Source of the DNA: Jiangella gansuensis DSM 44835
GTDB taxonomy: Bacteria > Actinomycetota > Actinomycetes > Jiangellales > Jiangellaceae
Reading direction: 5' to 3'
DNA: 64,000 nt
Assembly (NCBI RefSeq): GCF_000515395.1
Contig: NZ_KI911782.1
Location: 4,928,070-4,992,069 of the forward strand
Part shown: positions 1-64,000 of the stretch, one piece after another
How positions within the stretch are numbered: the stretch's first letter is position 1
Layout of the letters: each line of letters starts with the position of its first letter
Translations under genes and position numbers: made by a program
Notes under the pieces: generated by a model
Told to the model about the DNA's origin: nothing
Database searches by the model: none
The model's input: only the letters and a program-made list of their open reading frames with translations

Positions 1-139
1 CTGCGCGGGCCGCCCACATGGCTGCGGGACCTTCGTCACGATCGACTGGCGACCGTGAGACCGGCGGTCTTTGGCACGATGAATCATACGGGCCTGGCAC
101 GCGCGACGCCAAATCCGCCCCACTTCTGGAGAGGGGAGG

Positions 140-1864
140 TCAGCCCAGAGGGCCGGTGGCCTGGTCGGCTCGGAAGGAGTGGACCATGTTGCGCAATTCC
201 TCGGTCCGCTCATCCGGCCAGTTCTCCGGCGGCGCGACGGCCAGCCAGGCGTCGACGAGCTCGCCGCCGTAGTTGTGCCCGTGCCCGGCCGGCACCGTGG
301 CCGAAAGGGCCATGTCGGCGGTGATCTGCCAGAAGGTGACGAACGGATACCAGTCGAGGGTGGGCAGCACGTCCGGACCGTGCTCTTCGTCGATCCACTC
401 CGGCCGGCTGAACATCAGATCCCACGACCACAGCGTCACCGGGTCGGAGGCGTGCTGCAGGAACAGCACCGGCGGTGCATCGTCGTCGAAGTCCAGGTCC
501 AGCGGTTCCTGCCAGCCGCCCCAGAACTTCACCTCGCCGCCACCCTGGTACACCGGCAACCGGGACGGCGAGCCGGGTTCACGCTCGGCGGTGAACGTGG
601 TGCGCAGGTCGTGGTGGTCCGGCGATCCGACCCACAGCGCGCCGTCGACCTTGCTCTGCAGGTCCTCCAACGAGTCGAACGCCGCGCCGCTGCCCATGGC
701 GCCGAGGCTCTCGCCGTAGACGATGAGCTTCGGGCGGTCGTCCTCCGGTAGCTCCGCCCAGGCGGCGTGGACCGCGTCGAACAGTGCCGTGCCGGCGAGA
801 CGTACCTGCTCCTGGTCGGCGACGAACGAGATCCAGCTGGGCAGATACGAATACTGCACCGCGACGATCGCGGAGTCGCCGTTGTAGAGGTACTCCAGCG
901 CGTCGGCGGCTGCGCCGTCCACCCAGCCGGTGCCGGTGGTGGTGACGACGACGAGCACCTCGCGCTCGAAGCCGCCGGCCCGTTCCAGCTCACGCACCGC
1001 CAGCGACGCCAGGCCGGCCGGCGTCTCCGCGGAGTCCATACCGATGTAGGCCCGGACCGGGTTCATGGCCGGCCGGCCGTTGAACCGCGTCAGCTCACCG
1101 ACGGTCGGGCCGGACGACACGAACTCGCGTCCCTTGCGTCCCAGCGAGTCCCACGACACGAGCGACCCCGGACCGCCGGAATGGCTGGTGCTGGTGGGGG
1201 CATTGTTGCCGGCCTCGGTCTCCATGTTGACTGCGGCGAACGCGTCATTGGCGACGCCCAGCAACGACGGATAGAGCAGTCCGGTCCACGACCAGAACGC
1301 CAACCCCGTGACACACAGCACCGACGCGACCAGCGCCGCCAACGGCGGCACCCACCGGGCGAAGAACCGGCGCAGCCGGCGGGACGCACCACGGATCAGC
1401 CGGCCGGCTGCCAGGAAGACGATGAAGATGGCACCGGCCACCAGCAGGAGCAGCAGATAGTGGTTGGGCCCGGGGCTCGGCACGCCCATGAGCGTGCGCA
1501 GCTCGGTCTGCCACCCGGCCGTCGACGTCAGGTACCACGCCGCCGCGCCGGACGTCGTCACCCCCAACGACCACCACGCGATCAGCCGGACCCGTCGCGA
1601 CGGGGCGAGCAGCGCCGGGCGCACCCGGCGGAGCACCAGGCGAACGACCCATGCGATCAACACGCCCAGCGCGTAGCCGATGGTGGCGGTGAGACCGCTC
1701 ACCATGGCCTGGTAGATCCAGGTGCGTGGCAGCAGGGACGGCGTGAGCGACCAGCAGAAGAAGCAGGCGGCACCGATGATGCCGCCGAAGTCGGGTGTCA
1801 GCCAGTTCAGGAACCGGCCGAGTAGGGGGATGCGGCGCACGGACGGGAGCGTGCGGCCTCGCAT
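140..1864 (-). CDS. Membrane-anchored alpha/beta-hydrolase (Abhydrolase_9 type)
   Basis: Predicted integral membrane serine hydrolase of about 574 residues; substrate unknown. The N-terminal third has several hydrophobic segments beginning with a W-L-T-P-x-F-G-G-I-I-G stretch and an S-L-T-P-S-L-L-P-R motif, as in the actinobacterial family with an Abhydrolase_9_N membrane region followed by a catalytic domain. The catalytic half carries the nucleophile elbow G-E-S-L-G-A and a late A-G-H-G-H-N-Y segment that probably supplies the His. The ATG at 1864 is chosen because the protein then begins just before the basic stretch ahead of the first membrane segment; a TTG at 1918 and a GTG at 1897 are alternatives. 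Family recognition is good, biochemical role unknown. Confidence 0.8.
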   Translation of the reverse strand: MRGRTLPSVRRIPLLGRFLNWLTPDFGGIIGAACFFCWSLTPSLLPRTWIYQAMVSGLTATIGYALGVLIAWVVRLVLRRVRPALLAPSRRVRLIAWWSLGVTTSGAAAWYLTSTAGWQTELRTLMGVPSPGPNHYLLLLLVAGAIFIVFLAAGRLIRGASRRLRRFFARWVPPLAALVASVLCVTGLAFWSWTGLLYPSLLGVANDAFAAVNMETEAGNNAPTSTSHSGGPGSLVSWDSLGRKGREFVSSGPTVGELTRFNGRPAMNPVRAYIGMDSAETPAGLASLAVRELERAGGFEREVLVVVTTTGTGWVDGAAADALEYLYNGDSAIVAVQYSYLPSWISFVADQEQVRLAGTALFDAVHAAWAELPEDDRPKLIVYGESLGAMGSGAAFDSLEDLQSKVDGALWVGSPDHHDLRTTFTAEREPGSPSRLPVYQGGGEVKFWGGWQEPLDLDFDDDAPPVLFLQHASDPVTLWSWDLMFSRPEWIDEEHGPDVLPTLDWYPFVTFWQITADMALSATVPAGHGHNYGGELVDAWLAVAPPENWPDERTEELRNMVHSFRADQATGPLG

Positions 1865-1918
1865 CACTGCCCGGTCGAGCAGTTGCGTCACCGACACCAC
1901 GCCCTGGGCACATGACAA

Positions 1919-1989
1919 GGCGACCGCCGCGTGCAGCCAGGCTGTCTCGCGGCGGTCGCCAGTCGGTGAGCCGTCAGCAACGGCTCACC
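1919..1989 (-). terminator. Double terminator-like hairpins after rplA
   Basis: Two perfect stem-loops stand in tandem between rplA and the hydrolase gene. The one nearer rplA pairs 1965-1974 (GGTGAGCCGT) with 1980-1989 around a 5-nt loop. The second pairs 1919-1931 (GGCGACCGCCGCG) with 1948-1960. Neither has a clear T tract, which is common in high-GC actinobacteria. They probably end the secE-nusG-rplK-rplA transcription unit. Confidence 0.7.
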
Positions 1990-1999
1990 GGTGTGGTGC

Positions 2000-2710
2000 T
2001 CATGCGTCAGCGGACTCCGCCGCCCGGACCTTGGACGGGTCGAGCGGGATGCTCGGGCCCATGGTGGTGGTGAGGGCCGCCTTGCGGATGTACCGGCCCT
2101 TGGACGCGGACGGCTTGAGCCGGTGGACCTCGTCGAGGGCGGCAGCATAGTTCTCGGCCAGTGCCTGCTCGGAGAACGAGGCCTTGCCGATGATGAAGTG
2201 GAGGTTCGAGTGCCGGTCAACGCGGAACTCGATCTTGCCGCCCTTGATGTCGGACACGGCCTTCTCGACGTCCATGGTCACGGTGCCGGTCTTCGGGTTC
2301 GGCATCAGGCCTCGCGGGCCGAGCACGCGACCCAGCCGGCCGACCTTGCCCATCATGTCCGGGGTGGCCACGACGGCGTCGAAGTCCAGACGCCCGCCTT
2401 GGATCTCCTCGACCAGCTCGTCGCCGCCGACAATGTCGGCGCCGGCCGCCTTCGCCTCCTCAGCCTTGGGGCCGACGGCGAAGACCAGGACCCGAGCGGT
2501 CTTGCCGGTGCCGTGCGGGAGGTTGACGGTGCCGCGGACCATCTGGTCGGCCTTTCGCGGGTCGACACCGAGCCGGAGCGCCACCTCGACGGTGGAGTCG
2601 TACTTGGTGGTCGACGTCTCGCGGGCCAAACGGACGGCCTCGAGCGGGGTGTAGAGCCGGTCGCGGTCGATCTTCTCCGCCGCGGCGCGGTAGGACTTGC
2701 TGCGCTTCAT
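2000..2710 (-). CDS. rplA: 50S ribosomal protein L1
   Basis: Ribosomal protein L1 (236 aa, the normal length), which binds 23S rRNA at the L1 stalk and in many bacteria also represses its own operon. The start M-K-R-S-K-S-Y is preceded by AGGGAGAAC, a well-placed Shine-Dalgarno; upstream in-frame codons are not needed. Family hallmarks seen are [11 protein letters not shown] and [12 protein letters not shown]. It lies 81 nt downstream of rplK in the conserved secE-nusG-rplK-rplA order and is followed by two strong hairpins. The identification is essentially certain. Confidence 0.98.
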
Positions 2711-2791
2711 GTTCTCTCCCTGTGTTCCGGAGTCGTGGTGCGGACCAAGCGCTGGCCCTCCCACTGGTCACCGCGGGTGCGGCGACGCGGT

Positions 2792-3223
2792 TCAGTCGGC
2801 GACCGTGACACCCATCTGCCGGGCGGTGCCCGCGATGATCTTCTCGGCGGCGTCGAGGTCGTTGGCGTTCAGGTCGGGCATCTTCTGCTCGGCGATGGCC
2901 CGCAGCTGCTCGCGCGTGATGCTCGCGACCTTGGCGCGGTGCGGCTCGCCGGAGCCCTTGTCGATACCGGCGGCCTTCAGGATCAGCCGGGCCGCGGGCG
3001 GCGTCTTGGTGATGAAGGTGAAGGACCGGTCCTCGTAGACCGTGATCTCCACCGGCACCACGTTGCCGCGCTGCGACTCGGTAGCCGCGTTGTACGCCTT
3101 GCAGAACTCCATGATGTTCACGCCGTGCTGGCCCAGCGCGGGGCCCACGGGCGGCGCGGGGGTCGCCTGGCCGGCCTGGATCTGGAGCTTGATCAGGCCT
3201 GCGACCTTCTTCTTCGCTGGCAT
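2792..3223 (-). CDS. rplK: 50S ribosomal protein L11
   Basis: Ribosomal protein L11 (143 aa), part of the GTPase-associated centre of the large subunit. The start M-P-A-K-K-K-V-A-G is chosen because L11 proteins begin there; an in-frame extension of 78 codons to 3457 is Arg/Ser-rich and overlaps nusG antigenically unlike any L11. The N-terminal [16 protein letters not shown] motif and the C-terminal K[12 protein letters not shown] RNA-binding segment are intact. It is co-directional with nusG upstream and rplA downstream. Confidence 0.98.
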
Positions 3224-3302
3224 TCCTCGGGTCCTTCGTCGTGATTGGGTCGTTGATCTACCCGTTGTCCCGGCATGCTCCGGACGGAGCGCGCGGGGTA
3301 CG

Positions 3303-4088
3303 TCAGAGCTTCTGGATCTGGTTGAACGAGAGCTCGACGGGGGTCTCGCGGCCGAATATCTCCACCAGACCCTTGATCTTCTGCGAGTCGGCGTTGATCT
3401 CGTTGATGGTGGCGTGCAAGGTGGCGAACGGTCCGTCGACGACCATGACGGAGTCACCGACCTCGAAGTCGACCACCTCGACCTGCTTCTTCTCCTCGGC
3501 AGGCTTGGCCTGCTCGGCCACCTGCGGCGCCAGCCAGCGCTCGACCTCGTCCAGGCCGAGCGGGATGGGCTGGTGCGCGTGGCCGACGAAGCCGGTGACG
3601 GCGGGGGTGTTGCGCACCGCCGACCAGGACTCGTCGGTCATGTCCATCCGGACCAGCACATACCCCGGGAAGCGGTTGCGCTTCACCATGCGGCGCTGAC
3701 CGTTCTTGATCTCGGCGACCTCTTCGGTGGGCACCTCGATCTCGAAGATGTAGTCCTCCATGTTGAGGCTGCCGATCCGGTTCTCCAGATTGGCCCGGAC
3801 GCGGTTCTCCATGCCCGAATAGGTCTGCACCACGAACCAGTCGCCCGGCTTCGACCGCAGTACCCGGCGGAACTCCGCCAGCGGGTCGCTGTCCTCGGCC
3901 TCGACGGCCTCATCCTCGCCAGCCTCAGCGCCCTCGGCCTCGACAGCGTCGGCGTCCTCGGACTCGGCCGTGCCGGCGCCCTCGGCCGCGACGGCCTCGT
4001 CCTCGGCGGCAGCGTCAGCCGGACCGGTGTCGCCCGTGGGCTCCTGACCGGTCTCGATGTCCTCGATGGTCGACTCGTGCTCGGACAC
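3303..4088 (-). CDS. nusG: Transcription antitermination/termination factor NusG
   Basis: NusG (261 aa), the RNA-polymerase-bound elongation factor that can couple transcription to ribosomes or to Rho. The first ~85 residues are a Glu/Asp/Ala-rich acidic extension typical of actinobacteria. They are followed by the NGN domain ([14 protein letters not shown], then [11 protein letters not shown]) and a C-terminal KOW domain ([11 protein letters not shown]). The start is GTG at 4088, with an AGGAGG 14 nt upstream. The gene lies between secE and rplK, the canonical position. Confidence 0.97.
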
Positions 4089-4133
4089 GATGTGCGCTTC
4101 TTCCTCCTGGATTGGGCTGACCGCGCCAGCGGC

Positions 4134-4382
4134 TCAGCCGAAGACCTCGAACATCGCCCAGCCCAGACCGAGGTCCAGCAGGGAGATGATCGTGATCATG
4201 ATCGCGACGAAGACGAGGACGACAGCGGTGTACGTGAGCAGCTGCTTGCGGGTCGGGTAGACGACCTTGCGCAGTTCCGCCACGACCTGGCGGACCCACA
4301 GCGACAGCCGAGCGAACGGCCCACGCCGCCGTGGCGGCCGGGGACGCTCGGGTGTAGCGGTCTTGCCGCTGGTCTCCGTCAC
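4134..4382 (-). CDS. secE: Preprotein translocase subunit SecE
   Basis: Small SecE (82 aa, GTG start) of the SecYEG channel. A basic, proline-rich N-terminus is followed by an amphipathic helix (W-V-R-Q-V-V-A-E-L-R-K-V-V-Y-P-T) and one transmembrane helix near residues 50-75. The V-x-Y-P-T-R motif ahead of the membrane span is the SecE signature. It lies 45 nt upstream of nusG and immediately downstream of tRNA-Trp, a common actinobacterial arrangement. Confidence 0.96.
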   Translation of the reverse strand: MTETSGKTATPERPRPPRRRGPFARLSLWVRQVVAELRKVVYPTRKQLLTYTAVVLVFVAIMITIISLLDLGLGWAMFEVFG

Positions 4383-4459
4383 GTGCCTACCTCGCTCGTG
4401 TTCTCGTACGCCGCCTGGTCCGGGCGTCGTCGTCGATCAGGCCGCAGGCTGCGGCCGCG

Positions 4460-4532
4460 CAGGGCAGGAGGGACTTGAACCCCCAACCGCCGGTTTTGGA
4501 GACCGGTGCTCTACCAATTGAGCTACTGCCCT
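4460..4532 (-). tRNA. tRNA-Trp (CCA anticodon)
   Basis: A complete cloverleaf of 73 nt on the minus strand. The acceptor arms are AGGGCAG and CTGCCCT, the anticodon loop reads CTCCAAA with anticodon CCA, and the T arm contains GGTTCAAGTC. The 3' CCA is not encoded. It precedes secE. Confidence 0.97.
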
Positions 4533-4701
4533 TCGGGAGGACGTTGCGATCTCCGGCCGGAGACGTGCCTGGGCACACTTCGGCCGGGGGTCGGACGACC
4601 ACCCAAGGAAGAGAGTGTACGGGGTCCTGCCCGTCCGGGTCGAACTCGCTGCCGAGACGGCCGGAAAGCCGTACGCATCGAGTTTACATCGCGATCATCG
4701 C

Positions 4702-5070
4702 ATGCTCGATGACGGACGGTTCCTCGGCGTGCCCATCGCCTCCCCCGACGGAGCTCCGTACTGGCCTGCCCACAACCGGCTCTGGGAGCGGGTCCTCACG
4801 TTCTCGCTGCGCGCCGGGCACGACGCCGTCTTCTGCTGTCCGCTGCAGCCCGCCGAGCTGCGGCTTCCGGCACCCTGGGCCATGCTCGACTGCTCCGACG
4901 CCGAACTACGCCGCCGCCTTCGGGCGCGTGGCTGGACGGCGGAGGCCCGCATCGAGGAAGCGGTCGCCGATGCCGTCGACTGCCGCGCCGCGATCACCAC
5001 CCGGTTCGACACCGAGAGCTCGAGCCCGGACGCCGTGGCCGCCGCCATCGCGGCCTGGGCCCGGCCCTGA
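4702..5070 (+). pseudogene. N-terminally truncated ATP-binding kinase-like remnant
   Basis: An open frame of about 122 codons from an ATG at 4702. The protein looks like the C-terminal two thirds of a small P-loop ATP-binding (nucleoside/nucleotide-kinase-like) protein. It has D-D-G-R-F-x-G-x-P, N-R-L-W-E-R-V, F-C-C-P-L, A-M-L-D-C-S-D-A-E-L-R-R-R-L-x-A-R-G-W and a terminal D-A-V-A-A-A-I-A-A-W. No Walker A (GxxxxGKS/T) exists upstream in this or another frame, and no good ribosome site precedes the ATG. I infer loss of the 5' part next to the tRNA-Trp gene. It could instead be a short functional protein of unknown role. Confidence 0.4.
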
Positions 5071-5140
5071 TCGCTGGCGCTCACCGGCGCGACTGCCTAG
5101 GGTCGTCGTAGATCAGGGCGGGCGGAGACGGAGACCGGTC

Positions 5141-5632
5141 ATGAGCGCGACGGCGGACGGCGCGGCATCGGGCGACGACGACGGCTCGCCGGGCGCCGCG
5201 GAGTCGCCGCCGGACGACATCGTGATCGCGACCCGGCTCATGTACGTCGGCGCGACCCTGTCCGCGCTGCTGGGGCTGATGCGCGCCGTCGACCCCGACA
5301 CGTTCCGCGACACCGTCGCCGCGCCAGGGAGCATGTCCGGTGACAGTCAGCTGGCCGGCTACGTGGTGTTCGCCTTCGTCACGGCCGGGATGTGGCTGCT
5401 GGTGGCGTGGGGATGCCGGCGCGGCCGCCGTTGGTTCCGCGTCGCCGGGACGTTGTTCGGCGCGTTCTACGTGGTCACGACGGTCGTGGCACTGTTCCAG
5501 GTGCCGCTGAACCTCGCCACCGTCGTCAGCGTCCTGATGGCCGCAGTCGCCGCCGTCGTGCTCTGGCTGCTGTGGCGGCCCGACTCCAGCCGCTGGTTCG
5601 CCGGCGGCGTGTCCGGGGCGAACTTGCGATAA
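5141..5632 (+). CDS. Small four-helix membrane protein (paralogue A)
   Basis: Predicted membrane protein of 163 residues, function unknown. A hydrophilic Asp/Gly/Ser-rich N-terminus of ~30 residues is followed by about four transmembrane helices. The motifs T-R-L-M-Y-V-G-A-T-L-S-A-L-L near the first helix and W-R-P-D-S-S-R-W-F at the C-terminus recur in the next gene (K-L-M-Y-V-G-A-A-L-S-A-L-L and Y-R-P-E-S-S-Q-Y-Y), so the two are tandem paralogues. The ATG at 5141 follows GGCGGAGACGGAGA, a plausible ribosome site. No partner or enzymatic motif is visible. Confidence 0.75.
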   Translation: MSATADGAASGDDDGSPGAAESPPDDIVIATRLMYVGATLSALLGLMRAVDPDTFRDTVAAPGSMSGDSQLAGYVVFAFVTAGMWLLVAWGCRRGRRWFRVAGTLFGAFYVVTTVVALFQVPLNLATVVSVLMAAVAAVVLWLLWRPDSSRWFAGGVSGANLR

Positions 5633-5732
5633 CAACGCGCCAACATCCTGGCGCAACCATCGTCGCAGGTACGCACCCCCGGATAGGGTGCTGAGCCAGG
5701 AAAGCACCTGTCGACACAATGGAGACTCGACT

Positions 5733-6365
5733 ATGAGCGGCACCACGCCTCCCCCGGGGTCCGACCCGGGCGAGGAGAAGAATCCGTACGCCCAGCCGGG
5801 CGACCAGGGTCCGTCGCAGACGCCGCCCTGGGCTCCGGCCGGCCAGCCGCCGAGCCAGCCTCCCGCCTGGAGCGGCCCCGCAGCCGGCGGCTGGGGCGAC
5901 CCGACCGCGGGTGTCCGCCCTGAGCCGCCGCAGCCCATCCTCACCGCGGCCAAGCTCATGTACGTCGGCGCGGCGCTGTCGGCTCTGTTGCTTCTGTTCA
6001 CGTTCCTCAGCCGCGGTGCCATCCGTGACGCGGTGGAGGACAGCGACACCGGCCTCTCCGCGGACGAGGTCGACGCCGCGGTCAACCTCACCATCGGCAT
6101 CGGTGTGGTCGTCGGGCTGATCGGTATCGGTCTGTGGCTGTGGATGGCGGCGGCGAACAAGGCCGGCAAGTCCTGGGCCCGAGTCGTCGCGACCATCCTC
6201 GGTGGCCTGAACATCCTGTTCACGCTGTTCTCGCTGAGCGGTGGCGGCGGCCTCAACCTGATCGTCAACGTGCTGCAGATCGCGCTGGCGGCGTACATCC
6301 TCTATCTGCTGTACCGGCCGGAATCCAGCCAGTACTACGCGGCGGTCAGCGGCTCACGTCGCTGA
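5733..6365 (+). CDS. Small four-helix membrane protein with Pro-rich N-terminus (paralogue B)
   Basis: Predicted membrane protein of 210 residues. The first ~75 residues are Pro/Gly/Gln-rich and disordered-looking, and the rest holds about four transmembrane helices. It shares L-M-Y-V-G-A-x-L-S-A-L-L and the R-P-(E/D)-S-S C-terminal motif with the preceding gene, so it is a tandem duplicate that gained a low-complexity tail. The ATG at 5733 has GGAG 8 nt upstream. A strong hairpin follows the stop codon. Function unknown. Confidence 0.8.
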   Translation: MSGTTPPPGSDPGEEKNPYAQPGDQGPSQTPPWAPAGQPPSQPPAWSGPAAGGWGDPTAGVRPEPPQPILTAAKLMYVGAALSALLLLFTFLSRGAIRDAVEDSDTGLSADEVDAAVNLTIGIGVVVGLIGIGLWLWMAAANKAGKSWARVVATILGGLNILFTLFSLSGGGGLNLIVNVLQIALAAYILYLLYRPESSQYYAAVSGSRR

Positions 6366-6384
6366 CCCCGTCCGGCCGCAGCCT

Positions 6385-6425
6385 CGGCCACGACCTCGGC
6401 GCAGTTCCGGCCGAGGTCGTGGCCG
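6385..6425 (+). terminator. Terminator-like hairpin
   Basis: A perfect 16-bp stem (6385-6400 CGGCCACGACCTCGGC with 6410-6425) and a 9-nt loop lie 19 nt after the membrane-protein stop codon. There is no T tract. It probably ends transcription of the paralogue pair before the aminotransferase gene. Confidence 0.7.
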
Positions 6426-6485
6426 TCGTCATCTACGGTCCGGATTGAGGAACCCCTTGGCGCGGGGCGGGACGGTGATGCCAGG

Positions 6486-7715
6486 ATGGACGGCATGATC
6501 TCGCCCGCGCCCGCCGGCGCCGCCAGCCGTCGTGTCTCCACCCGCATCGGCTCCATCACGGAGTCCGCAACGCTCGCGGTGGACGCCAAGGCGAAGGCGC
6601 TGAAGGCGGCCGGCCGCCCGGTCATCGGCTTCGGCGCCGGTGAGCCGGACTTCCCGACGCCCGACTACATCGTCGAGGCGGCGGTCGCGGCCTGCCGCGA
6701 CCCGAAGAACCACCGCTACACCCCGGCCGGCGGCCTGCCCGAGCTGCGGGAGGCCATCGCCGTCAAGACCGCGCGCGACTCCGGCTACCAGGTCGAGCCC
6801 GCCCAGGTCCTCGTCACCAACGGCGGCAAGCAGGCCGTCTACCAGGCGTTCGCCACCATGCTCGACCCCGGCGACGAGGTTCTGCTGCCCGCGCCGTACT
6901 GGACCACCTATCCGGAGTCCATCTCCCTGGCCGGTGGGGTCCCGGTCGAGGTGCTCGCCGACGAGACCACCGGCTACCGCGTCACGGTCGAGCAGTTGGA
7001 GGCCGCCCGCACGGAGCGCACCAAGGTGCTGCTGTTCGTGTCGCCCTCCAACCCGACCGGTGCGGTGTACTCGCCCGAAGCCGTCCGCGAGATCGGCCGG
7101 TGGGCCTACGAGCACGGCATCTGGGTCCTCACGGACGAGATCTACGAGCACCTCGTCTACGGCGACGCGACGTTCTCGTCCATCGTCACAGCCGTCCCGG
7201 AGCTGGCCGACACCTGCGTCGTCGTCAACGGCGTGGCCAAGACCTACGCCATGACCGGCTGGCGCGTCGGCTGGATGATCGGCCCCAAGGACGTCGTCAA
7301 GGCCGCGGCGAACCTGCAGTCGCACGCGACGTCCAACGTCGCCAACGTGTCGCAGCGGGCCGCTCTGGCCGCCGTCTCCGGCGACCTCGCCGCGGTCGCG
7401 ACGATGCGCGATGCATTCGACCGCCGCCGGCGCACCATCGTCTCGATGCTGAACGAGATCGACGGCGTCTACTGCCCGGAGCCGGAAGGCGCCTTCTACG
7501 CCTACCCGTCGGTGAAGGGAGTGCTCGGCCGCACCATCGCCGGGCGCACGCCCACCACCAGTGCCGAGCTCGCCGAGATCATCCTCGACGAAGCCGAGGT
7601 CGCGGTGGTGCCGGGCGAGGCGTTCGGGCCGAGCGGGTACCTGCGCCTGTCCTACGCACTCGGGGACGACGACCTCGCCGAGGGCGTCGGGCGCATCCAG
7701 CGGCTGCTCGGCTGA
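6486..7715 (+). CDS. aspC: Class I/II pyridoxal-phosphate aminotransferase (aspartate aminotransferase type)
   Basis: Fold-type I PLP aminotransferase of about 409 residues, expected to interconvert aspartate and oxaloacetate with 2-oxoglutarate. Seen in the sequence are [39 protein letters not shown] and the Schiff-base lysine in [13 protein letters not shown] (about residue 252). The C-terminal R-L-S-Y-A is the substrate carboxylate Arg region. The start may be ATG 6486 or ATG 6495. Adenosine deaminase begins 10 nt after the stop, so the two are probably cotranscribed. Substrate specificity within aminotransferase subgroup I is inferred. Confidence 0.9.
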
Positions 7716-7725
7716 GCCCACCGCG

Positions 7726-8805
7726 GTGACGCTGTCCGAGACCGCACCCCAGGCCCGCCAGCGGGCCGGCCGCGACCTGCGCGCGCTGCCGAAGGCGCAC
7801 CTGCACCTGCACTTCACCGGGTCGATGCGCCACTCGACGCTGCTCGACCTCGCGGACGAGCACGGGGTGCGGTTGCCGGACGCGTTGCGTGAGGACTGGC
7901 CGCCGGTGCTGTCCGCGGCCGACGAGAAGGGCTGGTTCCGCTTTCAGCGGCTCTACGACCTCGCCCGCTCGGTGCTGCAGACGGAGGCCGACGTGCGCCG
8001 GCTGCTGCTGGAAGCCGCACAGGATGAGGCCGCCGAGGGTTCCGGCTGGCTGGAGATCCAGGTCGACCCGTCCGGCTACGGCAGCAGGTTCGGCGGCATC
8101 ACCGCGTTCACCGACCTGGTCCTCGACGCCGCCCGGCAGGCGTCCACGTCGACGGGCGTCGGGATGGCGATCGTCATCGCGGCCAACCGCACCCGGCATC
8201 CGCTCGATGCCCGCACCCTCGCCCGCCTGGCCGCTCAGTACGCCGGCCGGGGCGTCGTCGGGTTCGGGCTCTCCAACGACGAGCGCCGCGGCGTGATCGC
8301 CGAGTTCGCGCCGGCGTTCGCGATCGCCAACCGGGCCGATCTGCTGTCCGTGCCGCACGGCGGGGAGCTACGCGGCCCCGACAGCGCCCGGGCCTGCCTG
8401 GACGACCTCGGCGCGAATCGGCTCGGGCACGGCATCCGGTCGGCGGAGGACCCAGCGCTGCTGGAGCGCGTCGCCGCGGCCGGTGTCACGCTGGAGGTCT
8501 GCCCGGCCTCGAACGTCAGCCTCGGCGTCTATCCCACCGCCGCGGACGTCCCACTACGGACGATCCGCGCCGCCGGTGCTCGGGTCGCCCTGGGCGCCGA
8601 CGACCCCCTGCTGTTCGGCTCGCGACTGCTCGAGCAATACGAGACCGCCCGGCACGTCCACGGTTTCGACGACACCGAGCTGGCCGGGCTGGCGCGCGGC
8701 TCGATCGAGGGCTCAGCCGCCCCGTCGGACGTTCGCCGGCGCCTCCTCGACGCCGTCGACGCCTGGCTTGCCTCCGATCCGGTCCCGCCCGCGCACCCGA
8801 AATGA
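7726..8805 (+). CDS. add: Adenosine deaminase
   Basis: Zinc-dependent adenosine deaminase family protein (359 aa) of purine salvage. The metal-binding L-H-L-H-F-T-G-S-M-R lies near the N-terminus, H-G-G-E carries the catalytic Glu, N-R-L-G-H-G and V-C-P-A-S-N-V follow, and L-G-A-D-D-P-L-L-F supplies the metal/acid Asp pair. The GTG at 7726 is chosen because it is the first start after the aminotransferase stop and fits the family N-terminus. The stop codon TGA is part of dispersed repeat copy A (AAATGATCACG), so the repeat begins within the gene's last codons. A related deaminase specificity cannot be excluded, but the classical men genes argue against a futalosine-pathway role. Confidence 0.9.
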   Translation: MTLSETAPQARQRAGRDLRALPKAHLHLHFTGSMRHSTLLDLADEHGVRLPDALREDWPPVLSAADEKGWFRFQRLYDLARSVLQTEADVRRLLLEAAQDEAAEGSGWLEIQVDPSGYGSRFGGITAFTDLVLDAARQASTSTGVGMAIVIAANRTRHPLDARTLARLAAQYAGRGVVGFGLSNDERRGVIAEFAPAFAIANRADLLSVPHGGELRGPDSARACLDDLGANRLGHGIRSAEDPALLERVAAAGVTLEVCPASNVSLGVYPTAADVPLRTIRAAGARVALGADDPLLFGSRLLEQYETARHVHGFDDTELAGLARGSIEGSAAPSDVRRRLLDAVDAWLASDPVPPAHPK

Positions 8806-8870
8806 TCACGTTGCCCATGGGTGTTCCCGCTTCACCAGGAATGCTTGCCTCGTGAAGCGCGAAGAGTCCT
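8799..8870 (+). repeat. Dispersed 3'-end repeat, copy A
   Basis: One of five related ~72-bp elements in the window, oriented as GAAATGATCACGTT-N-CATGGG then a hairpin. Here the stem pairs 8828-8835 (CGCTTCAC) with 8852-8859 (GTGAAGCG) around the conserved loop CAGGAATGCTTGCC. It overlaps the add stop codon and fills the gap between convergent add and the PIG-L gene. Confidence 0.8.
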
Positions 8871-8879
8871 CCGGGCGGA

Positions 8880-9710
8880 TCACACCGGTGCCGGAACCGC
8901 CGCGGCGACCGGAGCTGCGGACGTCGTCGACGCCGTCGTCGTGACATCGCCGAGCTCGTCGAGGATGCCGGGGACGCCGTCCCGCACGAACCACTCGGAG
9001 CCGTAGGCCCGGTCGAAGTCGGCCACTGGGATCGCCGCCGGCGAGACCTGGCTGGCGTGCGCGGCGATGGCAGCCCGCTTGACCTCCAGCTCGGCCGGCG
9101 TGGCGGCGAGCCGCAGCGTGACGTCGTCGCCGGGGATCCCGTACTCCATGCCGGTGGCACGCGCCGCCGCCTGCACCAAGTGTGTCGCGGCCTGCAGGTG
9201 GTCGCGGTCGACGGTGGACTGATAGCCGGCGATACCCGTCAGGCGGGCGGCCGCGGCACCGATCCGGTGCGCAGCCACGTGGTCCGGATGGCCGTAGATG
9301 CCGCGGTCGTCGTCGTGCACGATCGCCTCGGCGCCCTCCTCCTCGATCAGCGCGGCGATCCGGCGGGCGACACGGTCCGGGTCGGCGGCGGCGAGCGCGT
9401 CGGGGTGGACGTTGTCGGCGGCGCCGGGCAGGCCGGAGTCACGCTGGCCGAGAAGCACCAGCCGCTGCGCGCCGAGCAGGCCGGCTGCCTGCTCCAGTTC
9501 GGCCACGCGCCGCTGCGCCATCGTCTCGCCGGGCGCGAGCGGGACGTACACCTCGCCGAGTTCACCCAGGGTGGCGGTCACGAGGACGACCCGGGCGCCG
9601 GCGTCCGCGAGGCGTCGCATCGTCACGCCGGTGAAGATGGCTTCGTCGTCGGGGTGCGCGTGGAGGACGAGGACGGTGCGCCCACTCAGGGGCGAGGAGT
9701 TCGAGAACAT
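8880..9710 (-). CDS. PIG-L (LmbE-type) family deacetylase
   Basis: Zinc-dependent N-deacetylase of the PIG-L/LmbE family (276 aa), the family that contains MshB and Mca of mycothiol metabolism. The metal site A-H-P-D-D-E is near residue 18 and the third ligand lies in G-H-P-D-H-V-A-A-H. The final ~20 residues are Thr/Ala/Pro-rich. It is somewhat shorter than typical MshB and lacks clear MshB-specific segments, so substrate is open: GlcNAc-inositol, a mycothiol conjugate or another GlcNAc compound. A 20-codon upstream ORF ending in four Cys codons lies 67 nt before the ATG, suggesting cysteine-responsive control, which fits a thiol-related role. Confidence 0.85.
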   Translation of the reverse strand: MFSNSSPLSGRTVLVLHAHPDDEAIFTGVTMRRLADAGARVVLVTATLGELGEVYVPLAPGETMAQRRVAELEQAAGLLGAQRLVLLGQRDSGLPGAADNVHPDALAAADPDRVARRIAALIEEEGAEAIVHDDDRGIYGHPDHVAAHRIGAAAARLTGIAGYQSTVDRDHLQAATHLVQAAARATGMEYGIPGDDVTLRLAATPAELEVKRAAIAAHASQVSPAAIPVADFDRAYGSEWFVRDGVPGILDELGDVTTTASTTSAAPVAAAVPAPV

Positions 9711-9776
9711 CGCTGCCTGCTGTCAGCCATGGGCCATGACGGCCCCGGGGTGGTCGTCGGAGAAGTCGAGGACGGA

Positions 9777-9839
9777 TCAGCGACGACAACAACAGCAGGG
9801 CATGCCGACGGCGGCCAGGACGGCCACACGGTTCGGCAT
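9777..9839 (-). CDS. Poly-cysteine upstream ORF (candidate attenuator leader peptide)
   Basis: A short ORF upstream of, and on the same strand as, the PIG-L deacetylase. Read from the ATG at 9839 it encodes MPNRVAVLAAVGMPCCCCRR, then TGA. In-frame GTG codons at 9848 and 9866 could give longer versions. The four consecutive Cys codons (TGC TGT TGT TGT) next to the stop are the hallmark of the cysteine-responsive short ORFs described in mycobacteria. The last codons contain GTCGTCG (9781-9787 on the minus strand), which can pair with CGACGAC (9753-9759). A second stem, GGGCC with GGCCC, lies just before the deacetylase start. Stalling at the Cys codons would disrupt the first pairing. Translation is unproven. 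Confidence 0.6.
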   Translation of the reverse strand: MPNRVAVLAAVGMPCCCCRR

Positions 9840-9906
9840 CTCGATCACGAGCGGAGAGTCTGCCACATGGGCACGGCCTTGTGCACCCGTTTCCGCGAGG
9901 CTCGCT

Positions 9907-9978
9907 CAGGACTTCTCCCGCACACGGCAAGCATTCCTGGTGGTGCGGGAGGACCCATGGTGAACGTGATCATTTCGG
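9907..9978 (-). repeat. Dispersed 3'-end repeat, copy B
   Basis: Second copy of the ~72-bp family, reading on the minus strand from 30 nt after the hxlR stop codon. The box is GAAATGATCACGTT at the hxlR side. The stem is a perfect 9 bp, CTCCCGCAC (9915-9923) with GTGCGGGAG (9943-9951), and its sequence differs from copy A's stem while the loop GGCAAGCATTCCTG is identical. Confidence 0.8.
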
Positions 9979-10006
9979 GCTGGGCGGGGCAAGGCCCGGG
10001 ACGGGG

Positions 10007-10438
10007 TCAGGCGTCGGTCAGTTGGGCCTCGGCGGCGCGGCGGTCGTAGTCGTCTCGGGCAGCGGCGATCTCGGCCTGGTGCTCCTCGGTCCAGGTGACG
10101 AGCGCTTCGATGGTGCCGTACAGGGTGGTGCCCAGCGGCGTGAGCTCGTAGTCGACGCGGGGCGGCACGACGGGGTGCACGGTGCGCCGGACCAGGCCGT
10201 CGCGCTCCAGTTGGCGCAGCGTCACCGTGAGCATCCGCTGGCTGATGCCGTCGATCTTGCGCCGCAGTTCGGTGAAGCGCAGGCTCCGGCCGTCCAGCAG
10301 CGCGACGACCAGCAGCGACCACTTGTCCGCGATGCGGTCGAGGATCTGCCGGACGTCGCAGTCCTCGCGCGGGTCCCACAACTGGCAGTCGTCGGTATGC
10401 GCGGAGTGACCGGGTGACTTCGAAGTGCCTTCTTCCAT
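10007..10438 (-). CDS. HxlR-family winged-helix transcriptional regulator
   Basis: DNA-binding regulator (143 aa from the ATG at 10438; a TTG at 10447 is possible). HxlR signatures are C-x-V-R-Q-I-L-D-R-I-A-D-K-W-S-L-L, F-T-E-L-R-R-K-I-D-G-I-S-Q-R-M-L and L-x-R-D-G-L-V-R-R-T-V-x-P-x-V-P-P-R-V-D-Y-E-L-T. A Cys in the N-terminal segment (D-C-D-V-R) could sense thiol or quinone stress, as in some family members. It is divergent from an SDR/deazaflavin-reductase pair that it probably controls. Confidence 0.9.
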   Translation of the reverse strand: MEEGTSKSPGHSAHTDDCQLWDPREDCDVRQILDRIADKWSLLVVALLDGRSLRFTELRRKIDGISQRMLTVTLRQLERDGLVRRTVHPVVPPRVDYELTPLGTTLYGTIEALVTWTEEHQAEIAAARDDYDRRAAEAQLTDA

Positions 10439-10467
10439 GGTCGTCAATAGTGCCCGATGATGCTGTT

Positions 10468-10484
10468 AGTTACAAGACGGAACT
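10468..10484. promoter_or_regulatory. Candidate HxlR operator between hxlR and SDR
   Basis: The 88-nt divergent region is much more AT-rich than its surroundings. It contains AGTT-N9-AACT (10468-10484), an inverted repeat of the kind bound by HxlR-type dimers. The SDR gene has GAGAAGGAACC before its ATG. Binding is inferred from position and symmetry only. Confidence 0.4.
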
Positions 10485-10526
10485 GACGGCATCCCTGATA
10501 ACCAGAAATGGGAGAGAAGGAACCAC

Positions 10527-11279
10527 ATGAACAGGTTCGACACCACGAAGGCCGTCATCACCGGCGGCACCCACGGCATGGGTCTGGCCATCGCTCGCGC
10601 GCTGGTGGACGGCGGCGGGGAGGTGGTGGTGACCGGCCGTAACGAGTCGACCATCGAGCAGGCCCGCACCGCGTTGGGGCCGGCGGCGCAGGTAGTCCGC
10701 TCCGACGCGGCAAACCTCGATGACATCGACCGGCTCGGCGACGTCGTCGAGCAGCGGCTCGGCCGGCTGGACGCGGTCTTCGTCAACCACGGCATCGCCG
10801 AGCTGGAGCCGCTGGAGGAGGTGACCGAGGCGTCCTATGACCGGCACTTCGACATCAACGCGAAGGGCTCGTTCTTCACCGTGAAGCGGCTCGCGCCCCT
10901 CGTCGTCGACGGTGGCGCGTTCGTGTTCACGACGGTGGCCAACGACCGGGTGTTCCCGGGCATGAGCGCCTACTCGGGCTCGAAGGAGGCGCTGCGTGCG
11001 TTCGCCCAGGTGCTGGCGGCCGAGTTCCTCCCCCGCCGGATCCGGGTGAACTCGGTGGCACCGGGCTTCATCAAGACGCCGACGATGGGCGTGGCCGGGA
11101 TGTCGGCCGAGGACCGGGCGGCGTTCGAGAAGCAGGGTGACGAGATGACGCCGCTGCGCCGCCACGGCACGGTCGAGGAGGTCGCGGCCGCCGCGCTGTT
11201 CCTCGCCTTCGAGGCGACGTTCACCACCGGGGTCGAACTGCCGGTCGACGGCGGCTTCGCGCAGGGAATCGCCGCATGA
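10527..11279 (+). CDS. Short-chain dehydrogenase/reductase
   Basis: Classical NAD(P)-dependent SDR (250 aa). The cofactor motif is T-G-G-T-H-G-M-G near residue 12, V-N-H-G replaces the usual N-N-A-G, and the catalytic Tyr-Lys is Y-S-G-S-K with an upstream Thr/Ser at F-T-T-V-A-N. V-A-P-G-F-I-K-T-P and a final D-G-G-F are standard. It is divergent from hxlR and overlaps the following reductase gene by 4 nt (ATGA), so the two form an HxlR-controlled operon, probably for electrophile or quinone detoxification. Substrate unknown. Confidence 0.9.
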   Translation: MNRFDTTKAVITGGTHGMGLAIARALVDGGGEVVVTGRNESTIEQARTALGPAAQVVRSDAANLDDIDRLGDVVEQRLGRLDAVFVNHGIAELEPLEEVTEASYDRHFDINAKGSFFTVKRLAPLVVDGGAFVFTTVANDRVFPGMSAYSGSKEALRAFAQVLAAEFLPRRIRVNSVAPGFIKTPTMGVAGMSAEDRAAFEKQGDEMTPLRRHGTVEEVAAAALFLAFEATFTTGVELPVDGGFAQGIAA

Positions 11280-11728
11280 CCGGCACGAACGGCGCGAGCG
11301 ACGTCATCGACAGCCCGGACCGCTCCGTCGCCGATCACGTGCACCGATACCTCGCCACCGACGGCCGGGACGGTTACCTGGAAGGTGGGGTGCCCAACCT
11401 CGTCCTCACGGTCACCGGCCGCCGCAGCGGGCGGCGCTACCGCACCGGCCTCTTCTACGGCACCGACGGCGACCGGTACGTGCTGGTCGCCTCCGGTTCG
11501 GCCATCACAGACACCCATCCGTCGTGGTACCTCAACCTGGCCGCGAACCCCGAGGTCGAGGTGCAGATCAAGGGCGAGCGGTTCGCCGCGACGGCACGCA
11601 CGGCGAGCGGGGAGGAACGGACCCGGCTGTGGCGGCTCATGACGACGCTCGCCCCCGTCTTCCACTCCTACGCGGCCGAGAGCCGGCGCGAGATACCGGT
11701 CGTGGTGCTGGAGCGAACAGCGTCATGA
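11276..11728 (+). CDS. Deazaflavin (F420)-dependent nitroreductase family protein
   Basis: Protein of 150 residues with the split-beta-barrel DDN-type pattern: V-P-N-L-V-L-T-V-T-G-R-R-S-G-R-x-Y-R-T-G-L, L-V-A-S-G-S-A, H-P-S-W-Y-L-N-L-A-A-N-P and V-E-V-Q-I-K-G-E-R. This family reduces quinones or nitro compounds with F420H2. It is translationally coupled to the SDR (ATGA overlap). A hairpin follows at 11740-11783. Confidence 0.88.
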   Translation: MTGTNGASDVIDSPDRSVADHVHRYLATDGRDGYLEGGVPNLVLTVTGRRSGRRYRTGLFYGTDGDRYVLVASGSAITDTHPSWYLNLAANPEVEVQIKGERFAATARTASGEERTRLWRLMTTLAPVFHSYAAESRREIPVVVLERTAS

Positions 11729-11739
11729 CGGCCCCGGGC

Positions 11740-11783
11740 GCTGCTGCACTCCCCGTTCCTCTCTGCCGGTGGAGTGCAGCAGC
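11740..11783 (+). terminator. Terminator-like hairpin
   Basis: A perfect 13-bp inverted repeat (11740-11752 GCTGCTGCACTCC with 11771-11783) with an 18-nt loop lies 11 nt after the deazaflavin-reductase stop. It probably ends the SDR operon. Confidence 0.6.
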
Positions 11784-11800
11784 GTCTCGGTGACGGACCC

Positions 11801-12047
11801 GCCGTTACAACGAGTTGCACCGTGCCATCGACGGCATCAGCCAGCAGATGCTCACCCGGGCGCTGCGGCGCTGGAACACGACGGCCTGGCGTCCCGGACC
11901 GTCCTGCCCACACTTCCGCCGGGCGTGGAGTACCAGCTCACTCCGCTCGGGCGGAGCCTCCTGACGCCGCTGTCGCTGGCGGACTGGGCCGTTCGGCACC
12001 AGCCGGAGATCGACGCGGCGCGAGCCCGCGCGCGGGCAGCCGGATGA
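11801..12047 (+). pseudogene. Decayed HxlR-family regulator fragment
   Basis: Only the C-terminal part of an HxlR protein can be recognised, split over two frames. The first frame reads Y-N-E-L-H-R-A-I-D-G-I-S-Q-Q-M-L-T-R-A-L-R-R. The second continues L-E-H-D-G-L-A-S-R-T-V-L-P-T-L-P-P-G-V-E-Y-Q-L-T-P-L-G and runs to 12047. A missing base near 11870 explains the shift. The N-terminal ~45 residues are absent: the homology starts right after the hairpin at 11740-11783. The 3' part overlaps the convergent membrane-protein gene by 110 bp. Confidence 0.75.
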
Positions 12048-12711
12048 GCGAAACGCCGTAGGCGACGAGCCACACCACCCACAGCAGCCAGCCGGCCAGG
12101 CCGAGCAGACCGAACCCGCCGCCGTGCTCCATCACCAGCGGCGTGAGACTGGCCGAAGCGAACAGCAAGGCGGCCGCCACCAGTCCCAACGCGGTCTGCC
12201 ACGGCCGGATCAGCCCGCCGCGCAGGCCACCGATCGACAGTCCGGCCAGGGCGACGGCGAGGAACGTGCTGTTGAGGGTGAACACGCCGTCGTGGAAGGC
12301 CCAGAGCAACGGGACGGCGTCCGGGTCGTCCCCGGCGACCTCGGCCAGGGTGAGCCGCAGCGCGATCACCCCGACCATCGTGCAGTTCTGCAGAATCACG
12401 CCCGCGAATCCGACCAGCGACCATGCCTCGCTGCGCGAGCGCTCACCGCGCCACAGGACCGCGCCTGCGCCCGCCCCGAAGACGGTGGCCAGCACCCAGG
12501 CCGCCGGCGTGAACACCGAACCGAACTCGACCGCGCCACCCTCGGCGGCGAAGAATTCGACGACCTCGTCGACCGGGGACCCGGGCGACGGCATGCCCGC
12601 GGGCACCAGGATGGTGGCGTTGGCGAGGAAGATGATGGCGCCGAAGCCGATGGCGGCCAGACCGGCCAGCCGTGCGAAGGGCACGGAACCCAATTTGGTT
12701 TTACGCTCCAT
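11938..12711 (-). CDS. Seven-helix-type membrane protein, divergent from TetR
   Basis: Predicted integral membrane protein of 257 residues with about seven hydrophobic segments; no enzymatic motif recognised. The N-terminus M-E-R-K-T-K-L-G-S leads into A-G-L-A-A-I-G-F-G-A-I-I-F-L-A-N. The last ~33 residues (Pro/Ala/Arg/Ser-rich) are encoded antisense to the decayed hxlR fragment, so they look like read-through sequence acquired when an original stop near 12040 was lost. It starts 26 bp from the divergent TetR gene and is its likely target. Confidence 0.8.
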   Translation of the reverse strand: MERKTKLGSVPFARLAGLAAIGFGAIIFLANATILVPAGMPSPGSPVDEVVEFFAAEGGAVEFGSVFTPAAWVLATVFGAGAGAVLWRGERSRSEAWSLVGFAGVILQNCTMVGVIALRLTLAEVAGDDPDAVPLLWAFHDGVFTLNSTFLAVALAGLSIGGLRGGLIRPWQTALGLVAAALLFASASLTPLVMEHGGGFGLLGLAGWLLWVVWLVAYGVSLIRLPARGLAPRRSPAGAERPSPPATAASGGSARAE

Positions 12712-12737
12712 ATAATCAATATAGCGGACGGAAGATT
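12709..12737. promoter_or_regulatory. AT-rich divergent promoter/operator
   Basis: The 26 bp between the membrane-protein ATG (12711) and the TetR ATG (12738) contain ATATAATCAATATA, a conspicuous AT island in a ~70% GC region. Both promoters and a TetR operator must overlap here or inside the genes. No perfect dyad was found. Confidence 0.4.
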
Positions 12738-13361
12738 ATGACGGAGACAGGACGACGCCGGTATGACTCGCTGCGCCGCACCGTGCAGGCTCAGCAGACG
12801 CGCAAGGAGATCGCCCGCGCCGCCCGCGAACTGTTCGTGACCCAGGGCTGGGCGTCGACGACGGTGCGGGACGTCGCCCGCGAGGCGGGAGTCTCGGTGC
12901 CCACGGTGTACTCCGCCTACGGCAACAAGGCCGGGCTGACGCTGGCGCTCGCCGACGCCGCCGACCTGGCCGCCGAGACGGCGCGGTACCTCGACGACCT
13001 GGAGGCCGCCGACGACGACCCCCGGCGTCAACTCGCCGTGATGGCCGGCTATGACCGCCGGCTGTACGAGCGGGCCGGCGACGTCATCCAGCTCGTCCGG
13101 GAGGCCGGCCGCACCGAGCCGGAGCTGGCCACGGCCTACCGCGACGGCCGGCGACGAGCCGACGACGCCCGGCGGCAGGTGTTCTCGGGCTGGCCGGCCG
13201 GGACGTTGCGCGTCGGCCTGGACGTCCCCACCGCGATCGACATCTACGCCGCCCTGTGCACCATCGACGTGTACGTCACGCTCACCGACGAACGAGGCTG
13301 GACCCCGGACCGGGTCGAGACATGGTGGACTCAGGCACTGGCCCGCGAGCTGCTGGCCTGA
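12738..13361 (+). CDS. TetR-family transcriptional regulator
   Basis: TetR/AcrR repressor (207 aa). The N-terminal HTH reads T-R-K-E-I-A-R-A-A-R-E-L-F then G-W-A-S-T-T-V-R-D-V-A-R-E-A-G-V-S-V-P-T-V-Y-S-A-Y-G-N-K. The C-terminal ligand domain is unassigned. The ATG at 12738 has GGAAG 5 nt upstream; in-frame codons further upstream overlap the divergent gene. Its probable target is the adjacent membrane protein. Confidence 0.9.
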   Translation: MTETGRRRYDSLRRTVQAQQTRKEIARAARELFVTQGWASTTVRDVAREAGVSVPTVYSAYGNKAGLTLALADAADLAAETARYLDDLEAADDDPRRQLAVMAGYDRRLYERAGDVIQLVREAGRTEPELATAYRDGRRRADDARRQVFSGWPAGTLRVGLDVPTAIDIYAALCTIDVYVTLTDERGWTPDRVETWWTQALARELLA

Positions 13362-13387
13362 TCAGGGGCGCTCGTGAGCCGGAGGTT

Positions 13388-14455
13388 CTACAACGCGCAG
13401 CCGACGAGGGTCGGCTCGGGCACCAACGTGACCCCGAACGTCGCGCGGACGCCGTCGCGGACCTCGCGGGCGAGCTCCAGCAGCTCCGTCGTCGTCCCGT
13501 CGCCGCGATTCGTCAGGGCCAGGGTGTGCTTGGTGGACAGCGAGACGTCGTCGAACCGCCCGGCGTAGCCGCGGTCGAAGCCGGCGTGCTGGATCAGCCA
13601 TGCGGCGCTGGTCTTGACCCGCCCGCCCGCGGCCGGGAACCGCGGCGCCGCGGCGGGCAGCGCGGCCACCTGGGCGTCGTCGAGGAGCGGGTTGGTGAAG
13701 AACGAGCCGGCACTCCACGTGTCGTGGTCGTCGGCGTCGAGCACCATGCCCTTGCCGGCCCGCAGCGCCAGCACCGCGGGGCGGACGTCGGCCAGCCGCG
13801 CTCGCTCGCCCACCGCCACGTCGAGCCGGCGGGCCAGTTCGGGGTAGGCGACGGGTGCGCCCAGATCGCCCTCGCGCAGTTGGTAGCTGACGGACAGGAT
13901 CACGTACCGGTCCGAGCCCTTGAAGCGGCTGTCACGGTAGGCGAAGCGGCAGTCGGCGTTGGCGAAGGTGCGGATGCGGCGGTCCTGGCGGTCGTAGGTG
14001 CGGACCTGCCAGATCGTCTGCGCCACCTCCTGACCGTAGGCGCCGACGTTCTGCATGGGAGTGGCGCCGACCAGGCCGGGGATGCCCGAGAGGGCCTCGA
14101 TGCCCGACCACTCCTGATCGACGGCGTACGCGACGAGGTCGTCCCACGACTCGCCGGCCGCTGCGGACACCAGGATGCCCCCGCACGCGGCCAGCGCACC
14201 GGAGTCGCAGGACGCGGAGGTGTCGGCCTCGACCCCCCGGGTGGCGACCCGGACCACCGTGCCGTCGAAGCCGGAGTCGGCGACCACCAGGTTCGAGCCG
14301 CCGCCGACCAGCAGTACCGGCTCGCCGCGCTCGTCCGCGTCACGGACCGCGGCCACCAGCTCGTCCTCGGTGGTCGCCTCGACGACCCGCTTGGCGGGGC
14401 CGCCCAGACGGAGCGTCGTCAAGGCGGCGAGGGGGACGTCGAAGGTCTCGCGCAT
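13388..14455 (-). CDS. murB: UDP-N-acetylenolpyruvoylglucosamine reductase MurB
   Basis: FAD/NADPH enzyme (355 aa) that makes UDP-N-acetylmuramic acid in peptidoglycan synthesis. The FAD domain has T-T-L-R-L-G-G-P-A and L-V-G-G-G-S-N-L-V-V-A-D-S-G-F-D-G. The G-I-P-G-L-V-G-A-T-P-M-Q-N-V-G-A-Y-G-Q-E segment and the catalytic S-F-F-T-N-P are present, and the C-terminal H-T-L-A-L-T-N-R-G is type I. The ATG at 14455 is preferred: GGAG lies 6 nt upstream and the family begins there. An in-frame start at 14512 would overlap the upstream dehydratase. It follows rpmG and the two MaoC genes, a conserved actinobacterial set. Confidence 0.96.
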   Translation of the reverse strand: MRETFDVPLAALTTLRLGGPAKRVVEATTEDELVAAVRDADERGEPVLLVGGGSNLVVADSGFDGTVVRVATRGVEADTSASCDSGALAACGGILVSAAAGESWDDLVAYAVDQEWSGIEALSGIPGLVGATPMQNVGAYGQEVAQTIWQVRTYDRQDRRIRTFANADCRFAYRDSRFKGSDRYVILSVSYQLREGDLGAPVAYPELARRLDVAVGERARLADVRPAVLALRAGKGMVLDADDHDTWSAGSFFTNPLLDDAQVAALPAAAPRFPAAGGRVKTSAAWLIQHAGFDRGYAGRFDDVSLSTKHTLALTNRGDGTTTELLELAREVRDGVRATFGVTLVPEPTLVGCAL

Positions 14456-14469
14456 GGCCTGCTCCAGGG

Positions 14470-14922
14470 TCAGGACGCCGGCGGCGCGGACGGGGCTGCC
14501 GGCGGCCGGCACAGCGCGCGGGCCTGTGTCAGGACCTTCTGGTCGTCGACGCGGACGGTGATCTCGAGGGCGACGACGCCGTCGTCGCGCACCTCGGTGA
14601 CGGACGCGGCCACCCGGACGGCCACGCCGGTGTCGTCGTCGGGGACCACGACCGGGCGGGCGAAGCGGACGCCGTACTCGATGACGGCGGCGGGGTCGCC
14701 CAGCCAGTCGGTGAGCAGCCGGGCCGCCAGGCCCATGGTGAGCATGCCGTGCGCGATCACGCCGGGCAGCCCGACGGAGGTGGCGACGCGCTCGTTCCAG
14801 TGGATGGGGTTGAAGTCGCCGGACGCTCCCGCGTACCGGACCAGGTGCTCGCGCGTGATCCAGTACGTGTGGTCGGCGACGACCTCGCCCACGGCGAGCA
14901 TCTCGGTCACCCGCTCAGTCAC
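14470..14922 (-). CDS. MaoC-like (R)-hydratase, HadB-type
   Basis: Hot-dog-fold enoyl hydratase/dehydratase (150 aa, GTG start). The hydratase-2 motif appears as Y-A-G-A-S-G-D-F-N-P-I-H-W with catalytic Asp and His, followed by G-V-I-A-H-G-M-L-T-M-G. In mycobacteria the HadA/HadB pair dehydrates 3-hydroxyacyl-ACP in FAS-II; the same gene order next to rpmG is found in actinobacteria lacking mycolic acids, where the substrate is less clear. The stop of the upstream partner overlaps its GTG by 4 nt. Confidence 0.88.
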   Translation of the reverse strand: MTERVTEMLAVGEVVADHTYWITREHLVRYAGASGDFNPIHWNERVATSVGLPGVIAHGMLTMGLAARLLTDWLGDPAAVIEYGVRFARPVVVPDDDTGVAVRVAASVTEVRDDGVVALEITVRVDDQKVLTQARALCRPPAAPSAPPAS

Positions 14923-15374
14923 GCGTCCCCCTCACCGGAATCCTCCGGGCGTACCAGCAGCGTTGCCAACGAGACACAGATGCCGGCACCTTCCGCGTCG
15001 CGCACCTCGGAGAGGATCTTGAGCAGGTCGTTCCCGGCGACCGAGCGGACGCCGTCGAGCCGCGTGGTCGTTTCCAGCCGGGTGCCGACCCGCAGCGGCT
15101 GGGCGTAGGTGAAGCGCTGGTCGACGTGGACGACGCGGGCGAACTCGATGCCGAGGTCGTCCATGAGGATGTCGACACCGTCCATGACCGGGATCATGGC
15201 GAACGTGGGTGGCGCGACGACGTCCTGGTGCCCGTACTCGCGGGCAGCCTCGGTGTCGACGTACACGGGGTTGGTGTCGCCGATCGCCTCGGCGAACTCA
15301 CGGATCTTCTCCCTGCTCACTTCGTAGAGCTGGGCTGGGTAGACCCGTCCGACGACCGAAGGATCAATGGGCAT
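14919..15374 (-). CDS. MaoC-like dehydratase N-terminal-domain protein, HadA-type
   Basis: Hot-dog protein (151 aa) resembling the N-terminal MaoC domain and HadA: a Y-E-V-S-R-E-K-I-R-E-F-A-E-A-I-G-D start, N-P-V-Y-V-D, A-P-P-T-F-A-M-I-P and H-V-D-Q-R-F. It lacks the D-x-x-x-x-H hydratase pair, as expected for the non-catalytic stabilising subunit of an A/B heterodimer with the following gene. TAACGT sits 6 nt before the ATG, implying a leaderless transcript independent of rpmG. Confidence 0.88.
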   Translation of the reverse strand: MPIDPSVVGRVYPAQLYEVSREKIREFAEAIGDTNPVYVDTEAAREYGHQDVVAPPTFAMIPVMDGVDILMDDLGIEFARVVHVDQRFTYAQPLRVGTRLETTTRLDGVRSVAGNDLLKILSEVRDAEGAGICVSLATLLVRPEDSGEGDA

Positions 15375-15380
15375 GCGCTG

Positions 15381-15386
15381 ACGTTA
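15381..15386 (-). promoter_or_regulatory. Leaderless -10 element for the dehydratase/murB unit
   Basis: TAACGT on the minus strand, 6 nt before the hadA-like ATG. The spacing places the transcription start at or next to the start codon. Inferred from the actinobacterial TANNNT rule. Confidence 0.5.
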
Positions 15387-15468
15387 CCGCCACCGCTGGA
15401 CGACACCGACGGGCGACCCAAGCAGTGGGACCGTCGTGAGCGCGATGCGGCGACCGCTCCGGCGAGAC

Positions 15469-15639
15469 TCAGCGGGTCTCGCGGTGGACGGTGTGCGTGC
15501 GGCAGCGCGGGCAGAACTTCTTCAAGTCGAGCCGGTCGGGGTCGTTCCGCCGGTTCTTCTTGGTGATGTAGTTGCGCTCCTTGCACTCCGTGCAGGCCAT
15601 GGTGATCTTCGGGCGAATGTCAGCGCTCTTGGCGGCCAC
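15469..15639 (-). CDS. rpmG: 50S ribosomal protein L33
   Basis: L33 of 56 residues with a GTG start at 15639, preceded by GAGG. It contains both zinc-binding pairs (C-T-E-C and C-P-R-C), so it is the zinc-containing form, with [18 protein letters not shown] between them. A longer in-frame reading to 15702 has no L33 homology. The position between tRNA genes and the dehydratase/murB genes is conserved. Confidence 0.96.
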
Positions 15640-15743
15640 GGGTGCCTCTTTCGATGACGTCTTGGATCGTAAGAACCTTGCAAGGGTAACCGACCAGGCC
15701 ATGTCGTACCGAATCGGCGACGTGGACCGCCCGGCCGGCGCGG

Positions 15744-15817
15744 TAGCGGGGGCGGGACTCGAACCCGCGACACAACGATTATGAGCCGTTTGCTCTAACC
15801 ACCTGAGCTACCCCGCC
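15744..15817 (-). tRNA. tRNA-Met (CAU anticodon)
   Basis: A 74-nt cloverleaf with acceptor GGCGGGG/CCCCGCT (terminal G-U), anticodon loop CTCATAA and T loop GGTTCGAGTCC. CCA is not encoded. The acceptor starts with G-U and the D arm is ordinary, which suits elongator Met; a tRNA-Ile2 precursor (CAU modified to lysidine) cannot be excluded by eye. Confidence 0.93.
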
Positions 15818-15858
15818 AAAGGGAGTCGGCGCCGCGCGAGACGGCGCACCCTCACCAG

Positions 15859-15931
15859 AGCCCCAATACGGAATCGAACCGTAGACCTTCTCCTTACCAT
15901 GGAGACGCTCTGCCGACTGAGCTATTGGGGC
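15859..15931 (-). tRNA. tRNA-Thr (GGU anticodon)
   Basis: A 73-nt cloverleaf with acceptor GCCCCAA/TTGGGGC, anticodon stem TCTCC/GGAGA and loop ATGGTAA (anticodon GGT). CCA is not encoded. It lies 41 nt upstream of tRNA-Met on the same strand, so the two are probably cotranscribed. Confidence 0.95.
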
Positions 15932-16191
15932 GTGCGCCAGATGAGAGTACACAACCTCGGGCCGTAGCGCGAAATCGCCCGGCAGGCAGCGCGCTCGGCG
16001 CCGTGACCCGGCTCAGCACCGCGGCCGTAACGCATCCGCCCCGCCGCCCCGCCGTCATGCGCAGCACGCCGTGCAGCCGGCAGGACCGTCGCGATGGGCT
16101 CCGGCGAACCCCCAGGTCAAGCTGTGCGACGTCCCGCGACACGCGATCGTTGACACTCGGTTGACCGATCGTCTCGGCTACGGTCAAGCGG

Positions 16192-18318
16192 GTGAGCACG
16201 CAGACCCCCGACCACATGACGATCACACCACAGCCATCGCGCGCGAGGCGCCTGCGCGACCGCCTGGGCAAGGTGTCGTCCCGGCCCCGGCCCGGCTGGC
16301 GAACCGCGGCGCTGTTCCTGTCGCTCGTCACCGCGGCGATGCTCGGCTGGAGCACCTGGGACCAGTACCTCCCCGGCACGGGAACGATCATCGCGTGGCA
16401 GCTCGCGATGGACGTCGTGGTGGCCTTCGTCGCCGGCGGCGCCGTCACCGGAGTCGCGTTCGTCACCCTGGGACGGGTACGCGCGCTCCCGTGGCTCTAC
16501 GTGTGGTCGCTGGCGGCGTGCCTGGTCGTGCTGGGGACACTCGGTGCCGGGGCGAGCCAGCGGGGTTGGTACGCAGCCGTCGCCGTCATCGTCATCGGCG
16601 GTTCCGCCTTCGGTGGCGCCTTGGGATGCCTGCTCGCGCGGCGACCGGCATGGCGATCGGCACCACGAGACCGGCGGGTGTGGGCGCTCGGCGCGGCCGT
16701 TGCGGTCCTGCTCGTTCCGCTCGCCTGGCTGCTCACGGCGGGCCAGGACCGCCCGGGCGTCGACGACGAGACCGCCGGCGCCGCGACCGTCGCCGGACCG
16801 GACCCGGCGGCACCGGGCCCGTTCGCCGTCGAGACGCTCGTCTACGGCAGCGGCGACGACGCTCGGGCCTCGTACGGCCCGTCGGTCGACGTGCGGACGC
16901 CGACGGTGGACGCGTCTCGCCTCGTCGGGGGCTGGGACGACCGCCGGCGCTCACTCTGGGGCTTCGACGCGTCCAGCCTCCCGCTCAACGGCATGGTGTG
17001 GCGCCCCGCCGGGGCCGGCCCGTTTCCGCTGGTCCTGATGGTGCACGGCAACAAGAGCAGCGCCGCGTCCTCCGAGGCGGGGCTGGGATACCTGGGCGAG
17101 CTGCTGGCCAGCCACGGGTTCATCGTCGCCGCCATCGACCAGAACTTCTTCAACACCGGCGTCATCGACCGTGCGGGCGGGCTCACGGGCGTGAACGCAG
17201 CCCGTGGCTGGCTGGTGCTGGAACACCTGCGGGTGTGGGAGGAGTGGAACGCGACGGCCGGCAACCCGTTCACCGGGACCGTGGACACCGAGCGAATCAG
17301 CCTGATCGGCCACTCTCGGGGCAGTGAGGCGATCGCAGTCGCGGCCCACCTGAACGACCTGGAACATCTCCCCGGGAACGCATCGGTCCCGTTCGACTAC
17401 GGCTTCGGCATCCGGTCGCTGCTGGCCCTCGCACCGACCGATGGCCAGTACCTTCCCGACGGCGAGCCGATCCGGCTCGACGACGTCGACTACCTCGTAC
17501 TCCAGGGCTCCCACGACGCGGACGTGACCGGCTTCGGCGGACTCGACCAGTACGACCGCGTGTCGTTCACCGGCGGCGGGCGGCGGATCAAGGCCGCCCT
17601 GTTCATCGGAGGCGCGAACCACGGCCACTTCAACACCCGGTGGGGAAGCCATGACGTGGGCAACGGGTTCCCCAAGCTCTTCCTCGACACGGACGCACTG
17701 ATCCCGGCGGCGGACCAGCGGCGCATCGCCCAGGTGTACGCGACGTCGTTCCTGCGCACGTCCCTGATGAGCGACGACACGTACGCCGACCTGCTCCGGG
17801 ATCCCCGCGCCGCAGCCGGCTGGCTTCCCGGCGGGACGTACGTCAACCAGTTCGCCGATTCCGAGACGGACCTGGTCCCCGCCCCGGCGCCCGGCGAGAA
17901 CACGGCGCCGTCGTGGGAACTGAGTGCCGGCGAACCGAGCCGCACCGTGGATCTGGACCCCGGCACCGACACCACACCGGCGACGGCGCTGGTGTTCGAC
18001 GCCGTCGTCAGGGCCTCGGACGAGGCTGCCGCGGCTGAGCTGACGGTGCGGCTGACGGACGCCGCCGGCCGCACGGCCGTGCTCCCCGCCGATCAGGTCG
18101 TCGAGCTGACCGGCACGGTCGAGGCGCAGTACCTGAAGAGCCGATGGATGCACAGCAACCCCGTCGACAGGGCGGTGCCCCAGACATACCGCGTGCCGCT
18201 TGCGAGCTTCAGCACCGAGCCGGAATTCGACGCCACGGACGTCCGGGCTGTCACGTTCACGGCCGAGAACGCCGCGGGCCCGGTGCTGATCGACGACATC
18301 GGGCTCGCCCGGGGGTGA
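16192..18318 (+). CDS. Membrane-anchored alpha/beta-hydrolase with C-terminal beta domain
   Basis: A large protein (708 aa, GTG start) with about five hydrophobic segments in the first ~190 residues. A serine-hydrolase domain follows: M-V-H-G-N-K-S oxyanion region near residue 283, nucleophile elbow G-H-S-R-G-S-E, L-Q-G-S-H-D-A-D acid region and N-H-G-H-F-N catalytic His. The final ~130 residues look like a beta-sandwich (carbohydrate-binding-like) domain. Such secreted or anchored hydrolases resemble PET-hydrolase/lipase relatives, but the substrate is unknown. Two hairpins separate it from tRNA-Tyr. Confidence 0.82.
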   Translation: MSTQTPDHMTITPQPSRARRLRDRLGKVSSRPRPGWRTAALFLSLVTAAMLGWSTWDQYLPGTGTIIAWQLAMDVVVAFVAGGAVTGVAFVTLGRVRALPWLYVWSLAACLVVLGTLGAGASQRGWYAAVAVIVIGGSAFGGALGCLLARRPAWRSAPRDRRVWALGAAVAVLLVPLAWLLTAGQDRPGVDDETAGAATVAGPDPAAPGPFAVETLVYGSGDDARASYGPSVDVRTPTVDASRLVGGWDDRRRSLWGFDASSLPLNGMVWRPAGAGPFPLVLMVHGNKSSAASSEAGLGYLGELLASHGFIVAAIDQNFFNTGVIDRAGGLTGVNAARGWLVLEHLRVWEEWNATAGNPFTGTVDTERISLIGHSRGSEAIAVAAHLNDLEHLPGNASVPFDYGFGIRSLLALAPTDGQYLPDGEPIRLDDVDYLVLQGSHDADVTGFGGLDQYDRVSFTGGGRRIKAALFIGGANHGHFNTRWGSHDVGNGFPKLFLDTDALIPAADQRRIAQVYATSFLRTSLMSDDTYADLLRDPRAAAGWLPGGTYVNQFADSETDLVPAPAPGENTAPSWELSAGEPSRTVDLDPGTDTTPATALVFDAVVRASDEAAAAELTVRLTDAAGRTAVLPADQVVELTGTVEAQYLKSRWMHSNPVDRAVPQTYRVPLASFSTEPEFDATDVRAVTFTAENAAGPVLIDDIGLARG

Positions 18319-18323
18319 CGGCA

Positions 18324-18356
18324 CCGGGCGCAACCTCGGCCGCGGGTTGCGCCCGG
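18324..18356 (+). terminator. Terminator hairpin after the hydrolase
   Basis: A perfect 12-bp stem, CCGGGCGCAACC (18324-18335) with 18345-18356 and a 9-nt loop, lies 5 nt after the hydrolase stop codon. Confidence 0.75.
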
Positions 18357-18364
18357 GAACGGCG

Positions 18365-18398
18365 AGAGGGCTGAACCCACACGTGAGTTCAGCCCTCT
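18365..18398 (-). terminator. Terminator hairpin after tRNA-Tyr
   Basis: A 12-bp stem, AGAGGGCTGAAC (18365-18376) with 18387-18398 and a 10-nt loop, lies 27 nt beyond the tRNA-Tyr 3' end. It most likely terminates the tRNA, and may act on both strands with the neighbouring hairpin. Confidence 0.65.
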
Positions 18399-18425
18399 TC
18401 GAGTGCCTCGATGCATCGCATCGGG

Positions 18426-18507
18426 TGGCAGGTGCAGGATTCGAACCTGCGTAGGCTGTGCCGGCTGATTTACAGTCAGCTCCCTTTGGCCGCTCGGGCA
18501 ACCTGCC
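18426..18507 (-). tRNA. tRNA-Tyr (GUA anticodon)
   Basis: An 82-nt class II tRNA. The acceptor is GGCAGGT/ACCTGCC, the anticodon loop has GTA in ACTGTAAAT, and a long variable arm (GCCGGCACAGCC region) precedes the T arm GGTTCGAATCC. The discriminator is A and CCA is not encoded. Confidence 0.96.
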
Positions 18508-18637
18508 GCGGTTCCGAGCCTACGACCCGGACCGGTGAGAGGATACATGAGCGCGGCCGGCGTCGGACAATCGGCGCGACGACCACGAGTCGTCCGGCAT
18601 CGCGGTGCGCGTCAGGGCAGACCCGAAGGGAGCGATC

Positions 18638-19132
18638 GTGGCAAGCGAGTCCTCGTTCGACGTGGTGAGCAAGGTCGACCGGCAGGAGGTGGACAACGCC
18701 CTGAACCAGACGGTCAAGGAGATCTCCCAGCGTTTCGATTTCCGGGGCACCGGCGCTTCCATCCGCTGGCTCGGCGAGCTGGCCATCGAGATGGAGGCCT
18801 CCGCCGAGGACCGCGTCAACGCCGTCCTGGATGTCTTCAAGGACAAGCTGATCAAGCGCAAGGTCTCGTTGAAGGCGCTGGACGCCGGCGACCCACGCAG
18901 CTCCGGCACCGTCTACAAGATCACCGCCACGCTGCAGGACGGCCTCGACCAGGACCAGGTGAAGAAGATCACCAAGGCGATCCGCGACGACGCGCCGAAG
19001 GGTGTGCGCACCCAGGTGCAGGGCGACGAGGTGCGCGTGTCGTCGAAGAAGAAGGACGACCTCCAGGCGGTCATGTCGATGCTGCGCGAGCAGGACTTCG
19101 ACTTCGCGGTGCAGTTCGTGAACTACCGCTGA
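18638..19132 (+). CDS. yajQ: YajQ-family nucleotide-binding protein
   Basis: Protein of 164 residues matching the UPF0234/YajQ family, linked to nucleotide and, in Xanthomonas, cyclic-di-GMP binding. The N-terminal [17 protein letters not shown] and Q-R-F-D-F-R-G-T motifs and the C-terminal [14 protein letters not shown] segment are clear. The GTG at 18638 follows GAAGGGAG. A start at 18605 would add 11 residues foreign to the family. It is convergent with htpX, 11 nt apart. Confidence 0.95.
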
Positions 19133-19143
19133 ACGGCTGGGCG

Positions 19144-19983
19144 TCAGCGGCGGTAGCCGGCTCGCTGCTCCAGCCGGGCGACCCGCTCAGACATGGGCGG
19201 GTGGGTCGCGAAGAGACGGGCGATGCCGGTCTGCTGCAGCGGGCTGGCGATCATGAGGTGGCTGGTGGCCACGATGTCGCGTTCGGGCGGCAGGACCAGG
19301 GTGCGAGTGCTGGTGTCCAGCTTGCGCAGCGCACCGGCCAGGCCCAGGGGGTCGCCGGTGATGCGGGCGGCTTCGGCGTCGGCGTCGTATTCGCGGCCGG
19401 GGCTGACGGTGAGCCGGACGATGGCCGCGGCCACCGGCCCGAGCACGACGAGGAGTGCCCGCCCCACCGGGCCGAGCCGGGCGTCCGCGCCACCGAACAG
19501 GCGCAGCCCGGCCGCGACCATGACCACGCTGGCGGCCGCTCCGGCCAGAGTGGAGACGACGGTGTCGCGGCGGCGGATGTGGGCCAGTTCGTGCCCGATG
19601 ACACCGCGCAGCTCCCGCTCGTCCAGTAGTGCGAGGATCCCCTCGGTGCAGCAGACGGCGGCGTGCGCGGGGCCGCGGCCGGTGGCGAACGCGTTGACGG
19701 CGCGGGTGGGGCTGACGTAGATCCGCGGCATGGGCACCCTGGCCGGCGCGGTCAGTTCACGCACGATGCGGTAGAGCGTGGGCTGTTCGGCCTCGCTGAC
19801 CGGGTAGGCGCGCATGGCCCGCAGCGCGATGGCGTCGGCCCGCAGGTAGACATAGCCGTCGAATGCCAGGACGGCGACGGCCGCGACGGCGAGCCCGGCC
19901 GGGCCGAACCACGACCCGACCAGGAGCCCCACAGCCGACAACGCCACCAGCAGCGCAGCAGCCTTCACACGATTGAGATGCAC
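19144..19983 (-). CDS. htpX: Membrane zinc metalloprotease HtpX
   Basis: M48-family inner-membrane protease (279 aa) for membrane protein quality control. Two N-terminal hydrophobic segments, then the H-E-L-A-H zinc motif (G-V-I-G-H-E-L-A-H-I-R-R-R-D) with two further hydrophobic segments, and E-Y-D-A-D as third-ligand region. L-F-A-T-H-P-P-M-S-E-R-V-A-R-L is the conserved C-terminus. GTG 19983 is preferred, with AGAGG 6 nt upstream; GTG 19989 is also possible. Longer readings back to 20253 add an Arg/Ser-rich non-homologous tail. Confidence 0.93.
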   Translation of the reverse strand: MHLNRVKAAALLVALSAVGLLVGSWFGPAGLAVAAVAVLAFDGYVYLRADAIALRAMRAYPVSEAEQPTLYRIVRELTAPARVPMPRIYVSPTRAVNAFATGRGPAHAAVCCTEGILALLDERELRGVIGHELAHIRRRDTVVSTLAGAAASVVMVAAGLRLFGGADARLGPVGRALLVVLGPVAAAIVRLTVSPGREYDADAEAARITGDPLGLAGALRKLDTSTRTLVLPPERDIVATSHLMIASPLQQTGIARLFATHPPMSERVARLEQRAGYRR

Positions 19984-20116
19984 GTCCACCTCTCGGGCGT
20001 CCGCCGCGCCCACAACGGCAGCCCTCTTGGTCACCACGGTGAACGCACCGCGGACCGGCGAGGTTCCGCCCGGGCCGCCGGACCCGTGGTGGAGAGCCCC
20101 ACCGCTCGCCGGCGAC

Positions 20117-20174
20117 GAGAGATCTCTCACGCTTCGGACGGCGAGACGGGACTTCGCGAAAGTCGCCGTAGCAT
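20117..20174 (+). promoter_or_regulatory. korAB control region: palindrome and possible -10
   Basis: In the 255-nt divergent region between htpX and korA, GAGAGATCTCTC (20117-20128) is a perfect 12-bp palindrome and could be an operator. TAGCAT (20169-20174) may be the -10 of korA. AGGAGG (20221-20226) is the ribosome site, 12 nt before the GTG. Confidence 0.4.
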
Positions 20175-20238
20175 GGATGGTCGGGATCGACGAGGAGACA
20201 CACCCGTCGCGGGGAATCAAAGGAGGCGTCGACACACG

Positions 20239-22098
20239 GTGACGGTGAAGCACGTACGCGAACTCGACCGTGTGGTGATCCGTTTCGCTGGTGACTCCGG
20301 TGACGGTATGCAGCTGACCGGCGACAGGTTCACCGCCGAGACCGCCTCGTTCGGCAACGATCTCTCGACGTTGCCCAACTTCCCGGCCGAGATCCGGGCA
20401 CCAGCGGGGACACTACCGGGCGTTTCCAGCTTCCAGCTGCATTTCGCCAACTACGACATCCTCACGCCGGGCGACGCGCCGGACGTGCTGGTGGCGATGA
20501 ACCCGGCCGCCCTGAAGGCCAACCTGCCCGACGTTCCCAAGGGCGCCACCATCATCGTCGACACCGGCGACTTCACGGCACGCGCGCTGAAGAAGGTCGG
20601 CTGGGACTCCAACCCTCTCGACGACAACACCCTCAGCGCCTACAAGGTGCACGCGCTCGACCTGTCCGGCATCACCATGGAGGCGCTGGCGCCGTTCGAG
20701 CTGTCCCGCAAGGACGCTTCCCGGTCGAAGAACATGTTCGCCCTGGGGCTGCTGTCCTGGATGTACGGACGCTCCATCGACGGCACCGTGCGGTTCCTGC
20801 AGGAGAAGTTCGCCAGCCGCGAGACCATCCGCGACGCGAACATCGCCGCGCTCAAGGCCGGCTGGAACTACGGCGAGACCACAGAGGAGTTCGCCGTCTC
20901 CTACGAGGTGAAGCCGGCCGCCATGCCGGCGGGCACCTACCGCAACATCACCGGCAACTTGGCGCTCGCGTACGGGCTGATCGCCGCGGGCCGGCAGTCC
21001 GGCCTGCCGGTGTTCCTGGGCTCCTACCCGATCACGCCCGCCTCGGACATCCTGCACGAGCTGTCCAAGCACAAGCGTTTCGGCGTGCGCACGTTCCAGG
21101 CCGAGGACGAGGTCGCAGCCATCGGTGCCGCGCTCGGCGCGTCGTTCGGCGGCGCCCTGGGTGTGACCACCACCTCCGGTCCCGGTGTCGCGCTGAAGGG
21201 CGAGACAGTGGGCCTGGCGGTGTCACTGGAGCTGCCGCTGATCATCGTCGACGTGCAGCGGGGCGGCCCGTCGACCGGCCTGCCCACCAAGACCGAGCAG
21301 GCCGATCTGCTGCAGGTGCTGTACGGGCGCAACGGTGAGTCGCCGGTTCCGGTCGTCGCCGCGTCCTCCCCCGTGGACTGCTTCGACGCGGCCATCGAGG
21401 CCGCCCGTATCGCCGTCACCTACCGGACCCCGGTGTTCCTGCTGTCCGACGGTTATCTCGCCAACGGGTCGGAGCCGTGGTCCGTCCCGGACGTCGACAC
21501 GCTGCCGACCATCGACCCGGACTTCGCGCACGAGCTCAACTACGACGGCGAGGGCGAGCGTGCCTTCTGGCCGTACCTGCGCGACCCCGAGACGCTGGCC
21601 AGGCCGTGGGCCGTCCCGGGCACGCCAGGGCTGGAGCACCGCATCGGCGGCATCGAGAAGCTCGACGGCCCGGGCACCATCTCGTATGACCCCAACAACC
21701 ACGACCGCATGGTGCGGCTGCGCCAGGCGAAGATCGATGGCATCGCCGGCGTCCCCGACCTCGAGGTCGGGGACCCCAGCGGCGAGGCCAGGATGCTCGT
21801 GCTGGGCTGGGGGTCCACCTACGGCCCCATCGGGGCGGCGGTACGACGCGCCCGCAAGGCCGGCAACAACGTCGCCCAGGCGCACCTGCGTCACCTGAAC
21901 CCCATGCCCGCCAACACCGGCGACGTCCTGCGGTCCTACGACCGCGTCCTCGTGCCGGAGATGAACCTCGGCCAGCTGGCCCTGCTGCTGCGCGGCAAGT
22001 ACCTCGTCGACGTCGTCGGGTACAACCGCGTACGCGGGCTGCCGTTCAAGGCCGAGGAACTGGCCGAAGTGATCGTTGAGGAGGTGGGGTCGCTGTGA
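20239..22098 (+). CDS. korA: 2-oxoacid:ferredoxin oxidoreductase, fused gamma-alpha subunit
   Basis: Protein of 619 residues. The N-terminal gamma domain (R-F-A-G-D-S-G-D-G-M-Q-L-T-G) is fused to the pyrimidine-binding alpha domain (L-G-S-Y-P-I-T-P-A-S-D-I-L near the YPITP motif, then F-Q-A-E-D-E-V-A-A-I-G-A). This is the two-subunit 2-oxoglutarate:ferredoxin oxidoreductase architecture known from Mycobacterium and other aerobic actinobacteria; it oxidises 2-oxoglutarate to succinyl-CoA and reduces ferredoxin. GTG 20239 follows AGGAGG. The downstream beta gene overlaps by 4 nt. Confidence 0.93.
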   Translation: MTVKHVRELDRVVIRFAGDSGDGMQLTGDRFTAETASFGNDLSTLPNFPAEIRAPAGTLPGVSSFQLHFANYDILTPGDAPDVLVAMNPAALKANLPDVPKGATIIVDTGDFTARALKKVGWDSNPLDDNTLSAYKVHALDLSGITMEALAPFELSRKDASRSKNMFALGLLSWMYGRSIDGTVRFLQEKFASRETIRDANIAALKAGWNYGETTEEFAVSYEVKPAAMPAGTYRNITGNLALAYGLIAAGRQSGLPVFLGSYPITPASDILHELSKHKRFGVRTFQAEDEVAAIGAALGASFGGALGVTTTSGPGVALKGETVGLAVSLELPLIIVDVQRGGPSTGLPTKTEQADLLQVLYGRNGESPVPVVAASSPVDCFDAAIEAARIAVTYRTPVFLLSDGYLANGSEPWSVPDVDTLPTIDPDFAHELNYDGEGERAFWPYLRDPETLARPWAVPGTPGLEHRIGGIEKLDGPGTISYDPNNHDRMVRLRQAKIDGIAGVPDLEVGDPSGEARMLVLGWGSTYGPIGAAVRRARKAGNNVAQAHLRHLNPMPANTGDVLRSYDRVLVPEMNLGQLALLLRGKYLVDVVGYNRVRGLPFKAEELAEVIVEEVGSL

Positions 22099-23153
22099 GC
22101 GCGCCCGTCGAACTGGGACTGCCCGGCCTGGCCGGGGTACCCACCGCCGATGCACCGCAGACGAAGAAGGACTTCACCAGCGACCAGGAGGTCCGCTGGT
22201 GCCCCGGCTGCGGCGACTACGCCGTGCTGGCGGCCGTGCAGGGCTTCCTGCCCGACCTCGGGCTGGCCCGCGAGAACATCGTGTTCGTCTCCGGCATCGG
22301 CTGCTCCTCGCGCTTCCCGTACTACATGAACACCTACGGGATGCACTCGATCCACGGCCGGGCGCCGACCATCGCCACCGGCTTGGCCGCGGCCCGCCCC
22401 GACCTGTCCGTGTGGGTCATCACCGGTGACGGCGATGCGCTGTCCATCGGCGGCAACCACCTGATCCACGCGCTGCGCCGCAACGTCAACCTGACGATCC
22501 TGCTGTTCAACAACCGCATTTACGGGTTGACGAAGGGCCAGTACTCCCCCACCAGCGAGCAGGGCAAGGTCACCAAGTCCACCCCGATGGGGTCGCTGGA
22601 GGCACCGTTCAACCCGGTCTCGCTGGCGCTGGGCGCCGAGGCCACGTTCGTGGCGCGCACCATCGACTCCGACCGCAAGCATCTGACGTCGGTGCTGAGC
22701 GCGGCCGCCGCGCACCGCGGCACGTCGCTGGTGGAGATCTACCAGAACTGCAACATCTTCAACGACGGCGCGTTCGAGATCCTCAAGAACCGCGACAGCC
22801 GCGACGAGGTACTGATCCGCCTGGAGCACGGCGAGCCGGTCCGGTTCGGCGCCGAGGGCCAGCACGGCGTGCGGCGCAATCCGGCCACCGGCGCGCTGGA
22901 GGTGTGCGGCGGCGACGACCCGGGCCTCGTCGTCCACGACGCGACGGCCGACGACCCGACGCAGGCGTTCGCGCTGTCCCGGCTGGCTGACCCCGGCACA
23001 CTGGCGCGCAGCCCCATCGGCATCTTCCGCCAGGTGCAGCGGCCGGCGTACGGCGACCTCATGAACCAGCAGCTCGACGAGGCCGTCACCGCTCAGGGTG
23101 AGGGCGACCTGCAGGCGCTGCTGCGCGGCAAGGACACCTGGACGGTCAGCTGA
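22095..23153 (+). CDS. korB: 2-oxoacid:ferredoxin oxidoreductase, beta (TPP-binding) subunit
   Basis: Beta subunit of 352 residues. V-R-W-C-P-G-C-G-D-Y and G-I-G-C-S-S-R-F-P-Y-Y supply three of the four Fe-S Cys; N-C-N-I-F-N-D-G supplies the fourth. TPP binding is seen in I-T-G-D-G-D-A-L-S-I-G-G-N-H then N-N-R-I-Y-G-L-T-K-G-Q-Y-S-P-T. The GTGA overlap with korA shows coupling. A 15-bp hairpin follows 14 nt after the stop. Confidence 0.95.
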   Translation: MSAPVELGLPGLAGVPTADAPQTKKDFTSDQEVRWCPGCGDYAVLAAVQGFLPDLGLARENIVFVSGIGCSSRFPYYMNTYGMHSIHGRAPTIATGLAAARPDLSVWVITGDGDALSIGGNHLIHALRRNVNLTILLFNNRIYGLTKGQYSPTSEQGKVTKSTPMGSLEAPFNPVSLALGAEATFVARTIDSDRKHLTSVLSAAAAHRGTSLVEIYQNCNIFNDGAFEILKNRDSRDEVLIRLEHGEPVRFGAEGQHGVRRNPATGALEVCGGDDPGLVVHDATADDPTQAFALSRLADPGTLARSPIGIFRQVQRPAYGDLMNQQLDEAVTAQGEGDLQALLRGKDTWTVS

Positions 23154-23167
23154 CCCATCCGCATCCG

Positions 23168-23201
23168 GACGGCCGGCGACGCGATGGCGTCGCCGGCCGT
23201 C
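23168..23201 (+). terminator. korAB terminator hairpin
   Basis: A perfect 15-bp stem, GACGGCCGGCGACGC (23168-23182) with 23187-23201 and a tight 4-nt loop GATG. Confidence 0.8.
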
Positions 23202-23281
23202 GGTGGTGTTGGGACGGTCTCGCCATCTCGCGTCATGAGCGAAATATCGGTTGGATGCTGGGGCGGTCGTAGCATGCTCGG

Positions 23282-24208
23282 GTGAACCCATCCCGGTCCG
23301 GCGTCGCGTACGGCTTCGGTGCCTACGCCATCTGGGGGCTCTTCCCGCTCTACATCAAGCTGCTCGACCACGTCGGCGCGGCCCAGATCCTGGCCCACCG
23401 GATCGTCTGGTCACTGTTCATCGTGCTCGCGCTGCTCCTGATCGGCCGCAACCTCCGCCGCCTGCGCACCCTCGGCCGCCGCGCTTACGGGCTACTCGCC
23501 CTGGCGGCCGCGCTCATCTGCGTCAACTGGGGCGTGTACATCTGGGCGGTCAACAGCGACCAGATCGTCGAGACCTCCCTCGGATACTTCATCAACCCGC
23601 TGGTGACGGTGCTGCTCGGGGTCCTCGTGTTCGGCGAACGGCTGCGCCGTCTGCAGTGGCTGGCGATGGGCCTGGCCGCCGTCGCCGTCGTCATCCTGAC
23701 CGTCGACTACGGGCGGCTGCCGTGGATCGCGCTGGCGCTGGCGTTCTCGTTCGCCACGTACGGTCTGGTGAAGAAGAAGGCCGACGTCGACGCCGTCGCG
23801 AGCCTCGGCGTCGAGACCGCCGTGCTGTTCCTGCCGGCGCTGGCCTACCTGCTCGTCCTCCAGGCCGACGGATCGGCGGCGTTCGTCGACGCCGGCTGGG
23901 GCGACAGCCTGCTGCTGATCGGCTGTGGGATCGTGACGGCCACGCCGTTGCTGCTGTTCGGCGCGGCCGCGGTGCGGATCCCGCTGACGACGCTCGGCAC
24001 CCTGCAGTACCTCACGCCCACCCTGCAGTTCCTGCTCGGCGTCCTCGTCTACGGCGAGACGGTACCGCCGGTGCGCTGGGTCGGTTTCGCACTGATCTGG
24101 CTGGCTCTGGCCATACTCACCGTGGAAGCCCTGCACCGGCGCAACTCCCGGCTGCGAGAGGCCCGGATGGAGGCCGCGGCCGCCGCGCGGGTGGCCTCAG
24201 GGAGCTAG
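23282..24208 (+). CDS. rarD: RarD/EamA-family transporter
   Basis: Ten-helix DMT-superfamily permease (308 aa, GTG start) of the RarD subfamily: G-A-Y-A-I-W-G-L-F-P-L-Y-I-K-L-L, A-H-R-I-V-W-S, N-W-G-V-Y-I-W-A-V-N, E-T-S-L-G-Y-F-I-N-P-L-V-T-V-L and T-L-G-x-L-Q-Y-L-T-P-T-L-Q-F. RarD was named from chloramphenicol sensitivity in Pseudomonas, but its physiological substrate is unknown. It stands alone between the kor terminator and a broken MFS gene. Confidence 0.92.
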   Translation: MNPSRSGVAYGFGAYAIWGLFPLYIKLLDHVGAAQILAHRIVWSLFIVLALLLIGRNLRRLRTLGRRAYGLLALAAALICVNWGVYIWAVNSDQIVETSLGYFINPLVTVLLGVLVFGERLRRLQWLAMGLAAVAVVILTVDYGRLPWIALALAFSFATYGLVKKKADVDAVASLGVETAVLFLPALAYLLVLQADGSAAFVDAGWGDSLLLIGCGIVTATPLLLFGAAAVRIPLTTLGTLQYLTPTLQFLLGVLVYGETVPPVRWVGFALIWLALAILTVEALHRRNSRLREARMEAAAAARVASGS

Positions 24209-24289
24209 GGCCGGCGCCGCGACCGGCTCTGCGTCGATGATGGCCGACAGGAGATCCTTCGACGTCGTGAGCTCGTCGATGCACCGGCG

Positions 24290-25387
24290 CCATCGCGGCC
24301 TGGATGACCGCCTTCACCGCCGGCGAGGCGATCGGTCCGCTCGTCGGCGGGCTGGTGCTCGAGTTCCTATGGTGGGGAGCCGTCTTCCTGATCGGCGTCC
24401 CGGTCATGGCGGCGCTCCTGCTCGTCGGCCGGGCGCTACTTCCCGAGAGTTCGGCGCGCCTCCCCGGACGGCTGGATCTCCTGAGCGCTGCCCTGCTGAC
24501 GGCGACCGCACTGCTACTGGTGTACGGGGTGAAGACCGCGGCTGCTGGCGTCGGTGCCGGGCCCCTCGCCTGGTGCGCCGCCGGCGTGGTGGCCGGCGCC
24601 GCGGTTGCCCGGCGCCAGCGGGGCACTGCGGATCCGCTGATCGACCTGCGACTCTTCCGGCTGCCCGCGTTCAGCAGTGCACTGGGCGTACAGCTGCTGG
24701 CGGTGGCCGCGACGGCCGGGTGTCCGTTCCTGGTGATCCAGCACCTCCAGTCGGTCGCCGGGCTGTCGCCCCTGGCGGCCGGCCTCGCGACCGTCCCGTC
24801 CGTCGTCCTCGGGATCGCCGGGGCGCTACTTGCGCCGCGGCTGGCGCGGCGGTTCGGCGCTGCCCGCGTCATCGCCGGCGGCCTGTTGATCGCCGCCGCG
24901 GGCGCGGCCTCGCTGGCCGTCGCCGCGCCATGGGGAGCACTCGCCTGGACCTTGGCGAGCTTCACCGCGCTCTATGTGGGCGTCACTCCTACCCTGGCTC
25001 TCACCACGGAGCTGATTGTGTCCGCCGCCCCGCCGGAGCGGGCCGGCACCGCCTCCAGTGTCGCCGAGAGCGGTGCGGAGTCCGGCCTCGCCGGTGGCAT
25101 CGCCGTCATAGGGACCGTCGCCATGGCTGCCTACCGCAGCCGGTTGGAGGCCGGCGCACCAGAGGGGCTGCCCCGGCGCGTTCGACGCGGCCGCCGAGAC
25201 CGTCGGGGGTGGCGTCGAGGTGGCGCACGATACGCCAGGCGAGACCGGAACGCTCCTGCTCGACGCGGTCGAGCACGCGTTCACCAGTGCCTTGCAACTC
25301 GCCGCGGCGGTGGGCGCCGGCCTTCTGCTGGTGGCCTGCGCCGTAGCCGCCGTGGTGCTGCCGACGCGCCGCACGTCGTCAAGCTGA
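24290..25387 (+). pseudogene. Broken MFS drug-exporter (EmrB/QacA type)
   Basis: Homology begins abruptly with A-I-A-A-W-M-T-A-F-T-A-G-E-A-I-G-P-L-V-G-G, the motif-C helix 5 region of 14-helix MFS exporters, so the first ~130 residues are missing. The frame is then good up to R-L-E-A-G-A-P-E-G-L. One extra C in the run at 25171-25174 shifts it; in the +1 frame it continues P-G-A-F-D-A-A-A-E-T-V-G-G and ends A-V-V-L-P-T-R-R-T-S-S-S at 25387. Truncation plus frameshift make it a pseudogene. The 3' end overlaps the convergent gntR gene by 9 nt. Confidence 0.8.
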
Positions 25388-25654
25388 CGACACGGGCGTG
25401 TCGGGCCCGGCGTCGGGTGCGACGAACGTGCCCTTCCCGTGGACGGTGAGGATGCGTCCCTGGGCGCGCAGCTCCACCATGGCGCGCCGCACGGTCAGGT
25501 AGGCGACGCCGTACTCGCCGGCCAGCTCGCGCTCCGGCGGCAGCCGCGCACCGGGCTGCAGCTCGCCGGCGTCGATGCGGGCGATGATGTGATCGGCGAC
25601 GGCGACGTACAGCAGCTGGTGCCCCGCTGGCTTGAACTCGGGAACGTCGCTCAT
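25379..25654 (-). CDS. Small GntR-type DNA-binding regulator
   Basis: A 91-residue protein that is almost only a GntR winged helix: Q-L-L-Y-V-A-V-A-D-H-I-I-A-R-I, G-A-R-L-P-P-E-R-E-L-A-G-E-Y-G-V-A-Y-L-T-V-R-R-A-M, then L-R-A-Q-G-R-I-L-T-V-H-G-K-G-T-F-V. There is no effector domain, as in a group of short actinobacterial GntR proteins. The ATG at 25654 and GTG at 25660 are both possible. It is divergent from the small gene at 25730. Confidence 0.85.
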   Translation of the reverse strand: MSDVPEFKPAGHQLLYVAVADHIIARIDAGELQPGARLPPERELAGEYGVAYLTVRRAMVELRAQGRILTVHGKGTFVAPDAGPDTPVSSA

Positions 25655-25691
25655 GGACACAACATAGGAGCTCTACTGACCTGCACAAAGA

Positions 25692-25718
25692 CACTGAGCT
25701 ATGCAAAGCAATGCAGTG
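25692..25718. promoter_or_regulatory. Candidate GntR operator
   Basis: The divergent region 25661-25729 is AT-rich and holds CACTG (25692-25696) and CAGTG (25714-25718) as an inverted pair, with inner TGCA repeats. Position between gntR and the small gene suggests autoregulation. Confidence 0.35.
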
Positions 25719-25729
25719 CCACTTAAAGT

Positions 25730-25990
25730 ATGCGGATGCACGAGGATCACCTCACGGGCTGGCTGGTGTGGAGCCGGCCGCCGGGACAGCTCCTGGACGA
25801 GATCGTCGTCACCAACAGCGATGGGAGGACCATGGCGAACCGGCCGCTTCCCTACGGCACCACCGGCACCCGCAGCTGGGACATCATTCTGCGGCAGCTC
25901 GGCTTCCAGCGGCTCGGCGCCTGGATGCCCGCGACCGGCGGCTACACCTGCCGCGTCGAGCACCGCCCGCTGCACGACCTCGCCGCCTGA
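25730..25990 (+). CDS. Orphan 86-residue protein
   Basis: A small soluble protein with no recognised family. It contains W-L-V-W-S-R-P-P-G-Q-L-L-D-E-I-V-V-T-N-S-D-G, G-T-R-S-W-D-I-I-L-R-Q-L-G-F and G-A-W-M-P-A-T-G-G-Y-T-C-R-V-E. The aromatic, evenly distributed composition is protein-like. It is the only gene divergent from the small GntR regulator. No ribosome site is visible before ATG 25730 (second ATG at 25736), so a leaderless message is possible. Repeat copy C begins 46 nt after its stop. Confidence 0.55.
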   Translation: MRMHEDHLTGWLVWSRPPGQLLDEIVVTNSDGRTMANRPLPYGTTGTRSWDIILRQLGFQRLGAWMPATGGYTCRVEHRPLHDLAA

Positions 25991-26035
25991 GCTGCGCGCC
26001 GGTCTCAGCTGGGCCAAGACTCCATCCCGCGGCCC

Positions 26036-26107
26036 GGAAATGATCACGTCCGGCATGGGCGTGTTCGCTTCACCAGGAATCCTTGCCTGCCGAGGAAGGA
26101 GAACGCC
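26036..26107 (+). repeat. Dispersed 3'-end repeat, copy C
   Basis: Reads GGAAATGATCACGTCCGG then CATGGG, 46 nt after the stop codon of the small gene at 25730. The stem is GTTC+CTTC (26063-26066, 26068-26071) with GAAG+GAAC (26095-26098, 26101-26104), 8 pairs around a 1x2 internal loop. The loop CAGGAATCCTTGCC differs from copies A and B at one base. Confidence 0.75.
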
Positions 26108-26375
26108 TGGTGTGATTCGGCCAACCTGCCGCACCCAGCCCACGCGGGACACCACGGAGGCACTGGCGCTGAGAGCCACCGGCCAGCTGGACCTCGATAG
26201 CGCGCCACGGCCTCGATACCGCGATCCGCGGAGCGGGACGGGATCAGCCCGATAGGCACGGCAGCGGCTATCGACGTCGCTGCGCGCAAATCGAGGTCGG
26301 CGCCCGAGCGGATCCGAGCGGCGCGGTGCCTGCCGCCGGACAGCGGGGCGCCGATCAGGCTGGCTGCACCTCCGG

Positions 26376-26447
26376 GCGTTCTCCCGCCGCGGCAGGCGTG
26401 CATGCGTGGGAAGCGGGACGACCCATGCCGAACGTGATCATTTCCGG
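26376..26447 (-). repeat. Dispersed 3'-end repeat, copy D
   Basis: Minus-strand copy with the conserved GGAAATGATCACGTTCGGCA box (26424-26443). The stem is TCCCGC (26382-26387) with GCGGGA (26413-26418). The loop is of a second subtype shared with copy E, carrying GGCAGGC and TGCATGCGTGGG on the plus strand. Confidence 0.75.
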
Positions 26448-26572
26448 CTCTTCCGGCGCATCCGTGGGTGCCACCGGCCTGGCTCGCTGCACGTGCAGCG
26501 ACCGTAACGTCGTCGTCCCCGGGTGGCGGCTGAGGCAGATGGCCGCGCCCGCCCGCCTACTGCGCACCCTTT

Positions 26573-26652
26573 CGGGTCACGTCACTCGCCACGCGGTCGG
26601 ACTCTGGCGTTGTCGCTGTCCGGTACGGCCCCGAGGCGAGTGACGTGACCCG
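26573..26652. repeat. 18-bp perfect inverted repeat with 44-bp spacer
   Basis: CGGGTCACGTCACTCGCC (26573-26590) is exactly complementary to 26635-26652. Each arm also contains a tandem GTCAC motif. It lies between repeat copies D and E. A partial half-site (GTGACC) follows near 26663. Possibilities are a very stable hairpin, a pair of operators or the ends of a tiny non-coding element. Confidence 0.6.
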
Positions 26653-26746
26653 CAGGCCCGCTATGTGACCCTCCGGCGACGACTCACGGGGCGGGGGCGG
26701 ATGATCGGCCGGGACCGGGCGACCGGGTGGCCGCGGACTCCTGCAC

Positions 26747-26818
26747 GCGCCTTACCGCCGCGGCAGGCATGCATGCGTGGGGAGGCGGGAAGACCCATGC
26801 CGAACGTGATCATTTCCC
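26747..26818 (-). repeat. Dispersed 3'-end repeat, copy E
   Basis: Minus-strand copy beginning about 50 nt after the polyprenyl synthase stop codon, with GAAATGATCACGTTCGGCAT. The stem is TTACCGCC (26752-26759) with GGCGGGAA (26784-26791), seven of eight pairs. The loop belongs to the D/E subtype. Confidence 0.8.
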
Positions 26819-26868
26819 GCCGCAGGGGAAGGGAAGCAAGCGGGACGACGGCAGCGGGTCACGGAGGG

Positions 26869-27861
26869 TCAGGACATGCGGGTGACGACGCTGTCGCACA
26901 GGGCGTGCAGGGCCTCGCGGGCCGGGACGGCCGGCAGGGACTCCAGCGCGGCGCGGGCGTCGTCGGCCCAACGGCGGACGTCGGCCTCCGCCTCGGCCAT
27001 GGCCGGGTGTTCCCGCAACAGCCGCAGCGCTTCGGCGTGGTCGGCGTCGTCCACCACCGGGCCGGAGATGAGCGACAGCAGCCGCTCGTCGCCGGGGCGG
27101 CCCGACCGGCGGGCGTACAGCACCGGCAGGGTGGCCACGCCCTCGCGCAGGTCGGTGCCGGGCGTCTTGCCCGACAGCCGCTCCGACCCGACGATGTCGA
27201 GCAGGTCGTCGGCGAGCTGGAAGGCCATGCCGATGCGCTCGCCGAACTGCCCCAGGACCTCGACCTGGGACGGGTCGACCCCGGCGTGCAGCGCGCCCAG
27301 CCGGGTGGACGCCGCGATCAGCGACGCCGTCTTGTCCGACAGCACGGACAGGTAGTGCGCCACCGGGTCTTCGCCCTCGCGCGGGCCCAGGGTCTCGTGC
27401 AACTGACCGTGCACCAGGCGCTGGAACGTGCGCGCCTGGATGCGCACCGACTCCGGACCGAGGTCGGCCAGCAGGTCCGAGGCACAGGCGAACAGGAAGT
27501 CGCCGGTCAGGATGGCGACGGTGTTGTCCCAGCGCGCGTTCGCGCTGGGGGCACCGCGGCGCAGCTGCGCATCGTCCATGACGTCGTCGTGGTACAGGGT
27601 GCCGACGTGGGTGAGCTCGACGACGACGGCCGCCGGTACCACCTTGGGTGCGTCGATGTCCCCGAACCCGGCGGCCAGCAAGGTGATGAGCGGCCGGAAC
27701 CGCTTGCCGCCGGCCTGGGTGAGGTGCCGAGAGCTCTCGCTGAGCACGGCGTCGTCGGACTTCACCGCCGCCAGCAGGCGGGCCTCGACGTCGTCGAGGC
27801 TCGCGCTGATGGACGCCTCCAGCTCGGCGTCCATGGACGGAATGCCCAGACCGATGCTCAA
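26869..27861 (-). CDS. Polyprenyl diphosphate synthase (menaquinone side chain)
   Basis: Trans-isoprenyl diphosphate synthase (330 aa). G-G-K-R-F-R-P-L is the IPP-binding region, L-Y-H-D-D-V-M-D-D-A-Q-L-R-R-G the first Asp-rich motif and F-Q-L-A-D-D-L-L-D-I-V-G the second. The TTG start at 27861 has an excellent GGGGAGGG 5-6 nt upstream. It follows nuoN by 50 nt on the same strand, so it is probably the last gene of the ggr-nuo array. Its product chain (hepta- to nonaprenyl) for menaquinone is inferred from context and cannot be read by eye. Repeat copy E lies just after it. Confidence 0.9.
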   Translation of the reverse strand: MSIGLGIPSMDAELEASISASLDDVEARLLAAVKSDDAVLSESSRHLTQAGGKRFRPLITLLAAGFGDIDAPKVVPAAVVVELTHVGTLYHDDVMDDAQLRRGAPSANARWDNTVAILTGDFLFACASDLLADLGPESVRIQARTFQRLVHGQLHETLGPREGEDPVAHYLSVLSDKTASLIAASTRLGALHAGVDPSQVEVLGQFGERIGMAFQLADDLLDIVGSERLSGKTPGTDLREGVATLPVLYARRSGRPGDERLLSLISGPVVDDADHAEALRLLREHPAMAEAEADVRRWADDARAALESLPAVPAREALHALCDSVVTRMS

Positions 27862-27911
27862 CCCAGCCCTCCCCTCGGTACCGGACCCGTCAGCCCGGCA
27901 AGAGAATCACT

Positions 27912-29438
27912 TTAACGAACGAAGATGGACGCCTGCTGCGCAAGGTCCAGCAGCGGCCCCGGCACGATGCCCAACAGCAACGTCGCCGCCGCGCCCAGCG
28001 TGATCCCGACCGTGGTCCACAGGCTCGGCACCGCCACGCTCGGGCCATCCGGCACCGGATCGGAGAAGAACATCAGCACGATGACCCGGACGTAGAAGAA
28101 CGCCGCCACCGCACTGGCGATCACACCGACGATGACCAGTGGCGCCGCGCCACCGTCGAGCGCCGCGGTGAACACCGACAGCTTGCCGACGAATCCGCTG
28201 GTGAGCGGAATACCCGCGAACGCCAGCAGGAACAGCGCGAAGGTCGCGGCCAGCACCGGCGACCGCTTGCCCAGTCCGGCCCACTTGGCCAGGTGGGTGG
28301 CCTCGCCGCCGGCGTCGCGCACCAGCGTGACGACGGCGAACGCGCCCAGTGTGGCGATGCCGTAGGTGGCCAGGTAGAACAGGATCGCAGCGGTGCCGCT
28401 GGAGTCGGCGGCCACCAGTGCGGTCAGCACGAAACCGGCGTGCGCGATGGACGAGTACGCCAGCATCCGCTTGATGTCGGTCTGCGTCAGCGCGACGACG
28501 GCGCCCACCAGCATGGTGGCGATGGCGACCGCCCACAGCATCGGCTGCCAGTCCGTTCGCAGCCCACCGAAGGCGACGTAGAACAATCGGATCATGGCAC
28601 CGAACGCGGCGAGCTTCGTGCAGGCGGCCATGAACCCGGTGATCGGGGTCGGCGCGCCCTGGTACACGTCCGGCGTCCACGAGTGGAACGGCACCGCACC
28701 GACCTTGAACAGCAGGCCGACCGCCATCAGACCGACGCCGGTGAGCAGGATGCCGTCCTGCCCGACGTTGGCGGTGAGCGCCTCGGAGATCTCGCCGAAC
28801 CGCAGCGTGCCGGCGTAGCCGTACACGAACGCCATGCCGAACAGGAAGATCGCCGACGAGAACGCGCCGAGCAGGAAGTACTTGAGCGCGGCCTCCTGCG
28901 AGAGCAGCCGGCGGCGCCGGGCCATACCGCACAGCAGGTACAGCGGCAGCGACATGACCTCGAGCGCCACGAACAGCATGAGGAGGTCGTTGGCCGCGGG
29001 GAACAGCATCATCCCGCCGACCGCGAACAGTGCCAGCGGGTACACCTCGGTCTGCAGGGCGCCCTGCCGGACCAGGACTCGCTCGTCCTCACTGCCCGGC
29101 AGCGTCGACGCGGCCGGGGCGAACGCGTCGCCGCCGCCCTCGAGCCGCCGCTCGGCGAAGAAGCCGACACTGATGATGGCCAGCACCAGGATGGTGCCCT
29201 GCAGGAACAGCGCGGGGCCGTCGACGGCGACCGCCCCGACGGCGCCGATCAGTTCGGTGCCGGCGAGCAGGATGATCTGGACCAGCGCCGCCACCAGCGC
29301 CACCAGCGCCAGTCCGACCTGGACCGGGTGCCGGACCCGCCGCGGCGCGAACGCCTCGATCAGCACACCGACGACGGCGGCGCCGAAGACCGTGATGAGC
29401 GGCGCGAGCTCGACGTACTCCAGGGTCGGCGCGTTCAC
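27912..29438 (-). CDS. nuoN: NADH-quinone oxidoreductase subunit N
   Basis: Antiporter-like proton-pumping subunit (508 aa, GTG start) with about 14 helices. The conserved A-T-Y-G-I-A-T-L-G-A-F, Y-S-S-I-A-H-A-G-F-V and F-H-S-W-T-P-D-V-Y-Q-G-A-P-T-P stretches are present. A hydrophilic loop of ~25 residues (E-G-G-G-D-A-F-A-P-A-A-S) is inserted between helices near residues 105-135, as in actinobacteria. It overlaps nuoM by 4 nt. Confidence 0.97.
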   Translation of the reverse strand: MNAPTLEYVELAPLITVFGAAVVGVLIEAFAPRRVRHPVQVGLALVALVAALVQIILLAGTELIGAVGAVAVDGPALFLQGTILVLAIISVGFFAERRLEGGGDAFAPAASTLPGSEDERVLVRQGALQTEVYPLALFAVGGMMLFPAANDLLMLFVALEVMSLPLYLLCGMARRRRLLSQEAALKYFLLGAFSSAIFLFGMAFVYGYAGTLRFGEISEALTANVGQDGILLTGVGLMAVGLLFKVGAVPFHSWTPDVYQGAPTPITGFMAACTKLAAFGAMIRLFYVAFGGLRTDWQPMLWAVAIATMLVGAVVALTQTDIKRMLAYSSIAHAGFVLTALVAADSSGTAAILFYLATYGIATLGAFAVVTLVRDAGGEATHLAKWAGLGKRSPVLAATFALFLLAFAGIPLTSGFVGKLSVFTAALDGGAAPLVIVGVIASAVAAFFYVRVIVLMFFSDPVPDGPSVAVPSLWTTVGITLGAAATLLLGIVPGPLLDLAQQASIFVR

Positions 29439-30976
29439 CGGCCAGTCCCTTCCTCGACGGGTTCAGCGACAGGTGCCAGGGGCTCCGGCTGGTCGATGTC
29501 GACCTCGACGAGCGTCGGTTCGACGGCGTCGTCGATGACGTCGACCAGCGGCTTGGGGAAGAAGCCCACCAGCAGGATGAGGGCGATCAGCGGGGCCACC
29601 ACGACCGTCTCGCGGGTGCGCAGGTCGGCCATGCCTTCAACCGCGGGGCGGACGGGACCGGTCATGGTGCGCTGGTAGAGCCAGAGGATGTACAGCGCGG
29701 CCAGCACGATGCCGACGGTGGCCACCACAGCCGCCGGGCGGTAGCGCAGGAACGTCCCGGAGATGACCAGGAACTCCGACAGGAACGTCGACAACGGCGG
29801 CAGCGCCAGTCCGGACAGACCGGCGAACAGGAACACCCCGGCCAGCTTCGGCGCCGGCTTCTGCACACCGCCGTAGTCGCCGACCTGACGCGAACCGCGC
29901 CGGCTGATCATGAACCCGACGACGACGAACAGCGCGATGGTCGACAGGCCGTGGTTGACCATGTAGAGCGTCGAGCCTGCCGCGGCCTCCCCGGTCAGCG
30001 CGAAGATGCCCAGCACGATGAAGCCGAAGTGGGAGATCGACGTGTAGCCGATCAGTCGCTTCATGTCGGTCTGGCCGATGGCCAGCAACGCGCCGTAGAC
30101 GATGCTGACGACCGCCAGCACAACGATGGCGGGCGCGAACTCCCGCGAGGCATCGGGGAACAGCGGCAGCACCAGCGCGATCATGCCGTACGTGCCGACC
30201 TTGTCGACCACGCCGGACAGGAACGCCGCGTTCGACGGGGTGGCCTCGGCCGCCGCGTCGGGCAGCCAGGTGTGGAACGGCCACAGCGGCGCCTTGATCG
30301 CGAAGGCGATCATGAAGCCGAGGAACAGCCAGCGCTGCGCGCCGGCGTCGATGTCGAGCGCCACCAGGTCCGGGATGAAGAACGACGCGGCACCGGCGTC
30401 GACCGACTGGACGTACAGCCCGATGACCGCGGCCAGCATGAGCAGGCCGCCGACCAGGTTGTACAGCAGGAACTTCACGGCCGCGTACCGGCGCTGCGGA
30501 CCGCCGTACATGCCGATCATGAAGTACAGCGGGATCAGCATCGCCTCGAAGACGATGTAGAACAGCAGCAGGTCGCGCGAGAGGAACGCGGTGAGCGTCA
30601 GCGCCTCGACGGCCAGCAGCAGCGCGAAGAACGCCTTCGGGTCGCGCTTCTCGTCCTCGGCCTCACGCCACATCGCCAGCGCGACGATGGGCGTGGCCAG
30701 GACGGTCAGCGCGATCAGCGCGACGCTGATGCCGTTGACGTCCAACGCCCACGAGGCCCCGAACTCCGGAATCCACTCGTAGGTCTCCGCCTCGACCCCG
30801 AGGTCGACGTCGAAGAGGAAGTGGACGCTGATGAGGGCGCCCACGATCAGCGTCACCAGCGCGGCGCCCAGCGCGACCTGCTTGGCGAGCGTCCCGCGCC
30901 CGGTCGGCACCAGGGCGGTGAGCACCGCCCCGAGCGCGGGCAGCGCGATGAGCGTGGTCAACCAAGGAAAGGTCAC
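29435..30976 (-). CDS. nuoM: NADH-quinone oxidoreductase subunit M
   Basis: Antiporter-like subunit (513 aa, GTG start). [36 protein letters not shown] and [13 protein letters not shown] hold the conserved Glu, Lys and His of the proton path. A soluble, acidic C-terminus ends the protein. It is coupled to nuoL upstream and nuoN downstream by 4-nt overlaps. Confidence 0.97.
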
Positions 30977-32931
30977 GGCAGCCTCACCAACAGCATGGCC
31001 AGCACGACGATGGCGGCACCGCCGAGCATCGTCACGGCATAGGAACGGACGAACCCGGTCTGCCAGCGCCGAAGCCGGGCCGACAGCCCGCCCACGGCGG
31101 TGGCCGTGCCGACGACGGCACCGTCGACTCCGCGGTTCTCGATGTAGACCAGCGAACGGGTCAGGTACTGGCCCGGCCGCATGAACACCGCCTCGTTGAA
31201 GGCGTCGCCGTACAGGTCGCTGCGGGCCGCGACGGTGAGCGCATTACCCGCCGGCACGTCCTCGCGGACCGCTCGGCGCCCGTACATGACCCACGCGGCG
31301 GCGACCCCGGCCGCGACCGTGGCCAACGTGATCGTGATGAGCAGCGCCAGCGGCATCGGCAGGTCGTGGTGCTCCTCGCCGGTGACGGGTGCCAGCCAGT
31401 CGACGATGTCGGCGCCGAGATACAGCAGCCCGAACCCGCCGACGACCGACAGCGCGGCCAGGACGATCAGTGGGACGGTCATGACGCGCGGCGACTCGTG
31501 CGGCGGCTCACTGTGCTGCCAGCGCCGGCTGCCGAAGAAGGTCATCAGCATCAGACGTGTCATGTAGAACGCCGTGATGCCGGCACCGAGCAGCGTGCAG
31601 ACGCCGACGATCCAGTTGTCCGCGAACGCCGCCTCGATGATCTTGTCCTTCGAGAAGTACCCGGCGAACGGCGGGATGCCGATGATGGCCAGGTAGCCCA
31701 TCGCGAAGGTCACGAACGTCACCGGCATCATGATCCGCAGCCCGCCGTAGCGGCGCATGTTGACCTCGTCGTGCATGCCGTGCATCACCGAGCCGGCTCC
31801 GAGGAACATGTTCGCCTTGAAGAAGCCGTGCGTGAGCAGGTGGAAGATGGCGAACGCGTAGCCGGCCGGGCCGAGCCCCGCCGCCAGCGTCATGTAGCCG
31901 ATCTGGCTCATGGTGGAGCCGGCCAGCGCCTTCTTGATGTCGTCCTTGGCGCAACCGATGATCGCACCCATGAGCAGCGTGATGGCACCGATGACGACGA
32001 CGGCCGTGCGTGCGTCCGGAGCGAGGTCGTAGATGGCCGCGGAGCGCACGATCAGGTAGACGCCGGCGGTCACCATGGTGGCGGCGTGGATGAGCGCCGA
32101 CACCGGAGTCGGGCCCTCCATGGCGTCCAGCAGCCAGGACTGCAGCGGGAACTGCGCGGACTTGCCGCAGGCGCCCAGCAGCAGGAAGAGGCCGATGGCG
32201 GTGAGCCAACCGGTCGACGCGCCGTCGGCGGAGGCGAAGACCACCTCGAAGGCCGACGACCCGAAGACCGCGATCATCGACGCGATGGCCAGCACCATGC
32301 CCATGTCGCCGACCCGGTTGACGACGAACGCCTTCTTCGCCGCGACCGCCGCCGACGGCTTGTGCTGCCAGAAGCCGATCAGCAAGTACGACGCGAGGCC
32401 GACGCCCTCCCAGCCGATGAACAGAATCAGGTAGTCCCCGGCCAGCACCAGCAGCAGCATGGCGGCCACGAACAGGTTCAGGTAGCCGAAGAACCGGCGC
32501 CGCCGCTCGTCGTGCTCCATGTAGCCGATCGAGTAGACGTGGATGAGCGAGCCCACGCCGGTGATCAGCAGCACGAACGAGATGGACAGCTGGTCGAGCA
32601 GGAGGCTCACGTCGACCTGGTAGCCGCCGGCATTGAAGTACTCCCACAGCTGGACGGTGAACGCCCGCTCGGTCGCACCCTCGCCGAGCATGGCGACGAA
32701 CAGCACGACGCCGATGACGAACGACGCGGCGGAGGCCGCGGTGCCGATGAGGTGGCCGGCGCGGTCGGTGCGACGTCCGCCGAGCAGCAGTACCGCGGCA
32801 CCCACCAGGGGGAAGGCGATGAGCAGCCAGGTCAGGGAGAAGACACCGGAGGCCTCGACGGCCGTCTGGCCACCGCCGTGTCCGGCCTCCGCGGCGAGCG
32901 TGGTCGCCAGCGTGCTGAATGTGGAAGTCAC
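30973..32931 (-). CDS. nuoL: NADH-quinone oxidoreductase subunit L
   Basis: The largest antiporter-like subunit (652 aa, GTG start). Recognisable are [49 protein letters not shown] in separate short motifs, and S-T-M-S-Q-I-G-Y. The C-terminus has the extra long lateral helix plus a terminal membrane helix. It is spaced 19 nt from nuoK. Confidence 0.97.
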
Positions 32932-32950
32932 GTATCCCTCACTCGCCCCG

Positions 32951-33250
32951 TCACAGCTTCAGCAGGCTGGCGTCGTCGACCGACGCGGACCTGCGAGTCC
33001 GGAAGATCGTCACGATGATCGCCAGTCCGACGACCACCTCCGCCGCGGCCACGACCATGACGAAGAACGCCACCATCTGGCCGTCGAGGTTGCCGTGCAT
33101 GCGGGCGAAGGTGACGAACGCGAGGTTCGCGGCGTTCAGCATCAGCTCCACGCTCATGAACGCCACCAGCGCGTTGCGCCGGGTCAACACGCCGGCCGCG
33201 CCGATCGAGAACAGGATGACCGACAGCACCAGGTAGGGCGTCGGGCTCAT
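32951..33250 (-). CDS. nuoK: NADH-quinone oxidoreductase subunit K
   Basis: Small three-helix subunit (99 aa) with two conserved membrane Glu regions ([11 protein letters not shown] and [10 protein letters not shown]). The ATG overlaps the nuoJ stop (ATGA). Confidence 0.97.
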
Positions 33251-34086
33251 GCGCGCTCACCTCCGGTGGTGTCGTCGCCGTTGCCGACGCCTCCGCCGCT
33301 CGGGTCGCCGGCCGGTTCCTCGGTCTCACCCTCGGCCGCGACCTCGATGTCCGTGGGTGTCGGCCGGTGCCGGAACTCCTCGGTGGAGCGGGCGACGCCG
33401 CGTGCCACCAGGACCCGGTTGATCGACGCCTCGCTGGGAGTGCCGTCGGGCAGCAGGGCCGGGGTGTCGACCGCGTTGTGCCGCGCGTAGACGCCCGGCA
33501 CCGGCAGCCCGGCCGCGTCCTCGGGCCGGCCCTCCCGGAACCGCCTGGTGGCCAGCTCGCGCTGGGTCGGGCGGTTGAAGATGCGCTCGCGGTGGGTCAG
33601 CGTCATGGCGCCGACGGCGGCGGTGATGAGCAGCGCCGCGACCACCTCGAAGGCCCACACGTAGGTGCCGAAGATCAGGTCGGCGATACCGGGGACGTTG
33701 CCGTCCGGGGTGGCCTGCGCCATCCCGGCCGGCTCCTCGGGCAGGCTGGCCCGGCCGGTGACGGCGGTCAGCAGCACCACCACACCGAGGACCACCAATA
33801 CCGCCGCGGCGCGCTGGCCGCGGATCGTCTCGACCCGCGAGTCGGAGGAGTCGATGCCGACCAGCATGATCACGAAGAGGAACAGCATCATGATCGCGCC
33901 GGTGTACACGACGATCTGCACGACGCCGAGGAACGGCGCCTCCTGGGCGATGTAGAACACCGCCAGGGTGACCATCGTGACGGCGAGCGACAGCGCACCG
34001 TGGACGGCCTTGCGCGCGAACACCAGGCCGAGTGCGCCGAGGACGGCGAACGGCGCCAGGACCCAGAACAGGATCTCCTCGCCCAT
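33247..34086 (-). CDS. nuoJ: NADH-quinone oxidoreductase subunit J
   Basis: Five-helix subunit (279 aa). [19 protein letters not shown] marks the pi-bulge helix 3. The ~110-residue hydrophilic C-terminal extension, ending in Gly/Asp/Thr-rich sequence, is an actinobacterial addition. The start is ATG 34086, overlapping the nuoI stop by 1 nt; GTG 34089 is immediately upstream. Confidence 0.95.
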
Positions 34087-34625
34087 CACGCCCCCTCAGC
34101 GGACGGGCGGCCGATGCCGGCACCGAGGTAGTAGTCGCGCTCGTCGTCACCCAGCCGCATCGGATGGGGCGGCTCCTCCATGCCGGGGAGCAGCGGAGCC
34201 AGCAGATCCTTCTTCTCGTAGATCAGGCTCTCGCGGGTGTGGTCGGCGAGCTCGTACTCGTTGGTCATGGTCAACGCCCGGGTGGGGCACGCCTCGATGC
34301 ACAGCCCGCACAGGATGCAGCGCAGGTAGTTGATCTGGTACACGCGGCCGTACCGCTCGCCGGGCGAGAACCGGCCTCCGCCGCCGGGCTCGTCGGAGTT
34401 CGAGGCGCCCTCGACGTAGATGGCGTCGGCGGGGCAGGCCCAGGCGCACAGCTCGCAGCCGACGCACTTCTCCAGCCCGTCGGGGTGCCGGTTCAGCTGG
34501 TGGCGGCCGTGGAAGCGCGGCGCCACCGGGTGCGGCTGCTCCGGGTACTGCTCGGTGATGGGCTTGCGGAACACGTTGCGGAACGTGACTCCGAAGCCCG
34601 CGACCGGGTCGAGGAACTTAGGCAC
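34086..34625 (-). CDS. nuoI: NADH-quinone oxidoreductase subunit I
   Basis: Ferredoxin-like subunit (179 aa, GTG start) holding clusters N6a and N6b: [12 protein letters not shown] and [12 protein letters not shown]. It overlaps nuoH by 8 nt. The C-terminal ~50 residues are an extension without Fe-S motifs. Confidence 0.97.
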
Positions 34626-35949
34626 GACTGCTCTCCTCGTCGGGACTGTCGTCGCTGGTCCGGGACGCGGCGGTAGCCGCGGGGACGCGCGTGTGGGTGA
34701 ACGTCTGGCCCGGCATCGGCGGAACCGGGTGCGGCCCGGACGCGTAGGCGTCGAACTCCGGCTCTGCGGCCGCCTCCGCGGGCTCCTCAGGTTCCTTCTT
34801 CTCCGGGATGAGCAGGCTGACCACCAGCATCACCGCGATGGCGATGCCGCCGTAGAGGAAGATCTCGGTGCGCTCGACGCCCTCGTTGAACGCCAGCCGC
34901 ATGGCGGCCACCAGCACGATCCACACCAGCGACGCCGGCAGCAGCCACTTCCAGCAGAAGTGCATGAACTGGTCGTAGCGCAGCCGCGGCAACGTACCAC
35001 GCAGCCAGATGAAGAGGAACATCAGCAGGATGATCTTCCCGAGGAACCACAGCAGCGGCCACCAGCCGGTGTTGAACATGCCGTCGTTGATGGCCGAGAT
35101 GGGCCACGGAGCCATCCAGCCGCCCAGGAACAGGGTCGTGGCGATGGCCGAGACGTTCACCATGTTCATGTACTCGGCCTGGAAGAACATCGCGTACTTG
35201 AACGACGAGTACTCGGTTCCCCAGCCGGCCACCAGCTCACCCTCGGCCTCGGGCAGGTCGAACGGCGCCCGGTTGGTCTCGCCCACCATCGAGATCAGGT
35301 AGATGATGAACGACGGCAGCAGGATGATGCCGTACCACATCCGTTCCTGCTCCGCCACGATGCCCGACGTGGACATGGTGCCGGCGAACAGGAAGACACC
35401 GACGAACGACAGCCCCATGACCAGCTCGTACGAGATGACCTGGGCGGTCGAGCGCAGGCCTCCGAGCAGCGGGTAGGTCGAGCCGCTGGACCAGCCGGCC
35501 AGCATCAGGCCGTACACGCCCACCGAGGCGATGGCGAGGGTGAACAGCACCGCCACCGGCAGGTCGGTCAACTGCAGTCGGGTGGTCTCACCGAAGATCG
35601 ACACCTCCGGGCCCATCGGGATGACCGCCAGGACGAGGAACGCCGGGATCAGCGCCACGATCGGCGCGAGCACGTAGACGACCTTGTCGGCCGCCTTCGG
35701 GATGATGTCCTCCTTGAACATCAGCTTCGTGCCGTCGGCGAGGCTCTGCAGCCAGCCCATCGGCCCGGTACGGTTCGGGCCGACCCGGTGCTGCATCCGG
35801 GCCACGACCTTGCGCTCGAAGACGATGTTGAACAGCGTAAGCAGGAGCAGCAGCACGAAGATCGCCACACACTTGATGGCGATGATCCACCACGGATCGC
35901 CGCCGAAGCCGGCAATCTGGTCGTAGTTCTCCGCGGCAATCGAGATCAT
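34618..35949 (-). CDS. nuoH: NADH-quinone oxidoreductase subunit H
   Basis: Eight-helix quinone-chamber subunit (443 aa). [16 protein letters not shown] and the loop [13 protein letters not shown] (quinone-site carboxylates) are intact. A soluble tail of ~60 residues, Pro/Ser/Glu-rich, follows the last helix. The ATG at 35949 overlaps nuoG's stop; a long upstream in-frame reading is antisense-like and rejected. Confidence 0.97.
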
Positions 35950-38402
35950 GAGTGAGCGCCTCCGCCTGCGAGCGTGACCACGGCGCCGGCGTCGACGCCG
36001 AGCGAGGTGTGCACCGTCGAACCGGGTGAGTTCTCCGGCACCCAGACGACACGGTCGGGCATCTCGGTGACCCGCACCGGCAGCGAGATGGAGCCGGCAC
36101 GGGTGCGCACGGTGAGCCATTCGCCGTCGGCGACACCCACCTCGGCGGCGGTGCCGCCGGAGACGCGGGCCTCCGGACGGTGTGCCGTCTCGGCCAGGTG
36201 CGGCTCGCCGTCCTGTCCCCGGCCGTTGTCGAGCATGAGCTTCCAGGTGGCCAGGACCGCCTCGCGCTCACCAGGCCGCGGCGGCCCGGCGGGCGGGGTG
36301 TCCGTGGGCTCGGTACGGGTGCCGTCCCAGAAACCCAGCTCGGCGATCTCGGCCCGGACGGCGTCGACGTCGCGCAGTCCGAGGCGGATGTCCAGTTTAC
36401 CGGCGACGGCGTCGAGGACGGCCGCGTCGGGCAGGGACGCCGTCTCGTCCAGGACCACCGGGAACGGCCGGGCCCGGCCCTCCCAGTTGACGAACGTGCC
36501 TGCCTTCTCGACCGGAGGAGCCACCGGCAGCACGATGTCGGCCAGCTGCGTGACCTCGCTGTGGCGGACCTCGAGGCTGACGACGAAGCCGGCGGCCTCC
36601 AGTGCGCGGCGAGCCGCGGCCGGGTCCGGCAGGTCGGCCAGTTCGACACCGCCGACGACGACGGCGCCGAGCGCGCCGCTGGTGAGGGCGGCGAGGATGC
36701 TCGCGGTGTCGCGGCCGGGCAGCGAGGGCAGGCTGTCGACGGACCACGCGGCAGCGACGTCGACGCGGGCCTCGGGGTCCGACACCGGCCGGCCGCCGGG
36801 CAGCAGCGTCGGCAGCGCCCCGGCCTCCACCGCGCCGCGCTCACCGGCGCGCCGCGGTACCCAGGCCACCCGGGCACCGGTGACGGTGGCGACCCGGGCG
36901 GCCGCGGAGAGCGCGCCCGGGATGCCGGCCAGCCGGGAGCCGACCAGGATGACCGCACCCTTCTGCCGCAGCGCTTCGCCGAGGTAGGCGACCCGGTCGT
37001 CGCCGAGGGTGATGGCGTTGAGGATCTCCGGCTCGGTTCCCGGCGCGGCCGGCAGCAGCGTGCCGTTCAGCTTGCTCAGGCCGCGGGTGGCGAACGGCGC
37101 GATGGAATGAACCGCGGTGCCGTTCTTGCGGTTGGCCTTGCGCAGCCGCAGGAACAGCGCGCCGGCCTCCTCCTCGGGCTCGAGACCCACCAGCAGCACC
37201 GTCGGCGCGGCTTCGACGTCGGTGAACGTGACGCCCAAGCCGGTGCCGGCGAGCGAGCCGAGAAACCCGGCTTCCTCGCTGGAGTGCACCCGCGCGCGGA
37301 AGTCGATGTCGTTCGTGTCGAGCACCGTGCGAGCGAACTTCGAGTAGGCGTAGGCGTCCTCGAGGGTCACCCGGCCGCCGGTCAGCACGCCGACACCGGC
37401 GGCGTCGCGGGCCCGCGCCAGGCCCTCGGCGGCCAGCGTCAGTGCCTCCGGCCAGGACGCGGTGACCAGCTCGCCGGACTCCTCGTCCCGCACCAGCGGG
37501 TGGGTGATGCGGTCGTCGAGCGTGGACCAGCGGAACGCGAAGCGGTCCTTGTCGGTGATCCACTCCTCGTTGACCTCGGGGTCGTCACCGGCCAGTCGGC
37601 GCATGACGGTGCCGCGGCGGTAGTCGACGCGGATGGCGCTGCCGCAGGCGTCGTGCTCGGCCACCGACGGCACCGAAACCAGGTCGAACGGCCGCGACCG
37701 GAACCGGTACGCCGCGCTGGTCAACGCGCCGACCGGGCAGATCTGGATGGTGTTGCCGGAGAAGTAGCTCTCGAACGGCTCCTTCTCGTAGATGCCGACC
37801 TGCTGCAGCGCGCCGCGTTCGAGCAGTTCGATGAACGGGTCGCCGGCGATCTCCTTGGAGAAGCGGGTACAGCGGGCGCAGAGCACGCAGCGCTCGCGGT
37901 CCAGCAGCACCTGGGCGGAGATGTTGATCGGCTTCGGGTACGTGCGCTTCTTGCCCTCGTAGCGCGAGTCGCCGCGGCCGTTGCTCATGGCCTGGTTCTG
38001 CAGCGGGCACTCGCCGCCCTTGTCGCAGACCGGGCAGTCGAGTGGGTGGTTGATCAGCAGGAACTCCATGATCCCCTGCTGCGCCTTGTCGGCGACCGGC
38101 GAGGAGAACTGGGTGTTGATCACCATGCCCGGCATCACGGTGAGCGTGCACGACGCCTGCGGCTTCGGCATGCCGCGGCCGTTGCCCATGTCGGGCACCT
38201 CGACCATGCACTGCCGGCAGGCGCCGACCGGTTCCAGCAGCGGGTGGTCGCAGAACCGCGGGATCTGGATGCCGATCAGCTCGGCCGCACGGATGACCAG
38301 CGTGCCCTCGGGGACGCTGACCTCGAAGCCGTCGATGGTGACGTCCACCATCTTCGGCTGCGGCTCCACGGCATCGGTCGTGGAGTTGCTGGTCACGGTC
38401 AT
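35946..38402 (-). CDS. nuoG: NADH-quinone oxidoreductase subunit G
   Basis: Peripheral-arm Fe-S subunit (818 aa). The N-terminal [2Fe-2S] domain has C-D-H-P and C-R-Q-C, then [14 protein letters not shown] and [11 protein letters not shown], and I-C-P-V-G-A-L. The rest is a molybdopterin-oxidoreductase-like fold without cofactor function, ending in a C-terminal beta domain. It overlaps nuoF and nuoH by 4 nt each. Confidence 0.97.
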
Positions 38403-39766
38403 CTGGTGGCACTCACCTTCTGCTCCTGAGCGAACAGCGTCGAGGCGGCCGGGTCGAACGGGCAGCCCCCGTGCTCGAAGTGGGCGATGTACTCGTCACG
38501 GAAATGCTGGATGGACGAGACCACCGGGGCGACACCGCCGTCGGCCAACGCACAGAACGAGCGGCCAGCGATGTTATCGCTGAGGTCCAGCAGCTTGTCC
38601 AGGTCGGCCTCGGTGCCCTGGCCCTTCTCGAGCCGGTCGAGGATCTGGACCATCCACCAGAAGCCCTCACGGCAGGGCGTGCACTTGCCGCAGGACTCGT
38701 GCTTGTAGAACTCGACCCAGCGGGCGGTGGCCCGCACCACGCAGGTGGTGTCGTCGAAGATCTGCAGGGCTCGCGTGCCCAGCATGCTGCCCACGCCGGC
38801 CATGCCCTCGAAGTCCATCGGGATGTCGAGGTGCTCGGCAGTGAGCATCGGCGTGGACGAACCACCCGGTGTCCAGAACTTCAGCTCGTGGCCGGCCCGG
38901 ATCCCGCCGGCCATGTCCAGCAGCTCGCGCAGCGTGATGCCCAGCGGAGCCTCGTACTGGCCCGGCCGGGTGACGTGGCCGGACAGCGAGAAGATGCCGT
39001 AGCCCGGCGACTTCTCACTGCCCATGGCGCGGAACCAGTCGGCACCGCCGGCGACGATGGACGGCACCGACGCGATGGTCTCGACGTTGTTGATGACCGT
39101 CGGCGACGCGTACAGCCCGGCGACCGCCGGGAACGGCGGCTTGAGGCGCGGCTGGCCGCGCCGGCCCTCCAGGGAGTCCAGCAGCGCCGTCTCCTCGCCG
39201 CAGATATAGGCACCCGCACCGGCGTGCACGACGATGTCGAGGTCGAACCCGGAACCCAGGATGTTCCTGCCCAGGTAGCCGGCCTCGTAGGCCTCGGCGA
39301 CGGCGTTCATGACCCGGCGGAACACGTGCAGCACCTCACCGCGCACGTAGATGAACGCGTGCTTGGCACCGATGGCGAACGACGTGATGATGACGCCCTC
39401 GACCAGCACGTGCGGGTCGGCCATCATCAGCGGGATGTCCTTGCAGGTGCCCGGCTCGGACTCGTCGGCGTTCACGACCAGGTAGGTGGGCTTCGGAGAA
39501 TCCTTCGGGATGAAGCTCCACTTCATGCCGGTCGGGAAGCCCGCACCGCCGCGGCCGCGCAGGCCGGAGTCCTTGACCATCTCCACGATGTCACCCGGGG
39601 TGCGCTGCAGCGCCCGGCGCAGCGGCTTGTAGCCACCGGCGTTCTCGTAGTTGCGCAGGGTGAAGGAGTCGGCCTGGTCCCAGCGGGCGGTCAGGACGGG
39701 GGTGAGGGTGACCGGGGCACGCTTCTCAGCCGAGGCTCCGGACTGGCCTGTGGTGGCTTCCGTCAT
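38399..39766 (-). CDS. nuoF: NADH-quinone oxidoreductase subunit F
   Basis: NADH- and FMN-binding subunit (455 aa). [16 protein letters not shown] and [18 protein letters not shown] bind NADH/FMN, and [12 protein letters not shown] ligates cluster N3. The ATG at 39766 overlaps the nuoE stop (ATGA). Confidence 0.97.
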
Positions 39767-40449
39767 TTGCCGCTGCCTCCGATCTCGCGCTGGCCGCCCT
39801 CGGGAGCGGTCCAGCCGTGCTCGTGCGCCAGCTCCAGACCCGTCAGCGACGCCGGCCCGGCGGCGACGCCGTCGGTGGCCAGGCCGTCGGGGAAGCCGGC
39901 GAGCACCCGCTCGGCCTGCTTCCACGAGCAGATGCGCGGGCCACGGGTCGACTCCACGACCTCACCGGCACGCAGCCTGTCGACCAGCTCACGCGCGGAC
40001 TGCGGGGTCTGGTTGTCGACGAACTCCCAGTTGACCATCACGACCGGCGCGTAGTCGCAGGCCGCGTTGCACTCGACGCGCTCCAGTGACACCTGGCCGT
40101 CGTCGGTGGTCTCGTCGTGCCCGACGCCGAGGTGCTCGGACACCTCGTCCCAGATGGCGTCGCCGCCCATGACCGCACACAGCGTGTTGGTGCACACGCC
40201 CACGTGGTACTCGCCGACCGGGCGGCGCTTGTACATCGTGTAGAAGGTGGCGACCGCGGCGACCTCGGCTTCAGTGATGCCGAGGACCTCGGCACACAGC
40301 TCGATGCCCGCCGGCGTCACGTAGCCCTCGTACGACTGCACCAGGTGCAGCATCGGCAGCAGCGCCGAGCGGGCCTCCGGGTAGCGCGCGACGATCTCGA
40401 GCATCTCCGCCCGGGCCTTGTCGTCGAGCTTCGTCTCCACGTTGGTCAT
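39763..40449 (-). CDS. nuoE: NADH-quinone oxidoreductase subunit E
   Basis: [2Fe-2S] (N1a) subunit, 228 aa from the ATG at 40449. The thioredoxin-like domain holds C-T-N-T-L-C-A-V-M-G-G and C-N-A-A-C-D-Y-A-P. A ~60-residue C-terminal extension (I-C-S-W-K-Q-A-E-R-V-L-A-G) is usual in actinobacteria. An in-frame ATG at 40542 overlaps the nuoD stop but would add an Arg/Ser/Glu-rich 31-residue tail resembling intergenic sequence, so 40449 is preferred. Confidence 0.95.
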   Translation of the reverse strand: MTNVETKLDDKARAEMLEIVARYPEARSALLPMLHLVQSYEGYVTPAGIELCAEVLGITEAEVAAVATFYTMYKRRPVGEYHVGVCTNTLCAVMGGDAIWDEVSEHLGVGHDETTDDGQVSLERVECNAACDYAPVVMVNWEFVDNQTPQSARELVDRLRAGEVVESTRGPRICSWKQAERVLAGFPDGLATDGVAAGPASLTGLELAHEHGWTAPEGGQREIGGSGK

Positions 40450-40538
40450 CTCTGCTGGTCGCACTCCAGTCCTCGTTCGCTGCGCGGACGGCCCTCTTTC
40501 GTCGGGCCGGCCACTGCGCTCACTCGTCCTTTCGCCGC

Positions 40539-41903
40539 TCATCTGTCACATCCACCCATCACCGGGTCGATGCTCGCGACGGCGACGATGACATCGGCGA
40601 CCATCGACCCCTCGCACATGGCGGGCACGGCCTGCAGGTTGTTGAACGACGGGTCGCGGAAGTGCGTGCGCCACGGCCGGGTGCCTCCGTCGGACACGAC
40701 GTGGGCACCGAGCTCGCCGCGCGGCGACTCGATGGGCATGTACACCTCGCCGGCCGGGACCCGGAAGCCCTCGGTGACCAGCTTGAAGTGGTGGATCAGC
40801 GCCTCCATCGACTCGCCCATGATGTGCCGGATGTGGTCGAGGGAGTTGCCCATGCCGTCGCTGCCGATGGCCAGCTGAGCCGGCCACGCGATCTTCTTGT
40901 CGCCGACCATCACCGGTCCCGGTTCCAGCCGGTCCAGGCACTGCTCGACGATCTTCAGCGACTCCTTCATCTCCTCGACCCGGATGCGGAAGCGGCCGTA
41001 GGAGTCGCAGGTGTCCCACGTGGGCACCTCGAACTCGTAGTTCTCGTAGCCGCAGTAGGGCTGCGACTTGCGCAGGTCCCACGGCAGGCCGGTGGAACGC
41101 AGCACCGGGCCGCTGATGCCCAGCGCCATGCAGCCGGCCAGGTCGAGGTACCCGTTGCCGACAGTGCGGCCCTTGAAGATCGGGTTCTCGTTGCAGAACG
41201 CCTCGTACTCGCCGATGTGGTCCCACATCCAGCGCAGGTACTCGCGCACGCTCTCGACGGCGCCCGGTGGAAGGTCCTGCGCGACGCCTCCGGGACGGAT
41301 GTAGGCGGAGTTCATGCGCAGGCCGCTGATCAGCTCGAACAGGTCCAGCGTGCGCTCGCGCTCACGGAAGCCGTTGGTCATGACCGTCAGCGCGCCCATC
41401 TCCATACCACCGGTGGCGATGCACACCAGGTGCGAGGAGATGCGGTTGAGCTCCATCATCATGACCCGGATGACGTTGGCCCGCTCCGGGATGTCGTCGG
41501 TGATGCCGAGCAGCTTCTCGACACCCAGCACGTAGGCGGCCTCGTTGAAGAACGGGGACAGGTAGTCCATGCGGGTCACGAACGTGACCCCCTGGGTCCA
41601 CGTCCGGTACTCCATGTTCTTCTCGATGCCGGTGTGCAGGTAGCCGATGCCGCACCGGGCCTCGGTGACGGTCTCGCCGTCGAGCTCGAGGATCAGCCGG
41701 AGCACGCCGTGCGTGGACGGGTGCTGCGGGCCCATGTTGACGACGATGCGTTCCTCGCCGGCCGCCGCGGCGCCGACGACGTCGTCCCAGTCCTGCCCGG
41801 TGACGGTGTAGACCGGGCCCTCGGTGGTCTCGCGGACCCCGGCATAAGGATCAGCAGCGTCGTCCGCAGCAGGGGTGAAGGTCACGTCCTGGAAGTTGCT
41901 CAT
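40539..41903 (-). CDS. nuoD: NADH-quinone oxidoreductase subunit D
   Basis: 49-kDa-type subunit (454 aa) forming the quinone site with Nuo[25 protein letters not shown] and the C-terminal D-P-V-M-G-G-C-D-R are conserved. M-S-N-F-Q is the start; its ATG overlaps the nuoC stop by 1 nt. Confidence 0.97.
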
Positions 41904-42885
41904 CAGTTGTACGCCCTCCGCTCGTCCGGCGGTGCGATGGTCGCGCCCTTGTACTCGACCGGGATCCCGCCGAGCGGGTAGTCCTTGCGCTGCGGGTGAC
42001 CGGGCCAGTCGTCCGGCATCTCGATACGGGTCAGCGCCGGGTGGCCGTCGAAGATGACCCCGAAGAAGTCGTACGTCTCCCGCTCGTGCCAGTTTGCCGA
42101 CGGGTACGTGGAGACGACCGAGGGGATGTGCGGGTCGGCGTCGGGGCAGACCACCTCGAGGTTGACCCGCCGGTTGTGGGTGATGGAGAGCAGTTGGTAG
42201 ACGACGTGCAGCTCGCGGTCGGTCTCCTCCGGGTAGTGCACCCCGTTGAGGCCGACGCACATCTCGAACCGCAGCCCGGGGTCGTCGCGGAACATCCGGG
42301 CCACCTCCGCGAGCTTCTCGCGCCGCACGAAGAACGTGAGCTGGCCGCGGTCGGCCACGACCTTCTCGAACGCCTCGTCGTCGCTGCTGTCCACCGCGGC
42401 CAGGGCCGCGCTGACGTCGTCGCCGATCTGCTCGAGGTGGTCGGCCCACGGCCGCGGGGTCGACTCACCGCGGATCGGGTTGGTGTCGCGGACCACCAGC
42501 CGGCCGTAGCCGGAGGTGTCGCCGGAACCGCCGTAGGCGCCGAACATGCCGCGCCGGGACGGGTGTTCCGGGGGCAGCACCGGGCCTTCCGGCTCAGCGG
42601 GCAGCGCCTCGTCGGCCTCTGCCTCGCCGCCCTCACGTTCGGCGTGGTCCTCCGTCGACTGCGTCTCCTCCCCGGCGACGGCGTCGCCGCCAGTGGTGAC
42701 CTCTTCCTTGGACGGCTGGTCGGGACCGCCGCCGGGCTCGGCCGCCTCGCCCGGCTGGTCGACGGGGCTGGTCTCGGCCCGGGTCCGGGAGGCCTTCTCG
42801 ACCTCCTCCGGGTTCTGGGCGCCGCCGGTCATGCCCTGAGCGTCGCCGGCGCTGTCGGCCGCGTCGTCGCGCTTCTCGCTGTCAC

Positions 42886-42889
<4 letters not shown>
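41903..42889 (-). CDS. nuoC: NADH-quinone oxidoreductase subunit C
   Basis: 30-kDa-type subunit (328 aa, GTG start). The C-terminal two thirds carry the complex I domain with [12 protein letters not shown] and [11 protein letters not shown]. The first ~100 residues are a Glu/Gly/Pro/Asp-rich low-complexity extension, longer than in most bacteria. It overlaps nuoB by 4 nt. Confidence 0.96.
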
Positions 42890-43440
<551 letters not shown>

Positions 43441-43452
43441 GATTCGCCTCTG

Positions 43453-43812
43453 CTAGTCCCAGTCCAGCCCGCCGCGCCGCCACTCGTAGATGAACGGCAC
43501 GGTGATCAGGAAGATGAAGGTGAGCATCGTGAAGAAGCCCCAGACACCGAGGTAGTCGAACCGCACCGCCCACGGGTACAGGAAGATGATCTCGATGTCG
43601 AAGATGATGAAAGTCATCGCGGTCAGGTAGTACTTGACCGGGAACCGGCCGCCGCCGACGGGCTGCGGCGTGGGCTGGATGCCGCACTCGTAGGAGTCCA
43701 GCCGGGCCCGGTTGAACCGCTTCGGGCCGGCGACCACCGAGAAGGCGACCGAACCGACCGCGAAGACCGCCGCGATCGCGATCAGGCCGAGGACCGGGAC
43801 GTAGGAGTTCAT
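43453..43812 (-). CDS. nuoA: NADH-quinone oxidoreductase subunit A
   Basis: Three-helix subunit (119 aa) with Y-E-C-G-I-Q-P, F-I-I-F-D-I-E-I-I-F-L-Y-P-W-A and a Trp/Arg-rich C-terminus. GAAGGGG precedes the ATG. It is the first nuo gene and lies 83 nt after ggr on the same strand. Confidence 0.97.
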   Translation of the reverse strand: MNSYVPVLGLIAIAAVFAVGSVAFSVVAGPKRFNRARLDSYECGIQPTPQPVGGGRFPVKYYLTAMTFIIFDIEIIFLYPWAVRFDYLGVWGFFTMLTFIFLITVPFIYEWRRGGLDWD

Positions 43813-43894
43813 GCGTCACCCCTTCCTCGCGCTGCGCCGTGCTCGGTCACGCTCGCCTCCCTCGTCGTCGTGCAGGTCATCGTGCGGCTCGGCG

Positions 43895-45220
43895 TCATGC
43901 GGCCGGGGCCAGTCGGGTCAGGGCGTTGATGACGCGGTCGTAGGCGTCACCATCGCGGTGGTCGGTCAGGTTGGCCAGCAGCTTCAGCGTGAACTTCATC
44001 AGCCGCGGCCGGGGCAGGCCGTGGTTCCGGGCGATTCTCATGATCCGCGGATCACCGATCAATCTGACGAAGATGCGGCCGAGGGTGAAGTAGCCACCGT
44101 GTTCATGCTTCAGCGCGGCAGGATAGCTCTGCAGCGCCCGCTCCCGCCCGGCGGCATCCCGGGACAGCGCATCGGCGATGACGGTGGCAGCCAGGTTGGC
44201 GGCCTCCATCGCGTAGTCGATGCCTTCGCCGTTGAAGGGATTGACCATCCCGCCGGCGTCGCCGACCAGGAGCAGGCCCCGACTGTAGTGGGGCTGCCGG
44301 TTGAATCCCATCGGCAACGCCGCGCTGCGGATGTCACCGACCTGGTTCTCCTCGGTGAAGCCCCACTCCGGCGGCGTCTGCGCCGCCCAGCGGCGCAGCA
44401 TGTCCTTGTAGTCGACGCGCCCGAACGCCTTGGAGGTGTTGGTGATGCCGAGGCCGACGTTGCTGGTGCCGTTGCCGGCGCCGAAGATCCAGCCGTAGCC
44501 GGGGAGCAGATCCCGGCCACCGTTCGGGTTGTCGGCCCACAGCTCCAGCCACGACTCCATCCAGTCGTCGTCGTGCCGCGGCGTCTTGTAGTAGGTGCGG
44601 ACGGCGACGGCCATCGGCCGGTCGTCGCGCTTGTGAATGCCCATGGCGGTGGAGATCCGCGACGACGTTCCGTCCGCGGCCACCACCAGCGGCGCGCGGT
44701 ACGTGACGGCCTCGCCGGCCGCGCGGCCGCGCTCGTCCAGCGGCTTCGCGACGACACCGATGATGTCGCCGGTGCGCTCGTCGAGCACCGGGCCGGTGAC
44801 GTTGGTGCGCTCGTGCAGGCGGGCCCCGGCGCCGGCGGCATGCCGGGCCAGCAGTTCGTCGAAGTCGGTGCGGGTGCGCACCAGCCCGTAGTCCGGGTAG
44901 CTGGCCAGCTCCGGCCACGGCAGGTGCAGGCGCATGCCGCCGCCGATGATGCGCAGGCCCCTGTTGCGGATCCAGCCAGGCGCACTGGTGTCGATGCCCA
45001 TGCGGACCAGCTGCCGAACCGCCCGGGGGGTCAGGCCGTCGCCACACACCTTGTCGCGCGGGAAGGACGCCTTCTCCAGCAACAGGACGTCGAGACCGGC
45101 GCGGGCGAGGTAGTAAGCCGTGGTGGAACCGGCCGGCCCGGCGCCGACGACGATGACGTCGGCCTCGCCGGCGGTCCGGCTCGGGGCGCCCGGTCGCACG
45201 CGACCACTGCGCTGGCTCAT
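43895..45220 (-). CDS. Geranylgeranyl-reductase-family FAD protein (menaquinone side-chain reductase candidate)
   Basis: FAD-dependent reductase (441 aa). The N-terminal Rossmann motif is V-I-V-V-G-A-G-P-A-G-S-T-T-A, followed by E-K-A-S-F-P-R-D-K-V-C-G-D-G-L-T-P-R and V-G-D-A-G-G-M-V-N-P-F-N-G-E-G-I. Family members saturate isoprenoid chains; in Mycobacterium MenJ partially saturates menaquinone. Placement directly before nuoA and in an array ending with the polyprenyl synthase supports a quinone role. GAGGATCCTTCG precedes the ATG. Two palindromes lie upstream. Confidence 0.88.
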   Translation of the reverse strand: MSQRSGRVRPGAPSRTAGEADVIVVGAGPAGSTTAYYLARAGLDVLLLEKASFPRDKVCGDGLTPRAVRQLVRMGIDTSAPGWIRNRGLRIIGGGMRLHLPWPELASYPDYGLVRTRTDFDELLARHAAGAGARLHERTNVTGPVLDERTGDIIGVVAKPLDERGRAAGEAVTYRAPLVVAADGTSSRISTAMGIHKRDDRPMAVAVRTYYKTPRHDDDWMESWLELWADNPNGGRDLLPGYGWIFGAGNGTSNVGLGITNTSKAFGRVDYKDMLRRWAAQTPPEWGFTEENQVGDIRSAALPMGFNRQPHYSRGLLLVGDAGGMVNPFNGEGIDYAMEAANLAATVIADALSRDAAGRERALQSYPAALKHEHGGYFTLGRIFVRLIGDPRIMRIARNHGLPRPRLMKFTLKLLANLTDHRDGDAYDRVINALTRLAPAA

Positions 45221-45270
45221 CGAAGGATCCTCGGTTACGTCGTGCGTCCTGTCCGATTCACGGTGCGCGG

Positions 45271-45326
45271 CTCGTGAATTCGTTCACGAGCGCACACTCG
45301 ACCCAAGTGTAGGGGTTGTCCCCTAC
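45271..45326 (-). promoter_or_regulatory. Palindromic sites upstream of ggr
   Basis: CTCGTGAATTCGTTCACGAG (45271-45290) has 8-bp perfect arms around TTCG, 51 nt upstream of the ggr start: a likely operator or leader hairpin. A second hairpin, GTAGGGG-TTGT-CCCCTAC (45309-45326), lies just beyond. Further up, TGCA-N6-TGCA (45357-45370) sits in an AT-rich patch suited to a promoter. Confidence 0.45.
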
Positions 45327-45527
45327 GGGTTTCGACCGGGGTCACCCGGCCTGACCTGCAGATTTATGCATCACTAGCGTTGCGTAATTCGACAGCTCAT
45401 CTCTCGCGCGAAACGGCCTGCGCACCGGGTGCCGCTACACCCCGCCAGGTCAGAGCGCCCACCCCGTTCCCATTCGCCGGCGCGGCGTCGGCGGTACTCA
45501 TCGCGGCGCCGCAGGGTGTCGCGGATG

Positions 45528-45692
45528 TCCACCTGATCGTCGATGTGTCACCTGATCGGTTGCGTGCCGACGATCAGGTGACGACCGCACCTGGCGGCCG
45601 CGGTATTCGTCGCCTGATCGTCGCCAGCATGTGGACACGAAACGATCAAGTGACCTCGGCACGGCAGTTCGGCGCGATCGGTCAGCTGATCG
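45528..45692. repeat. Array of six CACCTGATCG boxes
   Basis: Six copies of a GTCACCTGATCG-like 12-mer in 165 bp: 45530-45539 (+), 45547-45558 (+), 45571-45582 (-), 45611-45620 (+), 45643-45654 (-) and 45681-45692 (+). Copies two and three form a perfect 12-bp inverted repeat. The array is in the ~510-bp gene-free stretch between a DUF1707 gene and ggr. It resembles a multi-site regulator platform; the binding protein is unknown. Confidence 0.65.
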
Positions 45693-45729
45693 TTCCGCCC
45701 GCGGCCCGGTCAGCCGTTCCCGCGGCCTC

Positions 45730-46632
45730 TCAGTGCAGGTCGAGGACGGTCTCGCCGGCCAGGTCCCAGGTGAGGTAGCTGGTGTCCGCGGTGTCGTCGA
45801 GGTACACGTCGAGGATGAAACCGGCGGTCTCCACGAGCTCGCCGTCGACCACGTCGAACGTGCTCCGGTGCCGGAGCACCACGAAGTCCACGTCGGCGCC
45901 CGGCGCCTCGGCCGCGGCAGGTGAGCCCTCGATGACGCGCCACAGCGCGTCCGCGGTCAGCGCCGGCAACGGCAGGAAGACGTCCTCGTCCACTTCGGTG
46001 TCGCCCAGGGCGCGTACCGGCTCCGGTGTCATCATCCGGCCAGCGACGTAGTCGAACTCGTCGATGGCGCGGACCTCGGTGGCCGCACGCACCTGGAACT
46101 CGGCGCTGTCGTTTCGGAGGTACATCTGGTGCAGATGCGTGACACCACCCGCGGCCAGGGTGTCAATCATCTGCTGGAGATTCTCGGCGTCGAACAGCTC
46201 TACCTGCTCGGTGGCGATCGGCGGTAGGTCGGCGGGGTCCACCGGCGCCGGCGCCTCCTCCACCACCGGCTGCGCGAGGTCGTCGGCTCCGGATCCGTCG
46301 CCGGCGTTCAGGATTCCGGCCAGGACGAAGCCGGCGATCGCCATGAGACCGACCAGCCCGCCGGCGACGACCCCAGACGTGCGCTGCGGCGAGCGCCGCG
46401 CACCAGCCGGCCCGGCATGTGCACCGGGCGGCGCGGCGGGTGGCGCCGGGGCGGGCATGTCCTCGACCAGGGCGTCCAGATCGGCGATGCTCGTCGCCTT
46501 GTACACCTGCGCGGTGCGCGACTCCATGTCGGTGGCGTCGATCCGGCCCTCGGCGAACGCCTGCGAGACGGCGGTGGCGTAGCGCTCGCGGTCGGCGTCG
46601 GACGGCCGCCACTTGCGGTCCGGGCGGCTCAC
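45730..46632 (-). CDS. DUF1707-type single-pass membrane protein (second of pair)
   Basis: Protein of 300 residues, GTG start. The N-terminal ~50 residues are a SHOCT-like DUF1707 domain (D-A-D-R-E-R-Y-A-T-A-V then G-R-I-D-A-T-D-M-E-S-R-T-A-Q-V-Y). One transmembrane helix lies around residues 90-110, and a ~190-residue extracytoplasmic domain of unknown fold follows. It overlaps its paralogue upstream by 4 nt. No enzymatic motif. Confidence 0.8.
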   Translation of the reverse strand: MSRPDRKWRPSDADRERYATAVSQAFAEGRIDATDMESRTAQVYKATSIADLDALVEDMPAPAPPAAPPGAHAGPAGARRSPQRTSGVVAGGLVGLMAIAGFVLAGILNAGDGSGADDLAQPVVEEAPAPVDPADLPPIATEQVELFDAENLQQMIDTLAAGGVTHLHQMYLRNDSAEFQVRAATEVRAIDEFDYVAGRMMTPEPVRALGDTEVDEDVFLPLPALTADALWRVIEGSPAAAEAPGADVDFVVLRHRSTFDVVDGELVETAGFILDVYLDDTADTSYLTWDLAGETVLDLH

Positions 46633-47420
46633 TCGTCGCTCCCGTCGTCGAGCAGGTGCTGGCCGGTGCCGTCCCACACCAGCATCGGGCCGGAGCCGTA
46701 CGCGTCGCCCTCGACGTACGCCCGGATGACGACGATGCCGTGCACGCTGTCTCGGTCGATGATCACGTGCGAGACGCCTCGCCCGGCGAGGCCGGCCACG
46801 TCGTCGGCCTGCTCCGCGATCGACGCCACCACGGCGGGGTCGAACTCCTCGATGGTGAAGAACGAACCGAGGTCGTCGCCGGACACCTCGCCGTACGGCT
46901 CACTCTCGCCGAGTCCGCCGCCGTCGTAGGTGTACCTGTCGTACTGCGGCGCGTTCGGCGCGACCTGGGTGTAGGCATCGGCGCGGTCGGCGAAGACGGT
47001 GATGCTCTCGTAGGCTGTCGCGCCCTGCTTCTGGAGCCGGCCCATCAGCGATTCCAGCGCGCCGGGGGCGAACATGTTCACCGTCGCGTCATCGGCCGGG
47101 ACCGCGGCGTCGTCCGAGGCGCTCCGCCCGCTGTCGCCACCCGCCAGCAGCACGGCGGCGCCGAGCAGACCGACAACCAGGACGACGACGCCCACGACGA
47201 TCAGTGCCGCCGGCGACCGCCCGTTGCGGCCGCTCGGCGCGCCTGGAAGGTCGTCGACGACGGCGTCCAGCTCGCCCATGGACTGCGCGTAGCGGACCGT
47301 GAAGAAGCGCCGGGAGAGCTCGGCGTCGTCGATGCGGCCCTCGGCCCGGGCGGCTTCGAGCACCCGGGTGAAGCGCTCCCGGTCGGCGTCGCCGGGTCGC
47401 CGGCCCTGGTGTCCCCCCAT
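46629..47420 (-). CDS. DUF1707-type single-pass membrane protein (first of pair)
   Basis: Protein of 263 residues with the same plan as the next gene: DUF1707 (D-A-D-R-E-R-F-T-R-V-L, then G-R-I-D-D-A-E-L-S-R-R-F), a Gly/Val-rich transmembrane helix near residues 70-90 and an extracytoplasmic domain. The ATG at 47420 fits the short N-terminus of the family. It lies 22 nt after menG and may be read from the menG promoter. Confidence 0.8.
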   Translation of the reverse strand: MGGHQGRRPGDADRERFTRVLEAARAEGRIDDAELSRRFFTVRYAQSMGELDAVVDDLPGAPSGRNGRSPAALIVVGVVVLVVGLLGAAVLLAGGDSGRSASDDAAVPADDATVNMFAPGALESLMGRLQKQGATAYESITVFADRADAYTQVAPNAPQYDRYTYDGGGLGESEPYGEVSGDDLGSFFTIEEFDPAVVASIAEQADDVAGLAGRGVSHVIIDRDSVHGIVVIRAYVEGDAYGSGPMLVWDGTGQHLLDDGSDE

Positions 47421-47442
47421 GGCGTCGGATCGTAGCGAGCCG

Positions 47443-48135
47443 TCAGGGCCGCACCGCGTGGTGCAGTGCCACGACGCCGCCGCTGAGGTCGCGCCAGCGC
47501 ACCTGGGACCAGCCGGCGCGGTGCATCCGGGCGGCCAGGCCGCGCTGGTCGGGCCAGTCCCGGATGGACTCGGCGAGGTAGACATAGGCGTCCGGGCTGC
47601 TCGACACCCGCCGGGCCACCGCCGGCAGCGCCCGCATCAGGTATTCGACGTAGACGGTGCGGAACGGCGCCCACGTCGGGTGGCTGAACTCGCAGACGAC
47701 GACGCGGCCCCCGGGCCGGGTGACCCGCAGCATCTCGCCCAGCGCCGTCTCGGTGTCGTGGACGTTGCGCAGCCCGAACGACATGGTGACGGCGTCGAAG
47801 GCATCGTCGGCGAACGGAAGCCGGGTTGCGTCGCCGGCCACGAACGGCAGCGCCGGATGGGTGCGCTTACCGGTCCGCAGCATGCCCAGCGAGAAGTCGC
47901 ACGGGACGACGTGGGCGCCACGGTCGCGGAACGGAGCGCTGGAGGTGCCCGTGCCGGCGGCGAGATCGAGCACCCGTTCGCCCGGCTTCGCGCCGATGGC
48001 ACGGACCACCTCCCGGCGCCAGGCGCGGTCCTGCCCCAGCGAGAGGACGTCGTTGGTCAGGTCGTAGCGCTCGGCGACGTCGTCGAACATCGCCGCGACC
48101 TCGTGCGGCTGCTTGTCCAGGGAGGCGCGGGTCAC
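47443..48135 (-). CDS. menG: Demethylmenaquinone methyltransferase
   Basis: SAM-dependent C-methyltransferase of the UbiE/MenG family (230 aa), last ring step of menaquinone synthesis. Motifs are [31 protein letters not shown] and S-F-G-L-R-N-V-H-D, then E-F-S-H-P. GTG 48135 is supported by TACAGT 8 nt upstream (leaderless) and by the divergent menF start. Confidence 0.95.
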
Positions 48136-48143
48136 AACCGACA

Positions 48144-48188
48144 ACTGTAGACCGCGCGGCGACGGGTTGGCGCGTGCGGCCGTACGCT
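48144..48188. promoter_or_regulatory. Divergent leaderless promoters menG/menF
   Basis: Within the 61-nt gap, TACAGT on the minus strand (48144-48149) is 8 nt from the menG GTG, and TACGCT on the plus strand (48183-48188) is 8 nt from the menF GTG. Both spacings imply leaderless mRNAs from back-to-back promoters. Confidence 0.6.
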
Positions 48189-48196
48189 TGGTGTTC

Positions 48197-49453
48197 GTGA
48201 CGACACTCCCCGCCGCCGCACCGATGGTCGTGCGCACCATCGAGGTCGGCGATCCCGGGCCGTTGCTGAAGCTGCTGCCTGAAGACGGCGCACCCATGGC
48301 CTGGATCCGGCGCGGCGAGGGCGTCGTCGGCTGGGGCGAGGCGGCCCGCTTCGACACCGTCGGGGCCAACCGGTTCGGTGCCGCCGACCGCTGGTGGCGG
48401 CGCATGGTCGCCACCGCGGTGGTCCGCGACGAGGTACGGCTTCCCGGCACCGGCCCGGTGGCGTTCGGCTCGTTCGCCTTCGAGGACGTGCCGGGTGAGT
48501 CGTCGCTGGTGCTGCCGGAGATGGTCGTCGGGCACCGCGCCGGGCGCTGGTGGGTGACCACCGTGAGCGTGTCGGGCAACCTGCCCGGCCTGCCCGACCT
48601 GCCCGCGGTGAGCGCGCCCCGGCGCCCCCACGACATCACCTACTCCGACGGCACACGCAGCGGTGCGGAGTGGGAGACCATCGTCGCCGAGGCGGTGCGG
48701 CGCATCACCGCCGGGGACCTGGAGAAGGTCGTGCTGGCCCGCGACCTGATCGCCGAAGGCGCGGATCCGATCGACCGGCGCTGGCCGGTCCAGCGGCTGG
48801 CCGAGCGCTACCCGCGCTGCTGGACGTTCAGCGTCGACGGCCTCATCGGCGCCACGCCGGAGTTGCTGGTGCGGCGCGAACGCGGCCTGGTCACGTCGCG
48901 CATCCTGGCCGGCACCATCCGCCGGACCGGCGACGACGCCCGCGACCTCGCCCTGGCGGCGTCGCTGGCCCGCTCCAGCAAGGACCTCGAGGAGCACGAA
49001 TACGCCGTCCGCTCCGTCGCCGAGGCGCTGACGCCGTTCTGTTCCAGCATGAACGTGCCGGAGACGCCGTTCGTGCTGCACCTGCCCAATGTCATGCACC
49101 TGGCCACCGACCTGGCCGGCGTCACCGACGACGCCGCCTCGTCGCTGGCACTGGCGGCCGCACTGCACCCGTCGGCCGCCGTCGGCGGCACCCCCACCGA
49201 CGCCGCCCGGGAACTCATCCGCGAGATCGAAGGGCTGGACCGGGCGCGTTACGCGGGCCCGGTCGGCTGGATGGACGGCGAGGGCGACGGCGAGTGGGGC
49301 ATCGCCCTGCGCTGCGCGGAGCTCGACCCCCACAACCCCGCCCGGCTGCGGCTGTTCGCCGGCTGCGGCATCGTCGCCGGCTCGGACCCCGCCGCCGAGC
49401 TGGCCGAGAGCGCCGCGAAACTCGTCCCCATGCGCGACGCCCTGTCCGTCTGA
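48197..49453 (+). CDS. menF: Isochorismate synthase
   Basis: Chorismate-binding enzyme (418 aa) that converts chorismate to isochorismate, first committed menaquinone step. The catalytic core shows [32 protein letters not shown] and [10 protein letters not shown], with C-G-I-V-A-G-S-D-P at the end. Menaquinone assignment over salicylate synthase rests on neighbouring menG and menD. GTG 48197 is chosen from the -10 distance; GTG 48191 also fits. Confidence 0.92.
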
Positions 49454-49520
49454 ACCCGGCAGCCGCGGGCGGGAGGTGCTACTTGCGCTACGCTTGGAGC
49501 AGGGCGGCCTGGAGGTGCTC

Positions 49521-49793
49521 ATGACGCGAACGATCAGCCACCGCGAACTCCGAAACCTGAGCGGCGAGGTGCTCCGGGAGGTCAAAGCGGGCGAAGTGAT
49601 CGAGGTGACCAATCGGGGTGAGCCCGTGGCCGTGCTGATGCCGGTGTCTGGATCCGCTTACGAGCGTCTTGTCGCGGCCGGAAAGGTCAGGCTCGCGGAG
49701 CAGGGTCGTTCCGTGGACCTCACGCAGCTGCCGCGGCGGCGCAGCAGCGAATCGACCGCGGACATCATCGCCGACCTGCGCGGCGATCGGTGA
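49521..49793 (+). CDS. Phd/YefM-type antitoxin
   Basis: Antitoxin of 90 residues: M-T-R-T-I-S-H-R-E-L-R-N-L-S-G-E-V-L, V-T-N-R-G-E-P-V-A-V-L-M-P and a variable C-terminus that would wrap the toxin. GGAGG precedes the ATG, and TACGCT (49489-49494) is a possible -10. The 4-nt GTGA overlap with the PIN-domain gene shows a type II module. Confidence 0.9.
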   Translation: MTRTISHRELRNLSGEVLREVKAGEVIEVTNRGEPVAVLMPVSGSAYERLVAAGKVRLAEQGRSVDLTQLPRRRSSESTADIIADLRGDR

Positions 49794-50182
49794 TCATCTA
49801 CGTCGACACGTCGGCGGCGATGAAGCTGGTCGTGGAGGAAGACGAATCCGCGGCTGCGGCGCGCCACCTCGAAACTCAACGACACGACAACACGCTGGTG
49901 TCGTCCCTGCTCCTGCACGTCGAGCTCCATCGGGCCGCATCGCGCCGGCCCGAGCAGGTCCCTCGTGACGTTGTCGCGGACGTGCTGTCCACGATCGACC
50001 TGGTCGACATCGAACGCAGCGATCTGCTGACAGCGGCTGCCCTTCCCGGTGGGCTGCGATCAGGCGATGCGATTCATCTCGCTGCCGCGCTCCGCCTCGG
50101 AGCCGACCGCGTCGTCGCCTACGACAAGGAACTCCTCTCCGCCGCGTCAGCGGCCGGTTTGTCCGTCACCAGTCCGGTCTGA
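49790..50182 (+). CDS. vapC: VapC-type PIN-domain toxin
   Basis: PIN-domain ribonuclease (130 aa, GTG start). The acidic residues are in Y-V-D-T-S-A-A-M-K-L, L-L-L-H-V-E-L-H-R-A, G-D-A-I-H-L-A-A-A and V-A-Y-D-K-E-L, so the active site is complete. Pairing a Phd-type antitoxin with VapC is common. The module lies between menF and the convergent menD. Confidence 0.93.
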   Translation: MIIYVDTSAAMKLVVEEDESAAAARHLETQRHDNTLVSSLLLHVELHRAASRRPEQVPRDVVADVLSTIDLVDIERSDLLTAAALPGGLRSGDAIHLAAALRLGADRVVAYDKELLSAASAAGLSVTSPV

Positions 50183-50209
50183 ACCCCCGGCGGGCGGCCA
50201 CGGACCGGG

Positions 50210-51886
50210 TCAGGACAGCGCGGCGTCGACGGCGGCTCGGATGCGTGCGTGCAGGTCGCGCAGGGCGGCCCGGTCGACCGGCACTTCGACGACGCTGCGT
50301 CCGGCCGGCGGCGAGGCCAGCGCGGCGCGCAGCGAGTCCAGGTCGCTCGCCCGGCGGTGCGGCACGCCGTAGCCGGCACACAACGCCGCCAGGTCGGCGC
50401 CGTGCGGGGTGCCGAAGACGCGCTCGAAGCGGGCCGCGTGGGCGGGTTCGCCGTGTTCGAGCAGGGCGAAGATGCCGCCGCCGTCGTCGTTGACGACGAC
50501 GACCTGCAGGTCGGGCTGTTCCTCCAGCGGGCCGAGGAGGAGGCCGCCGGCGTCGTGCAGGAAGGTGAGGTCGCCGACGAGCGCGCGGGTGGGGCGCCCG
50601 GTGGCCAGGGCGACTCCGGTGGCTGTCGAGAGCGTGCCGTCGATGCCGGCGAGCCCCCGGTTGGCCAGCACGGACCCGTCGTCGGCGCCGGCCGGGGACG
50701 GCGCGGCGGCGAGGTCGAGGTCGCGGACCGGGTTGGACGAGCCCGTCATCAGGTACTCCCCCGGCTGCCGTGCCGCCCAGACCGCTGCCGCCACGGCCGG
50801 GCCGGTGAGCGGACCGGCGGCGGCGACGTCGTCGACGGCCTGTTGGGCGGCCTTGCCGGCCTGCTGCCAGGCGGACAGCCAGTCGCCGTGCCGGCTGGGG
50901 CCGCCGGCGTGCACGGACGATACGACGCGGGCGGCGCGGCGGCCGGCGTCGGGCCATTCGGGGCCGCGGCCGGCCACCACCACGATCTCGACGTCGCTTC
51001 GTGCCAGCAGCGCGCTGACCGGCCGGGACAGGGTCGGGTGGCCGAACACCACAGCCCGTTCGATGCGGCCGCCGAGGTCCGGGCGCGGCACCAGCAGCCG
51101 GTACGGGCCGATGGCGCAGGCACCGGCCCGGGCACCCGACGACGGTTCGGCCAGCATGGGGTGGCCGGCGGCCTCGGCGAACTCGCGGGCCGCGGCTCCG
51201 GCGCGATCGCCGGCGACGACGACGGTGCGGGGCCCGTCGTCCAGCAGCACCGGCTCCACGGCGGCCAGCGGGTCGACGCGGACCGCTCCCGTGACCTCGA
51301 CCGGGGACTCGCTGCCGCTGTCGGCGCCGGAGTCCAGGTCGGGGACGAGCGGCTCGCGGAAGGCGAGGTTCAGGTGCGCCGGCCCGGGGTCGCCGGAGCG
51401 GACGCCGTCGGCGGCGGCCAGCGCGCGGGCTACCAGGTTGCGCAGGTCGGCTGCCTCGCCGGGCCGCCCGAACGGCGCCGGGACATCGGCGAAGAACCGC
51501 ACCGCGGTCCCGAAGATCCGCACCTGGTCGGTGGTCTGGTTGGCGCCGGTGCCGCGGACCTCGTGCGGACGGTCGGCGGTGAGCAGCAGCAGGGGAACCC
51601 CGCCGTGCGCGGCTTCGAGGACCGCCGGGTGCAGGCTGGCCACCGCGGTGCCGGACGTGGTGACCACCGCGACCGGGCCGCTCCCCCGGGCCAGTCCGAG
51701 CGCTGTGAAGGCGGCTACCCGCTCATCGATGCGCACGTGCAGCCGCAGTTCGCCGCGGCCGGCGGCGTCGGCGAGAGCATGCGCCAGCGGTGCGCTGCGG
51801 GAGCCGGGCGCCAGCACCGAATGGCGGACGCCCCGGCGGACCAACTCGGCCACCAGTGCCCGGGCCGCCGCGGTCGAAGGGTTCAC
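50210..51886 (-). CDS. menD: SEPHCHC synthase MenD
   Basis: TPP-dependent enzyme (558 aa) joining isochorismate and 2-oxoglutarate. Seen are L-A-P-G-S-R-S-A-P-L-A, R-I-D-E-R-V-A-A-F-x-A-L-G-L-A, T-S-G-T-A-V-A, T-A-D-R-P-H-E-V-R-G-T-G-A-N-Q-T-T, and the TPP motif G-D-L-T-F-L-H-D-A-G-G-L with V-N-D-D-G-G-G-I-F. GTG 51886 is at the family N-terminus; CAGAAT lies 7 nt upstream (possibly leaderless). Convergent with vapC. Confidence 0.96.
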   Translation of the reverse strand: MNPSTAAARALVAELVRRGVRHSVLAPGSRSAPLAHALADAAGRGELRLHVRIDERVAAFTALGLARGSGPVAVVTTSGTAVASLHPAVLEAAHGGVPLLLLTADRPHEVRGTGANQTTDQVRIFGTAVRFFADVPAPFGRPGEAADLRNLVARALAAADGVRSGDPGPAHLNLAFREPLVPDLDSGADSGSESPVEVTGAVRVDPLAAVEPVLLDDGPRTVVVAGDRAGAAAREFAEAAGHPMLAEPSSGARAGACAIGPYRLLVPRPDLGGRIERAVVFGHPTLSRPVSALLARSDVEIVVVAGRGPEWPDAGRRAARVVSSVHAGGPSRHGDWLSAWQQAGKAAQQAVDDVAAAGPLTGPAVAAAVWAARQPGEYLMTGSSNPVRDLDLAAAPSPAGADDGSVLANRGLAGIDGTLSTATGVALATGRPTRALVGDLTFLHDAGGLLLGPLEEQPDLQVVVVNDDGGGIFALLEHGEPAHAARFERVFGTPHGADLAALCAGYGVPHRRASDLDSLRAALASPPAGRSVVEVPVDRAALRDLHARIRAAVDAALS

Positions 51887-51938
51887 GCCGTCGATTCTGC
51901 CCTGTGCACCCGGCGGACTCGTCGTCTGGCCGCGGCCG

Positions 51939-53081
51939 TCACGTGGCCGGCGTCTCCTCGTCGGCCACTCGGCGCAGCCAGGTGAAACCGGTGTTGCTGC
52001 CCTGGCACGTCTGCAGGATGACGTCGCAGGAGTCGCCGCAGGTCCAGTCGGACGCCGGGCCGAGCGCGGCGCCGCGGCCCTGGCCGATGACGCGGTCGAC
52101 CACCTCGTACAGCCCGGCGAACTCGCCCTCCAGCTCGACGTAGGTGTTCACCGGCAGGGAGTTCCACCACGCGTTGCCCAGGTAGTCGTGTGCGACGACG
52201 AAGTTGCCGGACGACACCGGCGTGTAGTGGCAGCCGACGCCGTTGGCGAGGTTGTCGATGTCGACGGAGTCGTCGCACTGCTCGACCGGGATGGTGCGGA
52301 CATCGTCGCCGAGTGCCAGGGCCTCGTCGCTGATCACCGCGCCGAAGCGGCTGCCGCCGGCGTAGCTGAAGCGGAACCGTGCGGTCTCCTCCGCGTCGGC
52401 CTGGGCGACCGCGGTGCCCTCGGCGCCGGTGACGGCGTTGGTCAGCGACGCCCAGTCGTCGCCGTCAGCCTGCTGCAACTCCAGCCCGCCCACGATCGGC
52501 ACACCGCCCTCAGTGGTCCATGCCGCCGTGACGGAGACCTCGCCGTCTTCGCCGGCCTCGGCGGTGGCGGTGATGCGCGAAGGCATCGGCGCACCCGCGG
52601 TGACGACGACCTCGCCGGACGTCACCGCGTCGAGCTCCGGGCCCCCGCCGTATGCGAGGCGGTAGACACCCGACGCCGGGACCTGCACGTCGACGTTGCC
52701 GGCGCCGCTGTCGACCGGCACGGACGTCACAGTCGCCCAGGAGTTGCCCTCGATGCGCTGTAGGTCGACCTCGCCGCTGACCGGGTCGCCGTCGGAGGTG
52801 GTCCACGTGACACCGAAGCGCACCGAGCTGTTCGGGCGGACCTCGGCCGGAGCGGTCAGGGTCAACGGGCCGGCCGGCGGGTCGGCATCGGGCTCGGCGG
52901 CGATGGGGCCGGCCACCTGTTCCTCGGCAGGCGAGGCGGCGACCTGGACGACCGCGTCCTCGGCACCGCCGGAGCCGTCCGTCGACGCGTCGTCGCCACC
53001 ATTGGTGGCTCCGACGATGGCGAACACGGCGGCACCGGCAAGTGCCACCACGCCGGCTCCGGCAGTCACGCGGTACTTCAT
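51939..53081 (-). CDS. Secreted or anchored protein with Ig-like repeats and sortase-like C-terminus
   Basis: Protein of 380 residues. An N-terminal signal/anchor (M-K-Y-R-V-T-A-G-A-G-V-V-A-L-A-G) is followed by an acidic linker. Two ~95-residue beta-rich domains resemble each other (S-V-R-F-G-V-T-W-T-T-S-D-G versus E-V-S-V-T-A-A-W-T-T-E-G-G, both followed by L-Q-R/Q and W-A-T/S). The C-terminal ~100 residues contain V-V-A-H-D-Y-L-G-N-A-W-W-N-S-L (His 298), I-L-Q-T-C (Cys 359) and W-L-R-R (Arg 370-371). Their order and spacing (61 and 11-12 residues) match the sortase His-Cys-Arg triad. Other Cys could form disulfides. Sortase assignment is inference. Confidence 0.6.
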   Translation of the reverse strand: MKYRVTAGAGVVALAGAAVFAIVGATNGGDDASTDGSGGAEDAVVQVAASPAEEQVAGPIAAEPDADPPAGPLTLTAPAEVRPNSSVRFGVTWTTSDGDPVSGEVDLQRIEGNSWATVTSVPVDSGAGNVDVQVPASGVYRLAYGGGPELDAVTSGEVVVTAGAPMPSRITATAEAGEDGEVSVTAAWTTEGGVPIVGGLELQQADGDDWASLTNAVTGAEGTAVAQADAEETARFRFSYAGGSRFGAVISDEALALGDDVRTIPVEQCDDSVDIDNLANGVGCHYTPVSSGNFVVAHDYLGNAWWNSLPVNTYVELEGEFAGLYEVVDRVIGQGRGAALGPASDWTCGDSCDVILQTCQGSNTGFTWLRRVADEETPAT

Positions 53082-53141
53082 GCCTCTATCTTCCATGATC
53101 ACAGACGTTCGCCGGCGACGGCCCCGCGGACTCATGTCCGA

Positions 53142-53930
53142 TCAGACGGCTGACGCCTGCTGTTCGTTCCACCCTTGTGGCGGATGCGGGTAGCCCATGG
53201 ACGACGAGATCTCCCGGGCGGCCTCCATCAGCGGCCCGGTGGCGGCCTCCATGAGGTTCTCGTTGAACCGCGTGGACGGCCCGGAGACGCTGAGCACCGC
53301 CATCTCCGACAGCGACACCCGGATCGGTGCGGCGACGGTGTGAACGCCGCGCATGGTCTCTTCGAACGCCCACTCGTAGCCCTGCTCGTGGATCCGCTCC
53401 AGCCGCGCCAGCAGGCCGTTCAGCGTCGGCGGGTCGACGTGGGTGAACGCCGCCTCACCCACGTCCGCCGCGAACCTGATGACCTCGTCGCGGGTCAGGC
53501 CGGCCAGCAGGATACGGCCGGACGCGCCCGCCCAGAGCGGATACGGCCGGCCGAGCTCGGCTTTCACCTTGAGCCCGGACCGGGCCTCGAGCTGTTCGAC
53601 GTAGATGCGGGCTGACCCCGCGCGTACCGCCAGCGCGATGGTCTCGTCGAGTTCATCGCGCAGCCGGGCCATGTACGGCATGGCCTGCGCCCGCACGTCG
53701 ATGCGCTCGCGGTAGGCCATGCCGAGGGTCAGCGTGCGCGGGCCGAGGCCGTAGCGGCGGGTGGCCTGGTCCTGCCGCACCAGGCCGCTGTCCTCGAGGG
53801 ACTGCAGCAGGCGCTGCGCGGTGCTCTTCGGCACGTCGGTGAGCACGCTGATCTCGCGGGCGCTCATGTCGCGGCCGGCGTCCGCGAGGGCGGACAGGAC
53901 GTCCGCCGCCTTACGGACCGACTCGTTCAC
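53142..53930 (-). CDS. IclR-family transcriptional regulator
   Basis: IclR regulator (262 aa, GTG start with GGGAGGGGG upstream). The N-terminal winged helix reads V-N-E-S-V-R-K-A-A-D-V-L-S-A-L and V-P-K-S-T-A-Q-R-L-L-Q-S-L-E. The effector domain has A-G-A-S-G-R-I-L-L-A and G-V-H-T-V-A-A-P-I-R. It lies next to the ABC transporter genes on the same strand and is the probable controller of the catabolic island. Confidence 0.92.
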   Translation of the reverse strand: MNESVRKAADVLSALADAGRDMSAREISVLTDVPKSTAQRLLQSLEDSGLVRQDQATRRYGLGPRTLTLGMAYRERIDVRAQAMPYMARLRDELDETIALAVRAGSARIYVEQLEARSGLKVKAELGRPYPLWAGASGRILLAGLTRDEVIRFAADVGEAAFTHVDPPTLNGLLARLERIHEQGYEWAFEETMRGVHTVAAPIRVSLSEMAVLSVSGPSTRFNENLMEAATGPLMEAAREISSSMGYPHPPQGWNEQQASAV

Positions 53931-53994
53931 GCGACCCCCTCCCCACCAGGTGTGTCGAGTATCCCATCGCGTCCGCGGGTGCGGCCGTCGCCGG

Positions 53995-54897
53995 TCACTT
54001 CCCCGCTCCGAGGGTGATGCCCTCGACGATCCGGCGGCCCAGCCACACGTAGAGCGCGAGCATGGGCAGCACGAGGATGCACACCCCGGCGAACAGGCCG
54101 CCGTAGTCGGCACCGGAGAACTGCATGCTCGACAGGAAGTTCAGCACCGCCAGCGACAGCGTGTAGTTGTCCACGCTCTGCAGGAAGACGATGCCCAGCA
54201 GGGTCTCGTTCCACATCGAGATGGCGTTCAGGATCAGCACCGTCACCATGCCCGAACGCGCCAGCGGAAGCATCACCTGGACGAAGGACCGCAGCGCGGA
54301 CGCGCCGTCGATGGCCGCAGCTTCCTCGATCTCACCCGGCAGCGACCGCATGAAGCCGGTCAGCAGGAAGACCGTGAACGGCACGTGGGTGGCGGTGTAC
54401 AGGATGAACAACCCGAACAGGCTGTTGACGAGGCCGACCCTGGACAGCATCTCGAACAGCGGGATGACGGTGACCTGCGCGGGGATGCCCAGCCCGAGCG
54501 CGAAGAACAGGCTCAGCGGACCCGCCGAGCGGTGCCGGACCCGGCTGAGGACGTAGGCGGCCGGCGCCGACACGACCAGCGTGCTGATCGACCCCGCCAC
54601 CGCCAGCACGACGGTGTTCACGGTCGCCCGGGCGAACCCGCTCTCGTTCCAGGCGTTGGACCAGTTCTCCAGGTGCAGCGCGGTCGGGATCCCCCAGGGG
54701 GCGGAGAAGATGTCCGGCGTCGTCTTGACCGACGACACGATCAGGAACAGGAAGATCAGGATGTTGAACGCGACGAAGCCCCACACCAGAACCCTGCCGG
54801 CGGCGCGGCCGGGCTCGGGCCGCGCGGTCCGGCGGCGCGGAGCCGGCTCGGGGGCGGCGCCGCGATCCCTCGTGAGCACGCTGGTCTCAGAACTCAA
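53995..54897 (-). CDS. Carbohydrate ABC transporter permease (MalG-like)
   Basis: CUT1-type permease (300 aa) with six helices and the EAA loop E-I-E-E-A-A-A-I-D-G-A-S-A-L-R. The TTG start at 54897 overlaps the upstream permease by 11 nt and has GGAGGG 7 nt before it. The N-terminal ~35 residues are a basic, Pro-rich tail. No ATPase gene accompanies it, so a shared MsiK/UgpC-type ATPase elsewhere is expected. Confidence 0.92.
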   Translation of the reverse strand: MSSETSVLTRDRGAAPEPAPRRRTARPEPGRAAGRVLVWGFVAFNILIFLFLIVSSVKTTPDIFSAPWGIPTALHLENWSNAWNESGFARATVNTVVLAVAGSISTLVVSAPAAYVLSRVRHRSAGPLSLFFALGLGIPAQVTVIPLFEMLSRVGLVNSLFGLFILYTATHVPFTVFLLTGFMRSLPGEIEEAAAIDGASALRSFVQVMLPLARSGMVTVLILNAISMWNETLLGIVFLQSVDNYTLSLAVLNFLSSMQFSGADYGGLFAGVCILVLPMLALYVWLGRRIVEGITLGAGK

Positions 54898-55837
54898 TGG
54901 GATCCCTCCGCATCATGCGCCGGAGGCCGACGACGAGGAACGCGAACAGCACCAGCATGAGAATCGCGGACGCCGAGGCGTAGCCGAACAGGTATGACGG
55001 GCTGCGGCCGCCGAACGACTCGCCGTACACGAACAGCGCGGAGTTCCAGACGCCGGGCGGCGGCAGGTCATTGGTGGTCCCGCCGAAGGCGTAGATGAAC
55101 TCGAAGATCTTGAGCGAGCTGATGGTCCAGTAGATGGCCGCCACCGAGATGACGTCCCAGGACAGCGGCAGCGTGACGTAGCGCAGCCGCTGCACGGCAC
55201 TCGCCCCGGCCAGGAGGGCGTCGTCGTAGAAGTACGGCGGGATGCGGTCGACGCCGGCCATGATGATGGTGACGTACAGGCCGGTCGAGAGCCAGACCGT
55301 GCCGACGAGAATCATGATGAAGAGGTTGTCGGCGTTCAGCCACGGGATCGGCTCGGTGCCGAAGAGCCGGTCCAGGATCGTGTTGACGGCGCCGTTGTGC
55401 TGGAAGATGAAGCCCCACACGATCGACAGCACGATGGCCGACACGATGTGCGGGAAGAACAGCACGGACCGGACGAAGGACTTCCACCGCATCTCCCGCA
55501 CCACCATGGTGAGCGCGAAGCTGATGACGAAGATCGCCAGCCCGGCCACGACCAGGATCACCAGCGTGTTCACCAGGGCGGTGCGGAATGTCGAGTCCTT
55601 CAGCAGCGCCGTGTAGTTGTCCAGGCCCGTCCACTCCATCGGGGACACGCCGTCCCAGCGGTGGAAGCTGATCCACAGCGCCGCCACCGTCGGCCCGATG
55701 ACGAACGCCAGGTGCAGCAGCAGTGCGGGGATGACGAACGGGAGGTACAGCCGCCGGCGGGCGCGCTCGAAGGCGGACATCCCGCCGGCGCCGTCATGCC
55801 GGCGGGTGTCCGTCCCGTTCCGGAATGCCAGGGCCAT
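54887..55837 (-). CDS. Carbohydrate ABC transporter permease (MalF-like)
   Basis: Second CUT1 permease (316 aa) with six helices, F-F-P-H-I-V-S-A-I-V-L-S-I-V-W-G-F-I-F-Q and the EAA-like loop Y-F-Y-D-D-A-L-L-A-G-A-S-A-V-Q-R. Its stop overlaps the MalG-like start and its own start touches the binding-protein stop. Confidence 0.92.
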   Translation of the reverse strand: MALAFRNGTDTRRHDGAGGMSAFERARRRLYLPFVIPALLLHLAFVIGPTVAALWISFHRWDGVSPMEWTGLDNYTALLKDSTFRTALVNTLVILVVAGLAIFVISFALTMVVREMRWKSFVRSVLFFPHIVSAIVLSIVWGFIFQHNGAVNTILDRLFGTEPIPWLNADNLFIMILVGTVWLSTGLYVTIIMAGVDRIPPYFYDDALLAGASAVQRLRYVTLPLSWDVISVAAIYWTISSLKIFEFIYAFGGTTNDLPPPGVWNSALFVYGESFGGRSPSYLFGYASASAILMLVLFAFLVVGLRRMMRRDPIEF

Positions 55838-57147
55838 CAGCCCTGGTTCTCCCAGTAGTCGCGCTGCTGGGCGGCGATCTGCTCGATGAACTCGTCCACC
55901 GACACCCGGCCGGTCATGAGCTCGAGGTTCAGCGGCTGAAAGATCTTGGTGTCGAAGTCGGAGTGGTCGCCGAGCACACCGTCGGTGATCTTGCTGAGGC
56001 TCTTGCTCTGCAGCAGCTCGTTGACGTCGGCCAGCTGCGGCGGTACGTCGATGTCCGCCCGCGGGGTGAGGTTCGCGGCATCGGTGGAGATCGGGGAGAG
56101 CCGGTCCTTGTTGAGGAAGTAGGCGATGAACTCGGAGGCGGCGTCGGCGCCGTCTGCCGGGCCGGGGATCGCGAATCCGATGACACTGGCCGGCAGGGAG
56201 TCGTCGCTGCCCAGCGTCGGGAAGTTGAACGACCGGTACTCGAACTCCGGCGCCGCGAACTCGCCGGTCTCCGTGGGTGCCCAGCTGCCCATGTAGAGGA
56301 AGTCGGCGTCACCCTGGGCCCACTGCGTCTGGACGGCGGGGAACTTGCTGCTGTCGTAGCCGGGGATGAAGTGCGCCCCCGCGGCCAGCTGCTCGATGGC
56401 TGTGAGCGCCTCACGTACCTCGGGGGTGTCCCAGCCGGCGGCCTCCTCGTCCGACACCAGTTCGTTGAATCCGCCCGGGCCGAGCGCGCGGACCAGGGCC
56501 GTGGACGTCCAGTACTCCGCGTATCCGGCGATGTCGGCGTCCAGGGCGATGCCGCTGCGTCCGGCGGCCTTGGCGTCGGCCAGCAACGCCGTGAAGTCGT
56601 CCCAGGTGGCCGGCGGGTTCGCCGCGACGTCCGGCAGCGCCGTCGCGTCGTACCAGACCGTGTAGCCGATCACCTCGTACGGCACCAGGAAGCGTTCGCC
56701 GTCGTCGGCGGTGGTGAACATGTCGTACTTGTCGGTGAGCGCGTCGGCGACGGTGAGGTCCTCGCCGGGGATCTCCATGTCGTAGACGTCGCCGAGCGGC
56801 GTGAACTGGTCGTTGCCGACGATGGCGTTGCTGATCGTGAAGTACTGCTGGTCGATGAGGTCGGGCACGTCGCCGCCGCGCAGGGCCGCCAGCAGCTTGG
56901 TGATGTTGTCGCGGCCCTGCCACTCGACGTTCACGGTGATGCCGGTGTCCTGCTCGAACGCCTCGATGGCCTGTGCGATCACCTGGGCCTGCGGCTCCTT
57001 CTCCTGCCACATCGACCAGTAGGTCAGCTCGTCCGAGGAACCGGCCGCCGAATCATCGGAGCCGCAGGCAGCCGTGGCCGTGACCAACATCAGCGCGAAC
57101 GCGAGCGCAACCCGGCCCTCGCGGCGGACTCGGTATCGCATCGGCAC
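55837..57147 (-). CDS. Extracellular solute-binding lipoprotein (sugar type)
   Basis: Family 1 binding protein (436 aa). The N-terminus is a lipoprotein signal with T-A-A-C-G-S-D-D as lipobox, then a typical W-x-x-x-G-R-D-N-I-T-K-L-L-A-A-L-R-G-G-D-V-P-D core. GTG 57147 has AAGGGA 5 nt upstream; ATG 57141 is also possible. It delivers the ligand to the two permeases. Ligand unknown, an acid sugar or glycan derivative by context. Confidence 0.92.
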   Translation of the reverse strand: MPMRYRVRREGRVALAFALMLVTATAACGSDDSAAGSSDELTYWSMWQEKEPQAQVIAQAIEAFEQDTGITVNVEWQGRDNITKLLAALRGGDVPDLIDQQYFTISNAIVGNDQFTPLGDVYDMEIPGEDLTVADALTDKYDMFTTADDGERFLVPYEVIGYTVWYDATALPDVAANPPATWDDFTALLADAKAAGRSGIALDADIAGYAEYWTSTALVRALGPGGFNELVSDEEAAGWDTPEVREALTAIEQLAAGAHFIPGYDSSKFPAVQTQWAQGDADFLYMGSWAPTETGEFAAPEFEYRSFNFPTLGSDDSLPASVIGFAIPGPADGADAASEFIAYFLNKDRLSPISTDAANLTPRADIDVPPQLADVNELLQSKSLSKITDGVLGDHSDFDTKIFQPLNLELMTGRVSVDEFIEQIAAQQRDYWENQG

Positions 57148-57164
57148 GAGATTCCCTTCGTCGT

Positions 57165-57181
57165 GTCCTGAAGAGCGGGAC
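57165..57181. promoter_or_regulatory. Operator-like 17-mer, importer side
   Basis: GTCCTGAAGAGCGGGAC, 18 nt upstream of the solute-binding-protein start, matches a second site at 57322-57338 in 14 of 17 positions. Both have GTCC...GGGAC ends. Confidence 0.55.
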
Positions 57182-57288
57182 AGTAGACCATTTTGTTGTC
57201 TGATCGGCACGCTAGGGGCTGCGGCAGAACACTGTCAACAGCGTCTTTCTGGAGTTTTCGGCCTGTTCACCCCGATGCCACAACGTTG

Positions 57289-57302
57289 ACGACAGCTGTC
57301 GT
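57289..57302. promoter_or_regulatory. 14-bp perfect palindrome in divergent promoter
   Basis: ACGACAGCTGTCGT, a perfect palindrome whose symmetry extends with a one-base bulge to GTT...AAC. It lies 33 nt before the enzyme-side 17-mer in the divergent region; possible second operator. Confidence 0.5.
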
Positions 57303-57321
57303 AACGCTAAAGTGGTTCGCT

Positions 57322-57338
57322 GTCCTGACAAGTGGGAC
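57322..57338. promoter_or_regulatory. Operator-like 17-mer, enzyme side
   Basis: GTCCTGACAAGTGGGAC, 31 nt upstream of the SDR start. The distance to the importer-side copy is 157 bp, close to 15 helical turns, which places both on one face. Confidence 0.55.
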
Positions 57339-57369
57339 GGCCAGGGATCAGAACGGATCGAGGTCGCTC

Positions 57370-58260
57370 GTGAACCACACCGCACCACCCGCGCCACCCG
57401 CTCCAGCGCCCGGCGACCTCGCCGGCCACACGGTGCTCGTCACCGGCGGGACCGGTCCGGCCATCGCCTCCGGCCTGTGCCAGGCCCTGCACGCGGCCGG
57501 CGCCCAGCTCGTCGTCAACGGCCTGACCGACGACGACGTGCGCGCCACCGTCGCGCGGTATCCCGGAGCCGTCGGGGTGGTCGGCGACGTCTCCCGGCCC
57601 GACGACGCCGATCGGCTGATCGCCGAGGCCACCGAGCGATGCGGTCCGCTGACCGGCCTGGTCAACAACGCCGGCATCGGCCTGGCCGAGCCCATGACCG
57701 AGGTCACAGACGAGCAGTTCGACCGAGTGGTCGACACCGACTTCCGCGGGGTCTGGCTGACCAGCCGAGCCTTCGCCCGCACGGTCGTGGCCCGCGGCGG
57801 CACCGGCGCCATCGTCAACATCTCGTCGGTCCACGCGGCCAAGACCATCGGCCGGTTCGGCGTCTACGCAGCCGCCAAGGCCGGGGTCGAGGGGCTGACC
57901 CGCGGCCTGGCCGTCGACCTCGGCCCGGCTGGGGTGCGCTGCAACGCCATCGCCCCCGGCTACGTCCCCGCCGACCGTTCACTCGCACCGCCGGAGCATC
58001 CGGTGCACACGACGTCCTGGCGCGACGCCCACACCCGTGGCGAGCAGGCCCTGCACCGGGTCATCGAGCCGATCGACTGCGGGTGGGCGGCCGCGTTCCT
58101 GCTCTCCGAACGCAGCCGGTGCATCACCGGCCAGGTGCTCACCGTCGACGCCGGGCTCACCGCGCTGCTCTACAACGGCGACATGACCGCCCGCATCCAC
58201 GCCGACGGGCAACGGTTCGCCCGAGCCGCCCGGGAGCAGTCCACGGGCGGCACTCCATGA
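57370..58260 (+). CDS. Short-chain dehydrogenase of the catabolic island
   Basis: SDR of 296 residues (GTG start after GAGG). Catalytic Y-A-A-A-K and N-I-S-S-V are intact, with V-N-N-A-G. The cofactor motif is unusual: T-G-G-T-G-P-A-I-A in place of T-G-x-x-x-G-I-G. A ~30-residue C-terminal extension follows the usual D-A-G-L end. It is the first gene of a coupled run (ATGA overlap into the enolase gene) and likely oxidises a sugar or sugar-acid hydroxyl. Confidence 0.85.
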   Translation: MNHTAPPAPPAPAPGDLAGHTVLVTGGTGPAIASGLCQALHAAGAQLVVNGLTDDDVRATVARYPGAVGVVGDVSRPDDADRLIAEATERCGPLTGLVNNAGIGLAEPMTEVTDEQFDRVVDTDFRGVWLTSRAFARTVVARGGTGAIVNISSVHAAKTIGRFGVYAAAKAGVEGLTRGLAVDLGPAGVRCNAIAPGYVPADRSLAPPEHPVHTTSWRDAHTRGEQALHRVIEPIDCGWAAAFLLSERSRCITGQVLTVDAGLTALLYNGDMTARIHADGQRFARAAREQSTGGTP

Positions 58261-59405
58261 CGACGCCCACGCGCATCGAACGCATCCGCGCCACCGAGGT
58301 GGTCGTGCCGGCCCGGCCGGGCGCCGTGGACTCGCCGTCCATCGACCGGCCACTGCACAACCTGCCGTGGAAGGGCGCGGCCAGCTGGTCCGTGCAGTTC
58401 GACCGGATGCCCAAGGTGATCCTCGAACTGGAGCTACACGACGGAACTGTCGGGCTGGGTGAGCTCTACCGGGGACACGATTGGGACGTCGTCGACGCCG
58501 TCGCCGCCGGCCTCGTCGGGCGGGACGTCCGGACGATCAGCCTGCAGGAACCACCGGTCGCACGCACGCACGAGTTCGACGGCTTCGAGATGGCGCTGTG
58601 GGACGTCTATGCGCGCTCGGCCGGGCTGCGGGTCGTCGACCTCCTCGGTGGTCCGCTGCGCGACCGGGTAGCGGTCAGCGCCTGGTCGAGCCACCGCGAG
58701 GTGGCCGAGATCGGTGACGTGGTCCGCCCGTTCGCCGCGGCCGGCTTCACGAACGTGAAACTGAAGTGCTCGCTCGACGACGACGTCGTGGCGTGGTGCG
58801 CGGCCATCGCCGAGCACGCGCCGGGAATGTCCGTGGTGCTCGACCCCAACGGCCGGTTCGAGCGGCTCGCCGACGCCCGTGCCATCGGACTGGCGCTGGC
58901 CGAGATCGGCAACGTCGCCTGCCTGGAGGACCCGATCCCGCACTGGGCCGTGGACGACTGGGTCGAGCTGCGCCGTGCGCTGCCGATCCCGCTGGCCCGG
59001 CACCTCTCTCTGGCGCACCCGCAGTTCGCCCACCGCGGCAGCGAACTGGTCGCCGTCCTACGCCGGGGCAGCGCGGACATGCTGAACCTCACCGCGGGCC
59101 TGAACGACTTCCGCCGTCTCGACCACGTGGCGGACGTGTTCAACCTGACGACCTGGCACGGGTCACAGGTGGATCTCGGCATCGCGGAAGCGGCCTACCT
59201 GCACTCCTGCGCCGCGGCCCGCACCTGCGTGGAGCCCAGCGACGTCTTCGGCCGGCTGATCCGCTCGCACGACCTGCTGCGCGAACCGCTGCGCATCGAA
59301 CCGCCGTACGCGTACCTGCCCGAAGGACCCGGCCTGGGCGTCAGCCTCGACGAGGCGGCGCGGCTGGAGTTCCGCACCGTCGACAAGGAGTACCTGGCCC
59401 GATGA
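58257..59405 (+). CDS. Enolase-superfamily (mandelate racemase/muconate-lactonising-like) enzyme
   Basis: Protein of 382 residues with the two-domain enolase fold. The barrel carries V-K-L-K (KxK base pair) and metal-site V-L-D-P-N-G and L-E-D-P-I-P. Where most relatives have a third acidic ligand, A-R-H-L-S-L is seen, so metal binding may differ. W-H-G-S-Q-V-D-L-G-I provides a second-side base region. An acid-sugar dehydratase is the best guess. MenC (also this superfamily) is less likely from length and operon. It overlaps the SDR and RidA genes by 3-4 nt. Confidence 0.8.
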   Translation: MTTPTRIERIRATEVVVPARPGAVDSPSIDRPLHNLPWKGAASWSVQFDRMPKVILELELHDGTVGLGELYRGHDWDVVDAVAAGLVGRDVRTISLQEPPVARTHEFDGFEMALWDVYARSAGLRVVDLLGGPLRDRVAVSAWSSHREVAEIGDVVRPFAAAGFTNVKLKCSLDDDVVAWCAAIAEHAPGMSVVLDPNGRFERLADARAIGLALAEIGNVACLEDPIPHWAVDDWVELRRALPIPLARHLSLAHPQFAHRGSELVAVLRRGSADMLNLTAGLNDFRRLDHVADVFNLTTWHGSQVDLGIAEAAYLHSCAAARTCVEPSDVFGRLIRSHDLLREPLRIEPPYAYLPEGPGLGVSLDEAARLEFRTVDKEYLAR

Positions 59406-59806
59406 GCAGATCCGACCCCCGCCCGCGCAAGGAGCTACCGGCCGGTGCCGGTCAGCACGCCACGGCCGGGCCCTATTCGCCGGTGCTGGTGATCCACACG
59501 GACCGGCTCGTGGTCATCTCCGGGCAGGCCGCTATCGCCCCCGACGGGTCGGTGACCGGCCGGGACATCGAGGAGCAGACCCACGCGACCCTGGAGAACT
59601 GCCGCCGGCAGCTGGCCACCGCGGGCTGCACGTTCGCCGACGTCGTCAAGGTCACCGGCTACCTGACCGACCTCTCACAATGGCAGCGGTTCAACGCCGT
59701 CTACGAGACCTACCTGCCCGAACCGCGTCCAGTACGCACCGTCGTGGGCGCGGCGCTGCTGGACGGACTGCTCGTCGAGGTGGAGATGTGGGCCGTCGCT
59801 CCGTGA
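59402..59806 (+). CDS. RidA/YjgF-family protein
   Basis: Small trimeric-type enamine/imine deaminase family member (134 aa): G-P-Y-S-P-V-L-V, V-I-S-G-Q-A-A-I, T-x-A-T-L-E-N-C-R-R-Q-L-A-T-A-G and R-P-V-R-T-V-V-G-A. The Arg that positions the substrate is present. Coupled to the enolase gene by ATGA overlap. In this operon it may hydrolyse an imine or enamine intermediate. Confidence 0.9.
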   Translation: MSRSDPRPRKELPAGAGQHATAGPYSPVLVIHTDRLVVISGQAAIAPDGSVTGRDIEEQTHATLENCRRQLATAGCTFADVVKVTGYLTDLSQWQRFNAVYETYLPEPRPVRTVVGAALLDGLLVEVEMWAVAP

Positions 59807-59813
59807 GGCGCCG

Positions 59814-60578
59814 ATGACGTACTGGGAACACCTGACCTCCGCGCGGCTCGGTGCCGTCGAGCAGGCGGTGCCGGTCGTGCTGCCGCTGGGCGCCGTCGAG
59901 CAGCACGGGCCGCACCTGCCGCTGGCCACCGACCGCATGATCGTCGACCACTTCTGCCGGGAGCTCGACCGCCGGCTGGGCGACGAGGTGCTGATCCTGC
60001 CGACCATCTCGGTGGGCTACTCGCGCCACCACGACGACTTCCCGGGCACGCTGTCGCTGAGCCACGAGACCCTGCTGCGCCAGATCGTCGAGACCGCCGG
60101 TTCCGCGCTGGAGCTGGGCATGTCGAACCTGCTCCTCCTCAACGCGCACGGCGGCAACGAGGGCATCGGCCAAGTGGCGCTGGAACACCTCGGTCACCGC
60201 TGGCCCGACCGCACCATCGTGCGGACCACCTGGTGGCAGGTGGCCGCGGATGCCCTGTTGGAGCTGAGCACCACCGGCCCGGGCGGCGTCGGACACGCCT
60301 GCGAGCTGGAGACGTCGCTGCTGCTGTCGTTCGCCGCGCCGCTGGTCGACACGTCGGCCATCCCGGCCCGGGCGAACACCAGCGCCTACAGCTGGGACGT
60401 CGCGGACATGCTGCGCGGTGCGCCCGCCATCGCGTACCGGCGGTTCGCGGACGTGTCACCGACCGGCGTGTTCGGCGACCCCCGCGCGGCCACGGCCGAG
60501 AAGGGCGCCCGGATCAGCGAGGTCGTGTCGGACCGGCTGGTCGGCCTGGTCCGCTCCCTGCGGGCGGGACCGCGATGA
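59814..60578 (+). CDS. Creatininase-family metal-dependent hydrolase
   Basis: Creatininase/MftE-type amidohydrolase (254 aa). Metal motifs: V-E-Q-H-G-P-H-L-P-L-A-T-D, H-H-D-D-F-P-G-T-L-S-L and N-A-H-G-G-N-E, with H-A-C-E-L-E-T-S-L-L. Family members open cyclic amides or related rings. Gene order suggests it acts on a cyclic intermediate such as a lactam or lactone of the imported compound. It overlaps the DapA-like gene (ATGA). Confidence 0.88.
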   Translation: MTYWEHLTSARLGAVEQAVPVVLPLGAVEQHGPHLPLATDRMIVDHFCRELDRRLGDEVLILPTISVGYSRHHDDFPGTLSLSHETLLRQIVETAGSALELGMSNLLLLNAHGGNEGIGQVALEHLGHRWPDRTIVRTTWWQVAADALLELSTTGPGGVGHACELETSLLLSFAAPLVDTSAIPARANTSAYSWDVADMLRGAPAIAYRRFADVSPTGVFGDPRAATAEKGARISEVVSDRLVGLVRSLRAGPR

Positions 60579-61495
60579 CGCCCGGCCGCATCGGCGGCGT
60601 CGCCCCGGTGCTCGAGGTTCCGTTCACCATCGCTGGTGAGGTGGACGAGGCCGGCTTCGCCCGCGTGGTCGACCACGTCCTCGGCACCGGGGTCACGGCG
60701 GTGATGTTCCCCGGATTCGCGTCGGAGTTCCACAAGCTCGACGACGCCGAACGCGACCGGCTCACCGGCATCCTGCTGGAACGCACGGCCGGGCGCGAGG
60801 CCGCCGCGATCGTGTCGGTGCCCGACCACGCCACCGCGATCGCGGTCCGCCGCGCCCGAGCCGCCGTCGGCGCCGGCGCGGACGCGATCAACCTGCTGCC
60901 GCCGCACTTCCTGTCGCCGCCAGGCGCGCAGGTGCTCGCACACGTCGAGGCGGTCCTCGACGCCGTGCCGTCGACACCCGTCGTCCTGCAGTACGCCCCG
61001 GCCCAGACCGGCACCGTCCTGAGCCCGCGGAGCATCCGCGACCTCGCCGGCCGGCACCCGAACCTGCGCTTCGTCAAGGTGGAAGCGGTACCGCCGGGTC
61101 CGGTCATCACCGCGCTGGGCGACGGCGACCCGCCGATTCCCTGCCTCGTCGGCTACGCGGGAGTCCAGTTGCCCGACGCGCTGCGGCGCGGGACCGCCGG
61201 CGTCCAACCCGGCTGCTCGTTCGTGGAGCTGTACGTGCGGATCTGGGACCTCTGGTCGGCCGGCGACACCGACGCGGCGCTCGCCTTGCACACCCGGATG
61301 CTCCCGTACCTCGCCTCGTGGATGCAGGACGTGGAGCTGGTCATCCAGGCGGAAAAGACGATCTCGCAACGCCGCGGGCTGATCGACCACGACGTGTGCC
61401 GTGCGCCGTACCGCCCGCTCGACGCGTACGAGTCCGCCCTGGTGGAACGCTTCCTCGACGAGTTCGGCGACCTGCTGCCGCCGGTGACCCGCTGA
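60575..61495 (+). CDS. DapA-family (class I aldolase-like) protein
   Basis: DHDPS/NAL superfamily barrel of 306 residues. The Schiff-base lysine is in F-V-K-V-E-A-V, the Tyr in V-L-Q-Y-A-P, and G-F-A-S-E-F-H-K-L replaces the usual G-T-T-G-E. This replacement and the context argue against lysine biosynthesis. A keto-deoxy-acid aldolase or dehydratase ending the island pathway is inferred. Confidence 0.82.
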   Translation: MTPGRIGGVAPVLEVPFTIAGEVDEAGFARVVDHVLGTGVTAVMFPGFASEFHKLDDAERDRLTGILLERTAGREAAAIVSVPDHATAIAVRRARAAVGAGADAINLLPPHFLSPPGAQVLAHVEAVLDAVPSTPVVLQYAPAQTGTVLSPRSIRDLAGRHPNLRFVKVEAVPPGPVITALGDGDPPIPCLVGYAGVQLPDALRRGTAGVQPGCSFVELYVRIWDLWSAGDTDAALALHTRMLPYLASWMQDVELVIQAEKTISQRRGLIDHDVCRAPYRPLDAYESALVERFLDEFGDLLPPVTR

Positions 61496-61543
61496 CGGTC
61501 CCGGCGACGCCACCCGGTGCTGCCGGCCGCAGCGCCGCGGCAT

Positions 61544-61549
61544 TAGCGT
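61544..61549 (+). promoter_or_regulatory. menB -10 element (leaderless)
   Basis: TAGCGT, 7 nt before GTG 61557. This is the basis for preferring that start over GTG 61548. Confidence 0.5.
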
Positions 61550-61556
61550 GATCCAC

Positions 61557-62468
61557 GTGACGACCCAACCGTTCGACCCCGCTCACTGGCGCCCGGTAGA
61601 GGGCTTCGACTTCACCGACATCACGTACCACCGGCAGGTCGCCGCGGGCCACGACCAGGGCACCGTCCGGATCGCCTTCGACCGGCCGGAGGTACGCAAC
61701 GCGTTCCGCCCGCACACCGTCGACGAGCTGTACCGGGCCCTGGACCACGCCCGCATGACCCCGGACGTCGGCTGCGTCCTGCTCACCGGCAACGGGCCGT
61801 CACCGAAGGACGGCGGATGGGCGTTCTGCTCCGGCGGCGACCAGCGCATCAGAGGCCGGACCGGTTACCAATACGCCAGCGGCGACTCCGTCGAGACCGT
61901 CGATCCCGCCCGCGCCGGACGGCTGCACATCCTCGAGGTCCAGCGGCTGATCCGGTTCATGCCGAAGGTCGTCATCGCGGTCGTCCCGGGCTGGGCCGCC
62001 GGCGGCGGGCACAGCCTGCACGTCGTCTGCGACCTCACCCTCGCCAGCGCCGAACACGCCCGCTTCAAGCAGACCGACGCCGACGTCGGCTCGTTCGACG
62101 GCGGGTACGGCTCGGCCTACCTCGCCCGGCAGGTGGGTCAGAAGTTCGCCCGCGAGGTCTTCTTCCTCGGTGACGAGTACAGCGCCGCCGACGCGCATCG
62201 CATGGGCATGGTCAACGCCGTGGTCCCGCACGCGGACCTGGAGACCGTCGCGCTCGCCTGGGCGGCGAAGATCAACGGCAAGAGCCCGACTGCCCAGCGG
62301 ATGCTGAAGTACGCCTTCAACGCCATCGACGACGGCATGGTCGGCCAACAGGTCTTCGCCGGCGAGGCGACCCGGCTCGCCTACATGACCGACGAGGCGG
62401 TCGAGGGCCGCGACGCGTTCCTGGAGAAGCGCGAGGCGGACTGGTCGCGCTTCCCGTGGTACTACTGA
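61557..62468 (+). CDS. menB: 1,4-dihydroxy-2-naphthoyl-CoA synthase
   Basis: Crotonase-fold enzyme (303 aa) that cyclises o-succinylbenzoyl-CoA. Signatures: R-P-E-V-R-N-A-F-R-P, F-C-S-G-G-D-Q-R-I-R-G, V-P-G-W-A-A-G-G-G-H-S-L-H-V-V, D-V-G-S-F-D-G-G-Y-G-S-A and D-W-S-R-F-P-W-Y-Y at the C-terminus. The long N-terminus and the Asp in D-V-G-S-F-D are MenB features. It is the first gene after the catabolic island and carries its own promoter. Confidence 0.96.
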   Translation: MTTQPFDPAHWRPVEGFDFTDITYHRQVAAGHDQGTVRIAFDRPEVRNAFRPHTVDELYRALDHARMTPDVGCVLLTGNGPSPKDGGWAFCSGGDQRIRGRTGYQYASGDSVETVDPARAGRLHILEVQRLIRFMPKVVIAVVPGWAAGGGHSLHVVCDLTLASAEHARFKQTDADVGSFDGGYGSAYLARQVGQKFAREVFFLGDEYSAADAHRMGMVNAVVPHADLETVALAWAAKINGKSPTAQRMLKYAFNAIDDGMVGQQVFAGEATRLAYMTDEAVEGRDAFLEKREADWSRFPWYY

Positions 62469-62474
62469 GCACCA

Positions 62475-62769
62475 ATGATCTCACCTCGAGTAGTAGACCC
62501 GTTCCTACTCACGGCAGGATCCCGGGGCGACGTCTACTGGGTGCGGCTGGAACCGGTCACCGGCTCGGAGCCGGACAAGACCCGCCCCGCGGTCATCGTC
62601 AGCAACGACGCGCTGAACCGCACAACCGAACGGTTGCGTCACGGGGTCGTCACCGTCGCGCCCGTCACCGGCAGCGTCCACCAGGTCCACACGTTCCAGG
62701 TCTGCCTCCCGGCCGGCACCGCTGCTGGCCCAACTCGATGCGGCCCTCCGAATCCACCTGAGGCTCTGA
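62475..62769 (+). pseudogene. Internally deleted MazF/PemK-type toxin gene
   Basis: The N-terminal half is good MazF: R-G-D-V-Y-W-V-R-L-E-P-V-T-G-S-E-P-D-K-T-R-P-A-V-I-V-S-N in short blocks, then V-T-V-A-P-V-T-G-S-V and F-Q-V-C-L-P-A. The central segment usually holding S-K-A-Q-A-E-Q-V-R is gone. In another frame the C-terminal L-L-A-Q-L-D-A-A-L-R-I-H-L-R-L follows and stops at 62769. An internal deletion of ~30 codons with frameshift is inferred. No antitoxin gene lies beside it. Confidence 0.8.
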
Positions 62770-62782
62770 ATCTCCGCTCCTC

Positions 62783-62788
62783 TAGGCT
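62783..62788 (+). promoter_or_regulatory. menE -10 element (leaderless)
   Basis: TAGGCT, 9 nt before ATG 62798, implying a leaderless menE transcript initiated after the mazF remnant. Confidence 0.5.
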
Positions 62789-62797
62789 GAACGTGCG

Positions 62798-64000
62798 ATG
62801 CAGACGACCCCTTCGACCAACCGGCCCCCCACCCGCGCCCTGGCCACGGTCGAGGTCCCGCTCCGGCCGGCCGTGGTGCCCCGGTTGCTGCCCGCGGTCG
62901 CCGCGGCCCTGACCGACGGCCCACCGCTGCTCCCGCTCCCGACGGCACCCCCGGCGGTCCGGGACGCGCTGCTGGCGGAACTGCGCCCGGCCCGCCCGGC
63001 CGAGGACGACGTCGCGCTGGTCGTGCCGACATCCGGGTCCACCGGCCGGCCCAAGGGCGCCCTGCTCACCGCCGCCGCAGTCCGGGCATCCGCCGAGGCC
63101 ACCCACGAGCGGCTGGGCGGCCCCGGCCGGTGGCTGCTGGCTTTGCCGGCCACTCACATCGCCGGGCTCATGGTGCTGGCCCGGTCGGTGGTGGCCGGCA
63201 CCGAACCGGTAGCGGTCGATCTCACCGGCGGCTTCGACCCGGAGCTGTTCGCCGCCGCCAGTATCCAGCTGTTCGCCGGCACCTCGCGGCGCTACACCGC
63301 GCTGGTGCCGCGCCAGCTGGCCGCGCTGCTCGACGCCGGCGGCGCACCCACGCAGGCGCTGGCGGGTTACGACGCCGTCCTCGTGGGCGGCGCCCGGGCC
63401 GGCGACGACGTCCTCGCACGTGCCCGCGCCGCCGGGGTCCAGGTCGTCACCACCTACGGCATGACCGAGACCTGCGGCGGCTGCGTGTACGACGGCGTCC
63501 CCCTCGAGGACGTCAAGGTGGCCGTCGCCGACGACGGCCGCATCCGGCTCGCCGGCCCCATACTGGCCAGTGGCTACCGGCTGCGGCCGGACCTCGCGGA
63601 GGCGTTCGCCGACGGCTGGTTCACCACCTCCGACCTCGGGTCGCTGCGGCCGGACGGCAGCCTCGAGGTCATCGGCCGGGCCGACGACGTCGCCGTGTCC
63701 GGCGGGGTCAACGTCCCCCTGGCAGCCGTCGACGCCCTGGTCGCCTCGCACCCGCAGGTGGCCGAGGCGCTCACCGTCGCCGCCGACGACGAGCAGTGGG
63801 GCGAGCGCATCGTCGTCGCTGTCGTGCCGGTGTCCGCGGATCAGCCGCCGGACCTCGACTCCATCCGGGCGCACGTGCGCCGGAGCTCTCCCGTCGCCTA
63901 CGCACCCAAGGAGCTGGTCGTGCTCGACGCGTTGCCCACCCTCCCCGGCGGCAAGACCGACCGCCGTGGCCTGGCCTCGCAGCTGGGCCTCACCGAGCCG
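62798..64000 (+). CDS. menE: o-Succinylbenzoate-CoA ligase (5' part; continues beyond window)
   Basis: Adenylate-forming ligase, open for 401 codons to the end of the window without a stop. The phosphate-binding motif V-P-T-S-G-S-T-G-R-P-K-G-A is near residue 75, V-V-T-T-Y-G-M-T-E-T-C-G-G is the A5 motif, and T-S-D-L-G-S-L then I-G-R-A-D-D are A7/A8. L-P-G-G-K-T-D-R-R holds the catalytic Lys near the end, so little is missing. It is short at the N-terminus, as MenE proteins of actinobacteria are. Adjacent menB supports the assignment. Confidence 0.93.
   Translation, partial: MQTTPSTNRPPTRALATVEVPLRPAVVPRLLPAVAAALTDGPPLLPLPTAPPAVRDALLAELRPARPAEDDVALVVPTSGSTGRPKGALLTAAAVRASAEATHERLGGPGRWLLALPATHIAGLMVLARSVVAGTEPVAVDLTGGFDPELFAAASIQLFAGTSRRYTALVPRQLAALLDAGGAPTQALAGYDAVLVGGARAGDDVLARARAAGVQVVTTYGMTETCGGCVYDGVPLEDVKVAVADDGRIRLAGPILASGYRLRPDLAEAFADGWFTTSDLGSLRPDGSLEVIGRADDVAVSGGVNVPLAAVDALVASHPQVAEALTVAADDEQWGERIVVAVVPVSADQPPDLDSIRAHVRRSSPVAYAPKELVVLDALPTLPGGKTDRRGLASQLGLTEP

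Follow-up and report, generated by a model that had tools for sequence, protein, structure and literature searches.

A short open reading frame (ORF) ending in a run of cysteine codons precedes a hydrolase gene of the PIG-L/LmbE family in Jiangella gansuensis, and we read the region as a cysteine-responsive translational attenuator of the leaderless poly-Cys type, a reading to which we give a probability of roughly three in four. The gene (8880-9710, minus strand; Pfam PIG-L, 1.4e-24) is a third paralogue beside MshB and Mca. A cysteine attenuator had already been proposed in a first-pass annotation of the window (the whole 64-kb stretch of DNA analysed), and conservation of the leader before orthologous genes makes it the best-supported reading. 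The poly-Cys ORF itself is real and strongly conserved.

The leader ORF (9848-9777, minus strand) opens with GTG and encodes 23 amino acids, VIEMPNRVAVLAAVGMPCCCCRR, ending in PCCCCRR before a TGA stop. Direct reading of the minus strand bears out the Met-Pro-Cys-Cys-Cys-Cys-Arg-Arg-stop ending first described, and shows the proposed sensor codons to be TGC TGT TGT TGT (9786-9797, minus strand). Two details of the first-pass annotation needed correction: the distance from the stop codon (9779-9777) to the PIG-L ATG at 9710 is 66 nt and not 67 nt, and the start, placed at the ATG at 9839, moves to the GTG at 9848, which is common to all 20 orthologous loci. A -10-like hexamer, CAGACT (9862-9857, minus strand), stands 8 nt 5' of this GTG as a predicted leaderless promoter, and the mRNA would thus begin at the GTG itself. 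The order CAxxxT, 7-8 nt, GTG is kept in every one of the 20 loci, and in their alignment TGGCA and the last T of the -10-like box are invariant. A generic sigma-70 promoter scan found no site at the leader, and Rfam matches at gathering score comprised four tRNAs across the whole window and none over the leader. Directly 5' of the Cys codons, within the leader coding sequence, a hairpin (P1; 9801-9839, minus strand) is predicted.

Searching 60 related genomes with the protein as query recovered PIG-L orthologues at 63-84% identity in 20 genomes, all of the window's own family; besides the window's genome these are 11 from its genus and eight from three other genera. In two more family genomes, which are 75% and 81% complete, this protein search found nothing above 43-45% identity. 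The leader, comprising a GTG, three to five consecutive Cys codons and a stop, is kept at all 20 orthologues; the GTG sits 51, 54 or 57 nt 5' of the first Cys codon, and the run is followed by Arg, at times by one more Cys, and then by TGA. A uniform leader scan chose the same GTG in 19 of the 20, the longest qualifying start at the remaining locus (L017) lying further upstream. When the family was scanned for the pattern TGTTGT-spacer-CAGCAGG-ATG, the PIG-L locus matched in 20 of 22 genomes, and in 20/20 of those at least 90% complete; the scan also gave extra matches elsewhere in these genomes.

The surroundings of the leader vary. At several loci of the other genera it seems, by eye, to adjoin the end of murB directly; in the window's genus the end of an HxlR-type gene lies upstream of it, and in the window further genes stand between murB and PIG-L (the positions concerned are 10007-10447 and 13388-14512, both minus strand). 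A repeat, AATGATCACGTT..CCATGGGT..TCCCG, flanks PIG-L and its leader in two copies that face each other, at 8801-8829 (plus strand) and 9946-9974 (minus strand). The same repeat recurs at 26414-26442 and 26786-26814 (minus strand), and genome-wide it has 174 matches with up to three mismatches (0 for a reversed control), some of them in close facing pairs; it is a dispersed repeat family.

The leader, its conservation, its complementarity to the ribosome-binding site (RBS) and the predicted sequestration of that site are drawn from comparison or prediction. In the window the Pro-Cys-Cys codons, CCTGCTGT (9799-9792, minus strand), form the 5' arm of a predicted RBS-sequestering helix whose 3' arm, ACAGCAGG (9723-9716, minus strand), is their exact complement and overlaps the presumed PIG-L RBS. 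The heptamer CAGCAGG within that site, a weak Shine-Dalgarno sequence, is invariant in all 20 loci and lies 2-7 nt 5' of an ATG in frame with PIG-L; among 78 loci outside the family just one has it within 140 nt upstream. The exact letters of CCTGCTGT are kept in 16 of the 20, CTGCTGT in 17 and ACAGCAGG in 17. Mean column identity of the alignment from Cys codons to ATG is only 61%, and the invariant letters therefore stand out.

Folded as single sequences, all 20 family leaders are predicted to pair CAGCAGG with a segment that opens one codon ahead of the Cys run and closes at the stop, at a mean probability of 0.76-1.00, and in every minimum-energy fold six or seven of its seven bases are so paired. 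The window leader itself folds 3.75 sd below dinucleotide shuffles. The register of the helix is not rigid: 14 of the 20 minimum-energy folds use the first, and in six it slides along the Cys codons. In a consensus fold of the whole leader, which aligns the Cys runs of the two groups from the stop codon, the RBS takes as its partner the last leader codons, GTCGCTG, which are partly complementary too. Consensus folding found no changes on both sides of the RBS helix, and as CAGCAGG is invariant, the case for pairing rests on conservation and on the single-sequence folds. Sequestration of the RBS by the Cys-codon region is thus a prediction for the family loci. A ribosome footprint modelled at the first Cys codon brought total CAGCAGG pairing in the 20 leaders down to 0.29-0.76, from 0.86-1.00 without it, with substantial residual pairing left.

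A different pairing had been singled out at first, between GTCGTCG (9787-9781) and CGACGAC (9759-9753), both on the minus strand. The complementarity is present in the sequence, and in the window's minimum-energy fold the two arms form the inner part of the same hairpin; the helix that would hide the RBS is instead that between the Cys codons and CAGCAGG. As the main switch we rejected the GTCGTCG/CGACGAC helix, which makes no contact with the RBS and of which the relatives share only the short GTCG and CGAC cores. GTCG is invariant at the 3' end of the leader, and all 20 spacers contain the 4-mer CGAC, which says little because the spacer is GC-rich. The GGGCC/GGCCC stem reported before the PIG-L start is likewise present, as a local hairpin of the leader-RBS spacer in the window fold (9745-9731, minus strand; arms 9745-9741 and 9735-9731), and by eye the spacers of relatives fold into local GC-rich hairpins with other letters.

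Hairpin P1 has moderate support from modelling. A hairpin at its position appears in the minimum-energy fold of 20/20 leaders, and its energy lies below the mean of a synonymous-codon null, for which third-base frequencies were assumed, in 18 of them (mean z about -1.5) and in the lowest 5% in seven. Its pairs take differing registers between genera, the stem reaching 19 bp at one locus (L019), and the whole-leader consensus fold did not return it.

We infer from these features that the leader is translated, that ribosomes can stall in it, that cysteine is the signal and in which direction regulation runs. On a leaderless mRNA beginning at the GTG at 9848, a 70S ribosome would translate the 23-codon leader at once. 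With Cys-tRNA plentiful, it would pass the four Cys codons and leave at the TGA; the freed CCUGCUGU, aided by the GUCGUCG/CGACGAC inner helix, would then pair with ACAGCAGG and hide the PIG-L RBS, and little enzyme would be made. With Cys-tRNA scarce, the ribosome would stall on the Cys codons and cover both 5' arms, leaving ACAGCAGG freer and PIG-L open to translation. As stalling would free the RBS, the PIG-L gene would be induced by cysteine starvation.

Control could instead act on transcription, by Rho-dependent or intrinsic premature termination 3' of the leader that stalling relieves, the pairing of the RBS being of minor account. Rho-dependent termination was proposed in 2005 for mycobacterial cys leaders that lack conserved terminators (PMC1262725), and the spacer between leader and PIG-L is C-rich. 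The window also holds one weak terminator-like match (9807-9793, against 0.1 expected), but this stem falls within the leader ORF, and a scan of the window found no terminator hairpin with a U-tract in the spacer. The highest conservation 3' of the leader is that of the RBS (CAGCAGG, 20/20), for which a transcriptional mechanism has no need, and we consider such control unlikely. Translational coupling, in which translating the leader opens up the RBS or hands ribosomes on to PIG-L while the Cys codons tune the process without stalling, would reverse the direction of control, with cysteine plenty giving more PIG-L. In its favour, the uORF sits immediately 5' of the gene and the leader RNA is highly structured. 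Its stop, however, precedes CAGCAGG by 49-61 nt in all 20 loci, which is far for reinitiation or coupling, and the Cys run lies within the RBS-pairing arm, as control by stalling would have it. We regard coupling as distinctly improbable.

The letters of the Cys run bear on whether the peptide or the RNA is the object of selection. Cys codons of the 20 leaders divide between TGT and TGC at 59:25, against 1:14 in 11 genes of the window picked by the analyst, and this preference for TGT suggests that the letters, and not the amino acids, are under constraint. Were the leader peptide a functional Cys-rich microprotein, binding a metal or acting in redox, with the RNA pairing incidental, its vicinal Cys residues within a conserved short ORF would be as expected; the residues 5' of the run, however, vary widely between genera, and the conservation is at nucleotide level, in the TGT third bases and the complementary RBS. 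A microprotein role is accordingly very hard to credit.

To compare loci inside and outside the family we defined a leader as an ORF of 8-50 codons, no more than 420 nt upstream, with at least three Cys in its last 14 residues and a -10-like box before the start. We scanned 110 loci, which include the best 80 among the matches listed: 20 of the family, two duplicates, 13 and two outside it, and 73 distant. Such a leader was found at 34, an ORF without the box at five and nothing at 71. It is present at all 20 family orthologues, at both duplicates (L031, L032) and at 12 of the 13 outside orthologues (L033-L045), whose 55-60% identity extends along almost the entire gene. The first-pass annotation had staked its proposal on conservation of the Cys run before orthologues, and this is what the family and outside orthologues display. 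The exception among the 13, L043, has kept only two Cys. Of two further loci at 57% identity neither has such a leader, L047 having none and L059, a shorter match, having MTRELACRCSCCCCR without the box; among the matches listed, the same is true of all 73 more distant PIG-L loci. Among 2210 control windows of 420 nt taken from these loci, six fitted the definition. That the window's poly-Cys frame arose by chance and lacks function is scarcely credible: short ORFs are common here, with 13 that reach 20 aa or more overlapping the surrounding 600 bases, but this one is conserved at 20/20 loci and, among the loci scanned, its kind is confined to one PIG-L clade, above so low a background.

The outside leaders, whose Cys runs are often broken by Arg or Pro-Gly, stand before orthologues in Pseudonocardia, in Actinocatenispora and in two other metagenome-assembled genomes (MAGs), and we folded 12 of them. 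At L039 (Actinocatenispora) and at the MAG loci L041 and L045, the letters of the RBS differ from CAGCAGG, yet for most of its bases the folds give a probability near 1 of pairing with the Cys/stop part of the leader at the same locus. Cross-pairing of isolated duplexes on these three RBSs favours their own leader over family leaders by 1.0-5.6 kcal/mol. In the reverse exchange, family RBSs pair worse than the own RBS with the L039 and L041 leaders and better than it with the L045 leader.

Leaders in Pseudonocardia are built differently, after the type RCCPGCCCRCCRS (for example ..CCPGCC.RCCRS), and most of the loci (L033-L038, L040, L042, L044) share GTCTGCGA before the PIG-L start, as judged by eye. 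Pairing of the RBS with the Cys run was predicted in 0/9 Pseudonocardia loci among the 12 outside leaders folded, and seven loci retested with a modelled stalled ribosome gave no consistent difference. Isolated leader/RBS duplexes of -12.4 to -23.9 kcal/mol in eight loci indicate some complementarity. With neither consistent Cys-run pairing nor a consistent change on stalling, we set aside the idea that Pseudonocardia carries the same device; as consistent pairing with the Cys run is lacking, the switch there may work differently.

A genome-wide poly-Cys regulon was sought and rejected. The pattern TGYTGYTGY followed by TGA within 9 nt gave 60 matches against 109 in a reversed control; interrupted Cys leaders, such as those of Pseudonocardia, would escape it. 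We examined 58 match neighbourhoods (L111-L168), the window leader being left out and two overlapping matches sharing one, and three ORFs that passed for Cys content and -10-like box (two in L122, one in L125) were judged by eye to be chance.

We placed 116 PIG-L proteins in a quick tree, omitting L031 and L032 as copies of L008 and L014, and labelled 36 rows as leader-bearing: the 32 that fit the definition once duplicates are left out, together with L059, L191, L192 and L193. All 36 fall within one clade of 45 (SH-aLRT 87), and the leader label needs five changes on this tree against a mean of 30.9 for shuffled labels. Nine clade members are without the label: L043 and L195, which by eye hold two-Cys remnants; L046, L047 and L048, with no qualifying ORF; L088 and L105, where an ORF containing Cys lacks the box; L194, placed in the tree with its upstream region unread; and L190 (genome G232), an orthologue without a leader that by eye stands directly behind a P450-like gene and has perhaps been recruited to a biosynthetic cluster. 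On the same quick tree the leader clade stands apart from MshB and Mca of the J. gansuensis genome. Orthologues are sparse, those at E up to 1e-70 occurring in 22 of 393 genomes of the class, in 5 of 120 in the family of G232 and in 1 of 12 in the family of G103.

The link to mycothiol that was first drawn through the PIG-L family is only partly borne out. The protein is a PIG-L hydrolase with MshB-type residues; it is neither MshB nor Mca, for which the genome has separate genes and whose cut-offs it does not reach. Against TIGR03445 (MshB) it scores 121.2 bits (cut-off 224.35; the genome's MshB, 362.2) and against TIGR03446 (Mca) 85.9 bits (cut-off 277.15; the genome's Mca, 473.9), and its identity to these two proteins is 33% and 27%, respectively. 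The metal site, HxDD plus a further His, is present (H19-x-D21-D22, H144), and Y139, H141, R68 and D91 are also conserved across six aligned sequences that include the genome's own MshB and Mca. Set against the catalytic and substrate-binding residues of MshB, as given in passages of PMC4101496, equivalents of the metal ligands, Asp15, Tyr142, His144, Arg68 and Asp95 are all kept, and like MshB and Mca the enzyme has the PIG-L fold; it differs from both in scoring below the two equivalog cut-offs and in forming a separate clade. The closest solved structure by sequence is MshB (1.1e-24), and by fold eight MshB chains rank first, at a query TM of 0.62-0.68 for a model with pLDDT 79.7. Given its MshB-type residues and MshB as its nearest structure, the enzyme is probably active and would hydrolyse a compound of the N-acyl-glucosamine type. 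Mycothiol, or a molecule related to it, is a possible substrate, a link that we offer as a hypothesis built on the conserved MshB-type catalytic and substrate-binding residues.

The nearest known systems are mycobacterial. Canestrari et al. (2020, Mol Microbiol 114:93), as cited in PMC9094748, PMC9031893 and PMC13236596, reported cysteine-responsive attenuation in M. smegmatis, where leaderless polycysteine small ORFs (sORFs) exert control through a cysteine-dependent speed of the ribosome, called translation attenuation in a citing paper; sequestration of the RBS appears as a mycobacterial mechanism in a general statement in PMC13236596. Like those sORFs, the leader described here is a short ORF of contiguous Cys codons before a gene, with a start predicted to be leaderless. 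The reported mycobacterial targets include genes of cysteine biosynthesis, whereas the present leader would act on an uncharacterised PIG-L hydrolase, both in the window's family and in Pseudonocardia and other groups. Earlier, Seliverstov et al. (2005; PMC1262725) predicted Cys leader peptides of Mycobacterium, P. acnes and B. longum cbs without a clear mechanism, and Shell et al. (2015; PMC4633059) detected leaderless Cys-rich uORFs in mycobacteria by ribosome profiling, the cysA2 uORF among them, and left the mechanism open. Both resemble the present leader in being short ORFs before a gene with Cys codons near the stop. For the Seliverstov leaders no conserved terminator hairpin was reported; the present leader differs in the predicted pairing of its Cys codons with the RBS. 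In the LEU element before actinobacterial leuA, also described in PMC1262725, successive regulatory codons pair with the Shine-Dalgarno box in a stem, as predicted here, though with leucine codons, a pseudoknot and another gene and signal. Among the titles and abstract openings surveyed in an open-access library, none connected Cys leaders with PIG-L genes or with the organisms treated here. On present sequence comparisons, the leader is best filed as a poly-Cys attenuator like the mycobacterial ones, acting on a new target.

These results may carry cysteine attenuation beyond mycobacterial operons and into further groups of actinobacteria, and the pair formed by the Cys codons and CAGCAGG would provide a compact case for control of a downstream RBS by a uORF. 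An uncharacterised hydrolase clade would thereby be tied to cysteine supply, a clue to function that annotation alone cannot give. A bolder proposal, which we advance tentatively and hold to be rather doubtful as it stands, is that the leader clade constitutes a third thiol-cofactor enzyme, induced by cysteine starvation, which would open mycothiol or a related N-acyl-cysteinyl-glucosamine and release N-acetylcysteine or cysteine. The redox buffer of the cell would then double as a cysteine reserve, with the leaderless poly-Cys translational switch as its gate, and mycothiol-type compounds as a cysteine store would be a testable proposal.
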